Assembly (NCBI GenBank): GCA_002842095.1 | Contig: PHCB01000006.1 | Coordinates: 147,501-193,719 of the forward strand | Direction: 5' to 3' | Length of the DNA: 46,219 nucleotides | Source of the DNA: a candidate division BRC1 bacterium HGW-BRC1-1 | GTDB lineage: Bacteria; Sumerlaeota; Sumerlaeia; Sumerlaeales; Sumerlaeaceae | Shown here: positions 1 to 46,219 of the stretch, piece by piece | Position numbering within the stretch: position 1 is the first letter of the stretch | Layout: the number at the start of each line of letters is the position of its first letter | Notes under the pieces: model-generated | Seen by the model: only the letters and a program-made list of their open reading frames with translations | Databases searched by the model: none | What the model was told of the DNA's origin: nothing | Made by a program: the position numbers and the translations under genes

Positions 1-652
1 CCCCCAGCACCAGCGCGTGGTAAATCGCCTCCAGCGGATAATAAACGTTTTGCGCGAGGAAGGGCATCCACATGAAAAGAGTGCCCATTACTTCCTGCTC
101 AAAATACCAGGGCAGAATCATCCAATGGCCGGCGTCGCGCATTCCCACGGCGGTCGCCACCACCCAGAATGACCCGCCACCAAAGGCCATTGTGATGGCG
201 ACCCATCGCGTCCACCCTTTGCCCGGCGCCAGACGCCACGCCATGGCCCCCAACGCCGCGCCCGATGCTGCGGCACCGGCCACGCGGCCGATCTCAAAAG
301 CCACGGGTATCCCAACCACCCGCGCCAGCCAGGCCAGAGCCACAAAGGTAGGCTGGAACAACACCGGCGGCGTGGGCCACCACAACGCAAAGGGATACGA
401 ATACGTGATGCCCGTGGGGCTGCGCATCAGCGCACGCACCATGGCAAAATAGGTGTATTGATCGGTGCCCTGTGTGGCACCCGAGAAAACACCCCCCGCA
501 CGGGCCGCAAGTATCCCCGGCCAGATAAACAGAATCAACGTGGTCGCCGCCCCCAACAGCGCACCCGCCACACCGCCTAACAGCATCCATCGGCGGGCAC
601 CGCGCAGGCGTTTAGCCGCGTGATTATGGGCGATCGGAGCGGTTGCGTCCAT
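1..652 (-). CDS. Multi-pass membrane protein, possibly GT-C-like (3' end outside window)
   Basis: The reading frame opens with ATG at 652 and runs off the left edge without a stop, so only about 217 N-terminal residues are visible. After a short basic cytoplasmic start (residues 1-22) there is a hydrophobic segment at about 23-50. A soluble stretch with the acidic motif GTDQYTYFAMVRAL follows, then several more hydrophobic helices. A first long helix followed by a loop with an acidic residue and Tyr resembles GT-C-type glycosyltransferases and related lipid-carrier enzymes, but I cannot name a family. The start lies inside the 3' end of the uracil-DNA glycosylase gene (29-bp overlap), which suggests translational coupling. 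The substrate is unknown. Confidence 0.6.
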   Translation of the reverse strand, partial: MDATAPIAHNHAAKRLRGARRWMLLGGVAGALLGAATTLILFIWPGILAARAGGVFSGATQGTDQYTYFAMVRALMRSPTGITYSYPFALWWPTPPVLFQPTFVALAWLARVVGIPVAFEIGRVAGAAASGAALGAMAWRLAPGKGWTRWVAITMAFGGGSFWVVATAVGMRDAGHWMILPWYFEQEVMGTLFMWMPFLAQNVYYPLEAIYHALVLG

Positions 653-1265
653 GGTAAACCTCGGCCAACGCGGCTACATCCGATTCAAAAACCGATCGAT
701 TCTTGCTGCTGTGCAACACCGCTGCCGGGTGCAGACAGATAAAGAGCGGCAGCCCCGCGTAGCTCTCCCACGTACCGTGGCGTTCCATGATTTTTATTGG
801 CCCGCCCAGCAGCCAGCCCGCCGCCACACGCCCCAGAGAGCACAACATGCGCGGCTTCAACAGCTCAAATTGTTCCAGCAGAAAAGGCGTGCAGGCCGCA
901 ATCTCAGCGGGCTTTGGGTCGCGATTTTCCGGCGGACGACATTTGAGGATGTTACAAATAAACACCTCCTCGCGCACGATGCCGTTTCTCCCCAGGGCAT
1001 CCATCAGCAAATTGCCCGCCGCCCCGGTGAAGGGAATCCCCGTTCTATCCTCCCGCGCTCCGGGCGCTTCGCCGATAAAAACCAAATCCGCATCCGGATT
1101 CCCGGCCCCGAAAACCGACATCCCCCGCTGCTCGCCCAACGGACAAGACCGGCAGGCGTCAACCCTGGCGGCAAGCAACCGAAGACCATCGGGCAAAACC
1201 ACACCCGCCTCCGGACGCGCAACATCCCCCTCGCCCCGCCTGCCAGATTTTCCCGAACGATCCAT
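624..1265 (-). CDS. Uracil-DNA glycosylase, family 4 (4Fe-4S)
   Basis: This enzyme removes uracil from DNA, the first step of base excision repair. The 213-residue protein has the family-4 motif GEAPG (residues 65-69) followed by GIPFTGAAGNLL, and the second catalytic motif HPAAVLHSS (179-187; HPAALLRNP-like in relatives). Four cysteines at about 38, 41, 109 and 125 are placed to bind a 4Fe-4S cluster. A TTG at 1328 would give a longer protein. I prefer the ATG at 1265 because AAGGAG sits 9 nt upstream and the extra 21 residues do not look conserved. The 3' end overlaps the next minus-strand gene. The family assignment is secure; the cellular role is inferred from the family. Confidence 0.9.
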   Translation of the reverse strand: MDRSGKSGRRGEGDVARPEAGVVLPDGLRLLAARVDACRSCPLGEQRGMSVFGAGNPDADLVFIGEAPGAREDRTGIPFTGAAGNLLMDALGRNGIVREEVFICNILKCRPPENRDPKPAEIAACTPFLLEQFELLKPRMLCSLGRVAAGWLLGGPIKIMERHGTWESYAGLPLFICLHPAAVLHSSKNRSVFESDVAALAEVYHGRNRSDRP

Positions 1266-1392
1266 CCCTTCGCACTCCTTCCATCTCACCGCACCGCAAG
1301 CTTCTCCATGCTTGAATAAGAAGTTCAAGCCACCGCTATTCTAAGGCGGTCTGCGGCGCTCCTTAGGGGCGATTTCCCGCGGGCTTAGGAAT

Positions 1393-1469
1393 GGGCGGTT
1401 AGCTCAGCTGGTTAGAGCGCCACGTTGACATCGTGGAGGTCACTGGTTCGATCCCAGTATCGCCCACCA
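1393..1469 (+). tRNA. tRNA-Val (anticodon GAC)
   Basis: A complete cloverleaf can be drawn. The acceptor stem is GGGCGGT/ATCGCCC with one G-U pair. The D arm is GCTC/GAGC, and the anticodon stem CCACG/CGTGG carries loop TTGACAT (anticodon GAC at positions 34-36). The variable region is 5 nt, and the T arm is ACTGG/CCAGT with loop TTCGATC. The discriminator base is A and the 3' CCA is encoded. The gene stands alone between two minus-strand genes and points toward the 3' end of the permease gene. Confidence 0.97.
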
Positions 1470-1497
1470 TTCCTCTCCCCGGCCTGAATGCGCCGAG

Positions 1498-2913
1498 CTA
1501 CTTTTCTCCCTCCAACGCCGGGTCCTCTGCGTCATCCGTCACCGTAGTTGCAGGATCCACCGCCGGAGACAAACCTCGCCGTCTTCGCACGCGCCCGGGA
1601 ATCCCCGGAATCTTCTCCGCGCCTGCCCTCGGCACGGCGAACACGTAGTAGATGAAATAATACGCCACCGGTACACCGAGCACCATCCCCCACAAACCGA
1701 ACGAGTGATGACCCAGGAACAGGATCACCAGCACCAGCACGGGGTTCAGCTTCAAGTGGTGACCATAAATCAGGGGATTCAGTACGTATGCTTCCAACGC
1801 ATGGATGATGATCACCAACACCACCACACCCAGCGCGGTGCCATAACCGGCATAATTCAGCGCAATAACCAGTGCCGGTGCCGTGCTGATGAACACGCCC
1901 AGCACCGGGATGAAGCTGAAGAAGAAGACGATGATGGAGAGCAGCATCACCTTCGGCACACCCAGCAGCAGAAACCCAATGGCGGTGAGCACCGTGTTGG
2001 TCAGCGCGATCATCGCCTGGGCACGGAAGGCCCGCGCGATCACCGAGGCAAACCGCACCACCGGGCCCGCGCTCTCCTCATAAAAATCGTGCAGACGCGA
2101 CTGCCCCAGTCGCAGCACCTCGCCTTTGAGGCGTGTCATGTCGAGCACGATGAGGAAACTGAAGAGCAGCGACAGCAGTGTGGTGGTGACCACCGCGCCC
2201 ACTTTCTTGCTGGCCGCCACAAACCAGGGCGCGGCGTTATCGGCGGCGCGGCTCAGCACGCGGTCAATCTCGCGGTCCGCAGCCATCACCCGCAAAATGG
2301 GCCCCAGCGAAGGGTAGCTCGTTTCCACATCGTCACGCATGTTCACGATGATGGATTTGATGTTGGTTGTAAACAGCCGCTCGATTTGTTTTTCGTCGGC
2401 CACCTCACCACCGGAAGTAAACAAGTCCAGAGGGTGGGACGTTAACAACTCGGCATAAGTGGTGATATCCAGCGCATCCGCCATCGAATCAGTCGTAGGA
2501 ATATCGCCTGGAATCAGTGAGGATGGATTGCGTTGGATGGGATTAAGGACGGACGGCCGATGTCGCGTGGAAGAAGTCACCAGTGCACCGACATCGCCCG
2601 ATGTTCGAGCAGGTGCGGTTGTCAGTTCGCGCACCGCAGTGGAAGCCTCGCCAAATACGCGTGGGGTTACGTAGATGGTAGCCCCCACCAACCCCGCCAG
2701 AATGGCCAGATAAAGCACCACGATAATCCCCGTGCGGGGAAGCCGCGTTCGCGAATCGAACCAATCGATGACCGGCAGTGTGAAGCTGACCAGCAGGAAG
2801 GTTACGAAGATCAACGCGAAGAAATCGCGCATGAGATAAATCAAAAACGCGAGCGCCGCCCAGATGAGGATGCGCCGGTTGAGCTGATAGAATCGATCGA
2901 GACGTATTTGCAC
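1498..2913 (-). CDS. AI-2E family (PerM-like) membrane transporter
   Basis: A 471-residue polytopic membrane protein of the AI-2E transporter family, whose members include E. coli TqsA and PerM and various ion or metabolite exporters. Two or three helices lie in residues 10-80. A soluble insert (about 85-225) follows, then helices from about 240 to 430. The last block has the family's signature: SFIPVLGVF, then LNPLIYGHHLKLNPVLVL and GLWGMVLGVPVAYYF. The C-terminal tail (about 440-471) is Arg/Pro/Glu-rich. The start is GTG at 2913; an in-frame stop lies just upstream, so no longer form is possible. The transported substrate cannot be told from sequence. Confidence 0.88.
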   Translation of the reverse strand: MQIRLDRFYQLNRRILIWAALAFLIYLMRDFFALIFVTFLLVSFTLPVIDWFDSRTRLPRTGIIVVLYLAILAGLVGATIYVTPRVFGEASTAVRELTTAPARTSGDVGALVTSSTRHRPSVLNPIQRNPSSLIPGDIPTTDSMADALDITTYAELLTSHPLDLFTSGGEVADEKQIERLFTTNIKSIIVNMRDDVETSYPSLGPILRVMAADREIDRVLSRAADNAAPWFVAASKKVGAVVTTTLLSLLFSFLIVLDMTRLKGEVLRLGQSRLHDFYEESAGPVVRFASVIARAFRAQAMIALTNTVLTAIGFLLLGVPKVMLLSIIVFFFSFIPVLGVFISTAPALVIALNYAGYGTALGVVVLVIIIHALEAYVLNPLIYGHHLKLNPVLVLVILFLGHHSFGLWGMVLGVPVAYYFIYYVFAVPRAGAEKIPGIPGRVRRRRGLSPAVDPATTVTDDAEDPALEGEK

Positions 2914-2978
2914 GGTGGCTCATCTCAAACCGATGGACGGGAAGCTCTCAAGGGGAAACAGACGGGGCTGTGGGAGGG

Positions 2979-3005
2979 ATGGACGAAATGGACACTATGG
3001 ACAGG
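2979..3005 (+). repeat. Three tandem 9-bp units ATGGACNNN
   Basis: The units are ATGGACGAA, ATGGACACT and ATGGACAGG in direct tandem. The same nonamer type makes larger arrays at 13714-13776 and, inverted, at 13877-13930. Confidence 0.8.
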
Positions 3006-3095
3006 GTGGCAAAGAGGGCAAACCCGGGCGTATTTGCTTTAATCAGTTTTGCTTTTCTTTGCGCCTTGGCGTCTTTGCGTCAAAGTTTCTACCAC

Positions 3096-3198
3096 AAAAA
3101 AAAGCAGGGTGCTGCTGGCTGTTTCACCACGCTGATGGGGAGCTGGTTGCCAGGGGGGGGCAACCACATCAGCGGTGCCGAAACGCCGCGCACCCTGC
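3096..3198 (-). ncRNA. Nested stem structure followed by U8 (ncRNA end or large terminator)
   Basis: Four helices nest perfectly: GCAGGGTGC/GCACCCTGC (3104-3112 with 3190-3198), GTTTC/GAAAC extended by GGC/GCC across a one-base bulge (3117-3125 with 3180-3187), CGCTGATG/CATCAGCG (3130-3137 with 3167-3174) and GGTTGCC/GGCAACC (3145-3151 with 3159-3165). On the minus strand the structure is followed at once by eight U (3103-3096). That fits the 3' end and terminator of an unannotated minus-strand RNA starting somewhere in 3200-3440. On the plus strand it would lie in the mqnD leader. It does not match tmRNA, RNase P, SRP or 6S consensus segments that I can recall. Confidence 0.5.
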
Positions 3199-3449
3199 AT
3201 AACTGGCAATTATTTACCGGGATGATTTGGAGAAGGGGTTTGCCGAACACACATCGCCTGCTCCCGGGAAACTTACCATATTTGCAGGGTTGGACAGGCA
3301 CCGCCAAGGTAGGTTCCTTGTCCACAGCGAAATCGACCTTCTTTTTTACGATTTCTTTGAAACCCCAATCTGCACCCTTTCCGAATTCTCTCCCGCCCAC
3401 GCCATAGCATTGCCTCAGGACCTTCAGAAAGGCGATCAACCCACTAATC

Positions 3450-4286
3450 ATGGCACCCCAACACCTGACCCTCGGTCACAGCCCCGACCCCGACGACGCG
3501 TTCATGTTTTACGCCCTCGCGAAAGGCAAGATCGACACGCGCGGCTACACTTTCGAACACATTCTTCAGGACATCCAGACCCTCAACGAGCGCGCCACGC
3601 GCGGCGAACTGGACATCACCGCCGTCTCCATCCACGCCTTCGCTTACATTGCCGACAAGTACGCGCTGCTCGCCAGCGGCGCCAGCATGGGCGACAACTA
3701 CGGCCCCATGGTTGTGGCCAGCGAAGCGCTGTCCGTCGCCGACCTCAACAAAACCGAAATCGCCATCCCCGGCGAGATGACCTCGGCCTTCCTCGAATTG
3801 AAGCTCGCCATCGGCGAGTTCCCCTACGCCGTGGTTCCCTTCGATGAAATCATCCCCGCCGTGGTCGCGGGCAAGTTTGCCGCCGGACTCATCATCCACG
3901 AAGGACAAATGACTTACGCCCAGGCGGGTCTCAAAAAAATCTTCGACCTCGGCGAATGGTGGCAGGAAAAGTACAACCTGCCGCTGCCCCTGGGCGGCAA
4001 TGTGGTGCGGCGCTCCCTGGGCGACGAGACCATCCGCGAAGTTTCCGCGATCCTCAAGGAGAGCATCCAGTACGGCCTCGACCATCGCCATGAGGCGGTG
4101 GATTACTCGCTCTCGTGGGCACGCGACATGGACCACGATCTGGCCGACGAATTTGTGGGCATGTACGTGAACGAACTCACCGTGGATTACGGCGAGCGGG
4201 GGCGCAAAGCGGTGCATCTCTTGCTGGAGTTGGCCGCCGAGAAGGGCCTCATACCCGCCAAACCCGACGTGGTTTTCGTCGCCTGA
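3450..4286 (+). CDS. mqnD: 1,4-dihydroxy-6-naphthoate synthase-type protein (MqnD family)
   Basis: MqnD converts cyclic dehypoxanthinyl futalosine to 1,4-dihydroxy-6-naphthoate in the futalosine route to menaquinone. The 278-residue protein is the right size and has the periplasmic-binding-protein-like fold signature. Near the N-terminus is SPDPDDAFMFYAL, the variant of the MqnA/MqnD SPCPNDTF motif. Later come HEGQMTYAQ and LPLGGNVVRRSLG, which carry the conserved His and Gly residues expected at the active site. There is no signal peptide, so it acts in the cytoplasm. No other menaquinone genes are adjacent. The ribosome-binding site is weak. MqnA and MqnD are related; the length and motifs favour MqnD. 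Confidence 0.8.
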   Translation: MAPQHLTLGHSPDPDDAFMFYALAKGKIDTRGYTFEHILQDIQTLNERATRGELDITAVSIHAFAYIADKYALLASGASMGDNYGPMVVASEALSVADLNKTEIAIPGEMTSAFLELKLAIGEFPYAVVPFDEIIPAVVAGKFAAGLIIHEGQMTYAQAGLKKIFDLGEWWQEKYNLPLPLGGNVVRRSLGDETIREVSAILKESIQYGLDHRHEAVDYSLSWARDMDHDLADEFVGMYVNELTVDYGERGRKAVHLLLELAAEKGLIPAKPDVVFVA

Positions 4287-4464
4287 CACCAGGTTCGTAA
4301 CGCCCCGCCGTTAGCTGAAAAATTTTACATCCTTTCTGCCACCGTCGCTCGTTATGCGTTGACGATGGGTAATGGGACCGTACTGATTTCTCTGTCATCA
4401 ACTTGTCATAGGAATCTTCACGGGCGTGGGGACGCTCCGGTAGCTTCCAACAGGAGAAAACGTC

Positions 4465-6432
4465 ATTTCTACTCAACCCGATAACAACGAACAAATCGAT
4501 ATTAACGACGAAGCAAACTATCCAACCCGTTCGGGCTGGGCGTGGGTTCCATCCCTGTACTTTGCTCAGGGCATTCCCTATGTCATCGTCACCATGGTCT
4601 CGGCGGCCATGTACAAACGGTTCGGCGTGTCCAACGCCAACATCGGTTGGTACACCAGCCTGCTCGGTCTGCCATGGGTTATCAAGCCCCTCTGGGGACC
4701 CCTTGTGGACCTCTACTGGACCAAGCGCAAGTGGACCCTCTCCACCCAGGCTCTGATGGCCATCGGCCTCATCATCACCGCGTTTTTGCTTCCCACCAAT
4801 ATGTGGTGGACCGGCTCTCTGATAGTCTTTGCGCTTATGGCGTTCGCCTCGGCCACCCACGATATTGCCGCGGACGGCTTCTACATGCTGGGGCTCGACC
4901 CCCACCGACAGGCGCTGTTCAACGGCATTCGATCTACCTTCTGGCGTCTGTCGATGATCATCGGCACCGGCGTGCTGGTTATCCTTGCCGGGGTGCTCGA
5001 ATCCCACAGCGGGCCCACACCGGTTACGTTTTCGGTGAATGCCGGGCCTCCCGGGCGCGAGGTTACTGTAGTCGCCCCCGCCCCCGGCGCGGATGAGTTT
5101 GTGATCATCGAGCCGCGTCTGATGAACATCGACGCCGGCACCACGCAACTGCTGACCCTGAAACTGGCCAGCGCCCCTGAGGCCGGCACCACCGTGGCCC
5201 TCAGCGTTTCTCCCAAGCATTCCAAATGGTACGAGTTCTTCGTGCCCGTGGGCGAGGCGAACAACATAAAGATCCACGATGCGGATCGCGTGGAATTGAA
5301 CTCGGAAACATGGAACACCGGCAAGACCGTGGTGGTTCAGGTGGACAAGAACCTCAAAACCCCCGTTCTCGGAAACTTCAATGTGGCCTCGGGAAAAATC
5401 CCGTGGGCATGGGGAATTTGCATCGGCGTAGTGGCGGGCGTTTTCACGCTGCTGTGGCTGTGGCACATGGTTATGCTACCAAAGCCCGCCCTCGACGACC
5501 GCGACACCACGGGACGCCCCCCGTTCATCCAGGCCGCCTTCTGGTTGTTTGTGGCTGTGGGTGTGCCGCTGGCGGTGCTGTGGGGTGCTTACTCCTTTGT
5601 TAAACCGATGTTTGTGAGTCTTCTCCTCGACGTCGATGCTATGGCTCCTAGACGATTTAAAAACCTTTCCGATCTCATCGGCTTCGGCGTATGGGGAATC
5701 ATCGGTCTGGTCGCCTGGATGTTGATCTCCAAAGCCGGATTGGGCAGACCCGCCGCGGCAGGATTCCGCGAAGCGGCACGACGCAGTGGCCTGCCCTTCG
5801 ACGAGGTGTTCGCATCGTTCTTCCGCAAGCCGGGCATTGGCCGGATGATCATCTTCCTGCTGGTTTATCGCCTCGCTGACGCGCTGCTCGTGAAGATGAT
5901 TCCGCCCTTCATGCTCGACTCCCACGAAGTGGGCGGGCTCGGGTTGTCGACGACCCAATACGGCCTCGCTTACGGAACCATCGGTGTGCTGGGTCTGCTG
6001 CTGGGCGGCATCGCCGGCAGCGTTTATGCAGCCACTCAGGGCCTGCTGAAGGTGCGGTTGGTCATGTGCCTGTTCATGAACCTGCCCATCCTGCTGTTTG
6101 TTATGCTGGCGTATTTCCAGCCATCGTTCCTGACCATCATGGGATCGGTATTCATCGAACAGTTCGGCTACGGCTTCGGCTTCTCCATGTACATGCTCTA
6201 CATGCTCTACATAGCAGGTCAGGGTGTGAACAAGGCGTCGCACTATGCCCTTTGCACGGGCTTCATGGCGCTTAGCTTCATGCTACCCGGCATGTTGAGC
6301 GGTATCCTGCAGGAGTTCCTGGGCTACGAATACTACTTCATCATGGTGACGGCCCTGGCCAGCCTGAGCTTCGTGTCAATCTACATAATTCCGATCGATC
6401 CCGAGTTCGGTCTAAAGAAAAAGAAAGCCTGA
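4465..6432 (+). CDS. MFS transporter (AmpG/PucC-like) with extracytoplasmic insert; ATT start
   Basis: A predicted 655-residue major facilitator protein. The N-terminal half contains WVPSLYFAQGIPYVIV, a cytoplasmic loop with GPLVDLYW, and DIAADGFYMLGLD, which resemble AmpG, PucC and SLC33-type members. Between helices of the first bundle (about residues 180-311) there is a soluble, Pro/Thr/Val-rich insert. A membrane-anchored linker and six more helices follow. No ATG, GTG or TTG lies in frame between the stop at 4441 and the ATG at 4594, and a start at 4594 would remove the conserved first helix. AGGAG (4452-4456) is 8 nt before an ATT at 4465, so that is the best start. A terminator follows at 6464. 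The substrate is unknown; AmpG carries muropeptides. Confidence 0.8.
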   Translation: MSTQPDNNEQIDINDEANYPTRSGWAWVPSLYFAQGIPYVIVTMVSAAMYKRFGVSNANIGWYTSLLGLPWVIKPLWGPLVDLYWTKRKWTLSTQALMAIGLIITAFLLPTNMWWTGSLIVFALMAFASATHDIAADGFYMLGLDPHRQALFNGIRSTFWRLSMIIGTGVLVILAGVLESHSGPTPVTFSVNAGPPGREVTVVAPAPGADEFVIIEPRLMNIDAGTTQLLTLKLASAPEAGTTVALSVSPKHSKWYEFFVPVGEANNIKIHDADRVELNSETWNTGKTVVVQVDKNLKTPVLGNFNVASGKIPWAWGICIGVVAGVFTLLWLWHMVMLPKPALDDRDTTGRPPFIQAAFWLFVAVGVPLAVLWGAYSFVKPMFVSLLLDVDAMAPRRFKNLSDLIGFGVWGIIGLVAWMLISKAGLGRPAAAGFREAARRSGLPFDEVFASFFRKPGIGRMIIFLLVYRLADALLVKMIPPFMLDSHEVGGLGLSTTQYGLAYGTIGVLGLLLGGIAGSVYAATQGLLKVRLVMCLFMNLPILLFVMLAYFQPSFLTIMGSVFIEQFGYGFGFSMYMLYMLYIAGQGVNKASHYALCTGFMALSFMLPGMLSGILQEFLGYEYYFIMVTALASLSFVSIYIIPIDPEFGLKKKKA

Positions 6433-6463
6433 CGTAGGGCGGGCTTTTAGAAATGCGATACCA

Positions 6464-6495
6464 GGGGCAGGCCTAATGGGTCTGCCCCTTTTTTT
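6464..6495 (+). terminator. Rho-independent terminator after the MFS gene
   Basis: Perfect 7-bp stem GGGGCAG/CTGCCCC (6464-6470 with 6482-6488) followed by seven T (6489-6495), 31 bases after the MFS stop codon. Confidence 0.9.
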
Positions 6496-7046
6496 GTGAG
6501 GGAACAGAAAATTCGAGGTTCCCGTTCCAAAGGTGAAGATCCCGCTCCAACAGTTTGGGTTTTACCTGCGGAGCAGGTCGAGGCCGGTAGCCGGACATTA
6601 CACGTGAGATAAAATCCAACGGTTTGGTTTTTGCCTGCGGAGCAGGTCGCGGGGAGTAACCGGGGCGTGGAGGGAGCGCAGCGACCGGAACCCCCGGAAC
6701 GCATCAAAATACGTTCCAGCCCCGGATGGGGCGGCGGAAACACAGGTCCAGCCCAGTAACATGATTTACATCACGCCGCAATCCGCGGGCAGAACCATTC
6801 CATAGATCCAACCATATTTGGGTTTCATCAGCCCAATTGCCCCCCGATTCCGCCGCCCCATCCGGGGCGGGATCAAATCGCGGGTGGAACGGGGGTTCCG
6901 GTCGCTGCGCTCCCTCCACCCCCGCCTACTTGCCGCGCCCCCTCCGGGGGCAAAATGGAATAGCGTCCTGCTCTTCGAAGCGACCCCTTCGGGGGCAAAT
7001 AATTGGGCATCCACGCTGTTAAAAAAATCCCGGAAAAACGCCGCCT
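6496..7046. repeat. Non-coding cluster of short hairpins and inverted repeats
   Basis: I see no gene in this gap of about 550 bp between the MFS terminator and the convergent MDR gene. It holds two direct copies of a unit of about 36 bp (about 6545-6580 and 6615-6650), each carrying the small palindrome CCTGCGGAGCAGG. It also holds two perfect inverted-repeat blocks: 29 nt (6668-6696 with 6890-6918) and 21 nt (6719-6739 with 6848-6868). Two further 3-nt-loop hairpins lie near 6947-6961 and 6990-7000. Small open frames across it are Arg/Gly/Ser-rich and not protein-like. Confidence 0.75.
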
Positions 7047-8078
7047 TTACGGCACCAGCACCAGCTTGCCTATGTGTTGGCCTTCGGACATTTTCTCGTG
7101 GGCGCGGGCGGCATCCTCCAGCTTGAAACGCTCCGCTATGCACAGCTTGTAGCGCCCTTCGCCCAGAGCTTCCAGAATTTCGCGTTCGGCCCGCTCCAGC
7201 GTTTCGGGGCCGCCGTCCATTATTTCGCCCAACACCCACCCGCGGATGGACGCGTGTTTCCTTATCAGCGGCGACACATCCACCTTGGCCGGTTTGCCCA
7301 GGAGTCCATAAACCCAAATGGTACCGTAGTTTGCCAGCGACCTAATTTCGGTATCCAGAAACGCGCCGGCCGCCACGGGGTCAAAGAAGACGTTCACACC
7401 CCGCCCCGCCGTCAGCTTGCGTAATTCATGGTACCAGTCGGTGTCGTTACCGTCGGCGTCGCGGGTCACCACGATGTGGTCGAATTTCGCCTCGGGCATG
7501 GCGCGCAGTTCCTCCGCCTTGGCAGGGTGCGTGGTCGTGCCGATCACCTTCGCGCCGCGCTCGTGGGCCACCTGCGATGCGGCCAGACCCACGCTGCTGC
7601 TGGCGGCGGGGATGGCCACGATGTCGCCCTCGCCGATGTTCTGCTTCCAGACCAGACATCCCCACGCCGTGAGATACGGCAGCCACACAGCCCCCAGCGC
7701 ATCATCGGGCAGCCCATCGGGCGCCGGCAGCGCCTGTTCAGCCAGAACGAGGTAATGCGAGCGATACGTCCCGCCCGACGAATTGCGGTTGCGCCGCCGG
7801 GGCGCGTCGGCGCTGAGCACCACGCGCTGGCCCACGGTGCGTGTGGTTACGCCCTCGCCCAGGGCCTCAATGACGCCGCCACCCTCAAGGCCGGGGGTGA
7901 ACGGAGGCTCGCCGCTGTAAAGTTTGTACTCGCCCTTGCGCGCCATGAGATCCGCGTGGTTCAAGCCGATGCTCTTCAGCCGCACGCGCACCTGACCCGG
8001 CCCCGGTTCCGGCGTGGGTTCTTCCAGCAGATGCATCTGGTCCACGCCGCCGAATGCTTTCACCACCACGCTCTTCAT
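7047..8078 (-). CDS. Zinc-less MDR oxidoreductase (quinone reductase type)
   Basis: A 343-residue medium-chain dehydrogenase/reductase. The N-terminal GroES-like domain (about 1-125) has GQVRVRLKSIGLNHADL and the PPFTPGLEGGGVI block. The NAD(P)-binding Rossmann domain has AASSSVGLAASQVA (about residues 158-171) in place of the usual AAAGGVG. The structural zinc cysteines are missing, as in quinone oxidoreductases of the Qor/zeta-crystallin group. It probably reduces a quinone or an enone with NADPH; the true substrate is unknown. The start at 8078 has AAGG 9 nt upstream. It stands between the repeat cluster and the secreted C39-like gene and need not be functionally tied to either. Confidence 0.85.
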   Translation of the reverse strand: MKSVVVKAFGGVDQMHLLEEPTPEPGPGQVRVRLKSIGLNHADLMARKGEYKLYSGEPPFTPGLEGGGVIEALGEGVTTRTVGQRVVLSADAPRRRNRNSSGGTYRSHYLVLAEQALPAPDGLPDDALGAVWLPYLTAWGCLVWKQNIGEGDIVAIPAASSSVGLAASQVAHERGAKVIGTTTHPAKAEELRAMPEAKFDHIVVTRDADGNDTDWYHELRKLTAGRGVNVFFDPVAAGAFLDTEIRSLANYGTIWVYGLLGKPAKVDVSPLIRKHASIRGWVLGEIMDGGPETLERAEREILEALGEGRYKLCIAERFKLEDAARAHEKMSEGQHIGKLVLVP

Positions 8079-8141
8079 GATTGCCCGCCTTGTTGTTTGA
8101 ATGGGGATGCCACGCTATATGGCAACCCGCAGCGGCACAAT

Positions 8142-9788
8142 CTATTTCTCGACACGGAACCCCGCAAAGGAGACGCCGCCCGACTTCTCGGGTGTGAAAC
8201 TGCTGCGGTAATAAACCCCGCAGTCGCCCTTGCTGAACAGCCTGTTGCGACCGCGCCAGAACTCCTTGCCGTCCAGTTCGTAGATCAGTTCGTTGCCAGT
8301 GACCCGCACGGCGAACTTGTGCCAGCCGGACTCCGTCAGCTTGAAGCGCGCACCCGGACGAAAGTCGTCGATGCCGCCCCCGTCGATGCTGGCTGCGCGG
8401 ATGCCGCCGTCGTCGCCGTCGAACGTCATGGCGTAGGCCGCGCCCGATTGCGCGCCATCTTTTGTATCCCCGGCGCGGTCGGCCTGATCTCGCAGGAAAA
8501 TCCCCACCCGGTCGTAGCCGGTCTTGCCCTCGGCTTTCCGCAGATCGCAGTACACCCACGCCTCCACGCGATAATCGCTCCAGTCGGTGTCGCCCAGATA
8601 CGCGCTGGCCGTGGTGCTCGTTGCATCGTGCAGGGTGAAGGCTTTGAGCCCGCCCGGCACCGGCGGCAGTGACGACGCAGCGGCGGTCAGAGTACCGGCT
8701 CTGGTTGCCCAGTTCAACACGGGCTTGGTGCCCGTGGTGGTCTCCACCAACGGCAACGTCCACGGCCCTCGGGGAGGATCCACCGTTATGCGGGTCAGCA
8801 TTTCGTAGTCGCCCGGACCAGCCAGATAGGAGGAGCCCCACCCGCGGCCGTTGGCATCCACCAGATTCCAACGCTCGATGAACGCCGTGGGCTCGGAAAC
8901 CTGGGGCGCGGTGAGTGGGAAACAAAAAACTGCGGTATCGCTGGTGGCGAGATTTTTTTTGTCGGGTGCTGCCGCATGATATTTCGACAGCCAGCCCTTC
9001 TCGGGACGGAAGGCGCTGTCGCGCATCTGCGTGGGCGAGGTTTCGGGTACGATAGGCGCCAGATAAACTTCATCCGGCCAGGGCACGGTGCCGTTGTTGC
9101 GGACGGCAATTTCGACGGTGAAAGTTTCGCCCGGTTTCACCCGTCGCGGAGCTGTCGTTTCCGCCGTTGTTCCAGAAATAGCGTCCCTGACGGGGAACGG
9201 TTCGGGACGTAAAATCACACCACCACGCCAGAAAATCTGTTCCCAATCCACTACGCTGTCGGGCCCGCCGATCTCGTAACCGGGTGAGCGCAAGGTGGGG
9301 TCGTGAATGATCAGTCGTCCGTCGTCCGTGTAGCCGATGGCCAGAATGAAATGCCCCGCACGACTGATGGCGCTACCCAAAACGACCGGACGCCCCATGT
9401 CCAACTCGTGCTCGATGGTGCGGCGGGTCCAGCCCAGTTGGAACCAATTGGGCAGGGCATACAGGCCGTAATCGCGCGCAATGGCGGGAACATTGAACCG
9501 CTCGTACCAGGTGCGCTTGTGCAACTGCTGCACTGTGGCCGAGGTGAAATTGGGCTCGCGCCCCATGTAATGTAGCGCCATAAGCAGGCACATGGGCAGG
9601 CAGGTTTGGTTGTCAGGTTGCTGCATATACGGCACGGGCAAATGCACCCGAGCGGTGACCGAAGTCAGGGTTTCGGTGGAGGAAGTGTTCACCCCGGGCT
9701 TTGTTGCCGCAAACACCGGCAGGCTGAGCATGGCCAGAAACAACAGCGCGGTAGTGACCCGGATGGCGGTGAAACGGTGGCTTTTCAT
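8142..9788 (-). CDS. Secreted C39-like cysteine peptidase with C-terminal LamG-type domain
   Basis: A 548-residue exported protein: a signal peptide (residues 1-27, ending PVFAA) and then a C39/papain-like domain (about 48-195). The likely catalytic residues are Cys63 in NQTCLPMC, His146 in AGHFILAIGY and Asp163 in IIHDP. A beta-sandwich middle region (about 205-330, with VRNNGTVPWP) follows. The C-terminal concanavalin-like domain (about 365-548) contains YRVEAWVYCDL and GWHKFAVRVTGNELIYELDG, as in 3-keto-disaccharide hydrolase or LamG domains. An ATG at 9788 is chosen over a TTG 10 codons upstream because it directly precedes the signal peptide. It lacks an ABC transporter, so this is not a bacteriocin exporter. 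The target is unknown; a cell-surface or extracellular peptidase with a glycan-binding tail is the best guess. Confidence 0.75.
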   Translation of the reverse strand: MKSHRFTAIRVTTALLFLAMLSLPVFAATKPGVNTSSTETLTSVTARVHLPVPYMQQPDNQTCLPMCLLMALHYMGREPNFTSATVQQLHKRTWYERFNVPAIARDYGLYALPNWFQLGWTRRTIEHELDMGRPVVLGSAISRAGHFILAIGYTDDGRLIIHDPTLRSPGYEIGGPDSVVDWEQIFWRGGVILRPEPFPVRDAISGTTAETTAPRRVKPGETFTVEIAVRNNGTVPWPDEVYLAPIVPETSPTQMRDSAFRPEKGWLSKYHAAAPDKKNLATSDTAVFCFPLTAPQVSEPTAFIERWNLVDANGRGWGSSYLAGPGDYEMLTRITVDPPRGPWTLPLVETTTGTKPVLNWATRAGTLTAAASSLPPVPGGLKAFTLHDATSTTASAYLGDTDWSDYRVEAWVYCDLRKAEGKTGYDRVGIFLRDQADRAGDTKDGAQSGAAYAMTFDGDDGGIRAASIDGGGIDDFRPGARFKLTESGWHKFAVRVTGNELIYELDGKEFWRGRNRLFSKGDCGVYYRSSFTPEKSGGVSFAGFRVEK

Positions 9789-9837
9789 GAAAAGGAAGAG
9801 AGCCTCAAAACACCGCAAAAGGCAAGACCGTTTTCAG

Positions 9838-9882
9838 AAAAAAACAAAAAGGCAGCCGGGGGGATGAACTCCCTCGGCTGCC
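9838..9882 (-). terminator. Rho-independent terminator of the 9919-11949 gene
   Basis: On the minus strand GGCAGCCG...CGGCTGCC (9882-9851, with extra G-C pairs inside) is followed by a T-rich run interrupted by one G (complement of 9838-9850). It lies 36 bases after the stop codon of the propeller gene. Confidence 0.85.
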
Positions 9883-9918
9883 TGAGTTGCCTTAGTTATC
9901 GGGTAAAACGGTGGACGA

Positions 9919-11949
9919 TTAGTACATGCACCAGTCGTTCACACCAGCAGCAGCGTCAAAGCGCCACAGATCCACGGCGTTATCGCGCTGGGACAGCGTG
10001 GCGAGATATTGCGTGGTGCCCGAGGTGATGAAAACGGGCGAGCCGTTTTCGTCGATATTGCCGTTGGCTCCCGGCTCTCCGCCCACATACTCCACCTTGC
10101 CTGTGGCCAACTCAATGATGCCGGTTTTCACCGTGTAGTTGGTCGGCGTGCCGGTGTATTCGCGGTAAGACGAGAAAGCGATCCAACGTCCGGTCGGATC
10201 GGCCTTCAGCCAGTAGTTATCGCTGGACGTGCGCTTGTTCAACACAACCGCTGCGGGCGTGTCGAAGGTCGCCAGGTTGGCCAGTGTGGGGGCCGCGCCG
10301 GTGATCTTGATGAGGCTGCCCATGGCGTTGCCATAAAGCGTCTGGGAGGAAGCAACATAGACAGCACCCTGCCACATCTCGGTACCAGAAAGACTGGCGG
10401 TATCGGGCTTGTTGCCGGGGCTATCAATCAGCACGCCGCCGTCGGCTCCGGTCGTCGAATCAACCACACCGATCTGCTCCGGCGCAGCCATAAAGGGCGA
10501 CACCAGCAGCTTACCGTTGGTGTAGGCGATGGAACGGGGACGAACGCCCGCGCCATTTATCACCACGGGAGAAAGCGTTCCGGCCGTGCCGAAGGCTGCC
10601 ACCAGCGTACCTGCCGGGCTGTACTTCTTGATGTAAGAAGACGCCGCATCCGTACCCTGATAACCGATGTAGACGTTGTTGGAATCATCCAGCGTAACCA
10701 CGTTGTTGCTGCTGCTGAGGATGCTATCCGTTTGCCAGACAGCTACCGATGCCGCACCGGCCGGATTGGTGATCTTATAAATCTGGGAAGCCGCATAGTA
10801 GGCGCTGAAGTAAATGTTTCCGGCGGAATCGGCATCAAGGTTCTTTGCACGGGCTCCGGTGGGGATGACCGAAGTGATGTCGATGCGCTTGTCCCATACC
10901 CACGACGGTGCAGGAGCAGGCGTGGTGTTGACCGCAAATATCTTGAGTGACTTGCCCGATGCGGCGGGTGCCACGAGGTAGAGATTTCCGGCGGACCGGA
11001 AAAACTCCACCGCGGTGTAGCCGCTGATGTTGTTCGGCTGGCCGGGAACGTCGCCCACGAGGGTTTCGCGACCCGTGGCGATTTCGTACAGCGCATAGCG
11101 CTGATCTTGCAAGGCTGCCGCATTCTGGCGCGCGGAATAGGCGATGATGCCCGAGGTGGCATCAAAAGAGAGATTGCCGTCGTCAGTGTTGCGACGCCCG
11201 TGACGAGTGAGGAAGGTCGTGGTGTCGAAGGTCGCGAGGTTGGTCAGCGAAGCTGAAGCGCCTGTCAACTTTACCAAGTCGCCCTGGCTGTTGCCATACA
11301 AAGCGTTCGCGACTGGATCATAAGCGATGCCGCTCCACATGTCGTTACCCGTGTTAAGGCCGTTTTCGGTGGGATCGCCGGGGGTGGCAACCACACCCGT
11401 GTCGAACGCGCCCGTGGTGGCGTCAATAGAGAACAACTGCAGGGGAGCGCCCTTGAAGCTCATCATGACGAGTTTGTTGGTAGCTGCACCGGTGTAGGTG
11501 ATGGCGCGGGGACGGTGGTCGACACCTGAAATGTTGAAGGGGCCGGCAACACCCGCTGTTCCGAAGGTCGGGTCAAGGGTACCATCGGACTTATACTTGC
11601 GCACAACTGCATCGGCCACGGAAGTATAATTGGTGAGGTAAATATTGCCCGCGCCATCAGTGGCGAGGTACGAACCACTGGACGTGGGATAGGTGGCTCC
11701 GACGCTCCACGGATCGGTGACGGTGGCGACGCCCAGCGGATCGGTGATCTTGCGGATGGTGTGGGTCGGATCGCCGAAATAGGTGGTGTAGAACAGGTTT
11801 CCGTTTACGTCGGCGATGACGTCTTTTATCGCACCAGTTCCGGAGGGTGTATTGGCCGACAGGTCGATGGTTTTGACCAACGAGATGTCCATCGAGAATG
11901 CGGGCAGGGCGAGTGTGGCAACTGCTGCACACAATGCTAATTTGCGCAT
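9919..11949 (-). CDS. Secreted beta-propeller-like protein with internal duplication
   Basis: A 676-residue secreted protein: signal peptide MRKLALCAAVATLALPAFS, then repeated NHL/PQQ-like blades such as DVNGNLFYTTYFGD, DGAGNIYLTNY and DSAGNIYFSAYY. The two halves are clearly related. For example, GNDMWSGIAYDPVANALYG in the first half matches GTEMWQGAVYVASSQTLYG in the second, and each is followed by LTNLATFDT or LANLATFDT. It ends in DAAAGVNDWCMY, close to the end of the divergent neighbour at 12419. The start at 11949 has AAGGAA 9 nt upstream, and a longer ATG form would lose the signal peptide position. A terminator follows. No catalytic residues are seen; a structural or binding role outside the cell is likely. 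Confidence 0.8.
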   Translation of the reverse strand: MRKLALCAAVATLALPAFSMDISLVKTIDLSANTPSGTGAIKDVIADVNGNLFYTTYFGDPTHTIRKITDPLGVATVTDPWSVGATYPTSSGSYLATDGAGNIYLTNYTSVADAVVRKYKSDGTLDPTFGTAGVAGPFNISGVDHRPRAITYTGAATNKLVMMSFKGAPLQLFSIDATTGAFDTGVVATPGDPTENGLNTGNDMWSGIAYDPVANALYGNSQGDLVKLTGASASLTNLATFDTTTFLTRHGRRNTDDGNLSFDATSGIIAYSARQNAAALQDQRYALYEIATGRETLVGDVPGQPNNISGYTAVEFFRSAGNLYLVAPAASGKSLKIFAVNTTPAPAPSWVWDKRIDITSVIPTGARAKNLDADSAGNIYFSAYYAASQIYKITNPAGAASVAVWQTDSILSSSNNVVTLDDSNNVYIGYQGTDAASSYIKKYSPAGTLVAAFGTAGTLSPVVINGAGVRPRSIAYTNGKLLVSPFMAAPEQIGVVDSTTGADGGVLIDSPGNKPDTASLSGTEMWQGAVYVASSQTLYGNAMGSLIKITGAAPTLANLATFDTPAAVVLNKRTSSDNYWLKADPTGRWIAFSSYREYTGTPTNYTVKTGIIELATGKVEYVGGEPGANGNIDENGSPVFITSGTTQYLATLSQRDNAVDLWRFDAAAGVNDWCMY

Positions 11950-12418
11950 GATGTGATTCCTTTCGAAGCTATCGAATATGGCTGCCCTCGGCAACGCCTT
12001 CGAAGAGTACATGAAGTTTATTGAGGAGCAAAACTTTCATGCCTCGCACTCTAAGGCGCTCTGGGGCAGAATTGTTTTGAGGATCATCGCCCCAGCCTCA
12101 AAGTCAATCAAAAATATATCATTGAATTAAAGCTCTTGCGAGATCAGGAGGATCCGTCCCAGTCAGAGTGATTCTTTTATTCGAGTTGGTGGTCTCCCAC
12201 CAAGACAGGAGTCGAGACGGATTAAATATTACTGCGTAATAGCTCCTGAAAGAGATAGCAAACGGCAATTACCAGTATATCGGCGAGTGCAGAGAATCGT
12301 TGCCGCTACAGCGACACCCTCCATCCCGCTCTTTCCCTTGACTTCCATTTTTTCTTTCCCTTTAATATTATACTCCCGCCAAGCGGGAAAAGAAAACTGG
12401 CTCAAGGAGATGATACCC
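11950..12418. other. Divergent intergenic region between the two propeller genes
   Basis: This 469-bp gap must hold the control regions of both secreted-protein genes. A hairpin TTGGTGG/CCACCAA (12186-12203) has a TCTC loop on plus, or a GNRA-type GAGA loop on minus. It is flanked by ATCCGTC (12152-12158) and GACGGAT (12216-12222), which could close a larger stem. A weak sigma-70-like promoter is seen at 12338-12368, and a small CCCGC/GCGGG hairpin follows at about 12375-12387. No coding frame in it looks real. Confidence 0.5.
12338..12368 (+). promoter_or_regulatory. Possible sigma-70-type promoter of the 12419 gene
   Basis: TTGACT (12338-12343) and TAATAT (12363-12368) with a 19-bp spacer, in an A/T- and C-rich stretch. 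The spacing is longer than the usual 17, so this is tentative. Confidence 0.3.
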
Positions 12419-13609
12419 ATGAAGTTCAATTGGAAAAGGTTGCTGCAAGCTGTGGCAGTTGCCGCATTAACGACCACTTTCGCCCCTTCCGCGTGGGCAC
12501 AAACCGCATATCTTTATTACGCCGGTGGCGCGGTGAATCCGGTCACCAGCATCGACCCCGCCGACGTTCACACCGCCCCCACGGGCGATCAGGGTGTTTT
12601 CAGTGTCTGGGTTGCTGACATTAATCTGGCAGATGGCAGCGTCTCCAACTGGCGGCGGGCCGGTGCGCTGCTGCCGGAGGTGGGCGCGGCTCCCGCCGAC
12701 GATCTCTACTCGTGGCTCTTCGTTGAGAACACCGTCCACATTGCAAACGGCTACTTGTATGTGGGTGCCGGCGATTGGAATGGCGACGGCACACGCGACA
12801 CTGCCGATGTGCTGGCGTACGCGCGCATCAAATCCGACGGCACACTGGAGCCCTTCCAGCTTTCAGCCGTATTCCCCGGCACCCCCGATGATCAATCCAT
12901 CGGAGCCGGTGCACTGGTTAACGCCGGAGGCGGCAACGTATATTACTATATCCTCGGCGGTACCAGCAGCGGCACCGATCGCGTGATTTATACAAAACTC
13001 AACCCCACCAACGGCACACCGGGACCATGGAGTGTAACCACGAGCATCTCGGGAGCCGATTGGTTTAACCGCGCGGCCGTCGTGGGCACCACCATCATCG
13101 AGGCCAACGGTAACCTTCGCACAACCCGCGACGCGCGCTACGCCACCGTGACCCCCGCCACGGGAGCGCTGAGCGCGTGGTCGGCCCCAACGACTTACGA
13201 AGCCGGTGCCGGCCACTGGGATTACGCCATGACAAACGCCCGCTCCGGCGGCAACGATTTCGTGTACATCCTCGGCGGAGCGCCCTCGCCCATTACCACC
13301 GTGTTGAAGACGCAGGTGACCGCCGGCGTGCCCGGAGCCTGGACGCCCACCACCGCCCTGCCTGTTGATCTGCGACGTGTCACAGCAGCATCCGTGGATA
13401 ACTACGTGTATGTTTGCGGCGGCACGACAGGCACCAGTTCCATCACCGCCGCGGTGAGCACCGTGCAGATCGGCACCGTGGCAGCAAACGGCGACATCAC
13501 ATGGTCGGCCAGCCCCGCCAACATGCCCCAGGCCCGAGGCTTCGGTGGCGCAGCCATCGTGAAAGCCGCCGACATCGCCGCAGGCGTTGGCGGTTGGGAA
13601 ATGTACTAA
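12419..13609 (+). CDS. Secreted kelch-like beta-propeller protein
   Basis: A 396-residue secreted protein. A signal peptide with a basic start and an AWA cleavage site (residues 1-27) precedes blades of kelch type, with repeated GG turns: YYILGGTSSGTDR, FVYILGGAPSP and YVYVCGGTTGTSS. It ends ADIAAGVGGWEMY, sharing the pattern A-A-G-V-x-x-W-x-M-Y-COOH with the divergent 9919-11949 protein. The start at 12419 is preceded by AAGGAG at a 10-nt gap; a longer frame from 12287 lacks support and would bury the signal peptide. A strong terminator follows. The function is unknown; kelch propellers usually bind proteins or sugars. Confidence 0.8.
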   Translation: MKFNWKRLLQAVAVAALTTTFAPSAWAQTAYLYYAGGAVNPVTSIDPADVHTAPTGDQGVFSVWVADINLADGSVSNWRRAGALLPEVGAAPADDLYSWLFVENTVHIANGYLYVGAGDWNGDGTRDTADVLAYARIKSDGTLEPFQLSAVFPGTPDDQSIGAGALVNAGGGNVYYYILGGTSSGTDRVIYTKLNPTNGTPGPWSVTTSISGADWFNRAAVVGTTIIEANGNLRTTRDARYATVTPATGALSAWSAPTTYEAGAGHWDYAMTNARSGGNDFVYILGGAPSPITTVLKTQVTAGVPGAWTPTTALPVDLRRVTAASVDNYVYVCGGTTGTSSITAAVSTVQIGTVAANGDITWSASPANMPQARGFGGAAIVKAADIAAGVGGWEMY

Positions 13610-13655
13610 TCAAACAGAAACGGTTGGCGCGTTGAGCGCTGACAGGTAATTGGCG

Positions 13656-13702
13656 GCCCTGCGAAGGAGATGGTTTTCTTTCCTTCGCAGGGCTGTTTTT
13701 TT
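13656..13702 (+). terminator. Rho-independent terminator after the kelch-like gene
   Basis: Perfect 13-bp stem GCCCTGCGAAGGA/TCCTTCGCAGGGC (13656-13668 with 13681-13693), then TG and seven T. Confidence 0.95.
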
Positions 13703-13713
13703 CGGGAAGGGGG

Positions 13714-13776
13714 ATGGACTATATGGACACTATGGACGAGATGGACGAGATGGACGAGATGGACGAGATGGACATC
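13714..13776 (+). repeat. Seven tandem 9-bp units ATGGACNNN
   Basis: The units are ATGGACTAT, ATGGACACT, four copies of ATGGACGAG and ATGGACATC, with exact 9-bp period. The array is the left arm of an inverted pair whose right arm is at 13877-13930. Between the arms (13777-13876) I see nothing recognisable. Confidence 0.9.
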
Positions 13777-13876
13777 GCGGAGCGTGATTCAACAGAAAGA
13801 CTGAACCCTCCCGAAAAACGGATTTAGAACCGGCCAAGCGAATTGCAAAGCCCGCCTCTCCCCAAGTCCCCCACTT

Positions 13877-13930
13877 GTCCATTCAGTCCATATCGTCCAT
13901 AGTGTCCATCTCGTCCATCACGTCCATCAC
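13877..13930 (-). repeat. Six tandem 9-bp units (inverted copy of the 13714 array)
   Basis: On the plus strand the units read GTCCATNNN (GTCCATTCA, GTCCATATC, GTCCATAGT, GTCCATCTC, and GTCCATCAC twice), the reverse complement of the ATGGAC type. The last unit contains the stop codon of the PilT-like gene, so the mRNA of the minus-strand operon must carry the array at its 3' end. Confidence 0.9.
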
Positions 13931-15036
13931 GGCATCATCATCCGTTCGCCGGTTATCTGGCGGGGGTCTCTGGCTCGGCTTATGGCGGCGTCGTACGTAA
14001 TCACCGCCCGCTGGTACAGATCCGCCAGGCAGGCGTCCATGCTTATCATTCCCTCGCGGCGGCCGGTGGCCAGGGCGTTTTCTATTTTATGGACCGCGTT
14101 CTCGCGGATCATGTTGCGTACCGCGCCGGTGGGCAGCAGCACCTCGTAGGCCAGCACGCGACCCGTGCCGTCTGCCCGTGGGATCAACTCCTGCGCCAGC
14201 ACCCCCTGCAGCGAATTGGCCAACTGAAGAATGATCTGCTTCTGCTGATCCGCCGGAAAAACGCCGATGATCCGTTCCATGGTCTGTAGCACGTTGGGCG
14301 TGTGCAGCGTTGCCATGACCAGATGCCCCGTTTCCGCCGCGGTCAGCGCGGTGGAAATCGTTTCCAGTTCGCGCATTTCGCCGATCACAATCACGTCGGG
14401 ATTTTGCCGCAGCACGTGCACCAGCGCGCTGCTGAAGGAAAGCACATCGGTGTAAACTTCCTGCTGCACAATGAGCGACCGCAGCGGGCGATGGACGTAT
14501 TCCACGGGGTCTTCGATGGTGATAATTTTGCACCGACGCTCGCGGTTGATGAGATCGATCATGTGGTTGAGCGTGGTGGTTTTGCCCATGCCGGTGGGGC
14601 CGGTGATGAGCACCAGTCCGTTGGGGCGGCGCGCGAACTCGGCCACAATGGGCGGCAGACCCAGCGAGGCGGTGTCTTCAATTTCCAGCGAACACAGGCG
14701 CACCGACAACTCCGGCACGCCCGCATGGAAATAGACCGTCACGCGCATGCGCCCTGCTTCCTTGTCGAACACCGAGAAGCACAGCTCGCGGGTTTTCTCC
14801 AGATGCTCACGTTGCACTTCGTTGAGCAGACCCAGCGTCATGGCCGCCACTTCCTCGGCGCGCAACACATCCGCTTCCAGCATGACGATCTCGCCGTTCA
14901 CACGCAGCGCGGGGGGCAGCCCGGCAATCACATGCAGGTCGCTGGCCTGCTTGGCCCGGGCAATGCGGATCAGCGTGCCGAGATAATTGTTCTGGGTGGC
15001 AACGCCTTGCTGAAGGGTCTCGATGGCTTTCATCAT
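13927..15036 (-). CDS. pilT: PilT-like twitching motility ATPase
   Basis: A 369-residue secretion ATPase of the PilT/PilU type, which powers pilus retraction or disassembly at the inner membrane. An N-terminal domain (about 20-130, with KQASDLHVIAGLPPALRVNG) precedes the RecA-like core. The core has Walker A GPTGMGKT (146-153), the Asp box IITIEDPVEYVH (171-182), Walker B VIVIGEMR (215-222) and the His box ETGHLVMATLHT (235-246). Its start codon overlaps the stop of the TPR gene (ATGA), so it is translated with it as the last gene of the operon. No pilB, pilC or pilM-Q genes are in the window; the only pilin-like gene is at 22068. PilU or another GspE-clade motor is possible. Confidence 0.88.
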   Translation of the reverse strand: MMKAIETLQQGVATQNNYLGTLIRIARAKQASDLHVIAGLPPALRVNGEIVMLEADVLRAEEVAAMTLGLLNEVQREHLEKTRELCFSVFDKEAGRMRVTVYFHAGVPELSVRLCSLEIEDTASLGLPPIVAEFARRPNGLVLITGPTGMGKTTTLNHMIDLINRERRCKIITIEDPVEYVHRPLRSLIVQQEVYTDVLSFSSALVHVLRQNPDVIVIGEMRELETISTALTAAETGHLVMATLHTPNVLQTMERIIGVFPADQQKQIILQLANSLQGVLAQELIPRADGTGRVLAYEVLLPTGAVRNMIRENAVHKIENALATGRREGMISMDACLADLYQRAVITYDAAISRARDPRQITGERMMMP

Positions 15037-15884
15037 CGTCGCATCACTCTGCGCAACGGCGCGAGAACGGATGTGAGCGCGCTGATCGGTCGCCGAGTTT
15101 CAAGGGCTTTTCGGGCGGGCATATAATCGCTGTCGAGATTCAGCGCCTCCTGATAGCTCCGCCGGGCATCGCGGCTCATCGCCAGCGCCAGTTGGCAATT
15201 GCCCTGCACGAGCCACGCGAAGGGCGACAAAAGATTTGCGTCCACTGCAACGCGGGCGTGGGCCAGGGCGCGGGCATACTGGCGATAGAAATAATAGATG
15301 CGCGCCACGAGCAGCCGCGAAAACCAATCGCGCGCGAGACTGATGGCCTGATCCAGCGCGAAGTCGACGTTCTTGCGTCGGGTTGCCAGCAGCACCTCGC
15401 CCCGCGCCAGCCAGACGAAAAATGTGCCGGCCTGCGGCGAGGCCGATGCCGCATCGATAAATTTAATCGCGGACTTGCGGTCACCCAGACGCGCCGCCGC
15501 CACCCCTTTGGCCGCCAGCAATTCACCGTGGCCGGCATTCACTTCAAGCGCGCGGTCGGCCCACACGCCGGCCTCCTTCAGCTCGCCCATCTCGATCAAC
15601 ATGCGCACCTGGCCGACCCAGGCGTCGGGACGGTTGGGGTTGTCCTGCAACGCCCGGGAGTACAAGCGCATGGCCGCCTCGAAGTTGCCCTTCTGATACT
15701 CTTCGAAGGCACACCGCATGTGGAAATGTTCGTCGATGACATCCCGCGAAGCGGTGTCGCGATGTTGCAGTTCCTCCGCGACGGACTGACTCTCCGCCGA
15801 AAGCATTTCCTGTTGCTGCGCTTGTTGGAGGGCAGGCTTGCGGGGGGGAAGATCGTCGAACTCAAGGGTGTGAAATCGGGCCAT
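15033..15884 (-). CDS. TPR-repeat protein
   Basis: A 283-residue soluble protein. A Gln/Glu-rich N-terminal region (about 15-50) precedes a chain of tetratricopeptide helices from about residue 55 to 265, with typical patterns such as YQKGNFEAAMRLYSRALQDNPNRPDAW and AWLVQGNCQLALAMSRDARRSYQEAL (shown in part only: the core is the A-x-x-x-Y/A spacing). There is no signal peptide or membrane segment, so it is probably a cytoplasmic scaffold. ATG at 15884 is preceded by GGAAGGA about 8 nt upstream, and the first codons overlap the end of the zinc-ribbon gene by 23 bp. Position between a membrane protein and a PilT ATPase suggests that it links the two. The partner is unknown. Confidence 0.75.
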   Translation of the reverse strand: MARFHTLEFDDLPPRKPALQQAQQQEMLSAESQSVAEELQHRDTASRDVIDEHFHMRCAFEEYQKGNFEAAMRLYSRALQDNPNRPDAWVGQVRMLIEMGELKEAGVWADRALEVNAGHGELLAAKGVAAARLGDRKSAIKFIDAASASPQAGTFFVWLARGEVLLATRRKNVDFALDQAISLARDWFSRLLVARIYYFYRQYARALAHARVAVDANLLSPFAWLVQGNCQLALAMSRDARRSYQEALNLDSDYMPARKALETRRPISALTSVLAPLRRVMRR

Positions 15885-16584
15885 AATCTTTTCCTTCCGA
15901 TTCGCTCCCGGACGAGTTTCTCCGGGGAAATAGCTTGGCAATTTGGTGAGCGATATAGCTGAAGACAATGAAGCCGAAGACGGCGCTAAAGAGGGCACCA
16001 ATCCCGTCAAAGATCTGAAAAGCGATAGCGTCACCGTGCCCACCCCGAATGGTCACAGTTTGAAACGATGTCATACTGCGCATGAGGGGCCAGTAAATCA
16101 CCACACCGAGAATTATCATCAGACCACCCATCGCGAACATACGATTCGCGACGTGGTTTTTGAGATACCCTGACACAAGATCGAGAAGGCTCAGGGCGTG
16201 CAGAGCGCACGCTAAACCGAGCAATATGCGGACCATGTCATCATCTCTCACCTGGAACGCAGCACCCAGCAAACCGCCCGCGCCCACCATGAAGACGATG
16301 CCAAATACATATTTCCTAAGAAAGAGATGACCCAAACCCGGCACCACTCCCGCGACCATCGCGATCACAATGGAACGTCTTGTTACCGCCCGGCTCCTCG
16401 TGAAACGCTCGCTCAAGAATCGGCCAACGCGGCGCGGTGTGGCCCACCCATTCCACCACCTGCGGAGGCCTGATGACCTCGGTGGTTCGAGGTCGATCAC
16501 GCGACCGGCCTCGGGCATGAAGTGGCACGCACGACAAACTTTATCGAGGGGTTTCATCTTCTCTCCGCAGGTGGGGCAGTTCAT
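15862..16584 (-). CDS. Zinc-ribbon polytopic membrane protein
   Basis: A 240-residue protein with an N-terminal zinc ribbon, CPTCGEKMKPLDKVCRACH (Cys3, Cys6, Cys17, Cys20), a basic linker (about 33-68) and four or five predicted helices: about 70-88, 90-110, 118-138, 146-166 and 198-222. The helix near MVAGVVPGLGHLFLRKY resembles small membrane proteins of the TM2/DUF5683 type, where the Pro-Gly-x-Gly turn is conserved. Start ATG has AAAGGAG at an 8-nt gap. The gene lies in the middle of the operon, 45 nt after the DUF2997 gene, and overlaps the TPR gene. The function is unknown; the ribbon and linker suggest a docking platform on the cytoplasmic face. Confidence 0.7.
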   Translation of the reverse strand: MNCPTCGEKMKPLDKVCRACHFMPEAGRVIDLEPPRSSGLRRWWNGWATPRRVGRFLSERFTRSRAVTRRSIVIAMVAGVVPGLGHLFLRKYVFGIVFMVGAGGLLGAAFQVRDDDMVRILLGLACALHALSLLDLVSGYLKNHVANRMFAMGGLMIILGVVIYWPLMRSMTSFQTVTIRGGHGDAIAFQIFDGIGALFSAVFGFIVFSYIAHQIAKLFPRRNSSGSESEGKDYGPISHP

Positions 16585-16629
16585 CGTGTGGCTCCTTTCA
16601 TGGATGTATCGCTACGGCGGGCCGGCACC

Positions 16630-16839
16630 TCAGCCCTGCTTGTTTTCCAGCGTGGGACGAATCTCCACGCTGCTGTCGGGCTCGAAGTGTTCCGCTGTCA
16701 TTTCGTGCGACACTTCGCGCCCCACGATGCTCTCCAGCAGTTTCATATAATCGAGGCAGCCCTTGCCCTTGGCGCCCTTGATGTGGGCGCGGACCTTCCC
16801 ATTGGGATCAATTTCAATTTCAATGTCGTGAGGTTCCAT
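16630..16839 (-). CDS. DUF2997 small protein
   Basis: A 69-residue protein resembling DUF2997. The pattern IEIEIDPNGKVRAHIKG, then GKGCLDYMKLLESIVG, matches the cyanobacterial form in which IEYRIGKDGKI is followed by a G-x-x-C and an E-x-x-L-G block. Cys28 is the conserved cysteine. It sits 19 nt downstream of the DUF1257 gene, as in genomes where DUF1257 (Ycf35), DUF2997 and the AAA+ Ycf46 are linked. The start has AAGGAA at about 7 nt. I recall no demonstrated biochemical activity for the family. The strict size and single conserved Cys make it a candidate substrate, ligand carrier or regulatory subunit, but that is inference. Confidence 0.75.
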   Translation of the reverse strand: MEPHDIEIEIDPNGKVRAHIKGAKGKGCLDYMKLLESIVGREVSHEMTAEHFEPDSSVEIRPTLENKQG

Positions 16840-16858
16840 CGTTCGTTCCTTTCGTGAA

Positions 16859-17308
16859 TCACATGGGGTAGCGGCGCACGTGCAGGTGGATGGTTTGGTC
16901 GGCGGCCTGTTCTTCTTCGATCGCCTCGAACCCCTGATTCGCGAGTTCCTGATTGAGCCGCCGGTAAACGTATTGCTGGATGATCTTGCCCGCCATCTCG
17001 CGCCCGATGGTTTCCAGTTCCGCCTGCGATTGACTGCCGCGGGCCTGCGTTTTGAACTGCCCGGCGGCGTCGCGCGAGAAGGTCAGAATCACCCCGTCGC
17101 GCTTGATGGTTATCTGTTGGTCATGGCCGAGGCTCTCGCCCACCACGTCCATGTTTTCCATGGTGAGATCCACAGAGTTGAGGTTGGCGGCGGCCTTCGC
17201 CTGCCTCTCCATGGTGAAACCCGCCGCCACCGCAGCGCTGGTTACGGCCGCAGCCAGCATGGGCCAGGCGGTGATGATGACCGGAGTTAGAATGATGCAC
17301 GCACCCAT
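16859..17308 (-). CDS. DUF1257/Ycf35-like protein with N-terminal hydrophobic segment
   Basis: A 149-residue protein whose C-terminal half (about 66-147) matches the DUF1257/Ycf35 pattern. A central QQITIKRDGVILTFSRD block is followed by QQYVYRRLNQELANQGFEAIEEEQ and IHLHVRRY, close to the plastid and cyanobacterial YAYHTVLKELEKQGF...VEEE...VVRRW. Unlike those proteins it begins with a hydrophobic stretch (about 5-31) that may be a membrane anchor. The start has AAGGA 10 nt upstream. The gene sits 18 nt after the AAA+ gene and 19 nt before DUF2997. Family function is unknown. Similarity is judged by eye and should be confirmed with a profile search. Confidence 0.65.
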   Translation of the reverse strand: MGACIILTPVIITAWPMLAAAVTSAAVAAGFTMERQAKAAANLNSVDLTMENMDVVGESLGHDQQITIKRDGVILTFSRDAAGQFKTQARGSQSQAELETIGREMAGKIIQQYVYRRLNQELANQGFEAIEEEQAADQTIHLHVRRYPM

Positions 17309-17326
17309 TATCGAATCGTCCTTTCG

Positions 17327-18904
17327 TTAGTTAATTTCAATTTTGCGGCGTTGCTCGGAGGGCAAACTTTCCTCGCGGGGCGAAGCGGGGCGCGCGCGAC
17401 CGTCGGCCCAACTGCGCAGCCTCTCCAGGTCCGCCTCCATGGTTTTCGAGAGCGGCACCGTCTCGCGCACCGCCTTCTCGATGTGCTCGGTGGAGAAGGT
17501 CTCGCCGGTGGCGAAGGAGTCGTACAGTCCCGACACGATGGCCTCGTCGATCTCCGCGCCGCTGAACCCCGCGGACGCCTCAGCCAGTCGCGGCAGGTCG
17601 AATTCGTCGGCGTTGCGCGCACGTTCTTTCAGGCGCACCGCGAAAATCTGCTGCCGTTCGGAATCGCTTGGAAGGTCCACGAAAAAGATCTCGTCGAAGC
17701 GACCCTTGCGCATGAGTTCCGGCGGCAGGTTGCTGATGTCGTTGGCCGTGGCAACCACGAAAACCGTCGATGTTTTTTCCGACAGCCACGTGAGAAACGT
17801 CCCGAACACGCGGGCCGTCACGCCGCTGTCGGAGCTACCCGAACTACGGCTGCCCGCCATGGCCTTGTCGATCTCGTCGAGCCACAACACAACCGGCGCG
17901 ATGCTCTCGGCGGTGGACAATGCGCGGCGCATGTTATCCTCGCTGCTGCCCACGAGGCTGCCGAACATGCGGCCCACGTCCAACCGCAACAGCGGCATTT
18001 TCCACAGGCCGCTCACGGCCTTGGCGCACATGCTCTTGCCGCAGCCCTGCACACCCAGCAGCAGCACGCCCTTGGGCGGCGGCAGGCCGTAGTCGCGGGC
18101 GCGGTCGGTGAACGCCAGCGCGCGCGTGCGCAGCCAGTCCTTCAGCGATTCAAGCCCGCCCACCCCGTCGAAGTTCACGTCCACATCGTAATAATCCAGC
18201 AGACCGCTCTTGCGGATGATCTGCTTCTTCTCGGCGAACACGCTCGTGATGTCGCTCTCGGTGAGACGCCCATCAGATACCAGCGTTTTCGCCAGCACGT
18301 TCTCGGCCTCGCCCAGAGTCAGCCCCAGCGCCGCCTTCAGCAGCTGCTCGCGGGCCGCCGGTGGAATGTCGATGACCACCTTCTCCGAGTTGGGCGACAT
18401 CTGCACATCGTGGACGATCTGGTCCAGCAGCCGCCCGATGTCGGCCTCATCCGGCAGCGGGAAATCGATGACCGTGGTTTCCTTTTCCAACTCCGGCGGC
18501 ACCTCCAACACCGGCGACACAAGGATGAGCGTTTTGTACGTCTCCTTGATGTGGATGGCCGTGTCCTTCAATTTGCGGATGACGGCGAAATTGTTTTTGG
18601 TGAGGAACGGGTGCAAGTCCTTGAAGATGTAAATGGCCGGCTCCACGTGACCCATCACCTCTTCAAAGGCGTTCACCGGGTCCTTCGTGTTGTTGCTCTT
18701 GGGGCGCTGGCGCTGGTTGGTGTTTTCCACCAGACCCGACGAAAAGCTCCACTCGAACAGGCGCTTGTCGCGCTTGGCTGCCAGCTTGACCAGCCAGTTG
18801 ACGACGCGCGTTTCCTCCCAGCTTACGATGTAAATGATCGGGTAACGCGCCCGGATGAGCACTTCGATTTCCTGAAGTACCTTCTCGGTGTTGACGGTCG
18901 TCAT
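17327..18904 (-). CDS. Ycf46-like AAA+ ATPase
   Basis: A 525-residue cytoplasmic ATPase. The N-terminal domain (about 1-240) starts with RARYPIIYIVSWEE, where a degenerate nucleotide-fold resembles that of Ycf46. The C-terminal AAA+ module has Walker A GVQGCGKS (284-291), Walker B VVLWLDEID (338-346), sensor 1 VVATAND (383-389), an arginine-finger region LMRKGRFDE (397-405) and a sensor-2 region FSGAEIDEA (447-455). The layout and length fit the Ycf46 family found in plastids, cyanobacteria and diverse bacteria. The start has GGGAG 8 nt upstream and lies 3 nt after the radical SAM gene. Cyanobacterial Ycf46 has been linked to CO2 use, but this organism shows no photosynthetic genes here. Likely a remodelling ATPase for partners made by the same operon. 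Confidence 0.85.
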   Translation of the reverse strand: MTTVNTEKVLQEIEVLIRARYPIIYIVSWEETRVVNWLVKLAAKRDKRLFEWSFSSGLVENTNQRQRPKSNNTKDPVNAFEEVMGHVEPAIYIFKDLHPFLTKNNFAVIRKLKDTAIHIKETYKTLILVSPVLEVPPELEKETTVIDFPLPDEADIGRLLDQIVHDVQMSPNSEKVVIDIPPAAREQLLKAALGLTLGEAENVLAKTLVSDGRLTESDITSVFAEKKQIIRKSGLLDYYDVDVNFDGVGGLESLKDWLRTRALAFTDRARDYGLPPPKGVLLLGVQGCGKSMCAKAVSGLWKMPLLRLDVGRMFGSLVGSSEDNMRRALSTAESIAPVVLWLDEIDKAMAGSRSSGSSDSGVTARVFGTFLTWLSEKTSTVFVVATANDISNLPPELMRKGRFDEIFFVDLPSDSERQQIFAVRLKERARNADEFDLPRLAEASAGFSGAEIDEAIVSGLYDSFATGETFSTEHIEKAVRETVPLSKTMEADLERLRSWADGRARPASPREESLPSEQRRKIEIN

Positions 18905-18907
18905 GGC

Positions 18908-19939
18908 TCAGGCTCCCACGTGGAATTCTTTTTGAAGATTGCGCAGACACGCCGCCAGGGGACCATTCGCGGCCAGCCCGTGGATGCACCCCGTGGCATC
19001 GATCCAGATGTCGTCGGCTTCGGCGGCAGGCGCCACCGCAGCGGCCGGCGGAGGCGACGTTACCCAGGGATGCAGCGCAACTCCCGCGGCCCGCACCATG
19101 TCGGTGGCGCGTTGCGTTTCATCGGGTCGGATGCGCCGGGCCAGATCGGGCATGGAAGCGGCACGATGGGTCGGGCGATAGCCGGGCATCAGGCTCAGTG
19201 TGGCGTCGGGCAGTTCGCGCGCCATCCAATCCACGATGGGTTGCAAGCAACAATCGAGATGCCCCGGCATGAGCAGGTGGCGCACGATGAGCGGTGTGCC
19301 GCGCTCCCGCCAGAAGCGCAGATTCATCTGCACGGTGGCCATGTAGCGCGGAAACGCAGCGAGGCGCCGGGCGCAGGCATCGTTGCCAAATTTGAAATCG
19401 GCCAGCACCACATCGGCAACGTCGGCGATCAGCGGGAGGGCTGCTTCTGATGCACAGGCGTTGGTCTTCCACACGAACGGGGTGCCGACCGAAACTTGTG
19501 AGACGAGGTCCAGAACCGAGGGCAGATGAATGGTCGGCTCGCCCCCGAGGACGCTGAAGGATTGGATTTGCGGTGTCTGCTGGTCGATGCACGCTGCCAC
19601 AGCGGATGCCTCAAGGGGCTCGCCAAGCAGGGCGTTCTGACTTTCGCGGGCCACGATGCAGAACGCACACGACAGGTTGCAGCCCGAGAGGCTGACGATG
19701 GCGCACGGGGCGAGACCTGCCTCGCCGGACCAATCCACGCTGAAATCGAACATCCGCGCCTGAGCCGGAGCCGCACAAGCGCCCGCCGGACCATGGGAGC
19801 GATCCACCCCACAGTCACGTGCGCACAGTCGGCATTCAGCCATCATGTCGGTCGCGATGGCAGCATTGCGCCGCGCGGCCTGTCTGCGGGCGGAAAGGCG
19901 GCCGGCATCCAGCGGTGGGATGGGATGAGTGGCGTTCAT
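18908..19939 (-). CDS. Radical SAM enzyme, COG1313/PflX-like
   Basis: A 343-residue radical SAM protein. The 4Fe-4S motif is CNLSCAFC (Cys87, Cys91, Cys94), followed by a GGEP motif, SVLGGEPT. Upstream is a second cysteine set, CRLCARDCG (36-43) plus Cys55, of the sort seen in the COG1313 group (C-x2-C-x3-C-G-V-x-R-x8-C). A C-terminal extension (about 290-343) includes an Ala/Pro linker. An ATG at 20041 gives a longer form, but I prefer 19939 because the extra residues are poorly conserved in character; its Shine-Dalgarno is weak. It is the first gene of the seven-gene operon. The enzyme probably activates or modifies a protein partner; the partner is unknown. Confidence 0.8.
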   Translation of the reverse strand: MNATHPIPPLDAGRLSARRQAARRNAAIATDMMAECRLCARDCGVDRSHGPAGACAAPAQARMFDFSVDWSGEAGLAPCAIVSLSGCNLSCAFCIVARESQNALLGEPLEASAVAACIDQQTPQIQSFSVLGGEPTIHLPSVLDLVSQVSVGTPFVWKTNACASEAALPLIADVADVVLADFKFGNDACARRLAAFPRYMATVQMNLRFWRERGTPLIVRHLLMPGHLDCCLQPIVDWMARELPDATLSLMPGYRPTHRAASMPDLARRIRPDETQRATDMVRAAGVALHPWVTSPPPAAAVAPAAEADDIWIDATGCIHGLAANGPLAACLRNLQKEFHVGA

Positions 19940-20063
19940 ATCCCGTTTGACGCGCCAAGCCCTGGAAAAGATGACACGGTCGGTGATGTAATTTTGCGTC
20001 GCCCGAGATTGAGAATTCGTAGTCCGTCTCGCGGCCATCACTTTTAAGCTGCTGACTGAATGT

Positions 20064-21158
20064 TTGTCCGTGCCATCGGGCTTTCTTGGCGCAATTCTCT
20101 CCGGCGTGCTTTATGAAAAGATCATACGACCGGTGATTTTCGCCACCTGTCCGGATGCCGAAACGGCCCACGAGCGCGGGATGCGTGCGCTGGGACTGTT
20201 GAACCGCCATGCCCCGCTGGCCCGCGCGGTGGCCGCCCGCGCTGTGGTGCGCGACGCGCGCCTCGAACGCACGGTGATGGGGTTGCGCTTCCCCAACCCG
20301 GTGGGTCTGGCGGGCGGGTTCGACAAAAACGCCGTCGCGCCGCGCGCTTTCGAAGCGCTGGGTTTTGGCTTCATCGAAATTGGCACCGTTACCCGTCACC
20401 CTCAACCGGGTAACCCGCGACCTCGCGTCTTTCGGTTTCCCAAAGATGAGGCCATTGTGAACCGCTTCGGTTTCAACAACGATGGCGCCGAAATTATGGC
20501 CTGCCGTCTGGCCGCCACCGGACCCCTCGGGATTCCTCTCGGCATCAGTCTCGGCAAAAGCAAAATCACGCCCCTCGAGGAAGCCGCCGAAGACTATCTG
20601 TTTTCACTGCGCGCGCTGCACGACTTCGGCGATTACTTCGCGGTAAACGTGAGCTCGCCCAACACACCCAATCTGCGAGCGCTGCAAGACGGCGAGGCGC
20701 TGGATGCACTGCTACTGGCTTTGGTTGCAGAAACCCGCGCTCGGGCCGCGCACGGCAGCACCAACGCGACGCCCAAGCCCATCGTGGTGAAGGTTGCGCC
20801 CGACCTCACGCTATCGGCCCTCGATGAGGTGCTGGCGGTTTGCGCCGCCCGTGGAGTGGCGGGCATCGTGGCCACCAACACGACTCTCGCCCGGGAAGGC
20901 TTGAGCCGGCCCACCACAGAGGAAGGCGGCCTAAGCGGTCGCCCCCTCACGCAACGCTCGCGCGAGATGGTGGCCCACATCGCAAAGCACGCGCCTGGGC
21001 TGGCGCTGATCGGCGTGGGCGGCATCATGACTCCCGATGACGCTGCAAGGATGCTCGACGCCGGAGCGCAACTCGTGCAGGTTTATACGGGTTTTGTCTA
21101 CCGAGGCCCGTTCTTTGCGCGCGATATCAACCGGCACCTGCTGCAAACGGCAGGTTAA
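20064..21158 (+). CDS. pyrD: Dihydroorotate dehydrogenase, class 2 (quinone)
   Basis: PyrD oxidises dihydroorotate to orotate with membrane quinone, the fourth step of pyrimidine synthesis. The protein has the N-terminal helical region with [21 protein letters not shown]-site motifs [15 protein letters not shown] and [14 protein letters not shown], and the class-2 catalytic Ser region [15 protein letters not shown]. Late motifs [11 protein letters not shown] and [13 protein letters not shown] complete the barrel. The first possible start is TTG at 20064, with GTG at 20070 and 20106 as alternatives; the last puts [12 protein letters not shown] at the N-terminus, as in other class-2 enzymes. 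No upstream site is decisive. Divergent from the radical SAM gene; no pyr operon is formed, and pyrC is elsewhere in the window. Confidence 0.93.
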
Positions 21159-21182
21159 CGGCGCAGCCCGCGCCGCCACCCA

Positions 21183-21749
21183 TCAATCTTCGTCGTGGGG
21201 TTCGCGCAGGCGCCAGAGGGCGTCCTGTCCGGTGAAACAGGCACACAGAGCCAGACCTTCCGGGCGCGCCTGTTCGGCTGCACGGCTCACGCAAGCCAGC
21301 GTCCGAGCGATCAGGTACAGCGTCACCGCGCCCCGCGAGGATTCGTCTTCTTCATCCGCGTCCAACCCGCCGTGCTTGGCATGAACTTTCGCGAAGGCCT
21401 TCATCACCGGACCTTCCAACTCTTCTTCGTGCTCATCGGCCCAATCGTCATCGGCCACGGCCTCGTGGGCATAATCCCCGCACACATAGAACCACCCGGC
21501 CCAGTCGGCATCCATGTCATACTCAAAAACAATCGCTTCGCAGCCCTCATCGTCAGCCGCTTCCATGGCCTGACTCAGCGCGTCACACAAATCACTTTGA
21601 TAATCAGACACACTGATATCAGCAATCTGTTTGGCGATCTTCTCCCCCGCCTCATCCTCCGCCATTCCATGATACTTGGCCTCCAATGCATCGGGCTCCA
21701 GCTCATGCAGATCGTTTTTCAGTTCATCTAAAAGGTCATATATCATCAT
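21183..21749 (-). CDS. Acidic protein of unknown function
   Basis: A 188-residue soluble protein, strongly acidic in the middle (DADWAGWFYVCGDYAHEA, then DDDWADEHEEELEG). The start at 21749 has AGGTG 5 nt upstream; a TTG seven codons earlier is less likely. No signal peptide, membrane helix or known motif is seen. A segment with FEYDMDADWAGWFYVCG hints at an alpha/beta fold of an immunity or SUKH-like kind, but no toxin neighbour is present. It is convergent with pyrD. I do not recognise it. Confidence 0.55.
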   Translation of the reverse strand: MMIYDLLDELKNDLHELEPDALEAKYHGMAEDEAGEKIAKQIADISVSDYQSDLCDALSQAMEAADDEGCEAIVFEYDMDADWAGWFYVCGDYAHEAVADDDWADEHEEELEGPVMKAFAKVHAKHGGLDADEEDESSRGAVTLYLIARTLACVSRAAEQARPEGLALCACFTGQDALWRLREPHDED

Positions 21750-22067
21750 GCGTACACCTGTTTTCCTCAACCGGAAACACCCGCCTCCCCCCTCCGTGAT
21801 GGGTAGCTTGCAAACGAGTGTTTCCCCAAATTTAATGAGGTTCCTGCGGGGGGCGATGACGCGTTACAAGAAGAAAAATCCCACTGATTTTCGATTTCCG
21901 ATTTGGCTTGCAATGAACGGAGGGAATGACCAAGGCGCAGCATTTTTTTCGGACTTCAAAGCAGGGTTGCAAATTTCCGGCCTGCCCCACAAAAATTTCT
22001 CTCTGGTAATCTTTGATTCTCACAGCGACGATACAAACTGTTAACGAAGCAAAAGAGGCCAACTGTT
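21750..22067. other. Intergenic region upstream of the prepilin gene
   Basis: A 318-bp gap, partly A/T-rich, between divergent genes. I see no convincing RNA, repeat or -35/-10 pair. A G-run (21849-21854) and A- or T-runs (21872-21887 and 21944-21950) are the only visible features. Small frames across it are not protein-like. Confidence 0.4.
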
Positions 22068-22619
22068 ATGTCCAGAAACGCTTTCACCCTCATTGAACTT
22101 CTGATTGTGGTCGCCATTATCTCCATTCTTGCGGCCATTGCCGTTCCCAACTTTATGGAGGCGCAAGCCCGCAGCAAGGTATCGCGCGCCCGCACCGACA
22201 TGCGCACCCTGGCCACCGCGCTGGAAACTTACATGGTGGATAATAACCGCTATCCACCCAACTGGGAATATAGCAACGAGCGCCTCCTTCCCTCCAATCT
22301 CTCGTCGCCCATTGCCTATCTCACGTCGTTGCCCACGGACCCTTTCCGCACGTCTTTCGATTACGTGCTGCGTCGCTATGATTATCACAACGTGCAGGAA
22401 TTGGTTGATCGCGGAGAAAGCAGCTGGCCGCCGAACGATCTGCGCCGCTATGGCCAGTGGCGCTTTGTGAGTTACGGCCCCAAGGGCGAATATCTGCCAT
22501 GGATGCCGTACGACTCCACCAACGGCACCGTGAGCGCGGGCAACGTGCTGCGCACACATCTCAGCCCCGAGGGGCACATCATGTATGACTTCTGGGATCC
22601 GGCAAACCCGTATTCCTGA
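22068..22619 (+). CDS. Type IV prepilin-like / pseudopilin protein
   Basis: A 183-residue protein with a class III leader: MSRNA, then FTLIELLIVVAIISILAAIAVP, the hydrophobic pilin helix with Glu at position +5. The residue before the cut is Ala, not the usual Gly. The next part, NFMEAQARSKVSRARTD, is typical of prepilin-like proteins in many uncultured phyla. The body (about 50-183) has the GspG-like NNRYPPN and ends in HIMYDFWDPANPYS. The start has AGAGG about 10 nt upstream. A prepilin peptidase would process it and a T2SS- or T4P-like machine would assemble it; neither is in the window. It may be served by the PilT-like ATPase at 13927, which is inference. Confidence 0.85.
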   Translation: MSRNAFTLIELLIVVAIISILAAIAVPNFMEAQARSKVSRARTDMRTLATALETYMVDNNRYPPNWEYSNERLLPSNLSSPIAYLTSLPTDPFRTSFDYVLRRYDYHNVQELVDRGESSWPPNDLRRYGQWRFVSYGPKGEYLPWMPYDSTNGTVSAGNVLRTHLSPEGHIMYDFWDPANPYS

Positions 22620-22655
22620 TCTGAAATAATTCGCTTCATGAACGAGGACAACATC

Positions 22656-23399
22656 ATGATTTCTCTACAGCACCTTTGCGTTACCGCCGTTTCGCTGGCG
22701 ACCTTGATCACCTGCCCGGGCCCGGTTGCGGCGCAAGCTGCCCCTACGACCCGCACAACCACCGCCACGGCGACGAAGCCCACCACCATGAGCCTGCGCC
22801 TTCAGGTATTTCACAAACGCATGGCCGAGATCGACGCTGATCTGGCAGCCCTGCCGGCCGATACGACAGGCACCGTGGTGATGCTGGGCGATTCCATCAC
22901 CGAGGGTTTCCGCGCGAAGGAACTTGCCGGCTGGCGTGTGATGAACCAGGGCATTAACAGCGATGCCATCCGCATCTCCAACGGCGAAGCCGGCGGCGTG
23001 GCGTCGCGCATTGACCGCGTGAAGGCTGCCCGCCCGGCGCACATTTTTCTGCTCATCGGGATTAACGATTTCGGTGGCGGCAAACCGGTGGACACCGCCG
23101 AGGCGCACTACCGCGATGTGGTGAAAGCCCTGCGCGAGGCCGCTCCGGACGCGACGCTGCATCTGCAAACCATCATGCCCACCGGCGGAAGATATGCGCG
23201 GCTGAACGTGTCGGTGAACGATATGAACAAGCGCATCGTGCAGATCGCGAAAGAGAACAATCTCGATTTGATCGACCTGCATGCCGTGATGGCCGACGAG
23301 AAGAACGAGTTGAAAGCCGAATGGACCCCTGAAGGCCTGCACCTCAAAGCCCCGGCCTACGCCGCGTGGGAAAAGGTTGTGGTGGATCGGTTGGAATAA
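22656..23399 (+). CDS. Secreted SGNH/GDSL hydrolase
   Basis: A 247-residue exported esterase-like protein. A signal peptide (1-27) and a Thr/Ala linker precede the SGNH core: block I GDSITEG (Ser80), block II with Gly99 in MNQGINSDAI, block III with Asn137 in LIGINDFG, and block V with His229 in EGLHLKAPAY. In block V the usual Asp (D-x-x-H) is Glu226. Members of this group resemble platelet-activating-factor acetylhydrolase or carbohydrate O-acetylesterases. The ATG at 22656 has GAGGA 8 nt upstream; an ATG six codons earlier is possible. It lies 36 nt after the prepilin-like gene and may be co-transcribed. The substrate is unknown; sugar-ester deacetylation is most likely. Confidence 0.82.
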   Translation: MISLQHLCVTAVSLATLITCPGPVAAQAAPTTRTTTATATKPTTMSLRLQVFHKRMAEIDADLAALPADTTGTVVMLGDSITEGFRAKELAGWRVMNQGINSDAIRISNGEAGGVASRIDRVKAARPAHIFLLIGINDFGGGKPVDTAEAHYRDVVKALREAAPDATLHLQTIMPTGGRYARLNVSVNDMNKRIVQIAKENNLDLIDLHAVMADEKNELKAEWTPEGLHLKAPAYAAWEKVVVDRLE

Positions 23400-23566
23400 T
23401 CGGGTTCGGGCGGACGTGTTTGGCGGGGAGATTCACGAATCGCCGTTCTGAGTAAGGCTGGAGAAACCATGTCCTTGCCGCGAAGCGCATGGCTGCGACC
23501 GGCGGGGGCGCCGGTCCCACATGAAAAGCTCAAAAAAAATCTCCATAATTCCCGTTTATGTTGGAC

Positions 23567-23602
23567 AAAAAAATCCCCGCCGGATCTTGCGACTCGGCGG
23601 GG
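23567..23602 (-). terminator. Rho-independent terminator of rpsB
   Basis: On the minus strand, stem CCCCGCCG/CGGCGGGG (23602-23595 with 23582-23575), then A and seven T (23573-23567). Just 5' of it (23498-23515) lies a separate palindrome ACCGGCG/CGCCGGT with flank CCGGTCCCACAT. The same 12 nt occur inverted at 29614-29625, so it is a dispersed repeat. Confidence 0.88.
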
Positions 23603-23646
23603 GGATATTTCTTTTTTCAACGCGGGCTTATGGCCCGGTTGCGTTA

Positions 23647-24594
23647 TTACTCGGGCTGACTGGCGGCCGGAACTTGCTCCTCAACCTCGGGAGCCACTTC
23701 CGCCGTTTCGCCTTCAACCGGCGCTTCGCCTTCTACGGGCTCTTCGCCTTCAACCGCAGGCAGAGGCGCACCGAACAGGTCCACGGGCACTTCCTCTTCT
23801 TCCGGAGGGGCAGCCATGTCTTCGTACTTCATGCGACGCTCAAGGCTTTCCACGTCAACAGGAGCAGGACCCGTGGGGAGTTCGACAGGCAGCGATTCGC
23901 CCGAGTCGGCACGGGCCATCAGGCCTTCTGCCACACTCTCCGACATCTTCTGGGAGATGAGCTTGACGGCACGGATAGCGTCGTCGTTACCAGGCACGAT
24001 CCAGTCGATCATGTCGGGGTCGCAGTTCGTGTCCACGATGGCGACAACGGGAATCTTCAACTTGCGCGCTTCCTTCACGGCGATGTGTTCCTTGTGGGGA
24101 TCGACCACAAAGACCACGCCCGGAAGCTGGTCCATCTTCTTCACGCCGGAAAGGTTTTTGTCCAGAGACGCCTTTTCCTTGAGGATCATCGACTGCTCTT
24201 TTTTCGAGTAGTTGGCGATGGTGCCGTCGGCTTCCATCTTCTCGATTTCGAGCAGACGCTGCACACTGCGGCGCACCGTGCGGAAGTTCGTCAACATGCC
24301 GCCAAGCCAGCGGTTGTTCACGTAGTACATGTTGCAGTCGCGGGCCGCCTCGAAGATCGAGTCCTTGGCCTGCTTCTTGGTTCCCACGAAAAGAACCGTC
24401 TTTCCGTCGGCGGCAGCGTCGTGCACAAACTTGCACGCCTCGCGCAGCATCTTCAGCGTCTTCTTGAGGTCGACGATGTAAATGCCGTTACGCTCGGTGT
24501 AAATGTACGGCTTCATCTTGGGGTTCCAGCGGCGGCTCTGGTGACCGAAGTGGACGCCCGCTTCCAGCAGTTGCTTCATGGTGATGTTCACCAT
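23647..24594 (-). CDS. rpsB: 30S ribosomal protein S2
   Basis: S2 is a 30S subunit protein needed for S1 binding. The 315-residue protein has hallmark blocks [38 protein letters not shown], and the C-terminal [23 protein letters not shown]. The last 80 residues are an acidic, Glu/Pro/Ala-rich tail with a repeating VEGE motif, longer than in E. coli S2 (241 residues). The start at 24594 has GGGAGG 8 nt upstream. Downstream comes a terminator and then a non-coding stretch, so tsf, which usually follows rpsB, is absent here. Confidence 0.97.
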
Positions 24595-24904
24595 TGGGTG
24601 TTGCCTCCCTTGCGTTCTTTTCCTCCGCTGTCCTCGCCTTGCGCCGCGCCCGGCCTCGTCGCACCTCTGCTTAAACAGCAGAGCCGTTTCGAACCAGGGA
24701 CGCCGCTTGCGCAATCAGACAGCGTGTGTAATGGTTTTGCAGAAATTGGCTCCGGTGGCGGTCGTGAAAAATCACGCTTGCCTCGGAACAAGTCTCCGGT
24801 GAGGCATTTATAAACCAATCATAACGATATTCATGCCGCCCGGGGGGAGGATGGCGTCTGACGGCGCTATTACCAGGGGCGCGCTGAGCCCAAGGAAAAC
24901 CAAC
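24595..24904. other. Divergent rpsB/tmk intergenic region
   Basis: A 310-bp gap with control regions for rpsB (minus) and tmk (plus). A stem TGCCT/AGGCA with an inner CGGA/TCCG (about 24779-24806) could form in the rpsB leader, next to TATAAA (24812-24807 on minus). No matching -35 was found. I see no gene in it. Confidence 0.4.
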
Positions 24905-25546
24905 GTGACCCAGACCGCCGACACACGCCGCCTGCAGGGCGGATTTTTAATCGCCTTTGAGGGAGTGGACGGCAGCGGCAAAACCACACAGGCACGGCGC
25001 GTGACGAACCTTCTCGATGCCTCCGGCTACGACGCCGTGTATCTGCGCGAGCCGAGCGACGGCCCCGTGGGACAGCATATCCGATCCATCATGGTGGCCG
25101 GCCGCGACAAGGTTACGCCCGACGAAGAGTTTCGTCTGTTTCTCGACGACCGCACCGACGACGTGAAAACCAACATCAACCCCGCCCTGCGCCGGGGGGC
25201 GGTGGTGTGCATCGACCGCTACTACATTTCGTCCATGGCGTATCAGGGTGCGTTGGGACTGGACCCGCAATTCATTCGGAGCGAGAATGAGAAGATTGCC
25301 CCCTTGCCGGACCTCGTGCTGTACTTCCGGCTGGACGTGGAAGCCGCGGGCGCTCGCATCACTGCGGCCCGCACCGCGGGACAGAACCTGTTCGAAGCGC
25401 GCGCGTATCAGGAAGCCGTGGCGACCCAGTTCGAAACCATGAATTTCCCCGGCATGGTGGCCCTCGATGCGTCGGCTCCCCCGGATGTCCTCACCGAAGA
25501 AATAATGACGATAATACGACCGTTGCTGACCGAACGGACTTTGTAA
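24905..25546 (+). CDS. tmk: Thymidylate kinase
   Basis: Tmk phosphorylates dTMP to dTDP. The 213-residue protein has the P-loop FEGVDGSGKTTQA, the substrate block LREPSDGPVG, the DRY motif IDRYYISSMAYQGA and a LID-region sequence with TAGQNLFEARAYQ. The start is read as GTG at 24905 because AAGGA lies 8 nt upstream; an ATG 24 codons earlier has no ribosome-binding site and adds a Pro/Gly-rich stretch foreign to the family. Divergent from rpsB. The REPSD variant replaces the common REPGG, which is a known subgroup difference. Confidence 0.93.
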   Translation: MTQTADTRRLQGGFLIAFEGVDGSGKTTQARRVTNLLDASGYDAVYLREPSDGPVGQHIRSIMVAGRDKVTPDEEFRLFLDDRTDDVKTNINPALRRGAVVCIDRYYISSMAYQGALGLDPQFIRSENEKIAPLPDLVLYFRLDVEAAGARITAARTAGQNLFEARAYQEAVATQFETMNFPGMVALDASAPPDVLTEEIMTIIRPLLTERTL

Positions 25547-25707
25547 AAAACCATCAGAGGGATAGCTGCATAGGTCTTCGCGTCATTTATTTGTACTTTT
25601 TCACATTCATCTTAATTTCTCTTGCGATAAAATCCTTTCAGCGTCCTATAGATGTTTGATGTACAATCCCGCAAAGTTGCGGGCATTTTTGAAGGAGCTT
25701 TAATTCC

Positions 25708-26043
25708 ATGTTGAAACAATTCCTCGCTGTCACGTTGGCCGCCTCCACGCTGATTCTCGCCTCGGGTTGCGACACCGCGACCCGCAACGCCCCCGGCAAC
25801 ACAACCCTCGGTTCGGCAGCCGTTGGTGGACTGGCAGGAGCCGGTATCGGCGCCCTGGCCAGCAAAGACTCCGGCAAGGGTGCCCTCATCGGCGGCGCCA
25901 TCGGTGCCGGCAGTGGCGCATTGCTGGGCAATATGGCCGAGCGCAACCGCGACCAGGCCGTCATGCAGCAGCGGGCCACGCAGGGTGCGTATAACCAGGG
26001 CTACATCGACGCCCGCAGCACGCCCCCGGCCAAGTCCTACTAA
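25708..26043 (+). CDS. Small lipoprotein with glycine-zipper helices
   Basis: A 111-residue lipoprotein: signal sequence with lipobox ILASGC (Cys21 becomes the lipidated N-terminus). Then glycine-zipper segments: AAVGGLAGAGIGALAS, and GALIGGAIGAGSGALLGN. Such GxxxG zippers occur in outer-membrane-associated proteins of the SlyB/OmpA-like zipper sort. A Tyr/Gln-rich end (YNQGYIDARS) follows. AGGAG lies 12 nt upstream of the ATG, and a TACAAT-like -10 lies at 25662-25667. A strong terminator follows at 26119. The role is probably structural in the envelope. Confidence 0.8.
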   Translation: MLKQFLAVTLAASTLILASGCDTATRNAPGNTTLGSAAVGGLAGAGIGALASKDSGKGALIGGAIGAGSGALLGNMAERNRDQAVMQQRATQGAYNQGYIDARSTPPAKSY

Positions 26044-26118
26044 GCTCTAACAATTACTGACACACCGTGGCCGCTGAGCAACTGGTCAGCGGCATCGGTG
26101 TGGTATTGTTTTCCCTCG

Positions 26119-26160
26119 CGCGAAAACGCCGGTTCAAACCGGTTCGTTTTCGCGATTTTT
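26119..26160 (+). terminator. Rho-independent terminator between convergent lipoprotein genes
   Basis: Stem CGCGAAAACG/CGTTTTCGCG (26119-26128 with 26145-26154) with an inner CCGGTT/AACCGG and a T-run after it. A shorter hairpin GCCGCTGA/TCAGCGGC lies upstream at about 26070-26095. Confidence 0.88.
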
Positions 26161-26179
26161 ATTTCCTCCCGGCCCCCTC

Positions 26180-26479
26180 TCAGGGAACTGCGGGTGGGGC
26201 CGTTGCCGAAGTGACCTGTTCCGCAGCCCAGGATGTGGCCACGGCAGCACGCAGGCGATTCTGGCGCGCTTCCAGTCGCTGTTCAGGCGTCTGATAGCGC
26301 TCAAGGTAATCATCGGAGTCCGGCCCCGGAGTGGGCTTCGCCCCTTGCGCAGCCGAAGCCTCGCGAATGGCCTTCTTCGCCTCCGCCACGCCCTTGTCGC
26401 CCCCACTACAGGCGGCCAGCAGGAACATGGCCGCGACTATGACAAGACCATGCGTGAGAAACTTCATCTGTTTCGCCAT
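26180..26479 (-). CDS. Small lipoprotein, unknown
   Basis: A 99-residue lipoprotein with signal sequence and lipobox FLLAAC (Cys24 becomes the N-terminus), then a charged, Glu/Ala/Arg-rich helical body (KGVAEAKKAIREAS; EQRLEARQNRLRAAVA). The start at 26479 has GAGGA 8 nt upstream. It is convergent with the Gly-zipper lipoprotein and divergent from the NtrB-like kinase gene. The size suggests a small envelope accessory protein; no family is recognised. Confidence 0.65.
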   Translation of the reverse strand: MAKQMKFLTHGLVIVAAMFLLAACSGGDKGVAEAKKAIREASAAQGAKPTPGPDSDDYLERYQTPEQRLEARQNRLRAAVATSWAAEQVTSATAPPAVP

Positions 26480-26600
26480 GATGCATTTCCTCGTGCTGAA
26501 ATCGAAACGACCCTGCATCGCGCAAGTCGTCCTAAATCTCATGATTTGCGTTTAACTTCATTTGCAACTCCGACAAAAGTAAACTCACTTTTGGTGCATC

Positions 26601-28112
26601 ATGACGCAATCCGCCGCGAACGACTACGATTCGTCCACCTCGTTGAAGCCCGTGACCAATCTCGTGCGCGTGCGTTTGCTGGTGGCCATCCCGGTCATGA
26701 TGGTTCTCATGCTCACCACCATGGTGGGCGTGTTGTATCAAATCACCGACTGGCAACTCGCCGAACAACTCACCGCCGCCAACACGGAAGTGGAATTAAA
26801 ATACAGCCGCATGCTGGTGTTCTGGCTTGTTACGCTCTTTATTTTCGACATCGCCGGGGCGGTGGCCGGATACCTCATCGCGCGCTCTATTTCGCGTCCC
26901 CTCGAAAAAATGATGCTGGCCTCGCGACGCGTTGCCGGCGGCGACTTCACCATCAAGGCACCCGCCGAATCGCAGGACGAGGTGGGCCTGTTGGGGCACT
27001 CCTTCAATGCCATGATCGACTCTCTCAATCGTTTTTTCTCGTCGCGCAACCGGTTCATTCTCGAAAGTTTCACGGGGGGACTCATCACGGCCGACCTTAA
27101 CGGCACCATCACGGCCATCAACAGTGCCGCAGAAACGATGCTCGATCTCGGCCAGATGGAGGCCCAGGGCAAACCCGTGGCGAAGGCCTTCCCCTCTGAA
27201 CGGCTCGGCGCACTGACCGCCGCCGTGGAGGAAATCCTCTGGAGCGGTGGCACCGCAGACCAGCGCAACATTACCATCACATCAAACGAGGGAAAAACGA
27301 CGCACCTCAACGTGCGGTTCAGCTTTATGCGCGATAAATCCGACCGCCCCTTCGGTTTGATCATCAACATGCGTGACATGTCCGAGTTGCAGAAATTTTA
27401 CGAACAGATGAGCCGCGCCGACCGTCTGGCCACGGTGGGAACTTTCGCCACGGGTCTGGCCCATGAGGTGCGCAATCCCCTCGGTGCCATCAAGGCCACG
27501 GCCCAACTGCTGGCCGAGGACCTCGCCGACGACGAGCGCATGTGCGGTTTCACACAGATCATTGTGGATGAGACCAACCGCTTGGATCAACTTGTGCGCG
27601 AGGTGCAGGAACTGAGCCAGTCGGCCACGCCCCTGGTGAGCGCCGATCTGAATGATGTGGTGCGCGAATGTCTGCGGGTGGCTCTGAGCAGCGGCAAGGC
27701 CCCGGGGTGCGATCAATTGACGATCAATGAATCGTACGATGCGGCCCTTCCCGCCCTGCCGCTCTCTCCCGGCAAGATCCGTCAGGCATTATTGAACGTG
27801 CTCATCAATGCCCTTCAGGCCGCACCGCCCGCCGGCAGCATCTGTGTGACCACGGCGCTGCGGCCCGATGAACCGTTGCCGGCGGTAATCAGCGTGGTGA
27901 ACAAAGGGACTTCAATCGCACCCGATGACCTGGCCAAAGTCTTCGAACCATTCTTTACTACCAAAGATCAAGGCACGGGGCTCGGGCTTGCCATCACGGC
28001 ACAAATCATTCGACACCACGGTGGAGAGATTCATTTGATGAACACAGATGAAGGAGTAGCGATGGTTATATCGCTGCCCTTAAAATCGCCGGAGCCTGAT
28101 GTTGCCTTCTGA
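26601..28112 (+). CDS. NtrB-type sensor histidine kinase
   Basis: A 503-residue membrane kinase: TM1 about 24-46, a short periplasmic stretch, TM2 about 70-95, HAMP (about 92-146), a PAS domain (about 150-265), then HisKA with the phospho-acceptor His288 in GLAHEVRNPLGAIKA and the HATPase. The N box is LLNVLINALQAA. The G1 box, usually D-x-G-x-G, reads NKGTSI here, while G2 (GTGLGL) is intact. It overlaps the NtrC-type regulator gene by 14 bp, so the two are a co-translated pair. It is predicted to phosphorylate that regulator. The stimulus is unknown; the short periplasmic part suggests an envelope or cytoplasmic PAS signal. Confidence 0.87.
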   Translation: MTQSAANDYDSSTSLKPVTNLVRVRLLVAIPVMMVLMLTTMVGVLYQITDWQLAEQLTAANTEVELKYSRMLVFWLVTLFIFDIAGAVAGYLIARSISRPLEKMMLASRRVAGGDFTIKAPAESQDEVGLLGHSFNAMIDSLNRFFSSRNRFILESFTGGLITADLNGTITAINSAAETMLDLGQMEAQGKPVAKAFPSERLGALTAAVEEILWSGGTADQRNITITSNEGKTTHLNVRFSFMRDKSDRPFGLIINMRDMSELQKFYEQMSRADRLATVGTFATGLAHEVRNPLGAIKATAQLLAEDLADDERMCGFTQIIVDETNRLDQLVREVQELSQSATPLVSADLNDVVRECLRVALSSGKAPGCDQLTINESYDAALPALPLSPGKIRQALLNVLINALQAAPPAGSICVTTALRPDEPLPAVISVVNKGTSIAPDDLAKVFEPFFTTKDQGTGLGLAITAQIIRHHGGEIHLMNTDEGVAMVISLPLKSPEPDVAF

Positions 28113-29589
28113 AAACACCCCCACAAAACCCGTGATGAACACCGACCACGCACCCCGCGTGTTGATCGCCGACGACGAAAAAAACCTTCGCACGTTGATG
28201 AGCGAGGTCATGCGCCGCCAGGGCTACGCCGTGGAAACCGCCGAGAATGGTGAGGAGGCCGTGGCGAAGGTTCGCGAGCTGGATTTCGACGTGGTGCTGC
28301 TGGATGTAAAAATGCCGCGCATGGACGGCCTCACGGCGCTGCGCGAAATTCGCACCATTTCGCCCAACACCATCGTCGTCATGATGACCGCTTTTGAAAA
28401 CCGTGAGGTTGCCCTCGAATCCATCCGCCATGGCGCTTACGATTTCTTTAACAAGCCCTTCGAACTCGAAGAGATTCGCGTGGTCGTGCGCCGCGCCATC
28501 GAGAAACGGCACCTGTTGCAACAAATCAACAACCTCGAAGAGCGCCTGCAGGGGCGCATCAGCTTCGATCGCATCATCGGGCGCAGCGACGCCATGCGGC
28601 ACGTCTTCGACCTGATCCAGCGCGTGGTGACGAACGACGTGACGGTGCTCGTGACCGGCGAAAGCGGCACCGGCAAGGAACTAGTCGCGCAGGCCATCCA
28701 TTTCCATTCGACCCGCCGCTCGAAGCCCTTCGTAGGGGTCAACTGTGCGGCCATCCCCGAGCCCTTGCTGGAAAGCGAAATGTTCGGCCACGAACGCGGA
28801 GCGTTCACCGGCGCTGTGGCCAACCACATGGGGCGCTTCGAACAGGCCAACGGCGGAACCATATTCCTGGACGAAATCGGCGACATGCCCCATTCGCTGC
28901 AGAGCAAACTTTTGCGCGTGTTGCAGGAGCGCGAGATCATCCGCGTGGGGGGCACCCGCCCCATCCGCATCGACGTTCGTGTGGTGGCGGCCACCAACCA
29001 GAATCTGCAAACTGCGGTGGAGAACAAAACCTTCCGCGAAGATCTTTTCTTCCGGCTGAACGTGCTGCCCATCGTGGTTCCGCCGCTGCGCAAACGTCAG
29101 GCGGACATCGCGTTGTTGGTGAACCATTTCATCGGCGTACACAATCCGCGACTGGGGCGCAACATTCAGGGCGTGGACAAGCCGGCCATGGAAGCCCTGG
29201 AGCATTACTTCTGGCCTGGAAACGTACGCGAGTTGGAGAACGTCATCCAGCGCTCCATGGTTCTCTCGGCGTCGCCCTTCATCACTCTCGAAACCCTGCC
29301 CGACGACGTGCACCGGGAACCAACCGAGGCCGACATGGCCCGTCGGAAGGAAGTGGACGCTTTGTTGCCGGCCGAGGTGATGGATGATTTTAATATTCCC
29401 ATGCAGGAAAAAATCGACCGGGTGAACGAAGGTTTGGAGATACGCCTGATTGAGGAAGCTCTCAACCGCTGCAACGGAAAGCGTCAGCCGACGGCAGACC
29501 TTCTGGGAATCTCACGCAAGTCGCTGCACAATAAAATGGCAAAGTACGAATTGTTTGCCGATCGCGAAGACACCGAAAGCGACGATTGA
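28099..29589 (+). CDS. NtrC-family sigma-54 activator
   Basis: A 496-residue response regulator with three domains. The receiver (about 20-137) has Asp25/Asp26 and the phospho-acceptor Asp69 in VVLLDVKMP. The AAA+ domain (about 157-395) has Walker A GESGTGKE (187-194), GAFTGA (234-239, the sigma-54 contact) and Walker B IFLDEI (255-260). A Fis-type HTH near 455-490 contains RQPTADLLGISRKSLHNKM. GAFTGA is intact, so it should open sigma-54 promoters. Starts at 28099 and 28135 are both possible; 28099 overlaps the kinase. The likely target is the FN3 lipoprotein gene, whose own -24/-12 promoter lies at 32583-32598. Confidence 0.92.
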   Translation: MLPSENTPTKPVMNTDHAPRVLIADDEKNLRTLMSEVMRRQGYAVETAENGEEAVAKVRELDFDVVLLDVKMPRMDGLTALREIRTISPNTIVVMMTAFENREVALESIRHGAYDFFNKPFELEEIRVVVRRAIEKRHLLQQINNLEERLQGRISFDRIIGRSDAMRHVFDLIQRVVTNDVTVLVTGESGTGKELVAQAIHFHSTRRSKPFVGVNCAAIPEPLLESEMFGHERGAFTGAVANHMGRFEQANGGTIFLDEIGDMPHSLQSKLLRVLQEREIIRVGGTRPIRIDVRVVAATNQNLQTAVENKTFREDLFFRLNVLPIVVPPLRKRQADIALLVNHFIGVHNPRLGRNIQGVDKPAMEALEHYFWPGNVRELENVIQRSMVLSASPFITLETLPDDVHREPTEADMARRKEVDALLPAEVMDDFNIPMQEKIDRVNEGLEIRLIEEALNRCNGKRQPTADLLGISRKSLHNKMAKYELFADREDTESDD

Positions 29590-29645
29590 GCAGGGCAGGC
29601 CTCTTGGTTTTTGATGTGGGACCGGTGCCCGGTGAAATGCTTTAA

Positions 29646-32477
29646 CTAATTCCGTCGCAAGGCCCGCTCTGCTTGTTGGCGCAGTCCTTCCAGACGTTTC
29701 TCCTGCTCGACCGCCGGCAGGCGATCCAGACGAGCGCGGTTTTCCCTCGAGAGCCTGCTATAAACCGCTTCGGTGGTGACCCGGTCCTGACTGACTGGTG
29801 CAGCCTCGCGGACGTTCTCTCTGGCGGCTTCCGGCTTCTGGGGTGATGTCTCGCTTTTTACTTCCGGCGTGTTTTTCGGAGCAGCGGTTACTTCAGGTTT
29901 TGGTTTTACGACTTCAGGCTTGGGCGTTTCCGGCGCAGGGGTAATTACCGCAGGCTTTTTCTCCTCGATTTTTACGGCCTCACGCGTCGCTGCTCCGCCC
30001 GTGCGGACACTCACGGGATCGCTGTCGGTGGTAGCCTCACCATCCACGGTCCTCACCTTGTACCAATACTCGGTGCCCGGCTGCACTTTAGTATCGACGA
30101 ACTGCGTGCGGCCGCGCATGGCACCAACCTGCTCGTACTTACCGTCGCGCGCATCACTACGCATCACCTGATAGGCATCCACGCCATTTACGTTCTGCCA
30201 ACGCATCTGCACCTGACGATCACCGCCGCGAGATTCAATCCGTCCCACCTTGCCGGGCTTCTTCACGACATCGGAAGTTGCCGGCTTGACCCCACTTGTG
30301 GTGGGGCCGGGCGTGACGGGTTGCACCTCTGGCGTCTCGCGCGGTACACGCGTGGGGCGCGGGGTGCGCTCGGCATCAGGCGTGGGCGCGGCCGTCGGGT
30401 CGGGTGATGGTGTCACCGTAGCGTCGGGCGTCTCCCGCGGAGTCCGCGTCGGACGGGGCGTTCGCGTTACTGCGGGCGTGGGCGTTGCCGTTGGTTCGGG
30501 GGTGGGCGTGGCTGTGGGAACCGGTGTGGGTGTGGCAGTTGGTTCTGGCGTTGGGGTTGCCGTCGGTGCCGGCGTCGGGGTTGCTGTCGGCGCAGGCGTC
30601 GGCGTCGCCGTTGGAACCGGCGTGGGTGTAGCCGTGGGAACTGGCGTAGGCGTCGCTGTTGGCGCGGGCGTTGGTGTAGCCGTAGGCGCAGGTGTCGGCG
30701 TTGCCTCCACCTTGGGCGTGCGTACACTTTCCGCAGAGCTATCCGTGCTCTCGCTGCTGGAGCTATTCCTTGCGCGGATCTTATACCAATATTCTGTATC
30801 CGGCTCAACGTCACGATCGACATAGTTCCATTTGTTGTCGAGGCGTTCGAGGGGGAAGTACTCGCCATTGCGCCGCTCAGCGCGCATGACGGTAAAGATG
30901 TTCGCGTTGCTGGACTCGGTCCAGTTGATGTTCACCTGGGTGGGCGACACAGCCTTTACTTTCACCGTTCGTGGCGCGGTCGGCGCGGGTGCGGGTGTTG
31001 GTGTGGCTTCGGGCGCGGCGGGCGTGCGGAAGCGGAACGTTCTGCTCTCGCTTACGTCCACGCCACCCACGAGGGGACGCACACGGTACCAGTACGTTTT
31101 GTCTGCCCGCACATCGAGGTCATTGTAAGACGCGCGACGCACGGTGTCGATGGGCTCGAAGCCGCGCTCGGATCCGCGGTCGCTGCGCAGGACCATATAG
31201 CGGTCTGCGTAGGGAACGCGATCCCAAGCCAGACGGATCTGGTTATAGGAAATTTCATCCGCCACAATGCGGCTGGGTGGCTCGGGGCGGAAACCCGGAG
31301 GAAGCACCGGCCCGGGAACAATGGGGGGCCATCCACCACCCCAGCTCGGGGGCGGCGGCAGAGTCACCACACGCAATGCCTCGGTTTCAGCAAAGCGGCC
31401 ATCCATGGCGTATACGCGCACCTTGTAGAAATAGGGCGTAGCCGGCCAGAGATCGTAGTCTTCATAGCGCACCACGGCGCCCGGTTGAAACAGCGGGAAG
31501 TAGGGGCCGGCGGGCGTGTCGCTACGCAGTAGCACGAAGGCCGAACCGGTGCCGCTCCATTGCATCAAAACGGCATCATGGCTCAGGCCCAGCACCTGCA
31601 CGCTGCGCACCACGGCCTGCCCGAAGGTCAGCGGCGGAGGCGGCTGCCAGGCATCGGGGGGAGGCGGAGGAGGCGGCTGGGGTGCGGGCGTGGCTTGCGG
31701 GCGGGGCGTCGGGTTGGGGGTGGATTGCGCAATGCGCTCGGGCTTTTGGGTGGTGGTCTTCACCGGCGTGCTGTCGGCCAGTTCGCCCTTTGCACCAATC
31801 GACTGTACCTTGTACCAATACGTGGTGTCGGGGTCCAGATCGCGATCTACAAACGCCCGTTTCCCCTCCACGGTTTCGATGGGCACGAAGCCGCTGTCTT
31901 CTTTTTCCGATCGCAGAATGGTGTATTTACTCACGCCGGGCGACTCGCCCCACATGAGGCTCACGCGGTTGTCGGCGGTGGCCTTGGCGGTCACCTCGCC
32001 GGGTGCGGTGGCCGGTGGCGGTTCGCTCTTCACGGTAACCGTATTGCTTCCCTGACTCGAAACCGCTTCGTCCTTCATCGAGCGAATCTGATAGGTGTAT
32101 TCCGTATCTGGTTCCACGAAGTCCGGGAACTGCCGGTCATCGCCCCAAAGCATATCCCCCAGAACCACCACTTCTCCGGTTTTCACATTTTTACGCTGGA
32201 TTGAGTAGCCATCCACGCTGTCTGCAGGGACATCCCATTCGAGTAGAATCTCCGTCGCACTCACTTGGGCTGTTCGCAAATTGGTCGGAGGCGCCAGAGT
32301 CAAAAGGGCCGTGGTCTGGCCATCGGCCGCCGTACCCGTTGTTTCGCCGGAACCAACCATGCCGGCCGACTTGGGCTTGGGGTCACAACCACTCAGCACG
32401 AGCCCCCCCGCAAGAAGCAGAGCCACAGAGCAGGAGCGGACTAAGAATGAGAAATGGTGGCGCGAAGCGTGGCGCAT
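29646..32477 (-). CDS. Large FN3-repeat lipoprotein with Thr/Pro repeat linker
   Basis: A 943-residue surface protein. The signal peptide has a lipobox LVLSGC (Cys31). About six fibronectin type III-like modules follow: about 62-152, 155-243, 283-374, 400-486, 500-587 and 738-826, each with the Y-W-Y-K/R-V pattern such as TEYWYKIRA. Between the fifth and sixth is a tandem eight-residue repeat TPTPxPTA (about 593-671), then Thr/Pro/Arg-rich linkers. The C-terminal tail is charged and helical. The start has GGAGG 9 nt upstream and lies 94 nt after the predicted transcription start of a sigma-54 promoter. It is convergent with the NtrC-type regulator gene. A role in envelope adhesion or glycan binding is plausible, not shown. 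Confidence 0.82.
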   Translation of the reverse strand: MRHASRHHFSFLVRSCSVALLLAGGLVLSGCDPKPKSAGMVGSGETTGTAADGQTTALLTLAPPTNLRTAQVSATEILLEWDVPADSVDGYSIQRKNVKTGEVVVLGDMLWGDDRQFPDFVEPDTEYTYQIRSMKDEAVSSQGSNTVTVKSEPPPATAPGEVTAKATADNRVSLMWGESPGVSKYTILRSEKEDSGFVPIETVEGKRAFVDRDLDPDTTYWYKVQSIGAKGELADSTPVKTTTQKPERIAQSTPNPTPRPQATPAPQPPPPPPPDAWQPPPPLTFGQAVVRSVQVLGLSHDAVLMQWSGTGSAFVLLRSDTPAGPYFPLFQPGAVVRYEDYDLWPATPYFYKVRVYAMDGRFAETEALRVVTLPPPPSWGGGWPPIVPGPVLPPGFRPEPPSRIVADEISYNQIRLAWDRVPYADRYMVLRSDRGSERGFEPIDTVRRASYNDLDVRADKTYWYRVRPLVGGVDVSESRTFRFRTPAAPEATPTPAPAPTAPRTVKVKAVSPTQVNINWTESSNANIFTVMRAERRNGEYFPLERLDNKWNYVDRDVEPDTEYWYKIRARNSSSSESTDSSAESVRTPKVEATPTPAPTATPTPAPTATPTPVPTATPTPVPTATPTPAPTATPTPAPTATPTPEPTATPTPVPTATPTPEPTATPTPAVTRTPRPTRTPRETPDATVTPSPDPTAAPTPDAERTPRPTRVPRETPEVQPVTPGPTTSGVKPATSDVVKKPGKVGRIESRGGDRQVQMRWQNVNGVDAYQVMRSDARDGKYEQVGAMRGRTQFVDTKVQPGTEYWYKVRTVDGEATTDSDPVSVRTGGAATREAVKIEEKKPAVITPAPETPKPEVVKPKPEVTAAPKNTPEVKSETSPQKPEAARENVREAAPVSQDRVTTEAVYSRLSRENRARLDRLPAVEQEKRLEGLRQQAERALRRN
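30465..30701 (-). repeat. Coding tandem repeat, 24-bp unit (TPTPxPTA)
   Basis: About nine full copies of a 24-bp unit, plus a partial one, encode TPTP(A/V/E)PTA within the FN3 lipoprotein. Codons vary between copies, so the repeat is kept at the protein level. Confidence 0.85.
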
Positions 32478-32582
32478 GGATGAATCCTCCGTGATGGTTT
32501 AATCCCGACAAAATTGCATGATTCAGACGCACGGGCTACCGTGAGCAAACAGAACAGTAGCTACGTGCAATGTGGTATTTGG

Positions 32583-32598
32583 GCAACTTGCGTGCCAA
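32583..32598 (-). promoter_or_regulatory. Sigma-54 (-24/-12) promoter of the FN3 lipoprotein gene
   Basis: On the minus strand the sequence is TTGGCACG-CAAG-TTGC, nearly the consensus YTGGCACGNNNNTTGC. The GG (32596-32595) and GC (32584-32583) are 12 bp apart, the required spacing. The predicted start is near 32571, with a leader of about 94 nt to the ATG at 32477. The gene's neighbour on the other side is an NtrC-type activator with GAFTGA. Confidence 0.8.
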
Positions 32599-32614
32599 AA
32601 GTCAAGGCCGAGCG

Positions 32615-33916
32615 TTAAACAACGATCCGCCCGTCGCGATAAACCACACGCCCGCCGACTATGGTCGCCTCGATACCACCCTGCAGTTGCCGCCCCACAT
32701 AGGGAGAGTTTTTGCTCTTGGAGAGGAACCCGTCGCGGGTAACCTCCCATTTGCGGTCTAAATCGATCAGCACCACGTCCGCCGGAGCGCCGGGAGCGAG
32801 CGTACCGCGCGGTTCGAAATGCAGCACCTTCGCGGGTGCCGACGTCATTTTTTCAATGATCAGTTCAAGCGGCACGCGACCCGGCAGCACCAGTTCGGTG
32901 TAAAGAACCGCGAAGGCGGTTTCCAACCCGATCATGCCGAAGGGAGCGTCGGTGATGGGCTGGTCCTTCTCGATGTCGGTGTGGGGCGCGTGGTCGGTTG
33001 CGATGCAGTCGATGGTGCCGTTGAGCAACGCCTCGATAAGCGCCTCGCGGTCGTCGGAGGCTCCGAGGCACGGATTCACCTTGGCGCAGGTGTTGAAGTC
33101 GGCCAGCTCATCGTCGGTCAATGTGAGATGGTGGGGCGTGACCTCGCAGGTCACCTTCACGCCGCGGGCCTTGCCGGCTCGCACATGGTGAAGACTGACT
33201 TCCTTGGAAACATGCATGATGTGGATGTGTCCGCCGGTGAATGCCGCCAGTTCCACGTCGCGCGCCACCTGCAGACTTTCGGCCACGGCGGGAATGCCCT
33301 TCAGGCCCAGCTTGGTGGACACGTGGCCCTCGTGCATGGAGCCGCCGTCGGCAAGGGCGGCGTCTTCGCAGTGGTCGAGAATCGGCACGTCGAACATGGC
33401 CGAGTATTCCAGAGCCCGGCGCATGATTTCGCTGTTCATAATGGGGTGGCCGTCGTCGGTAAATCCGCGCGCGCCGTAGTACACGAGGTCTCCGAACTCG
33501 ACAATTTCCTCGCCCTTTTGCCCGCGGGTCACGGCGGCGAAAGGCATCACGTTCACCACAGCGTCACTCTCGGCGCGCGACAGGACGAACTTCAAACCGG
33601 TCTGCGTGTCGATGACGGGATCGGTGTTGGGGATGGGGCAGACGGTGGTGTAACCGCCAGCCGCAGCGGCGCGGGTGCCGGTGTAAATCGTTTCCTTGTC
33701 CTCACGGCCCGGCTCGCGCAGATGGGTGTGGATGTCAATGAAACCGGGAGCGACCAGCAGGCCTTTGGCGTCAATCACATCAGCGTCACCGGCTTGAGAA
33801 TCAGCCTCGGCGCCGAAGCATGCAACTCGTCCATCCTGCAAGAGAATCGATGTGGTTTCGTCGCGGCCCGAAGCAGGATCGAGGAGGCGACCGTTTTTAA
33901 TTAAGAGGGCGTTCAT
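32615..33916 (-). CDS. pyrC: Dihydroorotase (PyrC, class I type)
   Basis: PyrC closes carbamoyl aspartate to dihydroorotate. The 433-residue amidohydrolase has metal-ligand blocks DIHTHLREPG, HCEDAALADGG, HIMHVSKEVSL and ATDHAPHTDIEK, all characteristic of the class I (AllB/PyrC-type) enzymes of about 430 residues. The 33916 start is preferred because the residues before it (up to 33991) are unlike the family; the upstream site is weak. The gene follows serS and a small Cys-rich protein gene on the same strand with gaps of 48 and 97 nt, so the three may be co-transcribed. The sigma-54 promoter of the FN3 gene lies directly after it. Confidence 0.95.
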   Translation of the reverse strand: MNALLIKNGRLLDPASGRDETTSILLQDGRVACFGAEADSQAGDADVIDAKGLLVAPGFIDIHTHLREPGREDKETIYTGTRAAAAGGYTTVCPIPNTDPVIDTQTGLKFVLSRAESDAVVNVMPFAAVTRGQKGEEIVEFGDLVYYGARGFTDDGHPIMNSEIMRRALEYSAMFDVPILDHCEDAALADGGSMHEGHVSTKLGLKGIPAVAESLQVARDVELAAFTGGHIHIMHVSKEVSLHHVRAGKARGVKVTCEVTPHHLTLTDDELADFNTCAKVNPCLGASDDREALIEALLNGTIDCIATDHAPHTDIEKDQPITDAPFGMIGLETAFAVLYTELVLPGRVPLELIIEKMTSAPAKVLHFEPRGTLAPGAPADVVLIDLDRKWEVTRDGFLSKSKNSPYVGRQLQGGIEATIVGGRVVYRDGRIVV

Positions 33917-34013
33917 AGCGAACATCTTAACATCGAAAGGAAGGGTCGATCCGCAACGAAAAAAAGAGATCATGCCGCGCCGAAAGGGCAATCCGTGAAT
34001 TCCCTACAAGGAA

Positions 34014-34268
34014 CTACTCCGGCAACGGTTTTTTCGCATCCGCGCCGCCGGGGAGGGATGCGGATTTTTTCTGCCAGTCGATCCGATACAGCGGGCACGC
34101 CCGCTCGGACATGGCGTCTTTCTTGTGCGGATGGCTGCACAGGCATTTCGTCGCGTCGCGCTCGTATGCCCGCTCGTAATAAATACAATCGGACAGTCGG
34201 CATGGCACCACCAGGGGCGTGCGCGACTTCTCGGCCTGTACGTACTTATCGCTTTTGTTTAATCGCAT
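34014..34268 (-). CDS. Small Cys/His-rich protein, unknown
   Basis: An 84-residue soluble protein with Cys residues in the order C-x4-C...C-x-C...H...C (CRLSDC; KCLCSHPH; ACPLY), a plausible Zn or Fe-S site. No signal peptide. It lies 48 nt after serS and 97 nt before pyrC on the same strand, and its frame is intact with a start at 34268. No family is recognised. Confidence 0.6.
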   Translation of the reverse strand: MRLNKSDKYVQAEKSRTPLVVPCRLSDCIYYERAYERDATKCLCSHPHKKDAMSERACPLYRIDWQKKSASLPGGADAKKPLPE

Positions 34269-34316
34269 GACGCTACCTACTACTTATCCAATCGCCGCCG
34301 ATTCGCACCGCACCGG

Positions 34317-35582
34317 TCAGATCGCGTCGGACCCCATGAAACCGCGCAACGCTTCCGGCACACGGATCGATCCATCGGCCTGTTGGTAGCCCTCCAGCAC
34401 CGCGATCATGGTGCGCGGCAGGGCCAGACCGCTGCCGTTCAGCGTGTGCACAAATTCCGGTTTGGCCTTTGCCTCGCGCCGGAAACGCATGTTCATGCGC
34501 CGCGCCTGATAGTCGGTGAAGTTGGAACACGACGACACTTCGAGGTAGCGATCCATCCCCGGAGCCCACACCTCCAAATCAAACTGCCGCGAGTTGCTGA
34601 AGCCCAGATCGCCCGAGCAGATTTCCACCACGCGGTAATGCAACCCCAGCGCCTGCAGCACATCTTCGGCCTGTTGCAGGAGGATGTCGAGTTGCTCGTA
34701 GGATTCCTCGGGGCGCACCACCTTCACCATTTCAACCTTGTCGAACTGGTGAATGCGCGTGATGCCGCGATTCTCGCGACCAGCTGCGCCGGCCTCCCGG
34801 CGGAAGCACGGTGTGTGGCAAACGAGATTCAGGGGCAGATCGGCCCCGTTCAGAATTTCTTCCCGGTTGAGATTCGTCACCGGCACCTCGGCCGTGGGGA
34901 TGAGGAACAAGTCGTCCTCCGAAACCCGGTACGCCTGATCTTCGAACTTGGGCAACTGGCCCGTGCCGGTCATGGCGTCGCGCGTCACCAGAAACGGCGT
35001 CTGCACCTCGCGGTAACCGTGGCGGTCGACGTGCATATCCAGCATGAAATTGATGAGCCCGCGTTGCAGCTTTGCGCCCGCGCCCGCGTAGACGATGAAC
35101 CCCGAGCCGGAAACCCTCGCGCCCTGGTCGAAGCGGATGAACCCGCGTTCCTCGCCGATTTCCCAATGGGGACGCGGCGTGAAATCGAACGTCGGTTTCT
35201 CGCCCCAGTGGCGCACCACACGGTTGTCTTCCTCACCCGCGCCCTCGGGCACACTCTCGTGGGGAAGATTGGGCACACACAGCAGCGACTGACGCAACTC
35301 GGCGTCGATGGCGTCGGCCTTCTCATCCAGCCCCTTGATCTCCTCGCCGATCTGCCGCACACGCTCCTTCAGGTCATCTGCGTTTTCGCGCGCCTTGAGC
35401 AGTTTGCCAACTTCCGCCGACAGCGTGTTGCGCTCGGACTTCAACTCGTCGGCCCGGGTCAGCGTACTGCGCCGCTGCGTGTCCAGGGCGAGAATGGCAT
35501 CCACGTCTGCTTCCACGCGTTTCAATGCCGTCCCCTTCTTCACCAGATCGGGGTTGTCGCGAATCACACGAATATCGAGCAT
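34317..35582 (-). CDS. serS: Seryl-tRNA synthetase
   Basis: A 421-residue class II synthetase. The N-terminal coiled-coil arm (about 28-105) includes LDTQRRSTLTRADELKSERN and binds the tRNA-Ser variable arm. The catalytic core has motif 2 FRREAGAAGRENRGI and motif 3 GSGLALPRTMIAVLEGYQQ. Start 35582 (MLDIRVIRDNPD) is typical of the family; longer frames add foreign residues. It leads the serS/small protein/pyrC group and is divergent from cdaA (169 bp between). Confidence 0.96.
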   Translation of the reverse strand: MLDIRVIRDNPDLVKKGTALKRVEADVDAILALDTQRRSTLTRADELKSERNTLSAEVGKLLKARENADDLKERVRQIGEEIKGLDEKADAIDAELRQSLLCVPNLPHESVPEGAGEEDNRVVRHWGEKPTFDFTPRPHWEIGEERGFIRFDQGARVSGSGFIVYAGAGAKLQRGLINFMLDMHVDRHGYREVQTPFLVTRDAMTGTGQLPKFEDQAYRVSEDDLFLIPTAEVPVTNLNREEILNGADLPLNLVCHTPCFRREAGAAGRENRGITRIHQFDKVEMVKVVRPEESYEQLDILLQQAEDVLQALGLHYRVVEICSGDLGFSNSRQFDLEVWAPGMDRYLEVSSCSNFTDYQARRMNMRFRREAKAKPEFVHTLNGSGLALPRTMIAVLEGYQQADGSIRVPEALRGFMGSDAI

Positions 35583-35751
35583 TTTGTCCGGGCCTGTAAC
35601 TTTCTGCGGAGCGCGAACCCCGCCACACATTTTAAATAGCGACGATTCGTTCCGCCGAACCGCGTGTCAAGCCTGCCCTGCGCGTGGCTCTTTCGCCCAC
35701 CATCCAATCCTCCCTTGCATCCCGACCCGCCTTTGCCCACATTACGATTCC

Positions 35752-36564
35752 ATGTTCGAGATCGCCCGATTCCTGCGCACCATCAATCTGACCGACGTTG
35801 CCGACATCACCATCGTCGCGATGATCGTCTTTGCCCTGCTCATGGTTCTGCGCGAGACCCGCTCGCCAGCCGCCATGAAGGGTCTGGTGGGGCTGGCCGT
35901 GGTTGGGTTTTTGCTCTATGCCGTGGCGCGCACCTTCAACTTTCTCACCACCACGTTGCTGCTGGAGCAATTCTGGGTGGTGGGCGTGCTGGTGTTTCTG
36001 ATCGTGTTCCAGAACGAGTTGCGCAAAGCCCTCACGGATTTCGGACAGGTGCGCGTTTTCCGCCGGCTCTTTGCCCGCGGTGGCGAACACATCGATGAAA
36101 TTCTGAAGGCCGTGCGGGTTCTCTCGCGTCAAAAAACCGGAGCGATCATCTGTATCGAACAGCGCAACCCCCTGAAGGCCATCGCGGAAACGGGCACCGT
36201 GCTCGATTGTCACATCTCTGAGGAACTGCTGCGCACCATTTTCATCACGTACTCGCCCCTGCACGATGGTGCCGTGGTGGTGCGGGGCGACCGCCTCGCC
36301 TCCGCCGCCAGCATCCTGCCCCTTTCCGAAGCAACCAACCTGCCCAAAGAACTGGGCACCCGTCACCGCGCCGCCCTCGGCCTCAGCGAAATATCCGACG
36401 CCGCCGTCATCGTGGTGAGCGAGGAAACCGGCATTATCTCCCTCGCTGTGCGGGGCAAGCTCGAACGGCAACACACTCCCGAAACCCTGCGCGAGGCGTT
36501 GCTCGTGCTGATGGATGCAAAAAAACGTGAAAACGAACCCGACCCCACCAGCGAAGAAGTCTAG
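35752..36564 (+). CDS. cdaA: Diadenylate cyclase CdaA
   Basis: A 270-residue membrane enzyme that makes c-di-AMP from two ATP. Three N-terminal helices (about 16-34, 44-60, 70-88) precede the DAC domain, where DGA (172-174, in LHDGAVVV) and RHR (204-206, in GTRHRAALG) are intact. The start at 35752 is the one that gives the standard CdaA N-terminus. It overlaps the next gene, which encodes a YbbR/CdaR-like protein, as in many CdaA operons. c-di-AMP signalling in envelope and ion balance is thus expected in this organism. Confidence 0.95.
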   Translation: MFEIARFLRTINLTDVADITIVAMIVFALLMVLRETRSPAAMKGLVGLAVVGFLLYAVARTFNFLTTTLLLEQFWVVGVLVFLIVFQNELRKALTDFGQVRVFRRLFARGGEHIDEILKAVRVLSRQKTGAIICIEQRNPLKAIAETGTVLDCHISEELLRTIFITYSPLHDGAVVVRGDRLASAASILPLSEATNLPKELGTRHRAALGLSEISDAAVIVVSEETGIISLAVRGKLERQHTPETLREALLVLMDAKKRENEPDPTSEEV

Positions 36565-37627
36565 CAAAGCCCCGACGACCAGCGCCTTTCGCATGGCGCA
36601 TCTGCCCCGGAGCATATCACTCATTATGCTCTCGTTCGGCGTGGCCTTTGTTATGTGGATCTTCGCCAAGGCATCACAGACCGACGAAACGCGCATCAGC
36701 GTTCCCGTGTTGGTAACGCCCACCGATGACCGCGTGGACGTGCGCATCACGCCGGAAGCTGTACCGGTGACATTGCGCTACCCGCGCAGCGCCCAAGGCG
36801 AAATCAACAGCGAGAATTTTCACTTCGAGGTGGACGCCCGCGACCTTCGCGATGCTCTGTCCATCGATTGGAAAACAAAAACCCAGGCCCTCGGGCGCGA
36901 AAATCTGGTGATGAACCTGCCGCGCCGGGAACGCATCGACGTGCTGAAAGTGGGCACCCAGAGCAACAGCGTGGAAATCCAGATGCGCTGGAATGCCCAG
37001 CCGGCGACCGTGGAAGTGGATGTGACCGGCATCGACCGGTTGCCCGCAGGATTCCAACTGGTAACACCGGTGCTGGTGACCCCCCGCGAGGTGTTCGTGG
37101 CCGGCGACGCCGAGGCCTTCGCCAAAGCTCCCAAGGACCCCGACACCGGGCGCATTCGTCTCACTACGGGCCGTATCAACGTGGCGAATCGCTCCACACC
37201 CGGCGAGGAGCAGGTTACCATCAACGTGCCCCAAGGGCTGGAAATTGTGCAGCCGGCGAGTGTCATCGCAACCGCCAATCTGGAAATTCAGGAAGTGCAA
37301 TCCGTACGCGAAATCCGCGGAGTCCCCCTCGCCTTTCAGGCGCTATCATCCGATACGGTACGCATGGAGTACAAAGAGAAAAACGCCGCCGTTACGGTGT
37401 ACGGCCCGCAGAGTTTGTTGCCGGAGCTGTCGCCGGCATCATTCGAAATCGTGCTTCAGCGACCAGCCGAGGAACTGCCCAACACCGAGAAGGATGTACC
37501 CATCGAAGCGCGATTCGTGAACTCCATCCCTGAAGCCACCAGGGCGCGGCTGACCATTAAATCGATCGACCCGAAGAGTATAAAAGTAAAGTACCTCGCT
37601 GAGACGAAGAAGGAAAATATTAATTAG
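36515..37627 (+). CDS. YbbR-domain protein (CdaR-like)
   Basis: A 370-residue protein with one N-terminal helix (about 32-51, ISLIMLSFGVAFVMWIFAKA) and an extracytoplasmic part made of repeated YbbR-type beta domains (about 60-350), with blocks such as VPVLVTPTDDRVDVRI and VEVDVTGIDRLPAGFQL. CdaR regulates CdaA in Gram-positives. The 50-bp overlap with cdaA supports co-translation. The start is read as ATG at 36515; a GTG at 36527 is possible. Assigned by context and domain style. Confidence 0.82.
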   Translation: MQKNVKTNPTPPAKKSSKAPTTSAFRMAHLPRSISLIMLSFGVAFVMWIFAKASQTDETRISVPVLVTPTDDRVDVRITPEAVPVTLRYPRSAQGEINSENFHFEVDARDLRDALSIDWKTKTQALGRENLVMNLPRRERIDVLKVGTQSNSVEIQMRWNAQPATVEVDVTGIDRLPAGFQLVTPVLVTPREVFVAGDAEAFAKAPKDPDTGRIRLTTGRINVANRSTPGEEQVTINVPQGLEIVQPASVIATANLEIQEVQSVREIRGVPLAFQALSSDTVRMEYKEKNAAVTVYGPQSLLPELSPASFEIVLQRPAEELPNTEKDVPIEARFVNSIPEATRARLTIKSIDPKSIKVKYLAETKKENIN

Positions 37628-37632
37628 GGGGG

Positions 37633-37650
37633 ATGGGAAGGATGGGCCGG
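37633..37650 (+). repeat. Two 9-bp units ATGGGANNN-type
   Basis: Units ATGGGAAGG and ATGGGCCGG, next to a weak GCCG/CGGC hairpin with T6 that may end the cdaA-ybbR transcript. The same type makes larger arrays at 41250-41378. Confidence 0.55.
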
Positions 37651-37726
37651 CGCTCCTGCGGCTTTTTTGCGGTTCGTGCCGAATGCACATCGCGGTTGGT
37701 GGTTTGCCCGTTATGAAGCCATCATC

Positions 37727-38500
37727 ATGCCCAAACTTTGTGTGAACATTGACCATGTGGCCACGTTGCGCGAGGCGCGACGAGCCAACGAGCCCGACCC
37801 CGCAGCTGCGGTGGTTCTGGCCCAGTTAGGTGGTGCCCAGGGCATCACCGCCCACCTGCGCGAAGACCGCCGCCACGTTAACGACGACGACATCCGGCGC
37901 ATATTTGAAATCGTGCGCACGCGCTTCAATCTGGAAATGGCACCCACCGACGAGATGCTCGGCATCGCCGAAAATCTGCGTCCTCCCATGGCGACTTTCG
38001 TCCCGGAGAAACGCACCGAGGTGACCACCGAAGGAGGCCTTGACGTCGTCGCCGCCCTTGCCCGCCTCACCGAAGCCACGCGCCGCCTGCAAGCAGCCGG
38101 CATCGCCGTGAGTCATTTTATCGACCCCACCCCCGCGCAGATCGACGCGGTACGGGCGGCCGGCGCCGATATCGTAGAACTGCACACGGGCCCATACGCC
38201 AACGCCACCACGCCCTCAGCGCGCACCGAACAACTCACCATTTTGGAAAACGCCGCCGCCCACGCCAAGGCCGCCGGACTGCAACTAAACGCAGGCCACG
38301 GTCTCACGCTTCGCAACGTACTTCCGGTAGCGGCGCTACCCTCCATGTGCGAAATGCACATCGGCCATTCCATTATTTCTGCCGCAGTAATGGTCGGCAT
38401 GCAACGTGCCGTGGCTGACATGGCCGCCGCCGTGGCCCGCGGGGCCGAACTTGGCCGCCACTATTCCCCCGGCGAAATCCTGCATCTGTTCACGCCGTGA
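37727..38500 (+). CDS. pdxJ: Pyridoxine 5'-phosphate synthase
   Basis: PdxJ joins 1-deoxyxylulose phosphate and aminoacetone phosphate to form pyridoxine 5'-phosphate (DXP-dependent vitamin B6 route). The 257-residue TIM-barrel protein has motifs LCVNIDHVATLREARR, GITAHLREDRRHV, NLEMAPTDEM, VPEKRTEVTTEGGLDV, and LNAGHGLTLRNV. The start at 37727 matches the family; the 20 extra residues of a longer frame do not. Its stop overlaps the next gene by 4 nt (GTGA). Confidence 0.95.
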   Translation: MPKLCVNIDHVATLREARRANEPDPAAAVVLAQLGGAQGITAHLREDRRHVNDDDIRRIFEIVRTRFNLEMAPTDEMLGIAENLRPPMATFVPEKRTEVTTEGGLDVVAALARLTEATRRLQAAGIAVSHFIDPTPAQIDAVRAAGADIVELHTGPYANATTPSARTEQLTILENAAAHAKAAGLQLNAGHGLTLRNVLPVAALPSMCEMHIGHSIISAAVMVGMQRAVADMAAAVARGAELGRHYSPGEILHLFTP

Positions 38501-39312
38501 CCGACGACAAAAATCTCCCCGTCGACGACGATCGCGTCGAGGTTCCTCCCCATGAGGATCCGCCACGACGCAAGCGCCCTCCCGCGTTCTATAAACAGAT
38601 CATCGCTTTCATCATTTTGCTCGTCTGCACAGGCGGATTGGCGGGCCTCGGAGCGGTGTTCATCTACTTCCGCATGGAGCGCCAGACCCGCAGCGCCATT
38701 CACAATGTGGTGGAGGAAGTGCCCAAACGCGACGTGGCCCTGGTGCTGGGTGCCAGCGTGCGCGGCAAGCGCCTGTCGGCCATGCTGGAGGACCGCGTCA
38801 ACCGCGCCGTTGACCTCTATAAAGCCGGCAAAGTTGGCAAGCTGCTCATGAGCGGCGACAATTCAAGCGAGTACTACGACGAAGCAACAGCCATGCGGCG
38901 CCACGCCATCAAACTCGGCGTGCCCCCGGATGACGTCGTGTGCGACTTCGCCGGCTTCCGCACGTTCGACTCCATCGTCCGCGCCCGCGAGTTGTGGGGG
39001 GTCGACTCCATGGTTATCGTCACCCAGGCGTTCCACCTGCCACGCTCCATTTATCTGGCGCGCCGCCTGGGGATTGACGCCCACGGGTTTATCGCTGATT
39101 CACGACCCTACCTGCGGGCGAGTCTGAGAAAAGCCGAAACCCGCGAGATAGCCGCACGCATCGCCGCCTGGCTCGACGTCAACATCCTCGGAACCCAGCC
39201 CCACTTCCTCGGCCGCCGCGAAAGCCTGTCGGGCCTGGAACAGGAAGCCGAACAGCGGGGCATAACCAAGGAAGAGTTAATAAAGCGTAACGAGGACAAG
39301 GGCACGATCTGA
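38497..39312 (+). CDS. ElyC/SanA/YdcF-like DUF218 membrane protein
   Basis: A 271-residue protein: a cytoplasmic N-terminus rich in Asp and Pro, one helix (about 36-58), then a DUF218 domain (about 77-245) with DVALVLGASVRG, LLMSGDNSSEYYDEA and VTQAFHLPRSIYLARRLG. This fits SanA- and ElyC-type proteins that act on envelope integrity or lipid carriers. It starts with GTG at 38497, overlapping the pdxJ stop (GTGA). No co-factor site is apparent. The role in envelope maintenance is inferred from the family. Confidence 0.85.
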   Translation: MTDDKNLPVDDDRVEVPPHEDPPRRKRPPAFYKQIIAFIILLVCTGGLAGLGAVFIYFRMERQTRSAIHNVVEEVPKRDVALVLGASVRGKRLSAMLEDRVNRAVDLYKAGKVGKLLMSGDNSSEYYDEATAMRRHAIKLGVPPDDVVCDFAGFRTFDSIVRARELWGVDSMVIVTQAFHLPRSIYLARRLGIDAHGFIADSRPYLRASLRKAETREIAARIAAWLDVNILGTQPHFLGRRESLSGLEQEAEQRGITKEELIKRNEDKGTI

Positions 39313-39553
39313 GGTTTAAGGTTCTCTATTCTCAAATCCGCCTCGATTCGTTTTCCTCCCGCGGGGGCTTATTTGTCACCCGAATTTCATTTGACTGAAC
39401 AACCGCCCCCCGATACGCCTATTTCTTGATGCGGTTTGCTCACCCCCCCGGGTGTGCTCACCGGTATCAAAAGCGGAGCGTTTTGGGTCAAACAACCCAC
39501 TCGCACGCTTGAATCACTGTTCTTTGACATCCCGTCGGAGGTGACTTGCTCCC

Positions 39554-41128
39554 ATGCAAGGACCAATACTCTACCTGACGCTGGTACTCGACACCCTCAT
39601 TTGCCTCATCTTGGGGGCCGTGGCCATGCGTTTGTATTTAACCCACAAAGTGGGAGCACAACTCAGTTCCGCACAACAGTCTGCCCAACAGATTCTCGAT
39701 GACGTCCGGAAGGAAGCCGAAACAATCCGGAAGGAAGCCGATCTCGAGGCCAAGGAGCAGATCTTCCAGCGCACCAAGCAGATGGAAAAGGAAGCCCAGC
39801 GTAAGCGGTCGGAAGCCGACCGCATCGAGGGGCGTCTGCGCAACAAGGAGCGTACGCTTGATACGAAGATCGAAAGCTTCGAACGCAAAGAGAAAACGGT
39901 TGCCGATAAGGAGAAGTCCATCGACACCCGCCTTGAGCGCATCGAGAATCGCGAGAAGGGCCTCGCCCAGCAGGAGGAAGTGCTGCGGGTGAAGGCCGAA
40001 GAGATAAGCGGTTACACCGCGGAGGAAGCGAAACGTTACTTGCTCGAAAGCCTCGAGCAGGAAGCGCGTCACGACGCCGCCGCCGTGTTACGCCGGGTTG
40101 AAAACGAAACAAAAGAAATCGCCCAGCGCAAAGCCCGCCAAGTCATCACGCTCGCCATCCAGAAGTGCGCCACGGAACAGGTGACCGAAAGCACCTGTTC
40201 GGTGTTGACCATCCCTTCAGAGGACATGAAGGGCCGGATCATCGGCCGCGAGGGCCGCAACATCAGAGCTCTCGAAGCCGCAACCGGCGTCAACCTCATC
40301 GTGGACGACACTCCCGAGGCGATCGTCCTCTCGTGTTTCGACCCCCTGCGTCGCGAGATAGCCCGCCTGTCGCTCGAGAAACTTCTCGGCGATGGACGCA
40401 TCCATCCCGCTCGCATCGAGGACGTAGTGAAGAAAACGGAAAAAGAGCTTCTCGAACACCTCCGCCAGGAAGGCGAGCAGGTGGCTCTGGAACTCGGCAT
40501 CCCGGACCTTCACCCGGAACTCATCAAGCTGCTCGGACGCTTGAAATTCCGGACATCCTACGGGCAGAATATCCTGATGCACGTGCAAGAAGTGGCAAAC
40601 CTTTGCGCCACGCTGGCCGCCGAAGTGGGCGCCGACGTGACTCTCGCAAAGCGAGCCGGTCTCCTGCATGACATCGGCAAGGCGGTTACTCACGAGGTGG
40701 AAGGCACCCACGCCTTGATCGGAGCTGAATTGTGCAAACGTTACGGCGAAAGCGCCCCTGTGGTGCATGCCGTGGCTGCCCACCACAACGAAGAAGAACC
40801 TCGTACCCTGGTTGCCGTGCTTGTTCAGGCGGCCGATGCCCTGTCGGCATCGAGGCCGGGTGCCCGACGCGAAAGCCTGGAAAGCTACATTAAGCGACTG
40901 GAGAAGCTGGAAGAAATAGCCAACAGCTTCGCCGGCGTGGAAAAAACGTACGCTTTGCAAGCAGGTCGCGAACTACGCATCATGGTCGAACCCGAACGCA
41001 TCAACGACAACGAAGCAGCCGTCCTCGCGCGAGACATTACGAAGCGCATCGAGGCGGAAGTGCAGTACCCCGGTCAGATCAAAGTCACCGTCCTTCGCGA
41101 GAAACGGATTGTAGAATACGCGAAGTAA
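39554..41128 (+). CDS. rny: Ribonuclease Y
   Basis: A 524-residue endoribonuclease that starts mRNA decay at the membrane. An N-terminal helix (about 5-27), a long coiled coil (about 38-190, with KEAETIRKEADLEAKEQ), a KH domain with GRIIGREGRNIRALE, and an HD domain with LLHDIGKAVTHEVEG and HAVAAHHNEEE are all in order, and the length is standard. GGAGG lies 13 nt upstream of the ATG. A strong terminator follows. Rny rather than RNase E is known as the main decay enzyme in Firmicutes and several other phyla. Confidence 0.97.
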   Translation: MQGPILYLTLVLDTLICLILGAVAMRLYLTHKVGAQLSSAQQSAQQILDDVRKEAETIRKEADLEAKEQIFQRTKQMEKEAQRKRSEADRIEGRLRNKERTLDTKIESFERKEKTVADKEKSIDTRLERIENREKGLAQQEEVLRVKAEEISGYTAEEAKRYLLESLEQEARHDAAAVLRRVENETKEIAQRKARQVITLAIQKCATEQVTESTCSVLTIPSEDMKGRIIGREGRNIRALEAATGVNLIVDDTPEAIVLSCFDPLRREIARLSLEKLLGDGRIHPARIEDVVKKTEKELLEHLRQEGEQVALELGIPDLHPELIKLLGRLKFRTSYGQNILMHVQEVANLCATLAAEVGADVTLAKRAGLLHDIGKAVTHEVEGTHALIGAELCKRYGESAPVVHAVAAHHNEEEPRTLVAVLVQAADALSASRPGARRESLESYIKRLEKLEEIANSFAGVEKTYALQAGRELRIMVEPERINDNEAAVLARDITKRIEAEVQYPGQIKVTVLREKRIVEYAK

Positions 41129-41194
41129 TGGCGACGTAACCGCAACACCCTGAAACCCGAATAAGACAGCACCAACCGTTCTGACAACATCCCA

Positions 41195-41231
41195 ACGCCC
41201 CGGCAGGGCGAAAACCCCGCCGGGGCGTTTT
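41195..41231 (+). terminator. Rho-independent terminator after rny
   Basis: Stem ACGCCCCGGC/GCCGGGGCGT (41195-41204 with 41219-41228), with an inner GGG/CCC and four T. Confidence 0.88.
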
Positions 41232-41249
41232 GCGTTGGGGGAAAGGCTA

Positions 41250-41285
41250 ATGGGAGGAATGGGAAGGATGAGAAGGATGGGAGGA
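41250..41285 (+). repeat. Four tandem 9-bp units ATGGGAGGA-type
   Basis: The units are ATGGGAGGA, ATGGGAAGG, ATGAGAAGG and ATGGGAGGA. This is the purine-rich arm of an inverted pair with the 41307-41378 array. Confidence 0.85.
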
Positions 41286-41306
41286 ATGAAAACCCCAACC
41301 GACTGC

Positions 41307-41378
41307 CCCATAATTCCCATTCCTCCCATCATTCCCATATCTCCCATTTCCCCCATCCTTCCCATCCCTCCCATCTCC
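41307..41378 (-). repeat. Eight tandem 9-bp units CCCATNNNN (inverted arm)
   Basis: The units are CCCATAATT, CCCATTCCT, CCCATCATT, CCCATATCT, CCCATTTCC, CCCATCCTT, CCCATCCCT and CCCATCTCC. Between the arms is about 21 nt. Three similar units (TCCCATCCT, TCCCATGCT, TCCCAGCAC) lie at 46061-46087, after the last gene. Confidence 0.88.
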
Positions 41379-41428
41379 CCCAAACAATCCGGGAATTCCC
41401 AATTCCCGGCGTGGTTACATCTTCCGTG

Positions 41429-42112
41429 ATGAACATCGACCCCGAACAGATTCGCCTGCTGCTTCTCTGGTTTCCCGTTTTTCTGTTCTCCCTCACGCTC
41501 CACGAGTTCTCCCACGCCCTGCTGGCTCGCATGGGCGGCGATATGACCGCGACCTACAAGGGCCGCCTGACCCTCAACCCCATCCCCCACATGGATCCCG
41601 TGGGAACGGTCATCTTCCCCATTCTGGCGGGCCTCACCGGGCTGCCGCTTTTCGGCTGGGCCAAGCCCGTGCCCGTGAACGAGGTCAAGCTGCGCCATTC
41701 GCGCTGGACCGTCGCCGTCTCCCTCGCCGGGCCGTTTTCCAATATCTTCCTCGTCATCGTGTCGGCCCTCATCCTCAAGCTGCTGGTGATGACCCACGTC
41801 CTCGGGCCCGATCCCGACCTCGGTATCAACTCCTGGCAAACGGTCGTCTCCACCGTGCTTATGCTCTTCATCCTCACCAATGTGCTGCTGGCCATCTTCA
41901 ACCTGCTGCCCATTCCCCCGCTGGATGGCAGCCATGTGTTGCATTATTACCTTGTGCGGCGCAATCCGGCATTGTGGACTTCGTGGGAGTTTCTGAGACG
42001 TTACGGCATGATCATCCTTTGGGTGCTTGTGTTCATGACGCCCCTCAGAAACCTCCTCTCCGACGCGATTTACGGGATCGTCGGTTTCATACAAACCTGG
42101 GTGGTTAACTGA
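41429..42112 (+). CDS. Site-2 protease family (M50) membrane peptidase
   Basis: A 227-residue polytopic protein with the zinc motif HEFSH (in TLHEFSHALLARM) in the second helix and NLLPIPPLDGSH near residue 165, which supplies the Asp ligand. This is the small M50 group without PDZ domain. Start ATG at 41429 lacks a clear ribosome-binding site; a GTG at 41411 would add six residues. It is 7 nt upstream of trpS and probably in one operon with it. Substrate unknown; membrane-protein or signal-peptide remnants are typical. Confidence 0.87.
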   Translation: MNIDPEQIRLLLLWFPVFLFSLTLHEFSHALLARMGGDMTATYKGRLTLNPIPHMDPVGTVIFPILAGLTGLPLFGWAKPVPVNEVKLRHSRWTVAVSLAGPFSNIFLVIVSALILKLLVMTHVLGPDPDLGINSWQTVVSTVLMLFILTNVLLAIFNLLPIPPLDGSHVLHYYLVRRNPALWTSWEFLRRYGMIILWVLVFMTPLRNLLSDAIYGIVGFIQTWVVN

Positions 42113-42119
42113 CATCAGC

Positions 42120-43169
42120 ATGACGAATCGAATTCTCAGCGGCATGCGGCCCACCGGCCGCCTTCAACTCGGCAACTACGTGGGCGCCCTGAAAAACTGG
42201 GTGCACCTGCAAGACGAATACGACTGCTTCTTCATGATCGCCGACTGGCACGCGCTGACCAGCAACTACGCCGACCCCGGCGACATGCGCCGCAACATGC
42301 GCGCCGTGCTGCTCGACTGGCTCGCCTCGGGCATCGACCCCGAGCGCTCGACCATCTTCGTGCAGAGCCTCGTGAAAGAACACGCCGAACTGAATCTGCT
42401 GCTGGGCATGTTCACCCCGCTGGCGTGGCTGGAACGCTGCCCCACGTACAAGGACCAGATCACCCAGCTCGCCAACAAGGAAATCGAAACCCACGGTTTC
42501 CTCGGCTACCCGGTGCTCATGGCTGCGGATATCATTCTCTACCGGGCGAACTTCGTGCCCGTGGGCGAGGACCAACTGCCCCACCTCGAAATCGCCCGCG
42601 AGATAGCACGCCGCGTGAACTTTTTTCACGGAGGCCCCATCGAAACCGGCACGAACCTCCCCACGCGCCCCATCTTCCCCGAGCCCGAGCCACTGCTGAG
42701 CGCGATTCCCCGCCTGGCCGGCCTCGACGGTCGCAAGATGAGCAAGAGCTACGACAACGCCATCTACCTCGACGACACCGCCGAAACCGTGCAGACCAAA
42801 GCGCGCAGCATGATGACCGACCCCGCCCGGGTGCGCCGCACCGATCCCGGCAACCCCGACATCTGCCCGGTGTTCAGCTACCACAAACTTTTCAGTTCGC
42901 CCGAGATCGTGGCGGAAGTGGACCGCGACTGCCGTACCGCCGCCATCGGCTGCATCGACTGCAAGAAGCTTCTGGCGAACTCCCTCAACACGCTGCTCGA
43001 CCCCATGCGCGAACGCCGCGCGGTGCTGGAAAACGACACCCCGCGCCTGACCGAAATCCTCGAAGCCGGCAACGCCCGGGCCCGCGAGGAAGCGGAGCGC
43101 ACCATGGGCGTCTTGCGCGAGCGCCTCAGTCTGCCCGCCTCGGCCCGCGACGCCGTCAACGCCTCATGA
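42120..43169 (+). CDS. trpS: Tryptophanyl-tRNA synthetase
   Basis: A 349-residue class I synthetase. The HIGH-like motif is PTGRLQLGNYVGAL, and the second signature is KMSKS (in GLDGRKMSKSYDN). The set also includes ADIILYRANFVPVGEDQ and the substrate pocket motif SGMRPTG. The stop overlaps the scpA start by 4 nt (ATGA), so the two are translated in coupling. Confidence 0.96.
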   Translation: MTNRILSGMRPTGRLQLGNYVGALKNWVHLQDEYDCFFMIADWHALTSNYADPGDMRRNMRAVLLDWLASGIDPERSTIFVQSLVKEHAELNLLLGMFTPLAWLERCPTYKDQITQLANKEIETHGFLGYPVLMAADIILYRANFVPVGEDQLPHLEIAREIARRVNFFHGGPIETGTNLPTRPIFPEPEPLLSAIPRLAGLDGRKMSKSYDNAIYLDDTAETVQTKARSMMTDPARVRRTDPGNPDICPVFSYHKLFSSPEIVAEVDRDCRTAAIGCIDCKKLLANSLNTLLDPMRERRAVLENDTPRLTEILEAGNARAREEAERTMGVLRERLSLPASARDAVNAS

Positions 43170-43927
43170 CCTACACCATCAAACTGCCCGTTTTCGAGGG
43201 GCCGTTCGATCTGTTGCTCCATCTCATCAAGGTCAACGAGATGGACATCGCCGATATCCCCATTTCTGAAATCACGAAGCAGTACCTCAGCTACATCGAC
43301 GTGATGCGCGAGTTGGACCTGGAACTGGCGGGCGATTTCCTCGTGATGGCCGCGACCCTCATCCACCTGAAGGCGCGCACCCTCATGCCCGTACCTCCGG
43401 ACCTCGAGGAGCAGGAGGAGGAAATCTCCGAGATCATGTCGGCCCGCGAGCTCATGCGACAGCTTGTGGAATATCGCAAATACAAGGAAGCCGCCTCGGC
43501 CCTGCGCGAGCGCGAGGAGCAGGCCGCGCGGGTGCTCTTCCGCAACAGCACCTTCACGCTGGTGCCCGACGACGACGGCGCGGAGATTTCAGTCGACATC
43601 GCCCTGCTGTACAAGGCCTTCGCGCGTGTGCTGAAGTTTGTCGACCAGCCCGCCTACAAGCCCGGCATCAGCGAGCGGTTCACGGTGGAAGACAAGATCA
43701 ACCACATCGAAGACCTGACCCGATCCAACGAAACCGTGGACCTGATGCGGGTCTTCGAGCACTGCCTCAATCGCGCAGAAATTATTGTGACCTTTCTTGC
43801 CGTACTTGAATTGTGCCGCATGAAACGTATTCTCATCCGGCAGGACGCAGCATTCGACAATGTAATCATCACGGCCGCCGAAGGACAACTCGAGTATGAC
43901 ACCGAACACCCCCACTCCGAACCGTGA
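43166..43927 (+). CDS. scpA: Segregation and condensation protein A
   Basis: The kleisin subunit of the Smc-ScpAB condensin. The 253-residue protein has the N-terminal Smc-binding part with FEGPFDLLLHLI, LSYIDVMRELDLELAGDFLVMAATLIHLKA (start and end given), and the C-terminal winged helix with VTFLAVLELCRMKRILI. The start at 43166 is right after trpS in an ATGA overlap. It overlaps scpB by 32 bp. Its partner smc is not in the window. Confidence 0.95.
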   Translation: MTYTIKLPVFEGPFDLLLHLIKVNEMDIADIPISEITKQYLSYIDVMRELDLELAGDFLVMAATLIHLKARTLMPVPPDLEEQEEEISEIMSARELMRQLVEYRKYKEAASALREREEQAARVLFRNSTFTLVPDDDGAEISVDIALLYKAFARVLKFVDQPAYKPGISERFTVEDKINHIEDLTRSNETVDLMRVFEHCLNRAEIIVTFLAVLELCRMKRILIRQDAAFDNVIITAAEGQLEYDTEHPHSEP

Positions 43928-45053
43928 CGACATGACCGACGACGAAAACCCAGACTTTCCCTCCGAAGAAATGGAGGATGCGGAACAAGCCGAACAGTTA
44001 GCCGCCGAGGATGGCGAAGCCCCCGACGCGCAGAGCGATCTGGTCGACTCTGCCCATGCGGAATTGATCCGTCAGCCCGGGGATCACGACCCTGAAGACC
44101 CCGACCTGACTGAGTCGGACATGTCCGACCCATCCGACCCGTCTGACATCGCCCCCGACCCCGAGGAGGCCGAGCTGGCCGAGCTGGACCGCCGCAGCCG
44201 CCAGGGCGGCGAACATCTGGAACTGGTTCAGCAACTGGAGTTTATCGAACCCGCCAAGGGGCGCCGCACCAAGGCCACCCGCGAGGCCGAGGCCGACGAA
44301 GCCATCAATCTGACCAGCGTGGCGGAAGCGCGCTCCATCGTGGAGGCGTACCTCTTCACCACCAACGAACCGCTGAGCGTGGCCCGGCTGTCGCGCCTGA
44401 TGAACAACCTACACCCGCGCACCGTGCGCGGCCTGCTGCTGCAACTGCAGATAGAGTACGACGAACGCGCCGGCGGATTGCAGATCGTCGAGGTCGCCGG
44501 CGGCTTCCAGATGGCCACGCGCCCGCACTACGCCGAATGGCTGCTGCGCCTGCACCGCCACCGTCGGCGCTCGCCCCTCACCCCCGCCACGCTGGAAACG
44601 CTGGCCATCGTGGCCTACAAACAGCCCGTGACCAAGGCCGAACTAGAAACCGTGCGCGGCGTGGAAAGCACCGCGCCCCTGCGCACGCTGCAGGAGATCG
44701 GGCTCATCGAAGTGGGAGGCCGCCGCGAAGTCATCGGGCGTCCGCAGCTTTACGTGTCCACCGACCTTTTCCTGAAAACCTTCGCACTGAAATCCCTCGC
44801 GGAACTTCCCACCATTTCGGAACTGAAACATCTCTTCGCCGAGGAACAGAAGATTCAGGTGAAGTCTGCAGCAGAGGCAACGCCACCACCGCCTCCCACT
44901 GAACCTGAGGCTGCGGAGAACAATCCTGACGGCGAGGAAAACGATAACGAAACCGGCGAGGATGTCGATAAAACGGTGACCGATCCGCACCCGGATGAGG
45001 TTGAGTCATCCGACGACCCCGACCTCGACGACGACTTCGACGAAACCAACTAA
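43896..45053 (+). CDS. scpB: Segregation and condensation protein B, acidic tails
   Basis: The winged-helix partner of ScpA. The core (about 145-310) has VEAYLFTTNEPLSVARL, LETLAIVAYKQPVTKAELE, and VGGRREVIGRPQLYVST. Unusually it has long acidic tails: residues about 13-105 (Asp/Glu/Ser/Pro) and about 325-385 (with DDPDLDDDFDE at the end). These bring it to 385 residues, against about 190 for the basic form. The N-tail DNA has a perfect 16-bp palindrome (44114-44129) and three 9-bp units TCCGACCCN (44124-44150). A later ATG at 43932 is possible. Confidence 0.88.
   Translation: MTPNTPTPNRDDMTDDENPDFPSEEMEDAEQAEQLAAEDGEAPDAQSDLVDSAHAELIRQPGDHDPEDPDLTESDMSDPSDPSDIAPDPEEAELAELDRRSRQGGEHLELVQQLEFIEPAKGRRTKATREAEADEAINLTSVAEARSIVEAYLFTTNEPLSVARLSRLMNNLHPRTVRGLLLQLQIEYDERAGGLQIVEVAGGFQMATRPHYAEWLLRLHRHRRRSPLTPATLETLAIVAYKQPVTKAELETVRGVESTAPLRTLQEIGLIEVGGRREVIGRPQLYVSTDLFLKTFALKSLAELPTISELKHLFAEEQKIQVKSAAEATPPPPPTEPEAAENNPDGEENDNETGEDVDKTVTDPHPDEVESSDDPDLDDDFDETN
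44114..44150 (+). repeat. Palindrome and 9-bp units inside scpB
   Basis: GTCGGACA/TGTCCGAC is a perfect 16-bp palindrome (44114-44129). Overlapping its end are three units TCCGACCCA, TCCGACCCG, TCTGACATC (9-bp period, in frame; they encode Ser-Asp-Pro-Ser-Asp-Pro-Ser-Asp-Ile). Confidence 0.65.
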
Positions 45054-45079
45054 GCGCCCCGCCCCACCAGCCACCCTCC

Positions 45080-46024
45080 ATGCCGATCTCTCCCGCAAAA
45101 AAACGCGCCATCATTGGGGCCACCATTACCCTCCTCTGGGTCGTTATGATGTTCCTCCTCGTGCGCGACAATATCATCCCGCAACGTCGCGCCCAGAACC
45201 TCGCGGCCACCTCCATCGACCCGGCCACCCTCACCGCCAACTGGCATGACATCGAAGAGCCCATGCTCATCCGCTTTAAAAACAAAGGCATCGGAGGCGC
45301 CCTCACACGCATTACCCGCGCCGACACCACCGCCACCCTTTACCATGCCGACATGCGCTTCATCCTGAACCTCGACATGCTTGACCTGTCGCGCCGCGTG
45401 CAAATCAATGCCCAGGCCGAGCTCAATTCTGGTTTCAATCTCAGCAAGTTTCACCTCGAGGGCAACCTTGCCGCCCTTACCATGAGCATCACCGGCGTTG
45501 AGCACAACGGCGAGCTTCTCATCGAAGTGCGCCACGGCGACGAAACACCCGCCCGCGCCCGCTACACGATGGACAAGAGCATCTCCTTCCTCGAAGCCGT
45601 GCGCCCGCTGGCCCTGCGCAATTTCAAAATCGAAACCGGCGCCGCCATCTCGCTGCCCGTGGTCGATCCCGTCTGGAGCATGGAACTCGGCACCGCCGAA
45701 ATAAGCGTGGGGCCCCGGGAGAAAATCGAACTGACCAGCGGCACCGTGGAAGCCTTCCGGGTGGAAACGCGCCTCAACGACATCGTCTCGTCGAGTTGGG
45801 TCGACGAACAGGGCTTGACCCTCCGCAGGCAAATCGCCGGAGGGTTCACCCTCGACCGCGCCGACCTGGCCGAGGTCCTGCGTGCCGCACCCCACATCAA
45901 CAAACCCGCCGAACCGTATGGACTGAACCCCGCCGACTTTGCCGACATCACCCCCCGCCCCCTGAAATCCATAGCCGACCCCGGCAGTTCACCCCTCGCG
46001 GTCCTCAGCCAATTCGCGCAATAA
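45080..46024 (+). CDS. Membrane-anchored protein of unknown function
   Basis: A 314-residue protein with a short basic start, one helix (about 9-27, AIIGATITLLWVVMMFLLV) and an extracytoplasmic beta-rich body. A conserved-looking segment FRVETRLNDIVSSSWVDEQG is followed by LRRQIAGGFTLDRAD, which is like the part of transglutaminase-linked proteins that precedes a processing site. No catalytic motif is visible. It lies 26 nt after scpB and may be in the same operon. I do not recognise the family. After it (46025-46219) there is only pyrimidine-rich, low-complexity DNA with the 9-bp units noted at 46061-46087. Confidence 0.65.
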   Translation: MPISPAKKRAIIGATITLLWVVMMFLLVRDNIIPQRRAQNLAATSIDPATLTANWHDIEEPMLIRFKNKGIGGALTRITRADTTATLYHADMRFILNLDMLDLSRRVQINAQAELNSGFNLSKFHLEGNLAALTMSITGVEHNGELLIEVRHGDETPARARYTMDKSISFLEAVRPLALRNFKIETGAAISLPVVDPVWSMELGTAEISVGPREKIELTSGTVEAFRVETRLNDIVSSSWVDEQGLTLRRQIAGGFTLDRADLAEVLRAAPHINKPAEPYGLNPADFADITPRPLKSIADPGSSPLAVLSQFAQ

Positions 46025-46060
46025 GCCCCCGTACCTCCACCATTCCCCTCCCCCCCTTCG

Positions 46061-46087
46061 TCCCATCCTTCCCATGCTTCCCAGCAC
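46061..46087 (-). repeat. Three 9-bp units TCCCATNNN-type
   Basis: The units TCCCATCCT, TCCCATGCT and TCCCAGCAC follow the last gene. They have the same period and type as the array at 41307-41378. Confidence 0.6.
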
Positions 46088-46219
46088 CTACCATACATAA
46101 TGCCTTGCTCTTTTCCCCGCACCCCTGCAATAACACCACCCACATCGCGTAATACAAACCACGGGGGAACGCTCACCCCGCCCCCCACTGCCCCACACCC
46201 CATCCCCCAATTCTCCGAC

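Follow-up and report, generated by a model that had tools for sequence, protein, structure and literature searches.

Two little-studied phyla, Sumerlaeota and the phylum containing Hinthialibacteria OLB16, share a C-terminal tag of about nine residues that marks part of their predicted exported proteome: the same W-x-x-Y core closes dozens of unrelated predicted exported proteins. The tag resembles an undescribed export address label and may be readable by a pilus-like machinery.

Two secreted proteins with a common C-terminal end

The window, a 46,219-nucleotide stretch of a Sumerlaeota genome, encodes a propeller-type secreted protein of 676 residues on the minus strand (positions 9919–11949, within the open frame 9919–12012) and a kelch-like secreted protein of 396 residues on the plus strand (12419–13609, within the open frame 12287–13609). 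Both lengths are counted from the starts that yield signal peptides, at 11949 and 12419; these peptides, predicted by eye, are MRKLALCAAVATLALPAFS (11893–11949, minus strand) and MKFNWKRLLQAVAVAALTTTFAPSAWA (12419–12499, plus strand). The proteins terminate with AAGVNDWCMY and AAGVGGWEMY, each followed directly by the stop (9919–9951, minus strand, and 13577–13609, plus strand), and the frames, lengths and ends agree with those given in an earlier sequence-only reading of this DNA.

Pfam returns sub-threshold matches only, to a DUF5122 propeller and CssAB for the 676-residue protein and to Kelch for the 396-residue one. The structure model of the former contains propeller-like strands, and a fold search retrieves matches named as propeller-type proteins, with whole-length TM-scores of at most about 0.3 and 8wkl as the best single propeller (TM 0.65 by target). 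The tag sits beyond the last strand, and the final ten residues have a pLDDT below 50, a low model confidence that indicates a probably flexible tail. The single-sequence structure of the 396-residue protein (mean pLDDT 37.7) was unusable and was discarded. A relative of the 676-residue protein, 41% identical to it, has the C-terminus AAGVGEWGLY. The neighbouring secreted protein has no relative in the viral contigs searched.

The tag resides in a combined pattern followed by a stop

In the window, W-x-[NTN codon]-Y-stop occurs twice against 0.16 expected, and in the whole genome GTNNNNNNNTGGNNNNTNTWYTRR gives 43 matches against 9 for the reversed-pattern control. In three of the 43 the terminal codon is TGG, which encodes an amino acid; the remaining 40 are V-x-x-W-x-[LIMV]-[YF]-stop ends of open frames longer than 100 codons (by our home-made, permissive ORF calling, measured from stop to stop, some frames extending past the locus end). 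The narrower V-x-[DE]-W-x-Phi-Y precedes TRR 25 times in this genome and VNN once, VNN comprising 12 times as many codons as TRR, and the same stop dependence across 40 genomes is 181 versus 86. Position -9, which lies outside the search pattern, is Ala (28) or Ser (12) in all 40 tags, and the codons for V, position -2 and Y differ among them. Looser parts of the pattern show no excess in this genome: W-x-Phi-[YF]-TRR is found 119 times versus 149 reversed, and V-x-x-W-x-x-x-TRR 475 times versus 451. The signal is in the combined pattern, and the shared ends are real, being members of a much larger set. The motif first proposed, A-A-G-V-x-x-W-x-M-Y, stands as a shared end and is narrower than the actual consensus, [AST]-[GSA]-V-x-[D/E/G]-W-x-[L/I/M/V]-Y.

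Tagged proteins have signal-peptide-like starts and varied bodies

Signal-peptide-like starts, called by a simple, home-made and permissive rule, are present in 31 of 32 complete tagged frames of the window's genome versus 56 of 176 untagged ones; in two further sets the figures are 15/16 and 21/22 tagged versus 96/230 and 104/207 untagged. The bodies that precede the tag are unrelated, among them a chitinase, peptidases, deacetylases and propellers. Fifteen of the 20 tagged proteins scanned match Pfam, 14 of them above the cut-off, and tags follow GH18, M14, M23, GDPD, beta-helix and propeller bodies; the tag is not confined to propellers. Enzymes acting on glycans or peptidoglycan occur among these proteins, a Golvesin_C domain is found in 6 of the 20, and some are homologous to one another. 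Seven tails of 21–24 residues searched against Pfam and NCBIfam, at E-values up to 10, gave no match.

Distribution and variants of the tag

The strict form, V-x-[DE]-W-x-Phi-Y-stop, is found in 25 of 40 Sumerlaeota genomes, in 13 of the 14 from the phylum containing Hinthialibacteria OLB16 and in one lineage outside both phyla; tags are most numerous in the window's family. Across 343 other genomes it is no commoner than chance, as judged against a reversed-control total counted by hand. Among seven named loci outside both phyla, only that of an Omnitrophota (L137) has a signal-peptide ORF of at least 100 residues with a terminal tag. Variants of the tag include WELYR and RRWExYR; forms such as WELYR occur in two strict-negative genomes, and in a strict-negative genome the loci chosen solely for their pilins contained variant tags. 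The variant tails carry one or two residues beyond the Tyr, so a free Tyr carboxylate is dispensable.

Pilin-like genes are frequent neighbours of tagged genes

Of 43 tagged genes, 10 have a type IV pilin-like gene at most 150 bp away, compared with 7 of 188 untagged genes with signal peptides (Fisher p 1.4e-4) and 4 of 296 other genes. Seen from the pilins, 10 of 21 have a tagged gene at this distance or less, whereas random placement gives a mean of 0.94 and a maximum of 5 in 2000 trials. A downstream pilin motif, at up to 1.5 kb, accompanies 9 of 81 tagged genes against about 1.14 expected; the expected values are rough averages, the genes are partly shared with the 150-bp analysis, and three of the nine positive loci (L158, L160 and L171) fall inside loci of the placement test. 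The tag expressions vary slightly among the signal-peptide, placement, Fisher and 1.5-kb analyses. Tag and pilin counts per genome, transcribed by hand, correlate with a plain Spearman coefficient of 0.54 over all 55 genomes and a partial one of 0.59, given genome size, over 43 (families f2–f8 and G386, 12 genomes, excluded), kinship being ignored in both. In G386, 5 of 23 pilins lie by a tagged gene (null 0.46), and under a narrower expression 3 of 6 tagged genes lie by a pilin; these figures are descriptive only, because the expression was widened after variants had been observed.

Most tagged genes are devoid of an adjacent pilin (1/26 has one in the window's genome, over 20 loci), and pilins also adjoin untagged secreted genes, as in the window, which encodes a GspG-like pilin (22068–22619, plus strand). 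A PilT-family type IV pilus ATPase (13927–15036, minus strand; TIGR01420, 397.2 bits, cut-off 319.1) is convergent with the tagged kelch-like gene. Pilin motifs number 12 to 144 per genome and are plentiful in strict-negative genomes as well. In a survey of 635 neighbouring ORFs at 60 loci, the pilin family is the commonest untagged one (20 ORFs, 14 loci), with an ABC-ATPase-like family and a membrane-protein one next, at 6 loci each; no candidate enzyme recurs beside the tagged genes. Contig C21 bears a cluster of tagged genes in which no machinery is recognisable by eye. The linked transport gene that the earlier reading proposed to look for has a counterpart in pilin-like genes, as statistical neighbours only, and none in a dedicated enzyme; the pilin-like genes are our best lead to the tag machinery.

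Type II secretion genes and exosortase

Tag-bearing genomes of both phyla include ones with type II secretion system (T2SS) genes. Pfam recognizes T2SS E, F, K and D at one locus (L295) and K with a split secretin at another (L299); by tblastn at 10 further loci, E and F are found at all 10, K at 8 and D at 7. At 11 loci of the window's family, no GspE, F, K or D match was obtained. PF03934 (GspK) proved a poor T2SS marker, as it matches B. subtilis and other controls with no need of a T2SS; it has no match in 7 of 55 genomes (G000, G012, G029, G031, G033, G036 and G386), and its matches examined in four genomes of the window's family (G030, G032, G034 and G035) all fit ComEA models. Exosortase (PF09721) is present in 6 of the 39 genomes with the strict tag and in 2 of the 16 strict-negative ones, giving 8 of 55 in all; since its presence does not follow the tag, it was ruled out as a partner.

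A candidate sorting signal for a type IV filament machine

We give about even chances to the reading in which the ends are short linear C-terminal sorting signals, with a receptor that is most probably part of a type IV filament machine. Tagged proteins would carry an ordinary signal peptide, cross the inner membrane through Sec and then fold; their tail, [AST]-[GSA]-V-x-D-W-x-L-Y, would stay exposed and dock on an envelope receptor, which would move the cargo over the outer membrane or retain it at the surface. We infer that this receptor most likely comes from the T2SS where one is present and otherwise from a type IV pilus (T4P)-like machine, and that it would be assisted by pilin-like subunits, whose genes often lie next to tagged ones.

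Alternatively, the tag might fix exported proteins to some polymer at the surface, such as a pilin-like filament, with no role in transport. The pairs of pilin and tagged genes, a pilin-tagged-pilin triplet (L226), the large pilin repertoires and the glycan- and peptidoglycan-acting cargoes would suit such display, which sequence cannot tell from transport; yet the adjacent pilin is missing at most tagged genes, and we consider this unlikely. Cleavage by a sortase-like enzyme that reads the tag and attaches the protein to an anchor at the surface is, in our estimate, quite improbable: one C-terminal tag on many unrelated cargoes recalls other C-terminal sorting systems, and the small residues at -9 and -8 would fit a cleavage site, but the tag has neither helix nor basic tail, exosortase does not follow it and no candidate enzyme recurs next to tagged genes. 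Periplasmic PDZ-type or tail-specific proteases recognise short C-terminal ends, and a degradation or stress tag could account for the hydrophobic last residues and the low-confidence tail of the 676-residue model; the conservation at -4 (W), -7 (V) and -9 (A/S) reaches beyond such short ends, and some variants are extended by one or two residues, which makes this quality-control role very improbable. Descent from the end of a common domain, or spread by gene duplication, is hardly credible given the range of tagged folds, the varying codons at V, -2 and Y and a tail lying beyond the last strand, despite the Golvesin_C domains and the homologous members.

Returning to the sorting signal, its extension to a W-x-x-Y core that serves generally as a linear secretion signal for a machine of the type IV filament family, the pilin-like sets beside the cargo being expanded, is possible, although we hold the balance to be against it. 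The tag offers a prediction of the proteins that are exported and supplies a peptide bait for the receptor. Should this receptor be a T2SS or T4P-like machine, T2SS substrate recruitment, called elusive in a part of PMC7949064, could become testable with a single short peptide; the W-x-x-Y signal, if true, would be a one-motif answer, in two phyla, to how a filament-family machine chooses its substrates.

Comparison with known systems

Searches of the open-access literature on Sumerlaeota and the Hinthialibacteria OLB16 phylum gave no description of such a tag, several of them returning mostly papers on other subjects. The suggestion that it follows the logic of a sorting tag without helix or basic tail, which was to be dropped if the end were absent from all other secreted proteins of the genome, is supported by the 40 frames of one genome and the two phyla that share it. 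Like PEP-CTERM/exosortase and IPTL-CTERM, it is a single C-terminal tag shared by many signal-peptide proteins of unrelated kinds, and its core V-x-[DE]-W-x-[LM] resembles the start of IPTL-CTERM, which reportedly begins IPTLSEWG[ML]. It differs from PEP-CTERM in its length of about nine residues: the tails stop at, or at most two residues past, W-x-x-[YF], with no transmembrane helix or basic cluster beyond, the seven tails have no NCBIfam match and exosortase does not follow them. The GlyGly-CTERM tag of the rhombosortase system, likewise C-terminal on secreted proteins, comprises a Gly-rich motif with a membrane helix; the present tails have no helix. According to a section of PMC3237569, the species that have the GlyGly-CTERM tag generally also possess type II secretion systems.

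The likeness to type IX secretion is that of a soluble C-terminal export signal. Type IX C-terminal domains are folded and comprise roughly 80 residues, in contrast to the nine-residue tail; the seven tails searched match no Pfam or NCBIfam model. The beta-signal consists of alternating hydrophobic residues at the end of an outer-membrane beta-barrel; the tag departs from it in that its invariant W (-4) and its Y (-1) do not share a register, and in that soluble enzymes and propeller-like proteins are among the bodies.

The type II substrates are Sec-exported folded enzymes, as many tagged proteins are predicted to be, and T2SS genes were recognised in many tag-bearing genomes, with no match at the 11 loci of the window's family. 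By the home-made rule, an N-terminal Sec signal peptide is found in nearly all tagged proteins (31/32, 15/16 and 21/22); the signal peptides of chitinases are mentioned in a part of PMC8092238. Recognition of Pel3 and PelI by the T2SS involves several loops acting jointly, as a portion of PMC7949064 reports. A linear C-terminal motif common to its cargoes would be new for this system.

The C-terminal tag and the proteins that bear it

The two divergent window genes that the sequence-only reading had paired by their common C-terminal end were confirmed in position, length and terminal residues. The first, a secreted propeller-type protein, is encoded on the minus strand (ORF 9919-12012; signal-peptide start at 11949, 676 residues) and ends in AAGVNDWCMY; the second, a kelch-like secreted protein, lies on the plus strand (ORF 12287-13609; signal-peptide start at 12419, 396 residues), ends in AAGVGGWEMY and is adjoined by a PilT-family ATPase gene. 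Both ORFs have Pfam matches below threshold only. Modelled with one relative (mean pLDDT 68.9, pTM 0.54), the 676-residue protein is nearly all strand; its last strand stops at residue 665, and residues 667-676 all have pLDDT below 50. Most hits of a fold search with this model were propeller-type proteins, at low whole-length TM-scores. A relative from genome G034 (L199, 41% identity) ends in AAGVGEWGLY.

More proteins with such an end, as the earlier reading had proposed to seek, were indeed found in the source genome (G000): V-x-x-W-x-Phi-[YF] (Phi being L, I, M or V) precedes TRR, that is, a stop codon or the sense codon TGG, 43 times, against 9 for the reversed pattern. Three of these matches end in TGG, and the other 40 all terminate open frames longer than 100 codons. 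The strict pattern, V-x-[DE]-W-x-Phi-Y, occurs 25 times before TRR and once before VNN in this genome, and 181 versus 86 times over the 40 genomes of its phylum, Sumerlaeota, the VNN control spanning 12 times as many codons as TRR; looser versions showed no excess over control. Counted back from the end, position -9, which is outside the search pattern, is Ala (28/40) or Ser (12/40), position -5 is Asp in 27 of the 40 tags, position -2 is Leu (19), Ile (9), Val (7) or Met (5), and position -1 is Tyr (35) or Phe (5), with varied codon use at the Val and at positions -2 and -1. Seven tails compared with Pfam and NCBIfam at E up to 10 gave no fitting model, the one stray match being to homoserine kinase (E 0.061).

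By a simple rule, signal-peptide-like starts were called in 31/32 complete tagged frames versus 56/176 untagged ones in the source genome, 15/16 versus 96/230 at other Sumerlaeota loci, and 21/22 versus 104/207 in a second phylum, that of Hinthialibacteria OLB16. A Pfam scan of 20 of the 40 tagged source-genome proteins gave 15 with matches at E 1e-4, 14 of them exceeding the curated cut-off; the domains include GH18, M23 and M14 peptidases, GDPD with laminin G, polysaccharide deacetylases, NAGPA, beta-helix and Golvesin_C, among others. Since tagged proteins have such diverse bodies, the tag is a module separate from them. In the same genome, a pilin-like protein (L007, 2108-2860, plus strand) ends in DVLWSIY, a near tag with the Val shifted by one place, and within a cluster of tagged genes on contig C21 tag codons end two very short frames of 30 and 5 codons (L107, 14686-14700; L108, 3125-3139), perhaps decayed or frameshifted copies.

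Distribution and variant tails

The strict pattern is present in 25/40 Sumerlaeota genomes, and these are among 55 genomes with a match in the 386 scanned. At least five matches each were found in G182, G319 and G304, and the phylum of G182, that of OLB16, carries the tag in 13/14 genomes. Elsewhere, 27/343 genomes have one or two matches, 29 in total; the reversed control, counted by hand, gave about 45. A narrower pattern picked out 28 loci (19 Sumerlaeota/BRC1, 2 Hinthialibacteria OLB16 and 7 others), and each of the 21 Sumerlaeota/BRC1 and OLB16 matches terminates an open frame. One signal-peptide protein on an Omnitrophota contig (L137) ends in ASGVRDWFLY.

Variant tails were seen in G386 and G004, two of the genomes with zero strict tags. 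At loci picked solely for their pilins, proteins of G386 end in VPAGGWELYR, VPTGAWELYR, VPLAGWDRYR and SEVASWRLY, and those of G004 in GTRRWELYEQ, DVRRWDTYR, NVQRWENYR and SAQHWELYR. Tails longer by one residue, DWTLYE and DWNLFE, occur in Sumerlaeota (L129, L131). The core common to strict and variant tails is W-x-x-[YF], at the end or at most two residues from it.

Pilin-like neighbours and candidate machinery

The commonest untagged family in a set of 635 ORFs from 60 tagged-gene loci is type IV pilin-like; of eight examples, all match N_methyl and four T2SSG (E 0.01). At 40 tag-centred loci of two phyla, 10/21 pilins are no more than 150 bp away from a tagged gene, 8 of them on its strand, versus a mean of 0.94 and a maximum of 5 in 2000 random placements. 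Pilins adjoin 10/43 tagged genes versus 7/188 untagged signal-peptide genes (p 1.4e-4) and 4/296 other genes. At shorter loci, which share part of these genes, a pilin motif falls within 1.5 kb downstream of 9/81 tagged genes (about 1.14 expected). The link is weak in the source genome (1/26 and 1/29 in two counts). Over 55 genomes (39 strict-positive, 16 strict-negative), the pilin-motif count ranges from 12 to 144, and strict-negative genomes fall within this range; it correlates with the tag count, without correction for relatedness, with a Spearman coefficient of 0.54, or 0.59 as a partial correlation given genome size (43 genomes). Four OLB16-phylum genomes, G387, G388, G390 and G392, show a very large expansion, with 111, 125, 115 and 144 pilin-type N-terminal motifs. 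In the window (22068-23399), a GspG-like pilin gene (22068-22619) is followed after 18 bp by a secreted GDSL hydrolase that is untagged, so tagged proteins are not the only secreted enzymes with which pilins are paired.

The linked transport or processing gene that the sequence-only reading had proposed to test for has at most a statistical counterpart, in the enriched pilin-like genes. Exosortase occurs in 8/55 genomes, and its presence does not match that of the tag. An exosortase-family gene of the source genome (L190, C23:29426-30151, in a 521-codon frame) has no evident link to W-x-x-Y. The window also holds a sensor kinase and NtrC-type regulator pair (26601-29589), whose regulator reaches 431.7 bits with the PEP-CTERM-box response regulator model, short of both the cut-off (502.6) and AtoC.

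At L295 (G319, OLB16 phylum) one operon encodes GspE, F, K and D domains; L299 (G016, Sumerlaeota) holds GspK and a split secretin. By tblastn, ten further loci gave E and F in 10/10, K in 8/10 and D in 7/10. PF03934 (GspK) had zero matches in 7/55 genomes, including the source genome, and all four matches inspected in the window's family are ComEA-type; the machinery parts seen in this family are therefore those of a type IV pilus only, represented in the window by the PilT-family ATPase and the GspG-like pilin.

Discussion

We found no literature on this tag among open papers. It is almost certainly real and selected, has the character of an address label for exported proteins and is probably a sorting or docking signal. 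That its reader belongs to the type IV filament family is, in our judgement, an even prospect. The best-supported route for the tagged proteins would be a type IV filament-family machine, be it for transport or for display, which look alike in sequence.

Follow-up and report, generated by a model that had tools for sequence, protein, structure and literature searches.

A conserved seven-gene operon of Sumerlaeota and Planctomycetota joins a Ycf46-type AAA+ ATPase and a DUF1257/DUF2997 pair to a radical SAM enzyme and a predicted PilT-family ATPase

Introduction

Cyanobacteria and many algal plastids have conserved Ycf46 and Ycf35 proteins, neither of which, to our knowledge, has been given a biochemical role. 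In Synechocystis, duf2997, ycf35 and fed7 form a cluster (PMC4284462). In the same organism, slr0373-slr0374(ycf46)-slr0376 is described as a stress-responsive operon, and inactivation of ycf46 is reported to lower the activity of the carbonic anhydrase EcaB (both as cited in PMC7496141). In red-algal plastids, the presence of ycf35 and ycf46 tracks habitat together with pbsA (PMC5940233).

The locus described here lies in a window of 46,219 nt, this being the whole stretch of DNA that was analyzed, from a genome of the phylum Sumerlaeota. Its components all come from known families or modules and only their combination is new. In the open-access literature no description of the seven-gene operon was found, nor any that joins Ycf46 with PilT and a radical SAM enzyme.

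Results

Organization of the operon

Seven adjacent ORFs were found on the minus strand at 13927–19939 (Table 1), in the order proposed by a sequence-only reading of the window. The spacing given by that reading is exact, with gaps of 3, 18, 19, and 45 nt followed by overlaps of 23 and 4 nt. Several of the starts are preceded by purine-rich stretches resembling ribosome-binding sites. The radical SAM gene starts with the ATG at 19939, with an alternative in-frame GTG at 20041 being possible. Promoter and terminator scans gave background levels only. The facing arrays at its 3′ end would pair as a long hairpin (fold −107 kcal/mol, z −5.3). This element has 54 matches in the genome vs. 0 in the control and is probably a genome-wide feature, not one specific to the operon.

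Table 1. Positions of the seven genes and of the 3′-end element in the window.
Feature	Position	Strand	Basis
Gene 1, radical SAM enzyme	18908..19939	−	Pfam Radical_SAM match
Gene 2, Ycf46-type AAA+ ATPase, 525 aa	17327..18904	−	Pfam AAA match
Gene 3, DUF1257 (Ycf35-like) protein	16859..17308	−	DUF1257 profile, homologues, alignment, hydropathy
Gene 4, DUF2997 protein, 69 aa	16630..16839	−	DUF2997 profile, alignment
Gene 5, predicted zinc-ribbon multi-pass membrane protein	15862..16584	−	Invariant Cys, hydrophobic stretches
Gene 6, TPR protein, 283 aa	15033..15884	−	TPR_2 match, homologues in all operons
Gene 7, predicted PilT-family ATPase	13927..15036	−	TIGR01420 match
Two facing arrays of 9-nt unit GTCCATCTC	13713..13931	undefined	Operon 3′ end

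Conservation of the gene order

The order radical SAM–AAA–DUF1257–DUF2997–zinc ribbon–TPR–PilT was found to be identical in nine other genomes, making ten with the window and covering two phyla. All seven genes occur in order in G003 (locus L067), which belongs to another genus of the same family; DUF2997 itself is rare in Sumerlaeota, being detected in three of 40 genomes, of which G003 is one. The exact order was also present at eight Planctomycetota loci. Four of these (L071, L072, L075, and L076) were identified by scanning named genomes for the AAA family and then applying local profiles for all seven families, and the L075 operon contains two tandem DUF1257 copies. The other four (L254, L255, L256, and L258) came from searching 246 Planctomycetota genomes with the operon radical SAM profile, which gave bimodal scores (16 of the 246 genomes above 200 bits) and led to the inspection of 14 regions. 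L255 and L256, which are closely related, lie on contigs of >7 Mb. L258 is the weakest exact-order case, with an in-frame TGA in the radical SAM gene, no separate call for DUF1257 and a single 367-aa ORF carrying the DUF2997 match. At L257 the contig ends after the AAA gene. The remaining high-scoring radical SAM genes have no adjoining AAA gene, indicating that this radical SAM family has additional uses.

Two variant arrangements were observed, namely AAA-DUF1257-TPR-DUF2997-zinc ribbon-PilT without radical SAM in a Chloroflexota-labeled MAG (L077), and AAA, a small membrane-like ORF, TPR, and PilT at L070. Genes flanking the operon differ among the window, G003 and the Planctomycetota loci. 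In an RpoB tree the window genome grouped with Sumerlaeota/Sumerlaeaceae genomes (SH-aLRT 100%), and the operon thus occurs in both Sumerlaeota and Planctomycetota. As the same order is kept in distantly related bacteria, the genes almost certainly work together, and there is very little doubt that the seven constitute a functional unit. The proposal of one operon with a linked function is thereby strongly supported, both by the exact order across two phyla and by the operon having its own PilT lineage (see below); the adjacency of radical SAM, TPR, and PilT genes is not limited to the window genome.

Radical SAM enzyme and AAA+ ATPase

The product of gene 1 matched Pfam Radical_SAM over the cut-off (E 1.8e-9) and has an N-terminal cysteine motif together with the CxxxCxxC cluster motif in the Radical_SAM domain, as is characteristic of this superfamily. 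Its cysteines are invariant across six operon homologues. By name it is taken here to be COG1313/PflX-like. Its closest NCBIfam models are of the NrdG2/PFL-activase types, and its identification as an NrdG/PFL-activase equivalog was rejected, the best score being 38.3 bits vs. a curated cut-off of 131.15 bits. A second, NrdG-like radical SAM type was found near the module in G006, Treponema (L094), Leptolyngbya (L130), and phage contigs L008, L031, and L044, and beside AAA without the rest of the module at L058/L059. The association of radical SAM with DUF2997 was not significant in a phylogeny-corrected test, which was underpowered with too few independent pairs.

Gene 2 encodes a protein matching Pfam AAA over the cut-off (E 8.5e-29) and is ~50% identical over residues 11–508 to the cyanobacterial AAA genes that precede DUF1257. 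Its RFDEIFF signature and AAA-domain residues are invariant among 18 aligned homologues, in keeping with a Ycf46-type protein, and the C-terminal AAA domain is predicted to be active. In the predicted model (pLDDT 82), residues 5–403 (~360 residues) align with the D1+D2 domains of p97, Cdc48, Rix7, and NVL at Z ~16–17, with the global superposition being loose (rmsd 5–9 Å) and the domain orientation uncertain. No Walker A motif was seen by eye in the N-terminal domain in the 18-sequence alignment, which is most naturally read as a degenerate first ring. On this model, the protein looks like a tandem p97-type ATPase whose first ring is degenerate, and the predicted p97/Rix7-like fold supports the suggestion that it acts as a remodeller. 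In the AAA tree, which is less clean than that of PilT (see below), the operon copies of both phyla group together, but AAAs from Sumerlaeota and Verrucomicrobiota that stand alone fall within this group or next to it, which suggests either losses of partners or a later assembly of the operon.

DUF1257 and DUF2997 proteins

Of the two families named from sequence, DUF2997 (PF11211) was confirmed in gene 4 (E 1.8e-14, 53.8 bits vs. a gathering score of 24.1). DUF1257 (PF06868) fell 0.2 bit short in gene 3 (E 2e-4, 22.0 bits vs. a cut-off of 22.2, C-terminal part only) and passed in homologues at the same operon position (26.6 and 35.4 bits). Alignment and hydropathy indicate that in the DUF1257 proteins of the operon class the usual MSHFTTVxTKI start is gone, with a hydrophobic N-terminus in its place. 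The predicted DUF1257 model was of low confidence and gave no fold match, and no sequence match to DUF1257 or DUF2997 was found in the PDB. The DUF2997 protein has a GxKGxxC core (alignment of 20 homologues) and is encoded by a single copy in the 3.77 Mb assembly.

By profile, DUF1257 adjoins DUF2997 at 23 of 36 DUF2997 loci, and divergent DUF1257-like proteins were recognized by eye at several of the remaining 13. An AAA gene lies ≤3 kb from DUF2997 at 32 of the 36 loci, a figure which is biased upward as the loci were gathered largely via the AAA gene. DUF1257 and DUF2997 are a recurrent pair. In cyanophage P-SSM7 the two genes overlap, and the stretch examined there contains no AAA gene. 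Phage contig L060 carries a probable fusion of the two, in which the DUF1257 half has an E of 0.006 and the DUF2997 half is below the Pfam cut-off (E 2e-14 with a local profile).

Zinc-ribbon and TPR proteins

No significant family match was obtained for the window copy of gene 5 (Zn_ribbon_3, E 0.007). It has four cysteines arranged as CxxC...CxxC, which are invariant in seven homologues, and several hydrophobic stretches by hydropathy, which support its prediction as a multi-pass membrane protein. Gene 5 is a short form of its family, whose longer representatives in Planctomycetota have a signal-peptidase-I-like (S26) domain (E 1.1e-7 in the L075 homologue); no S26 match was found in the window copy, and by eye the S26 catalytic Ser/Lys are apparently missing from the long homologues. 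Zinc-ribbon homologues elsewhere in Sumerlaeota were considered as further operons and discarded, as they are paralogues, several with an S26-like domain. Gene 6 matched TPR_2 over the cut-off (E 6e-10) and has homologues in all operons. The suggested membrane platform is backed by the hydropathy of the zinc-ribbon protein and, in this operon class, by the hydrophobic DUF1257 N-terminus as well.

PilT-family ATPase

Gene 7 matched TIGR01420 with an E of 6e-119 (397 bits vs. a cut-off of 319), as expected of a PilT. Its Walker A/B motifs and its Asp and His boxes are intact and conserved in eight operon copies, and a PilT-family motor ATPase is predicted. No pilin or pilus assembly gene was found among the seven genes of the operon. 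The operon-bearing genomes are rich in PilT/PilB, the window genome having approximately eight genes of PilT-like and seven of PilB/GspE-like type. A tree was built from the eight operon PilTs and 34 further sequences, most of them drawn from these genomes. The copies from the operon form one side of a branch in it, apart from same-genome paralogues, with an SH-aLRT of 94 for all eight and of 99 for the seven left when the Chloroflexota-labeled copy is excluded. Their branching inside Planctomycetota repeats the RpoB tree. Judged from these trees, gene 7 encodes a PilT that is dedicated to the operon and has been inherited together with it.

Discussion

Proposed mechanism

The operon is tentatively read as encoding a membrane-tethered remodelling complex that serves a dedicated PilT-driven (type IV pilus-like) machine, a mechanism which, taken as a whole, is possible without being probable. 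That the operon acts on a pilus-like machine through PilT is close to, if slightly short of, an even call. It is more tentatively suggested that the AAA protein remodels a subunit of this machine via DUF1257/DUF2997, and it is doubtful that the radical SAM enzyme modifies a protein of the set.

According to this mechanism, Ycf46 would assemble into a p97-like ring in which the second AAA domain hydrolyses ATP and the degenerate first domain is structural, with DUF1257 and DUF2997 as its small adaptor pair. The hydrophobic DUF1257 N-terminus could hold the ring at the membrane. Genes 5 and 6 would supply the membrane anchor (the zinc-ribbon multi-pass protein) and the scaffold (the TPR protein) that position the ring at the machine's base, the site at which a hexamer of the dedicated PilT would pull or disassemble. 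A subunit activated or stripped by the ring would then be moved by PilT. The radical SAM enzyme might mature or modify one member of the set, plausibly DUF2997 with its conserved Gly/Cys core or DUF1257; this is the least certain step. A chain in which radical SAM modification is followed by AAA remodelling and then by PilT pulling is possible, and the AAA protein may act on the DUF1257/DUF2997 pair or together with it. It is rather unlikely, if conceivable, that the operon represents an undescribed class of machine, in which a p97-like ring with DUF1257/DUF2997 adaptors matured by radical SAM remodels a PilT-actuated membrane complex. In that case the Ycf46 and Ycf35 of cyanobacteria and plastids would belong to other branches of this remodelling module.

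Alternative explanations

The AAA/DUF1257/DUF2997 module occurs without PilT in Omnitrophota, Myxococcota (with an FHA-like gene upstream, by eye) and phages, as does AAA with DUF1257 in cyanobacteria; AAA genes from the operon's branch also occur on their own, in Verrucomicrobiota and in other Sumerlaeota. With the module lacking PilT in so many lineages, PilT is a partner in one branch and not the general client of the module. The module may instead be a portable chaperone for assembly or quality control, which serves several envelope or injection machines and was here recruited for a pilus-like one. Such a role, considered unlikely but credible, would fit Treponema L094, where a radical SAM-AAA pair and DUF2997 are interleaved with contractile-injection-system sheath, tube, baseplate hub, and spike genes. 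It would also fit Omnitrophota, in which the gene between AAA and DUF1257 encodes a different kind of zinc-ribbon protein, one whose C-terminal end is hydrophobic, and the many phages carrying the AAA family, a relative being found in 113 isolated-phage records, some of which may match the AAA domain only. However, the Treponema cluster is a single injection-system case in which no DUF1257 was detected, and on many large phage contigs AAA is found alone beside DnaB, DnaC-like loader and primase-like genes, with DUF2997 mostly absent.

A redox or iron-sulfur stress module has also been considered. AAA, DUF1257 and DUF2997 would then cooperate in a stress response with an Fe-S protein, which would be ferredoxin in cyanobacteria and a radical SAM enzyme in other lineages, and TPR and PilT would be linked to them by co-regulation only. 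This explanation draws on the Synechocystis duf2997-ycf35-fed7 cluster (PMC4284462), on the stress response of slr0373-slr0374-slr0376 and the effect of ycf46 on EcaB (as cited in PMC7496141), and on the habitat pattern shared by plastid ycf35/ycf46 and pbsA (PMC5940233). DUF2997/DUF1257 in cyanophage P-SSM7 lie near psbA and ferredoxin, and the module has radical SAM neighbours of two distinct types. What this explanation does not account for is that a dedicated PilT lineage has stayed with the module in different phyla, and it is held to be improbable on balance.

An anti-phage defence or conflict system is very improbable. Sporadic distribution, phage copies of AAA and matches of the AAA domain to IetA models would speak for it, but these matches span the common AAA domain only (75.3 bits vs. 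a curated cut-off of 510), on which account gene 2 was rejected as an IetA anti-phage ATPase, and the operon has no effector or nuclease. Chance co-location of unrelated genes, to which the sporadic distribution (DUF2997 in three of 40 genomes of the phylum) might point, is ruled out by the conservation of the order, between differing flanks, in ten genomes from two phyla and by the PilT clade.

With a membrane-tethered remodelling complex as the preferred reading, the operon ties Ycf46/Ycf35, outside photosynthesis, to concrete and testable partners, namely a recognizable motor, a modifying enzyme and a membrane anchor. This makes the module look like a general device for protein remodelling rather than a photosynthesis factor, and it presents a PilT lineage whose travelling companion is a remodeller and not a set of pilus genes.

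Comparison with known systems

A possible likeness to the Afp15-like AAA+ ATPases of extracellular contractile injection systems consists of the AAA gene inside the injection cluster of Treponema L094; the window operon is without any injection-system gene. With the Synechocystis Ycf46 (slr0374) operon slr0373-slr0374-slr0376, the present operon shares a Ycf46 AAA+ gene followed by DUF1257 (slr0376 being, we infer, the DUF1257 gene), as in the cyanobacterial loci examined. These cyanobacterial Ycf46 loci have no DUF2997, membrane zinc-ribbon or PilT gene, a radical SAM gene being present only in Leptolyngbya L130, and their DUF1257 N-terminus is canonical, unlike that of the operon class. In the Synechocystis duf2997-ycf35-fed7 cluster, DUF2997 likewise adjoins DUF1257 together with an Fe-S protein, but a ferredoxin replaces the radical SAM enzyme and, as described, AAA and PilT are lacking (PMC4284462). 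The tandem AAA+ remodellers p97/Cdc48 and Rix7/NVL resemble the gene 2 model in their tandem AAA arrangement, found over residues 5–403, and are set apart from it by ~19% identity, its degenerate first domain and the lack of a recognizable p97 N-domain. Finally, gene 7 shares with the PilT/PilU type IV pilus retraction ATPases (TIGR01420) a full family match and intact motor motifs, and it differs from them in forming a separate clade and in being encoded with a remodelling module, not with pilus genes.

Repeat arrays and flanking genes of the operon

The window carries two pairs of facing arrays of a 9-nt unit. For the first pair, which lies at the 3' end of the operon, a computed fold predicts a hairpin of very high stability (z -5.3). 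The repeat unit of this pair occurs 54 times genome-wide compared with 0 for the reversed control. Ahead of the radical SAM gene the window has no rhomboid-family gene, unlike four Planctomycetota loci (L071, L072, L075, and L076), where one (c50; Rhomboid E 1e-9 in L071) is found immediately upstream. Loci L222-L231 and further loci of the window's phylum encode a zinc-ribbon membrane protein family with an S26 signal-peptidase-like domain, in which the catalytic Ser and Lys are apparently missing on inspection by eye.

Coordinates of the features described
Location	Position	Feature
Window	13713-13931	Facing arrays of 9-nt unit with spacer between, unit type GTCCATCTC or TCCCATCTC
Window	41249-41382	As above
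Treponema sp. contig L094	3144-11660	Contractile-injection-system cluster
Viral contig L060	9524-10042	Probable DUF1257-DUF2997 fusion
Cyanophage P-SSM7 (L233)	2492-3044	Overlapping DUF2997 and DUF1257 genes

Related genes in phages and an injection system

Ycf46-type AAA genes are widespread in phages, both in IMG/VR (for example L007, L010, L022, L045, and L047) and in isolates including Corndogvirus (L232). On large phage contigs they neighbor DnaB, DnaC-like loader and primase-like genes, and in most cases DUF2997 is absent. The Treponema cluster comprises sheath, tube, CIS tube/LysM, hub and spike genes. Between the last two lie genes for an NrdG-like radical SAM enzyme and a Ycf46-type AAA protein, and a DUF2997 gene follows the spike gene. 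The DUF1257 half of the probable L060 fusion is weakly supported. In P-SSM7, the DUF2997 and DUF1257 genes, annotated solely as hypothetical, have hli, psbA and ferredoxin nearby.
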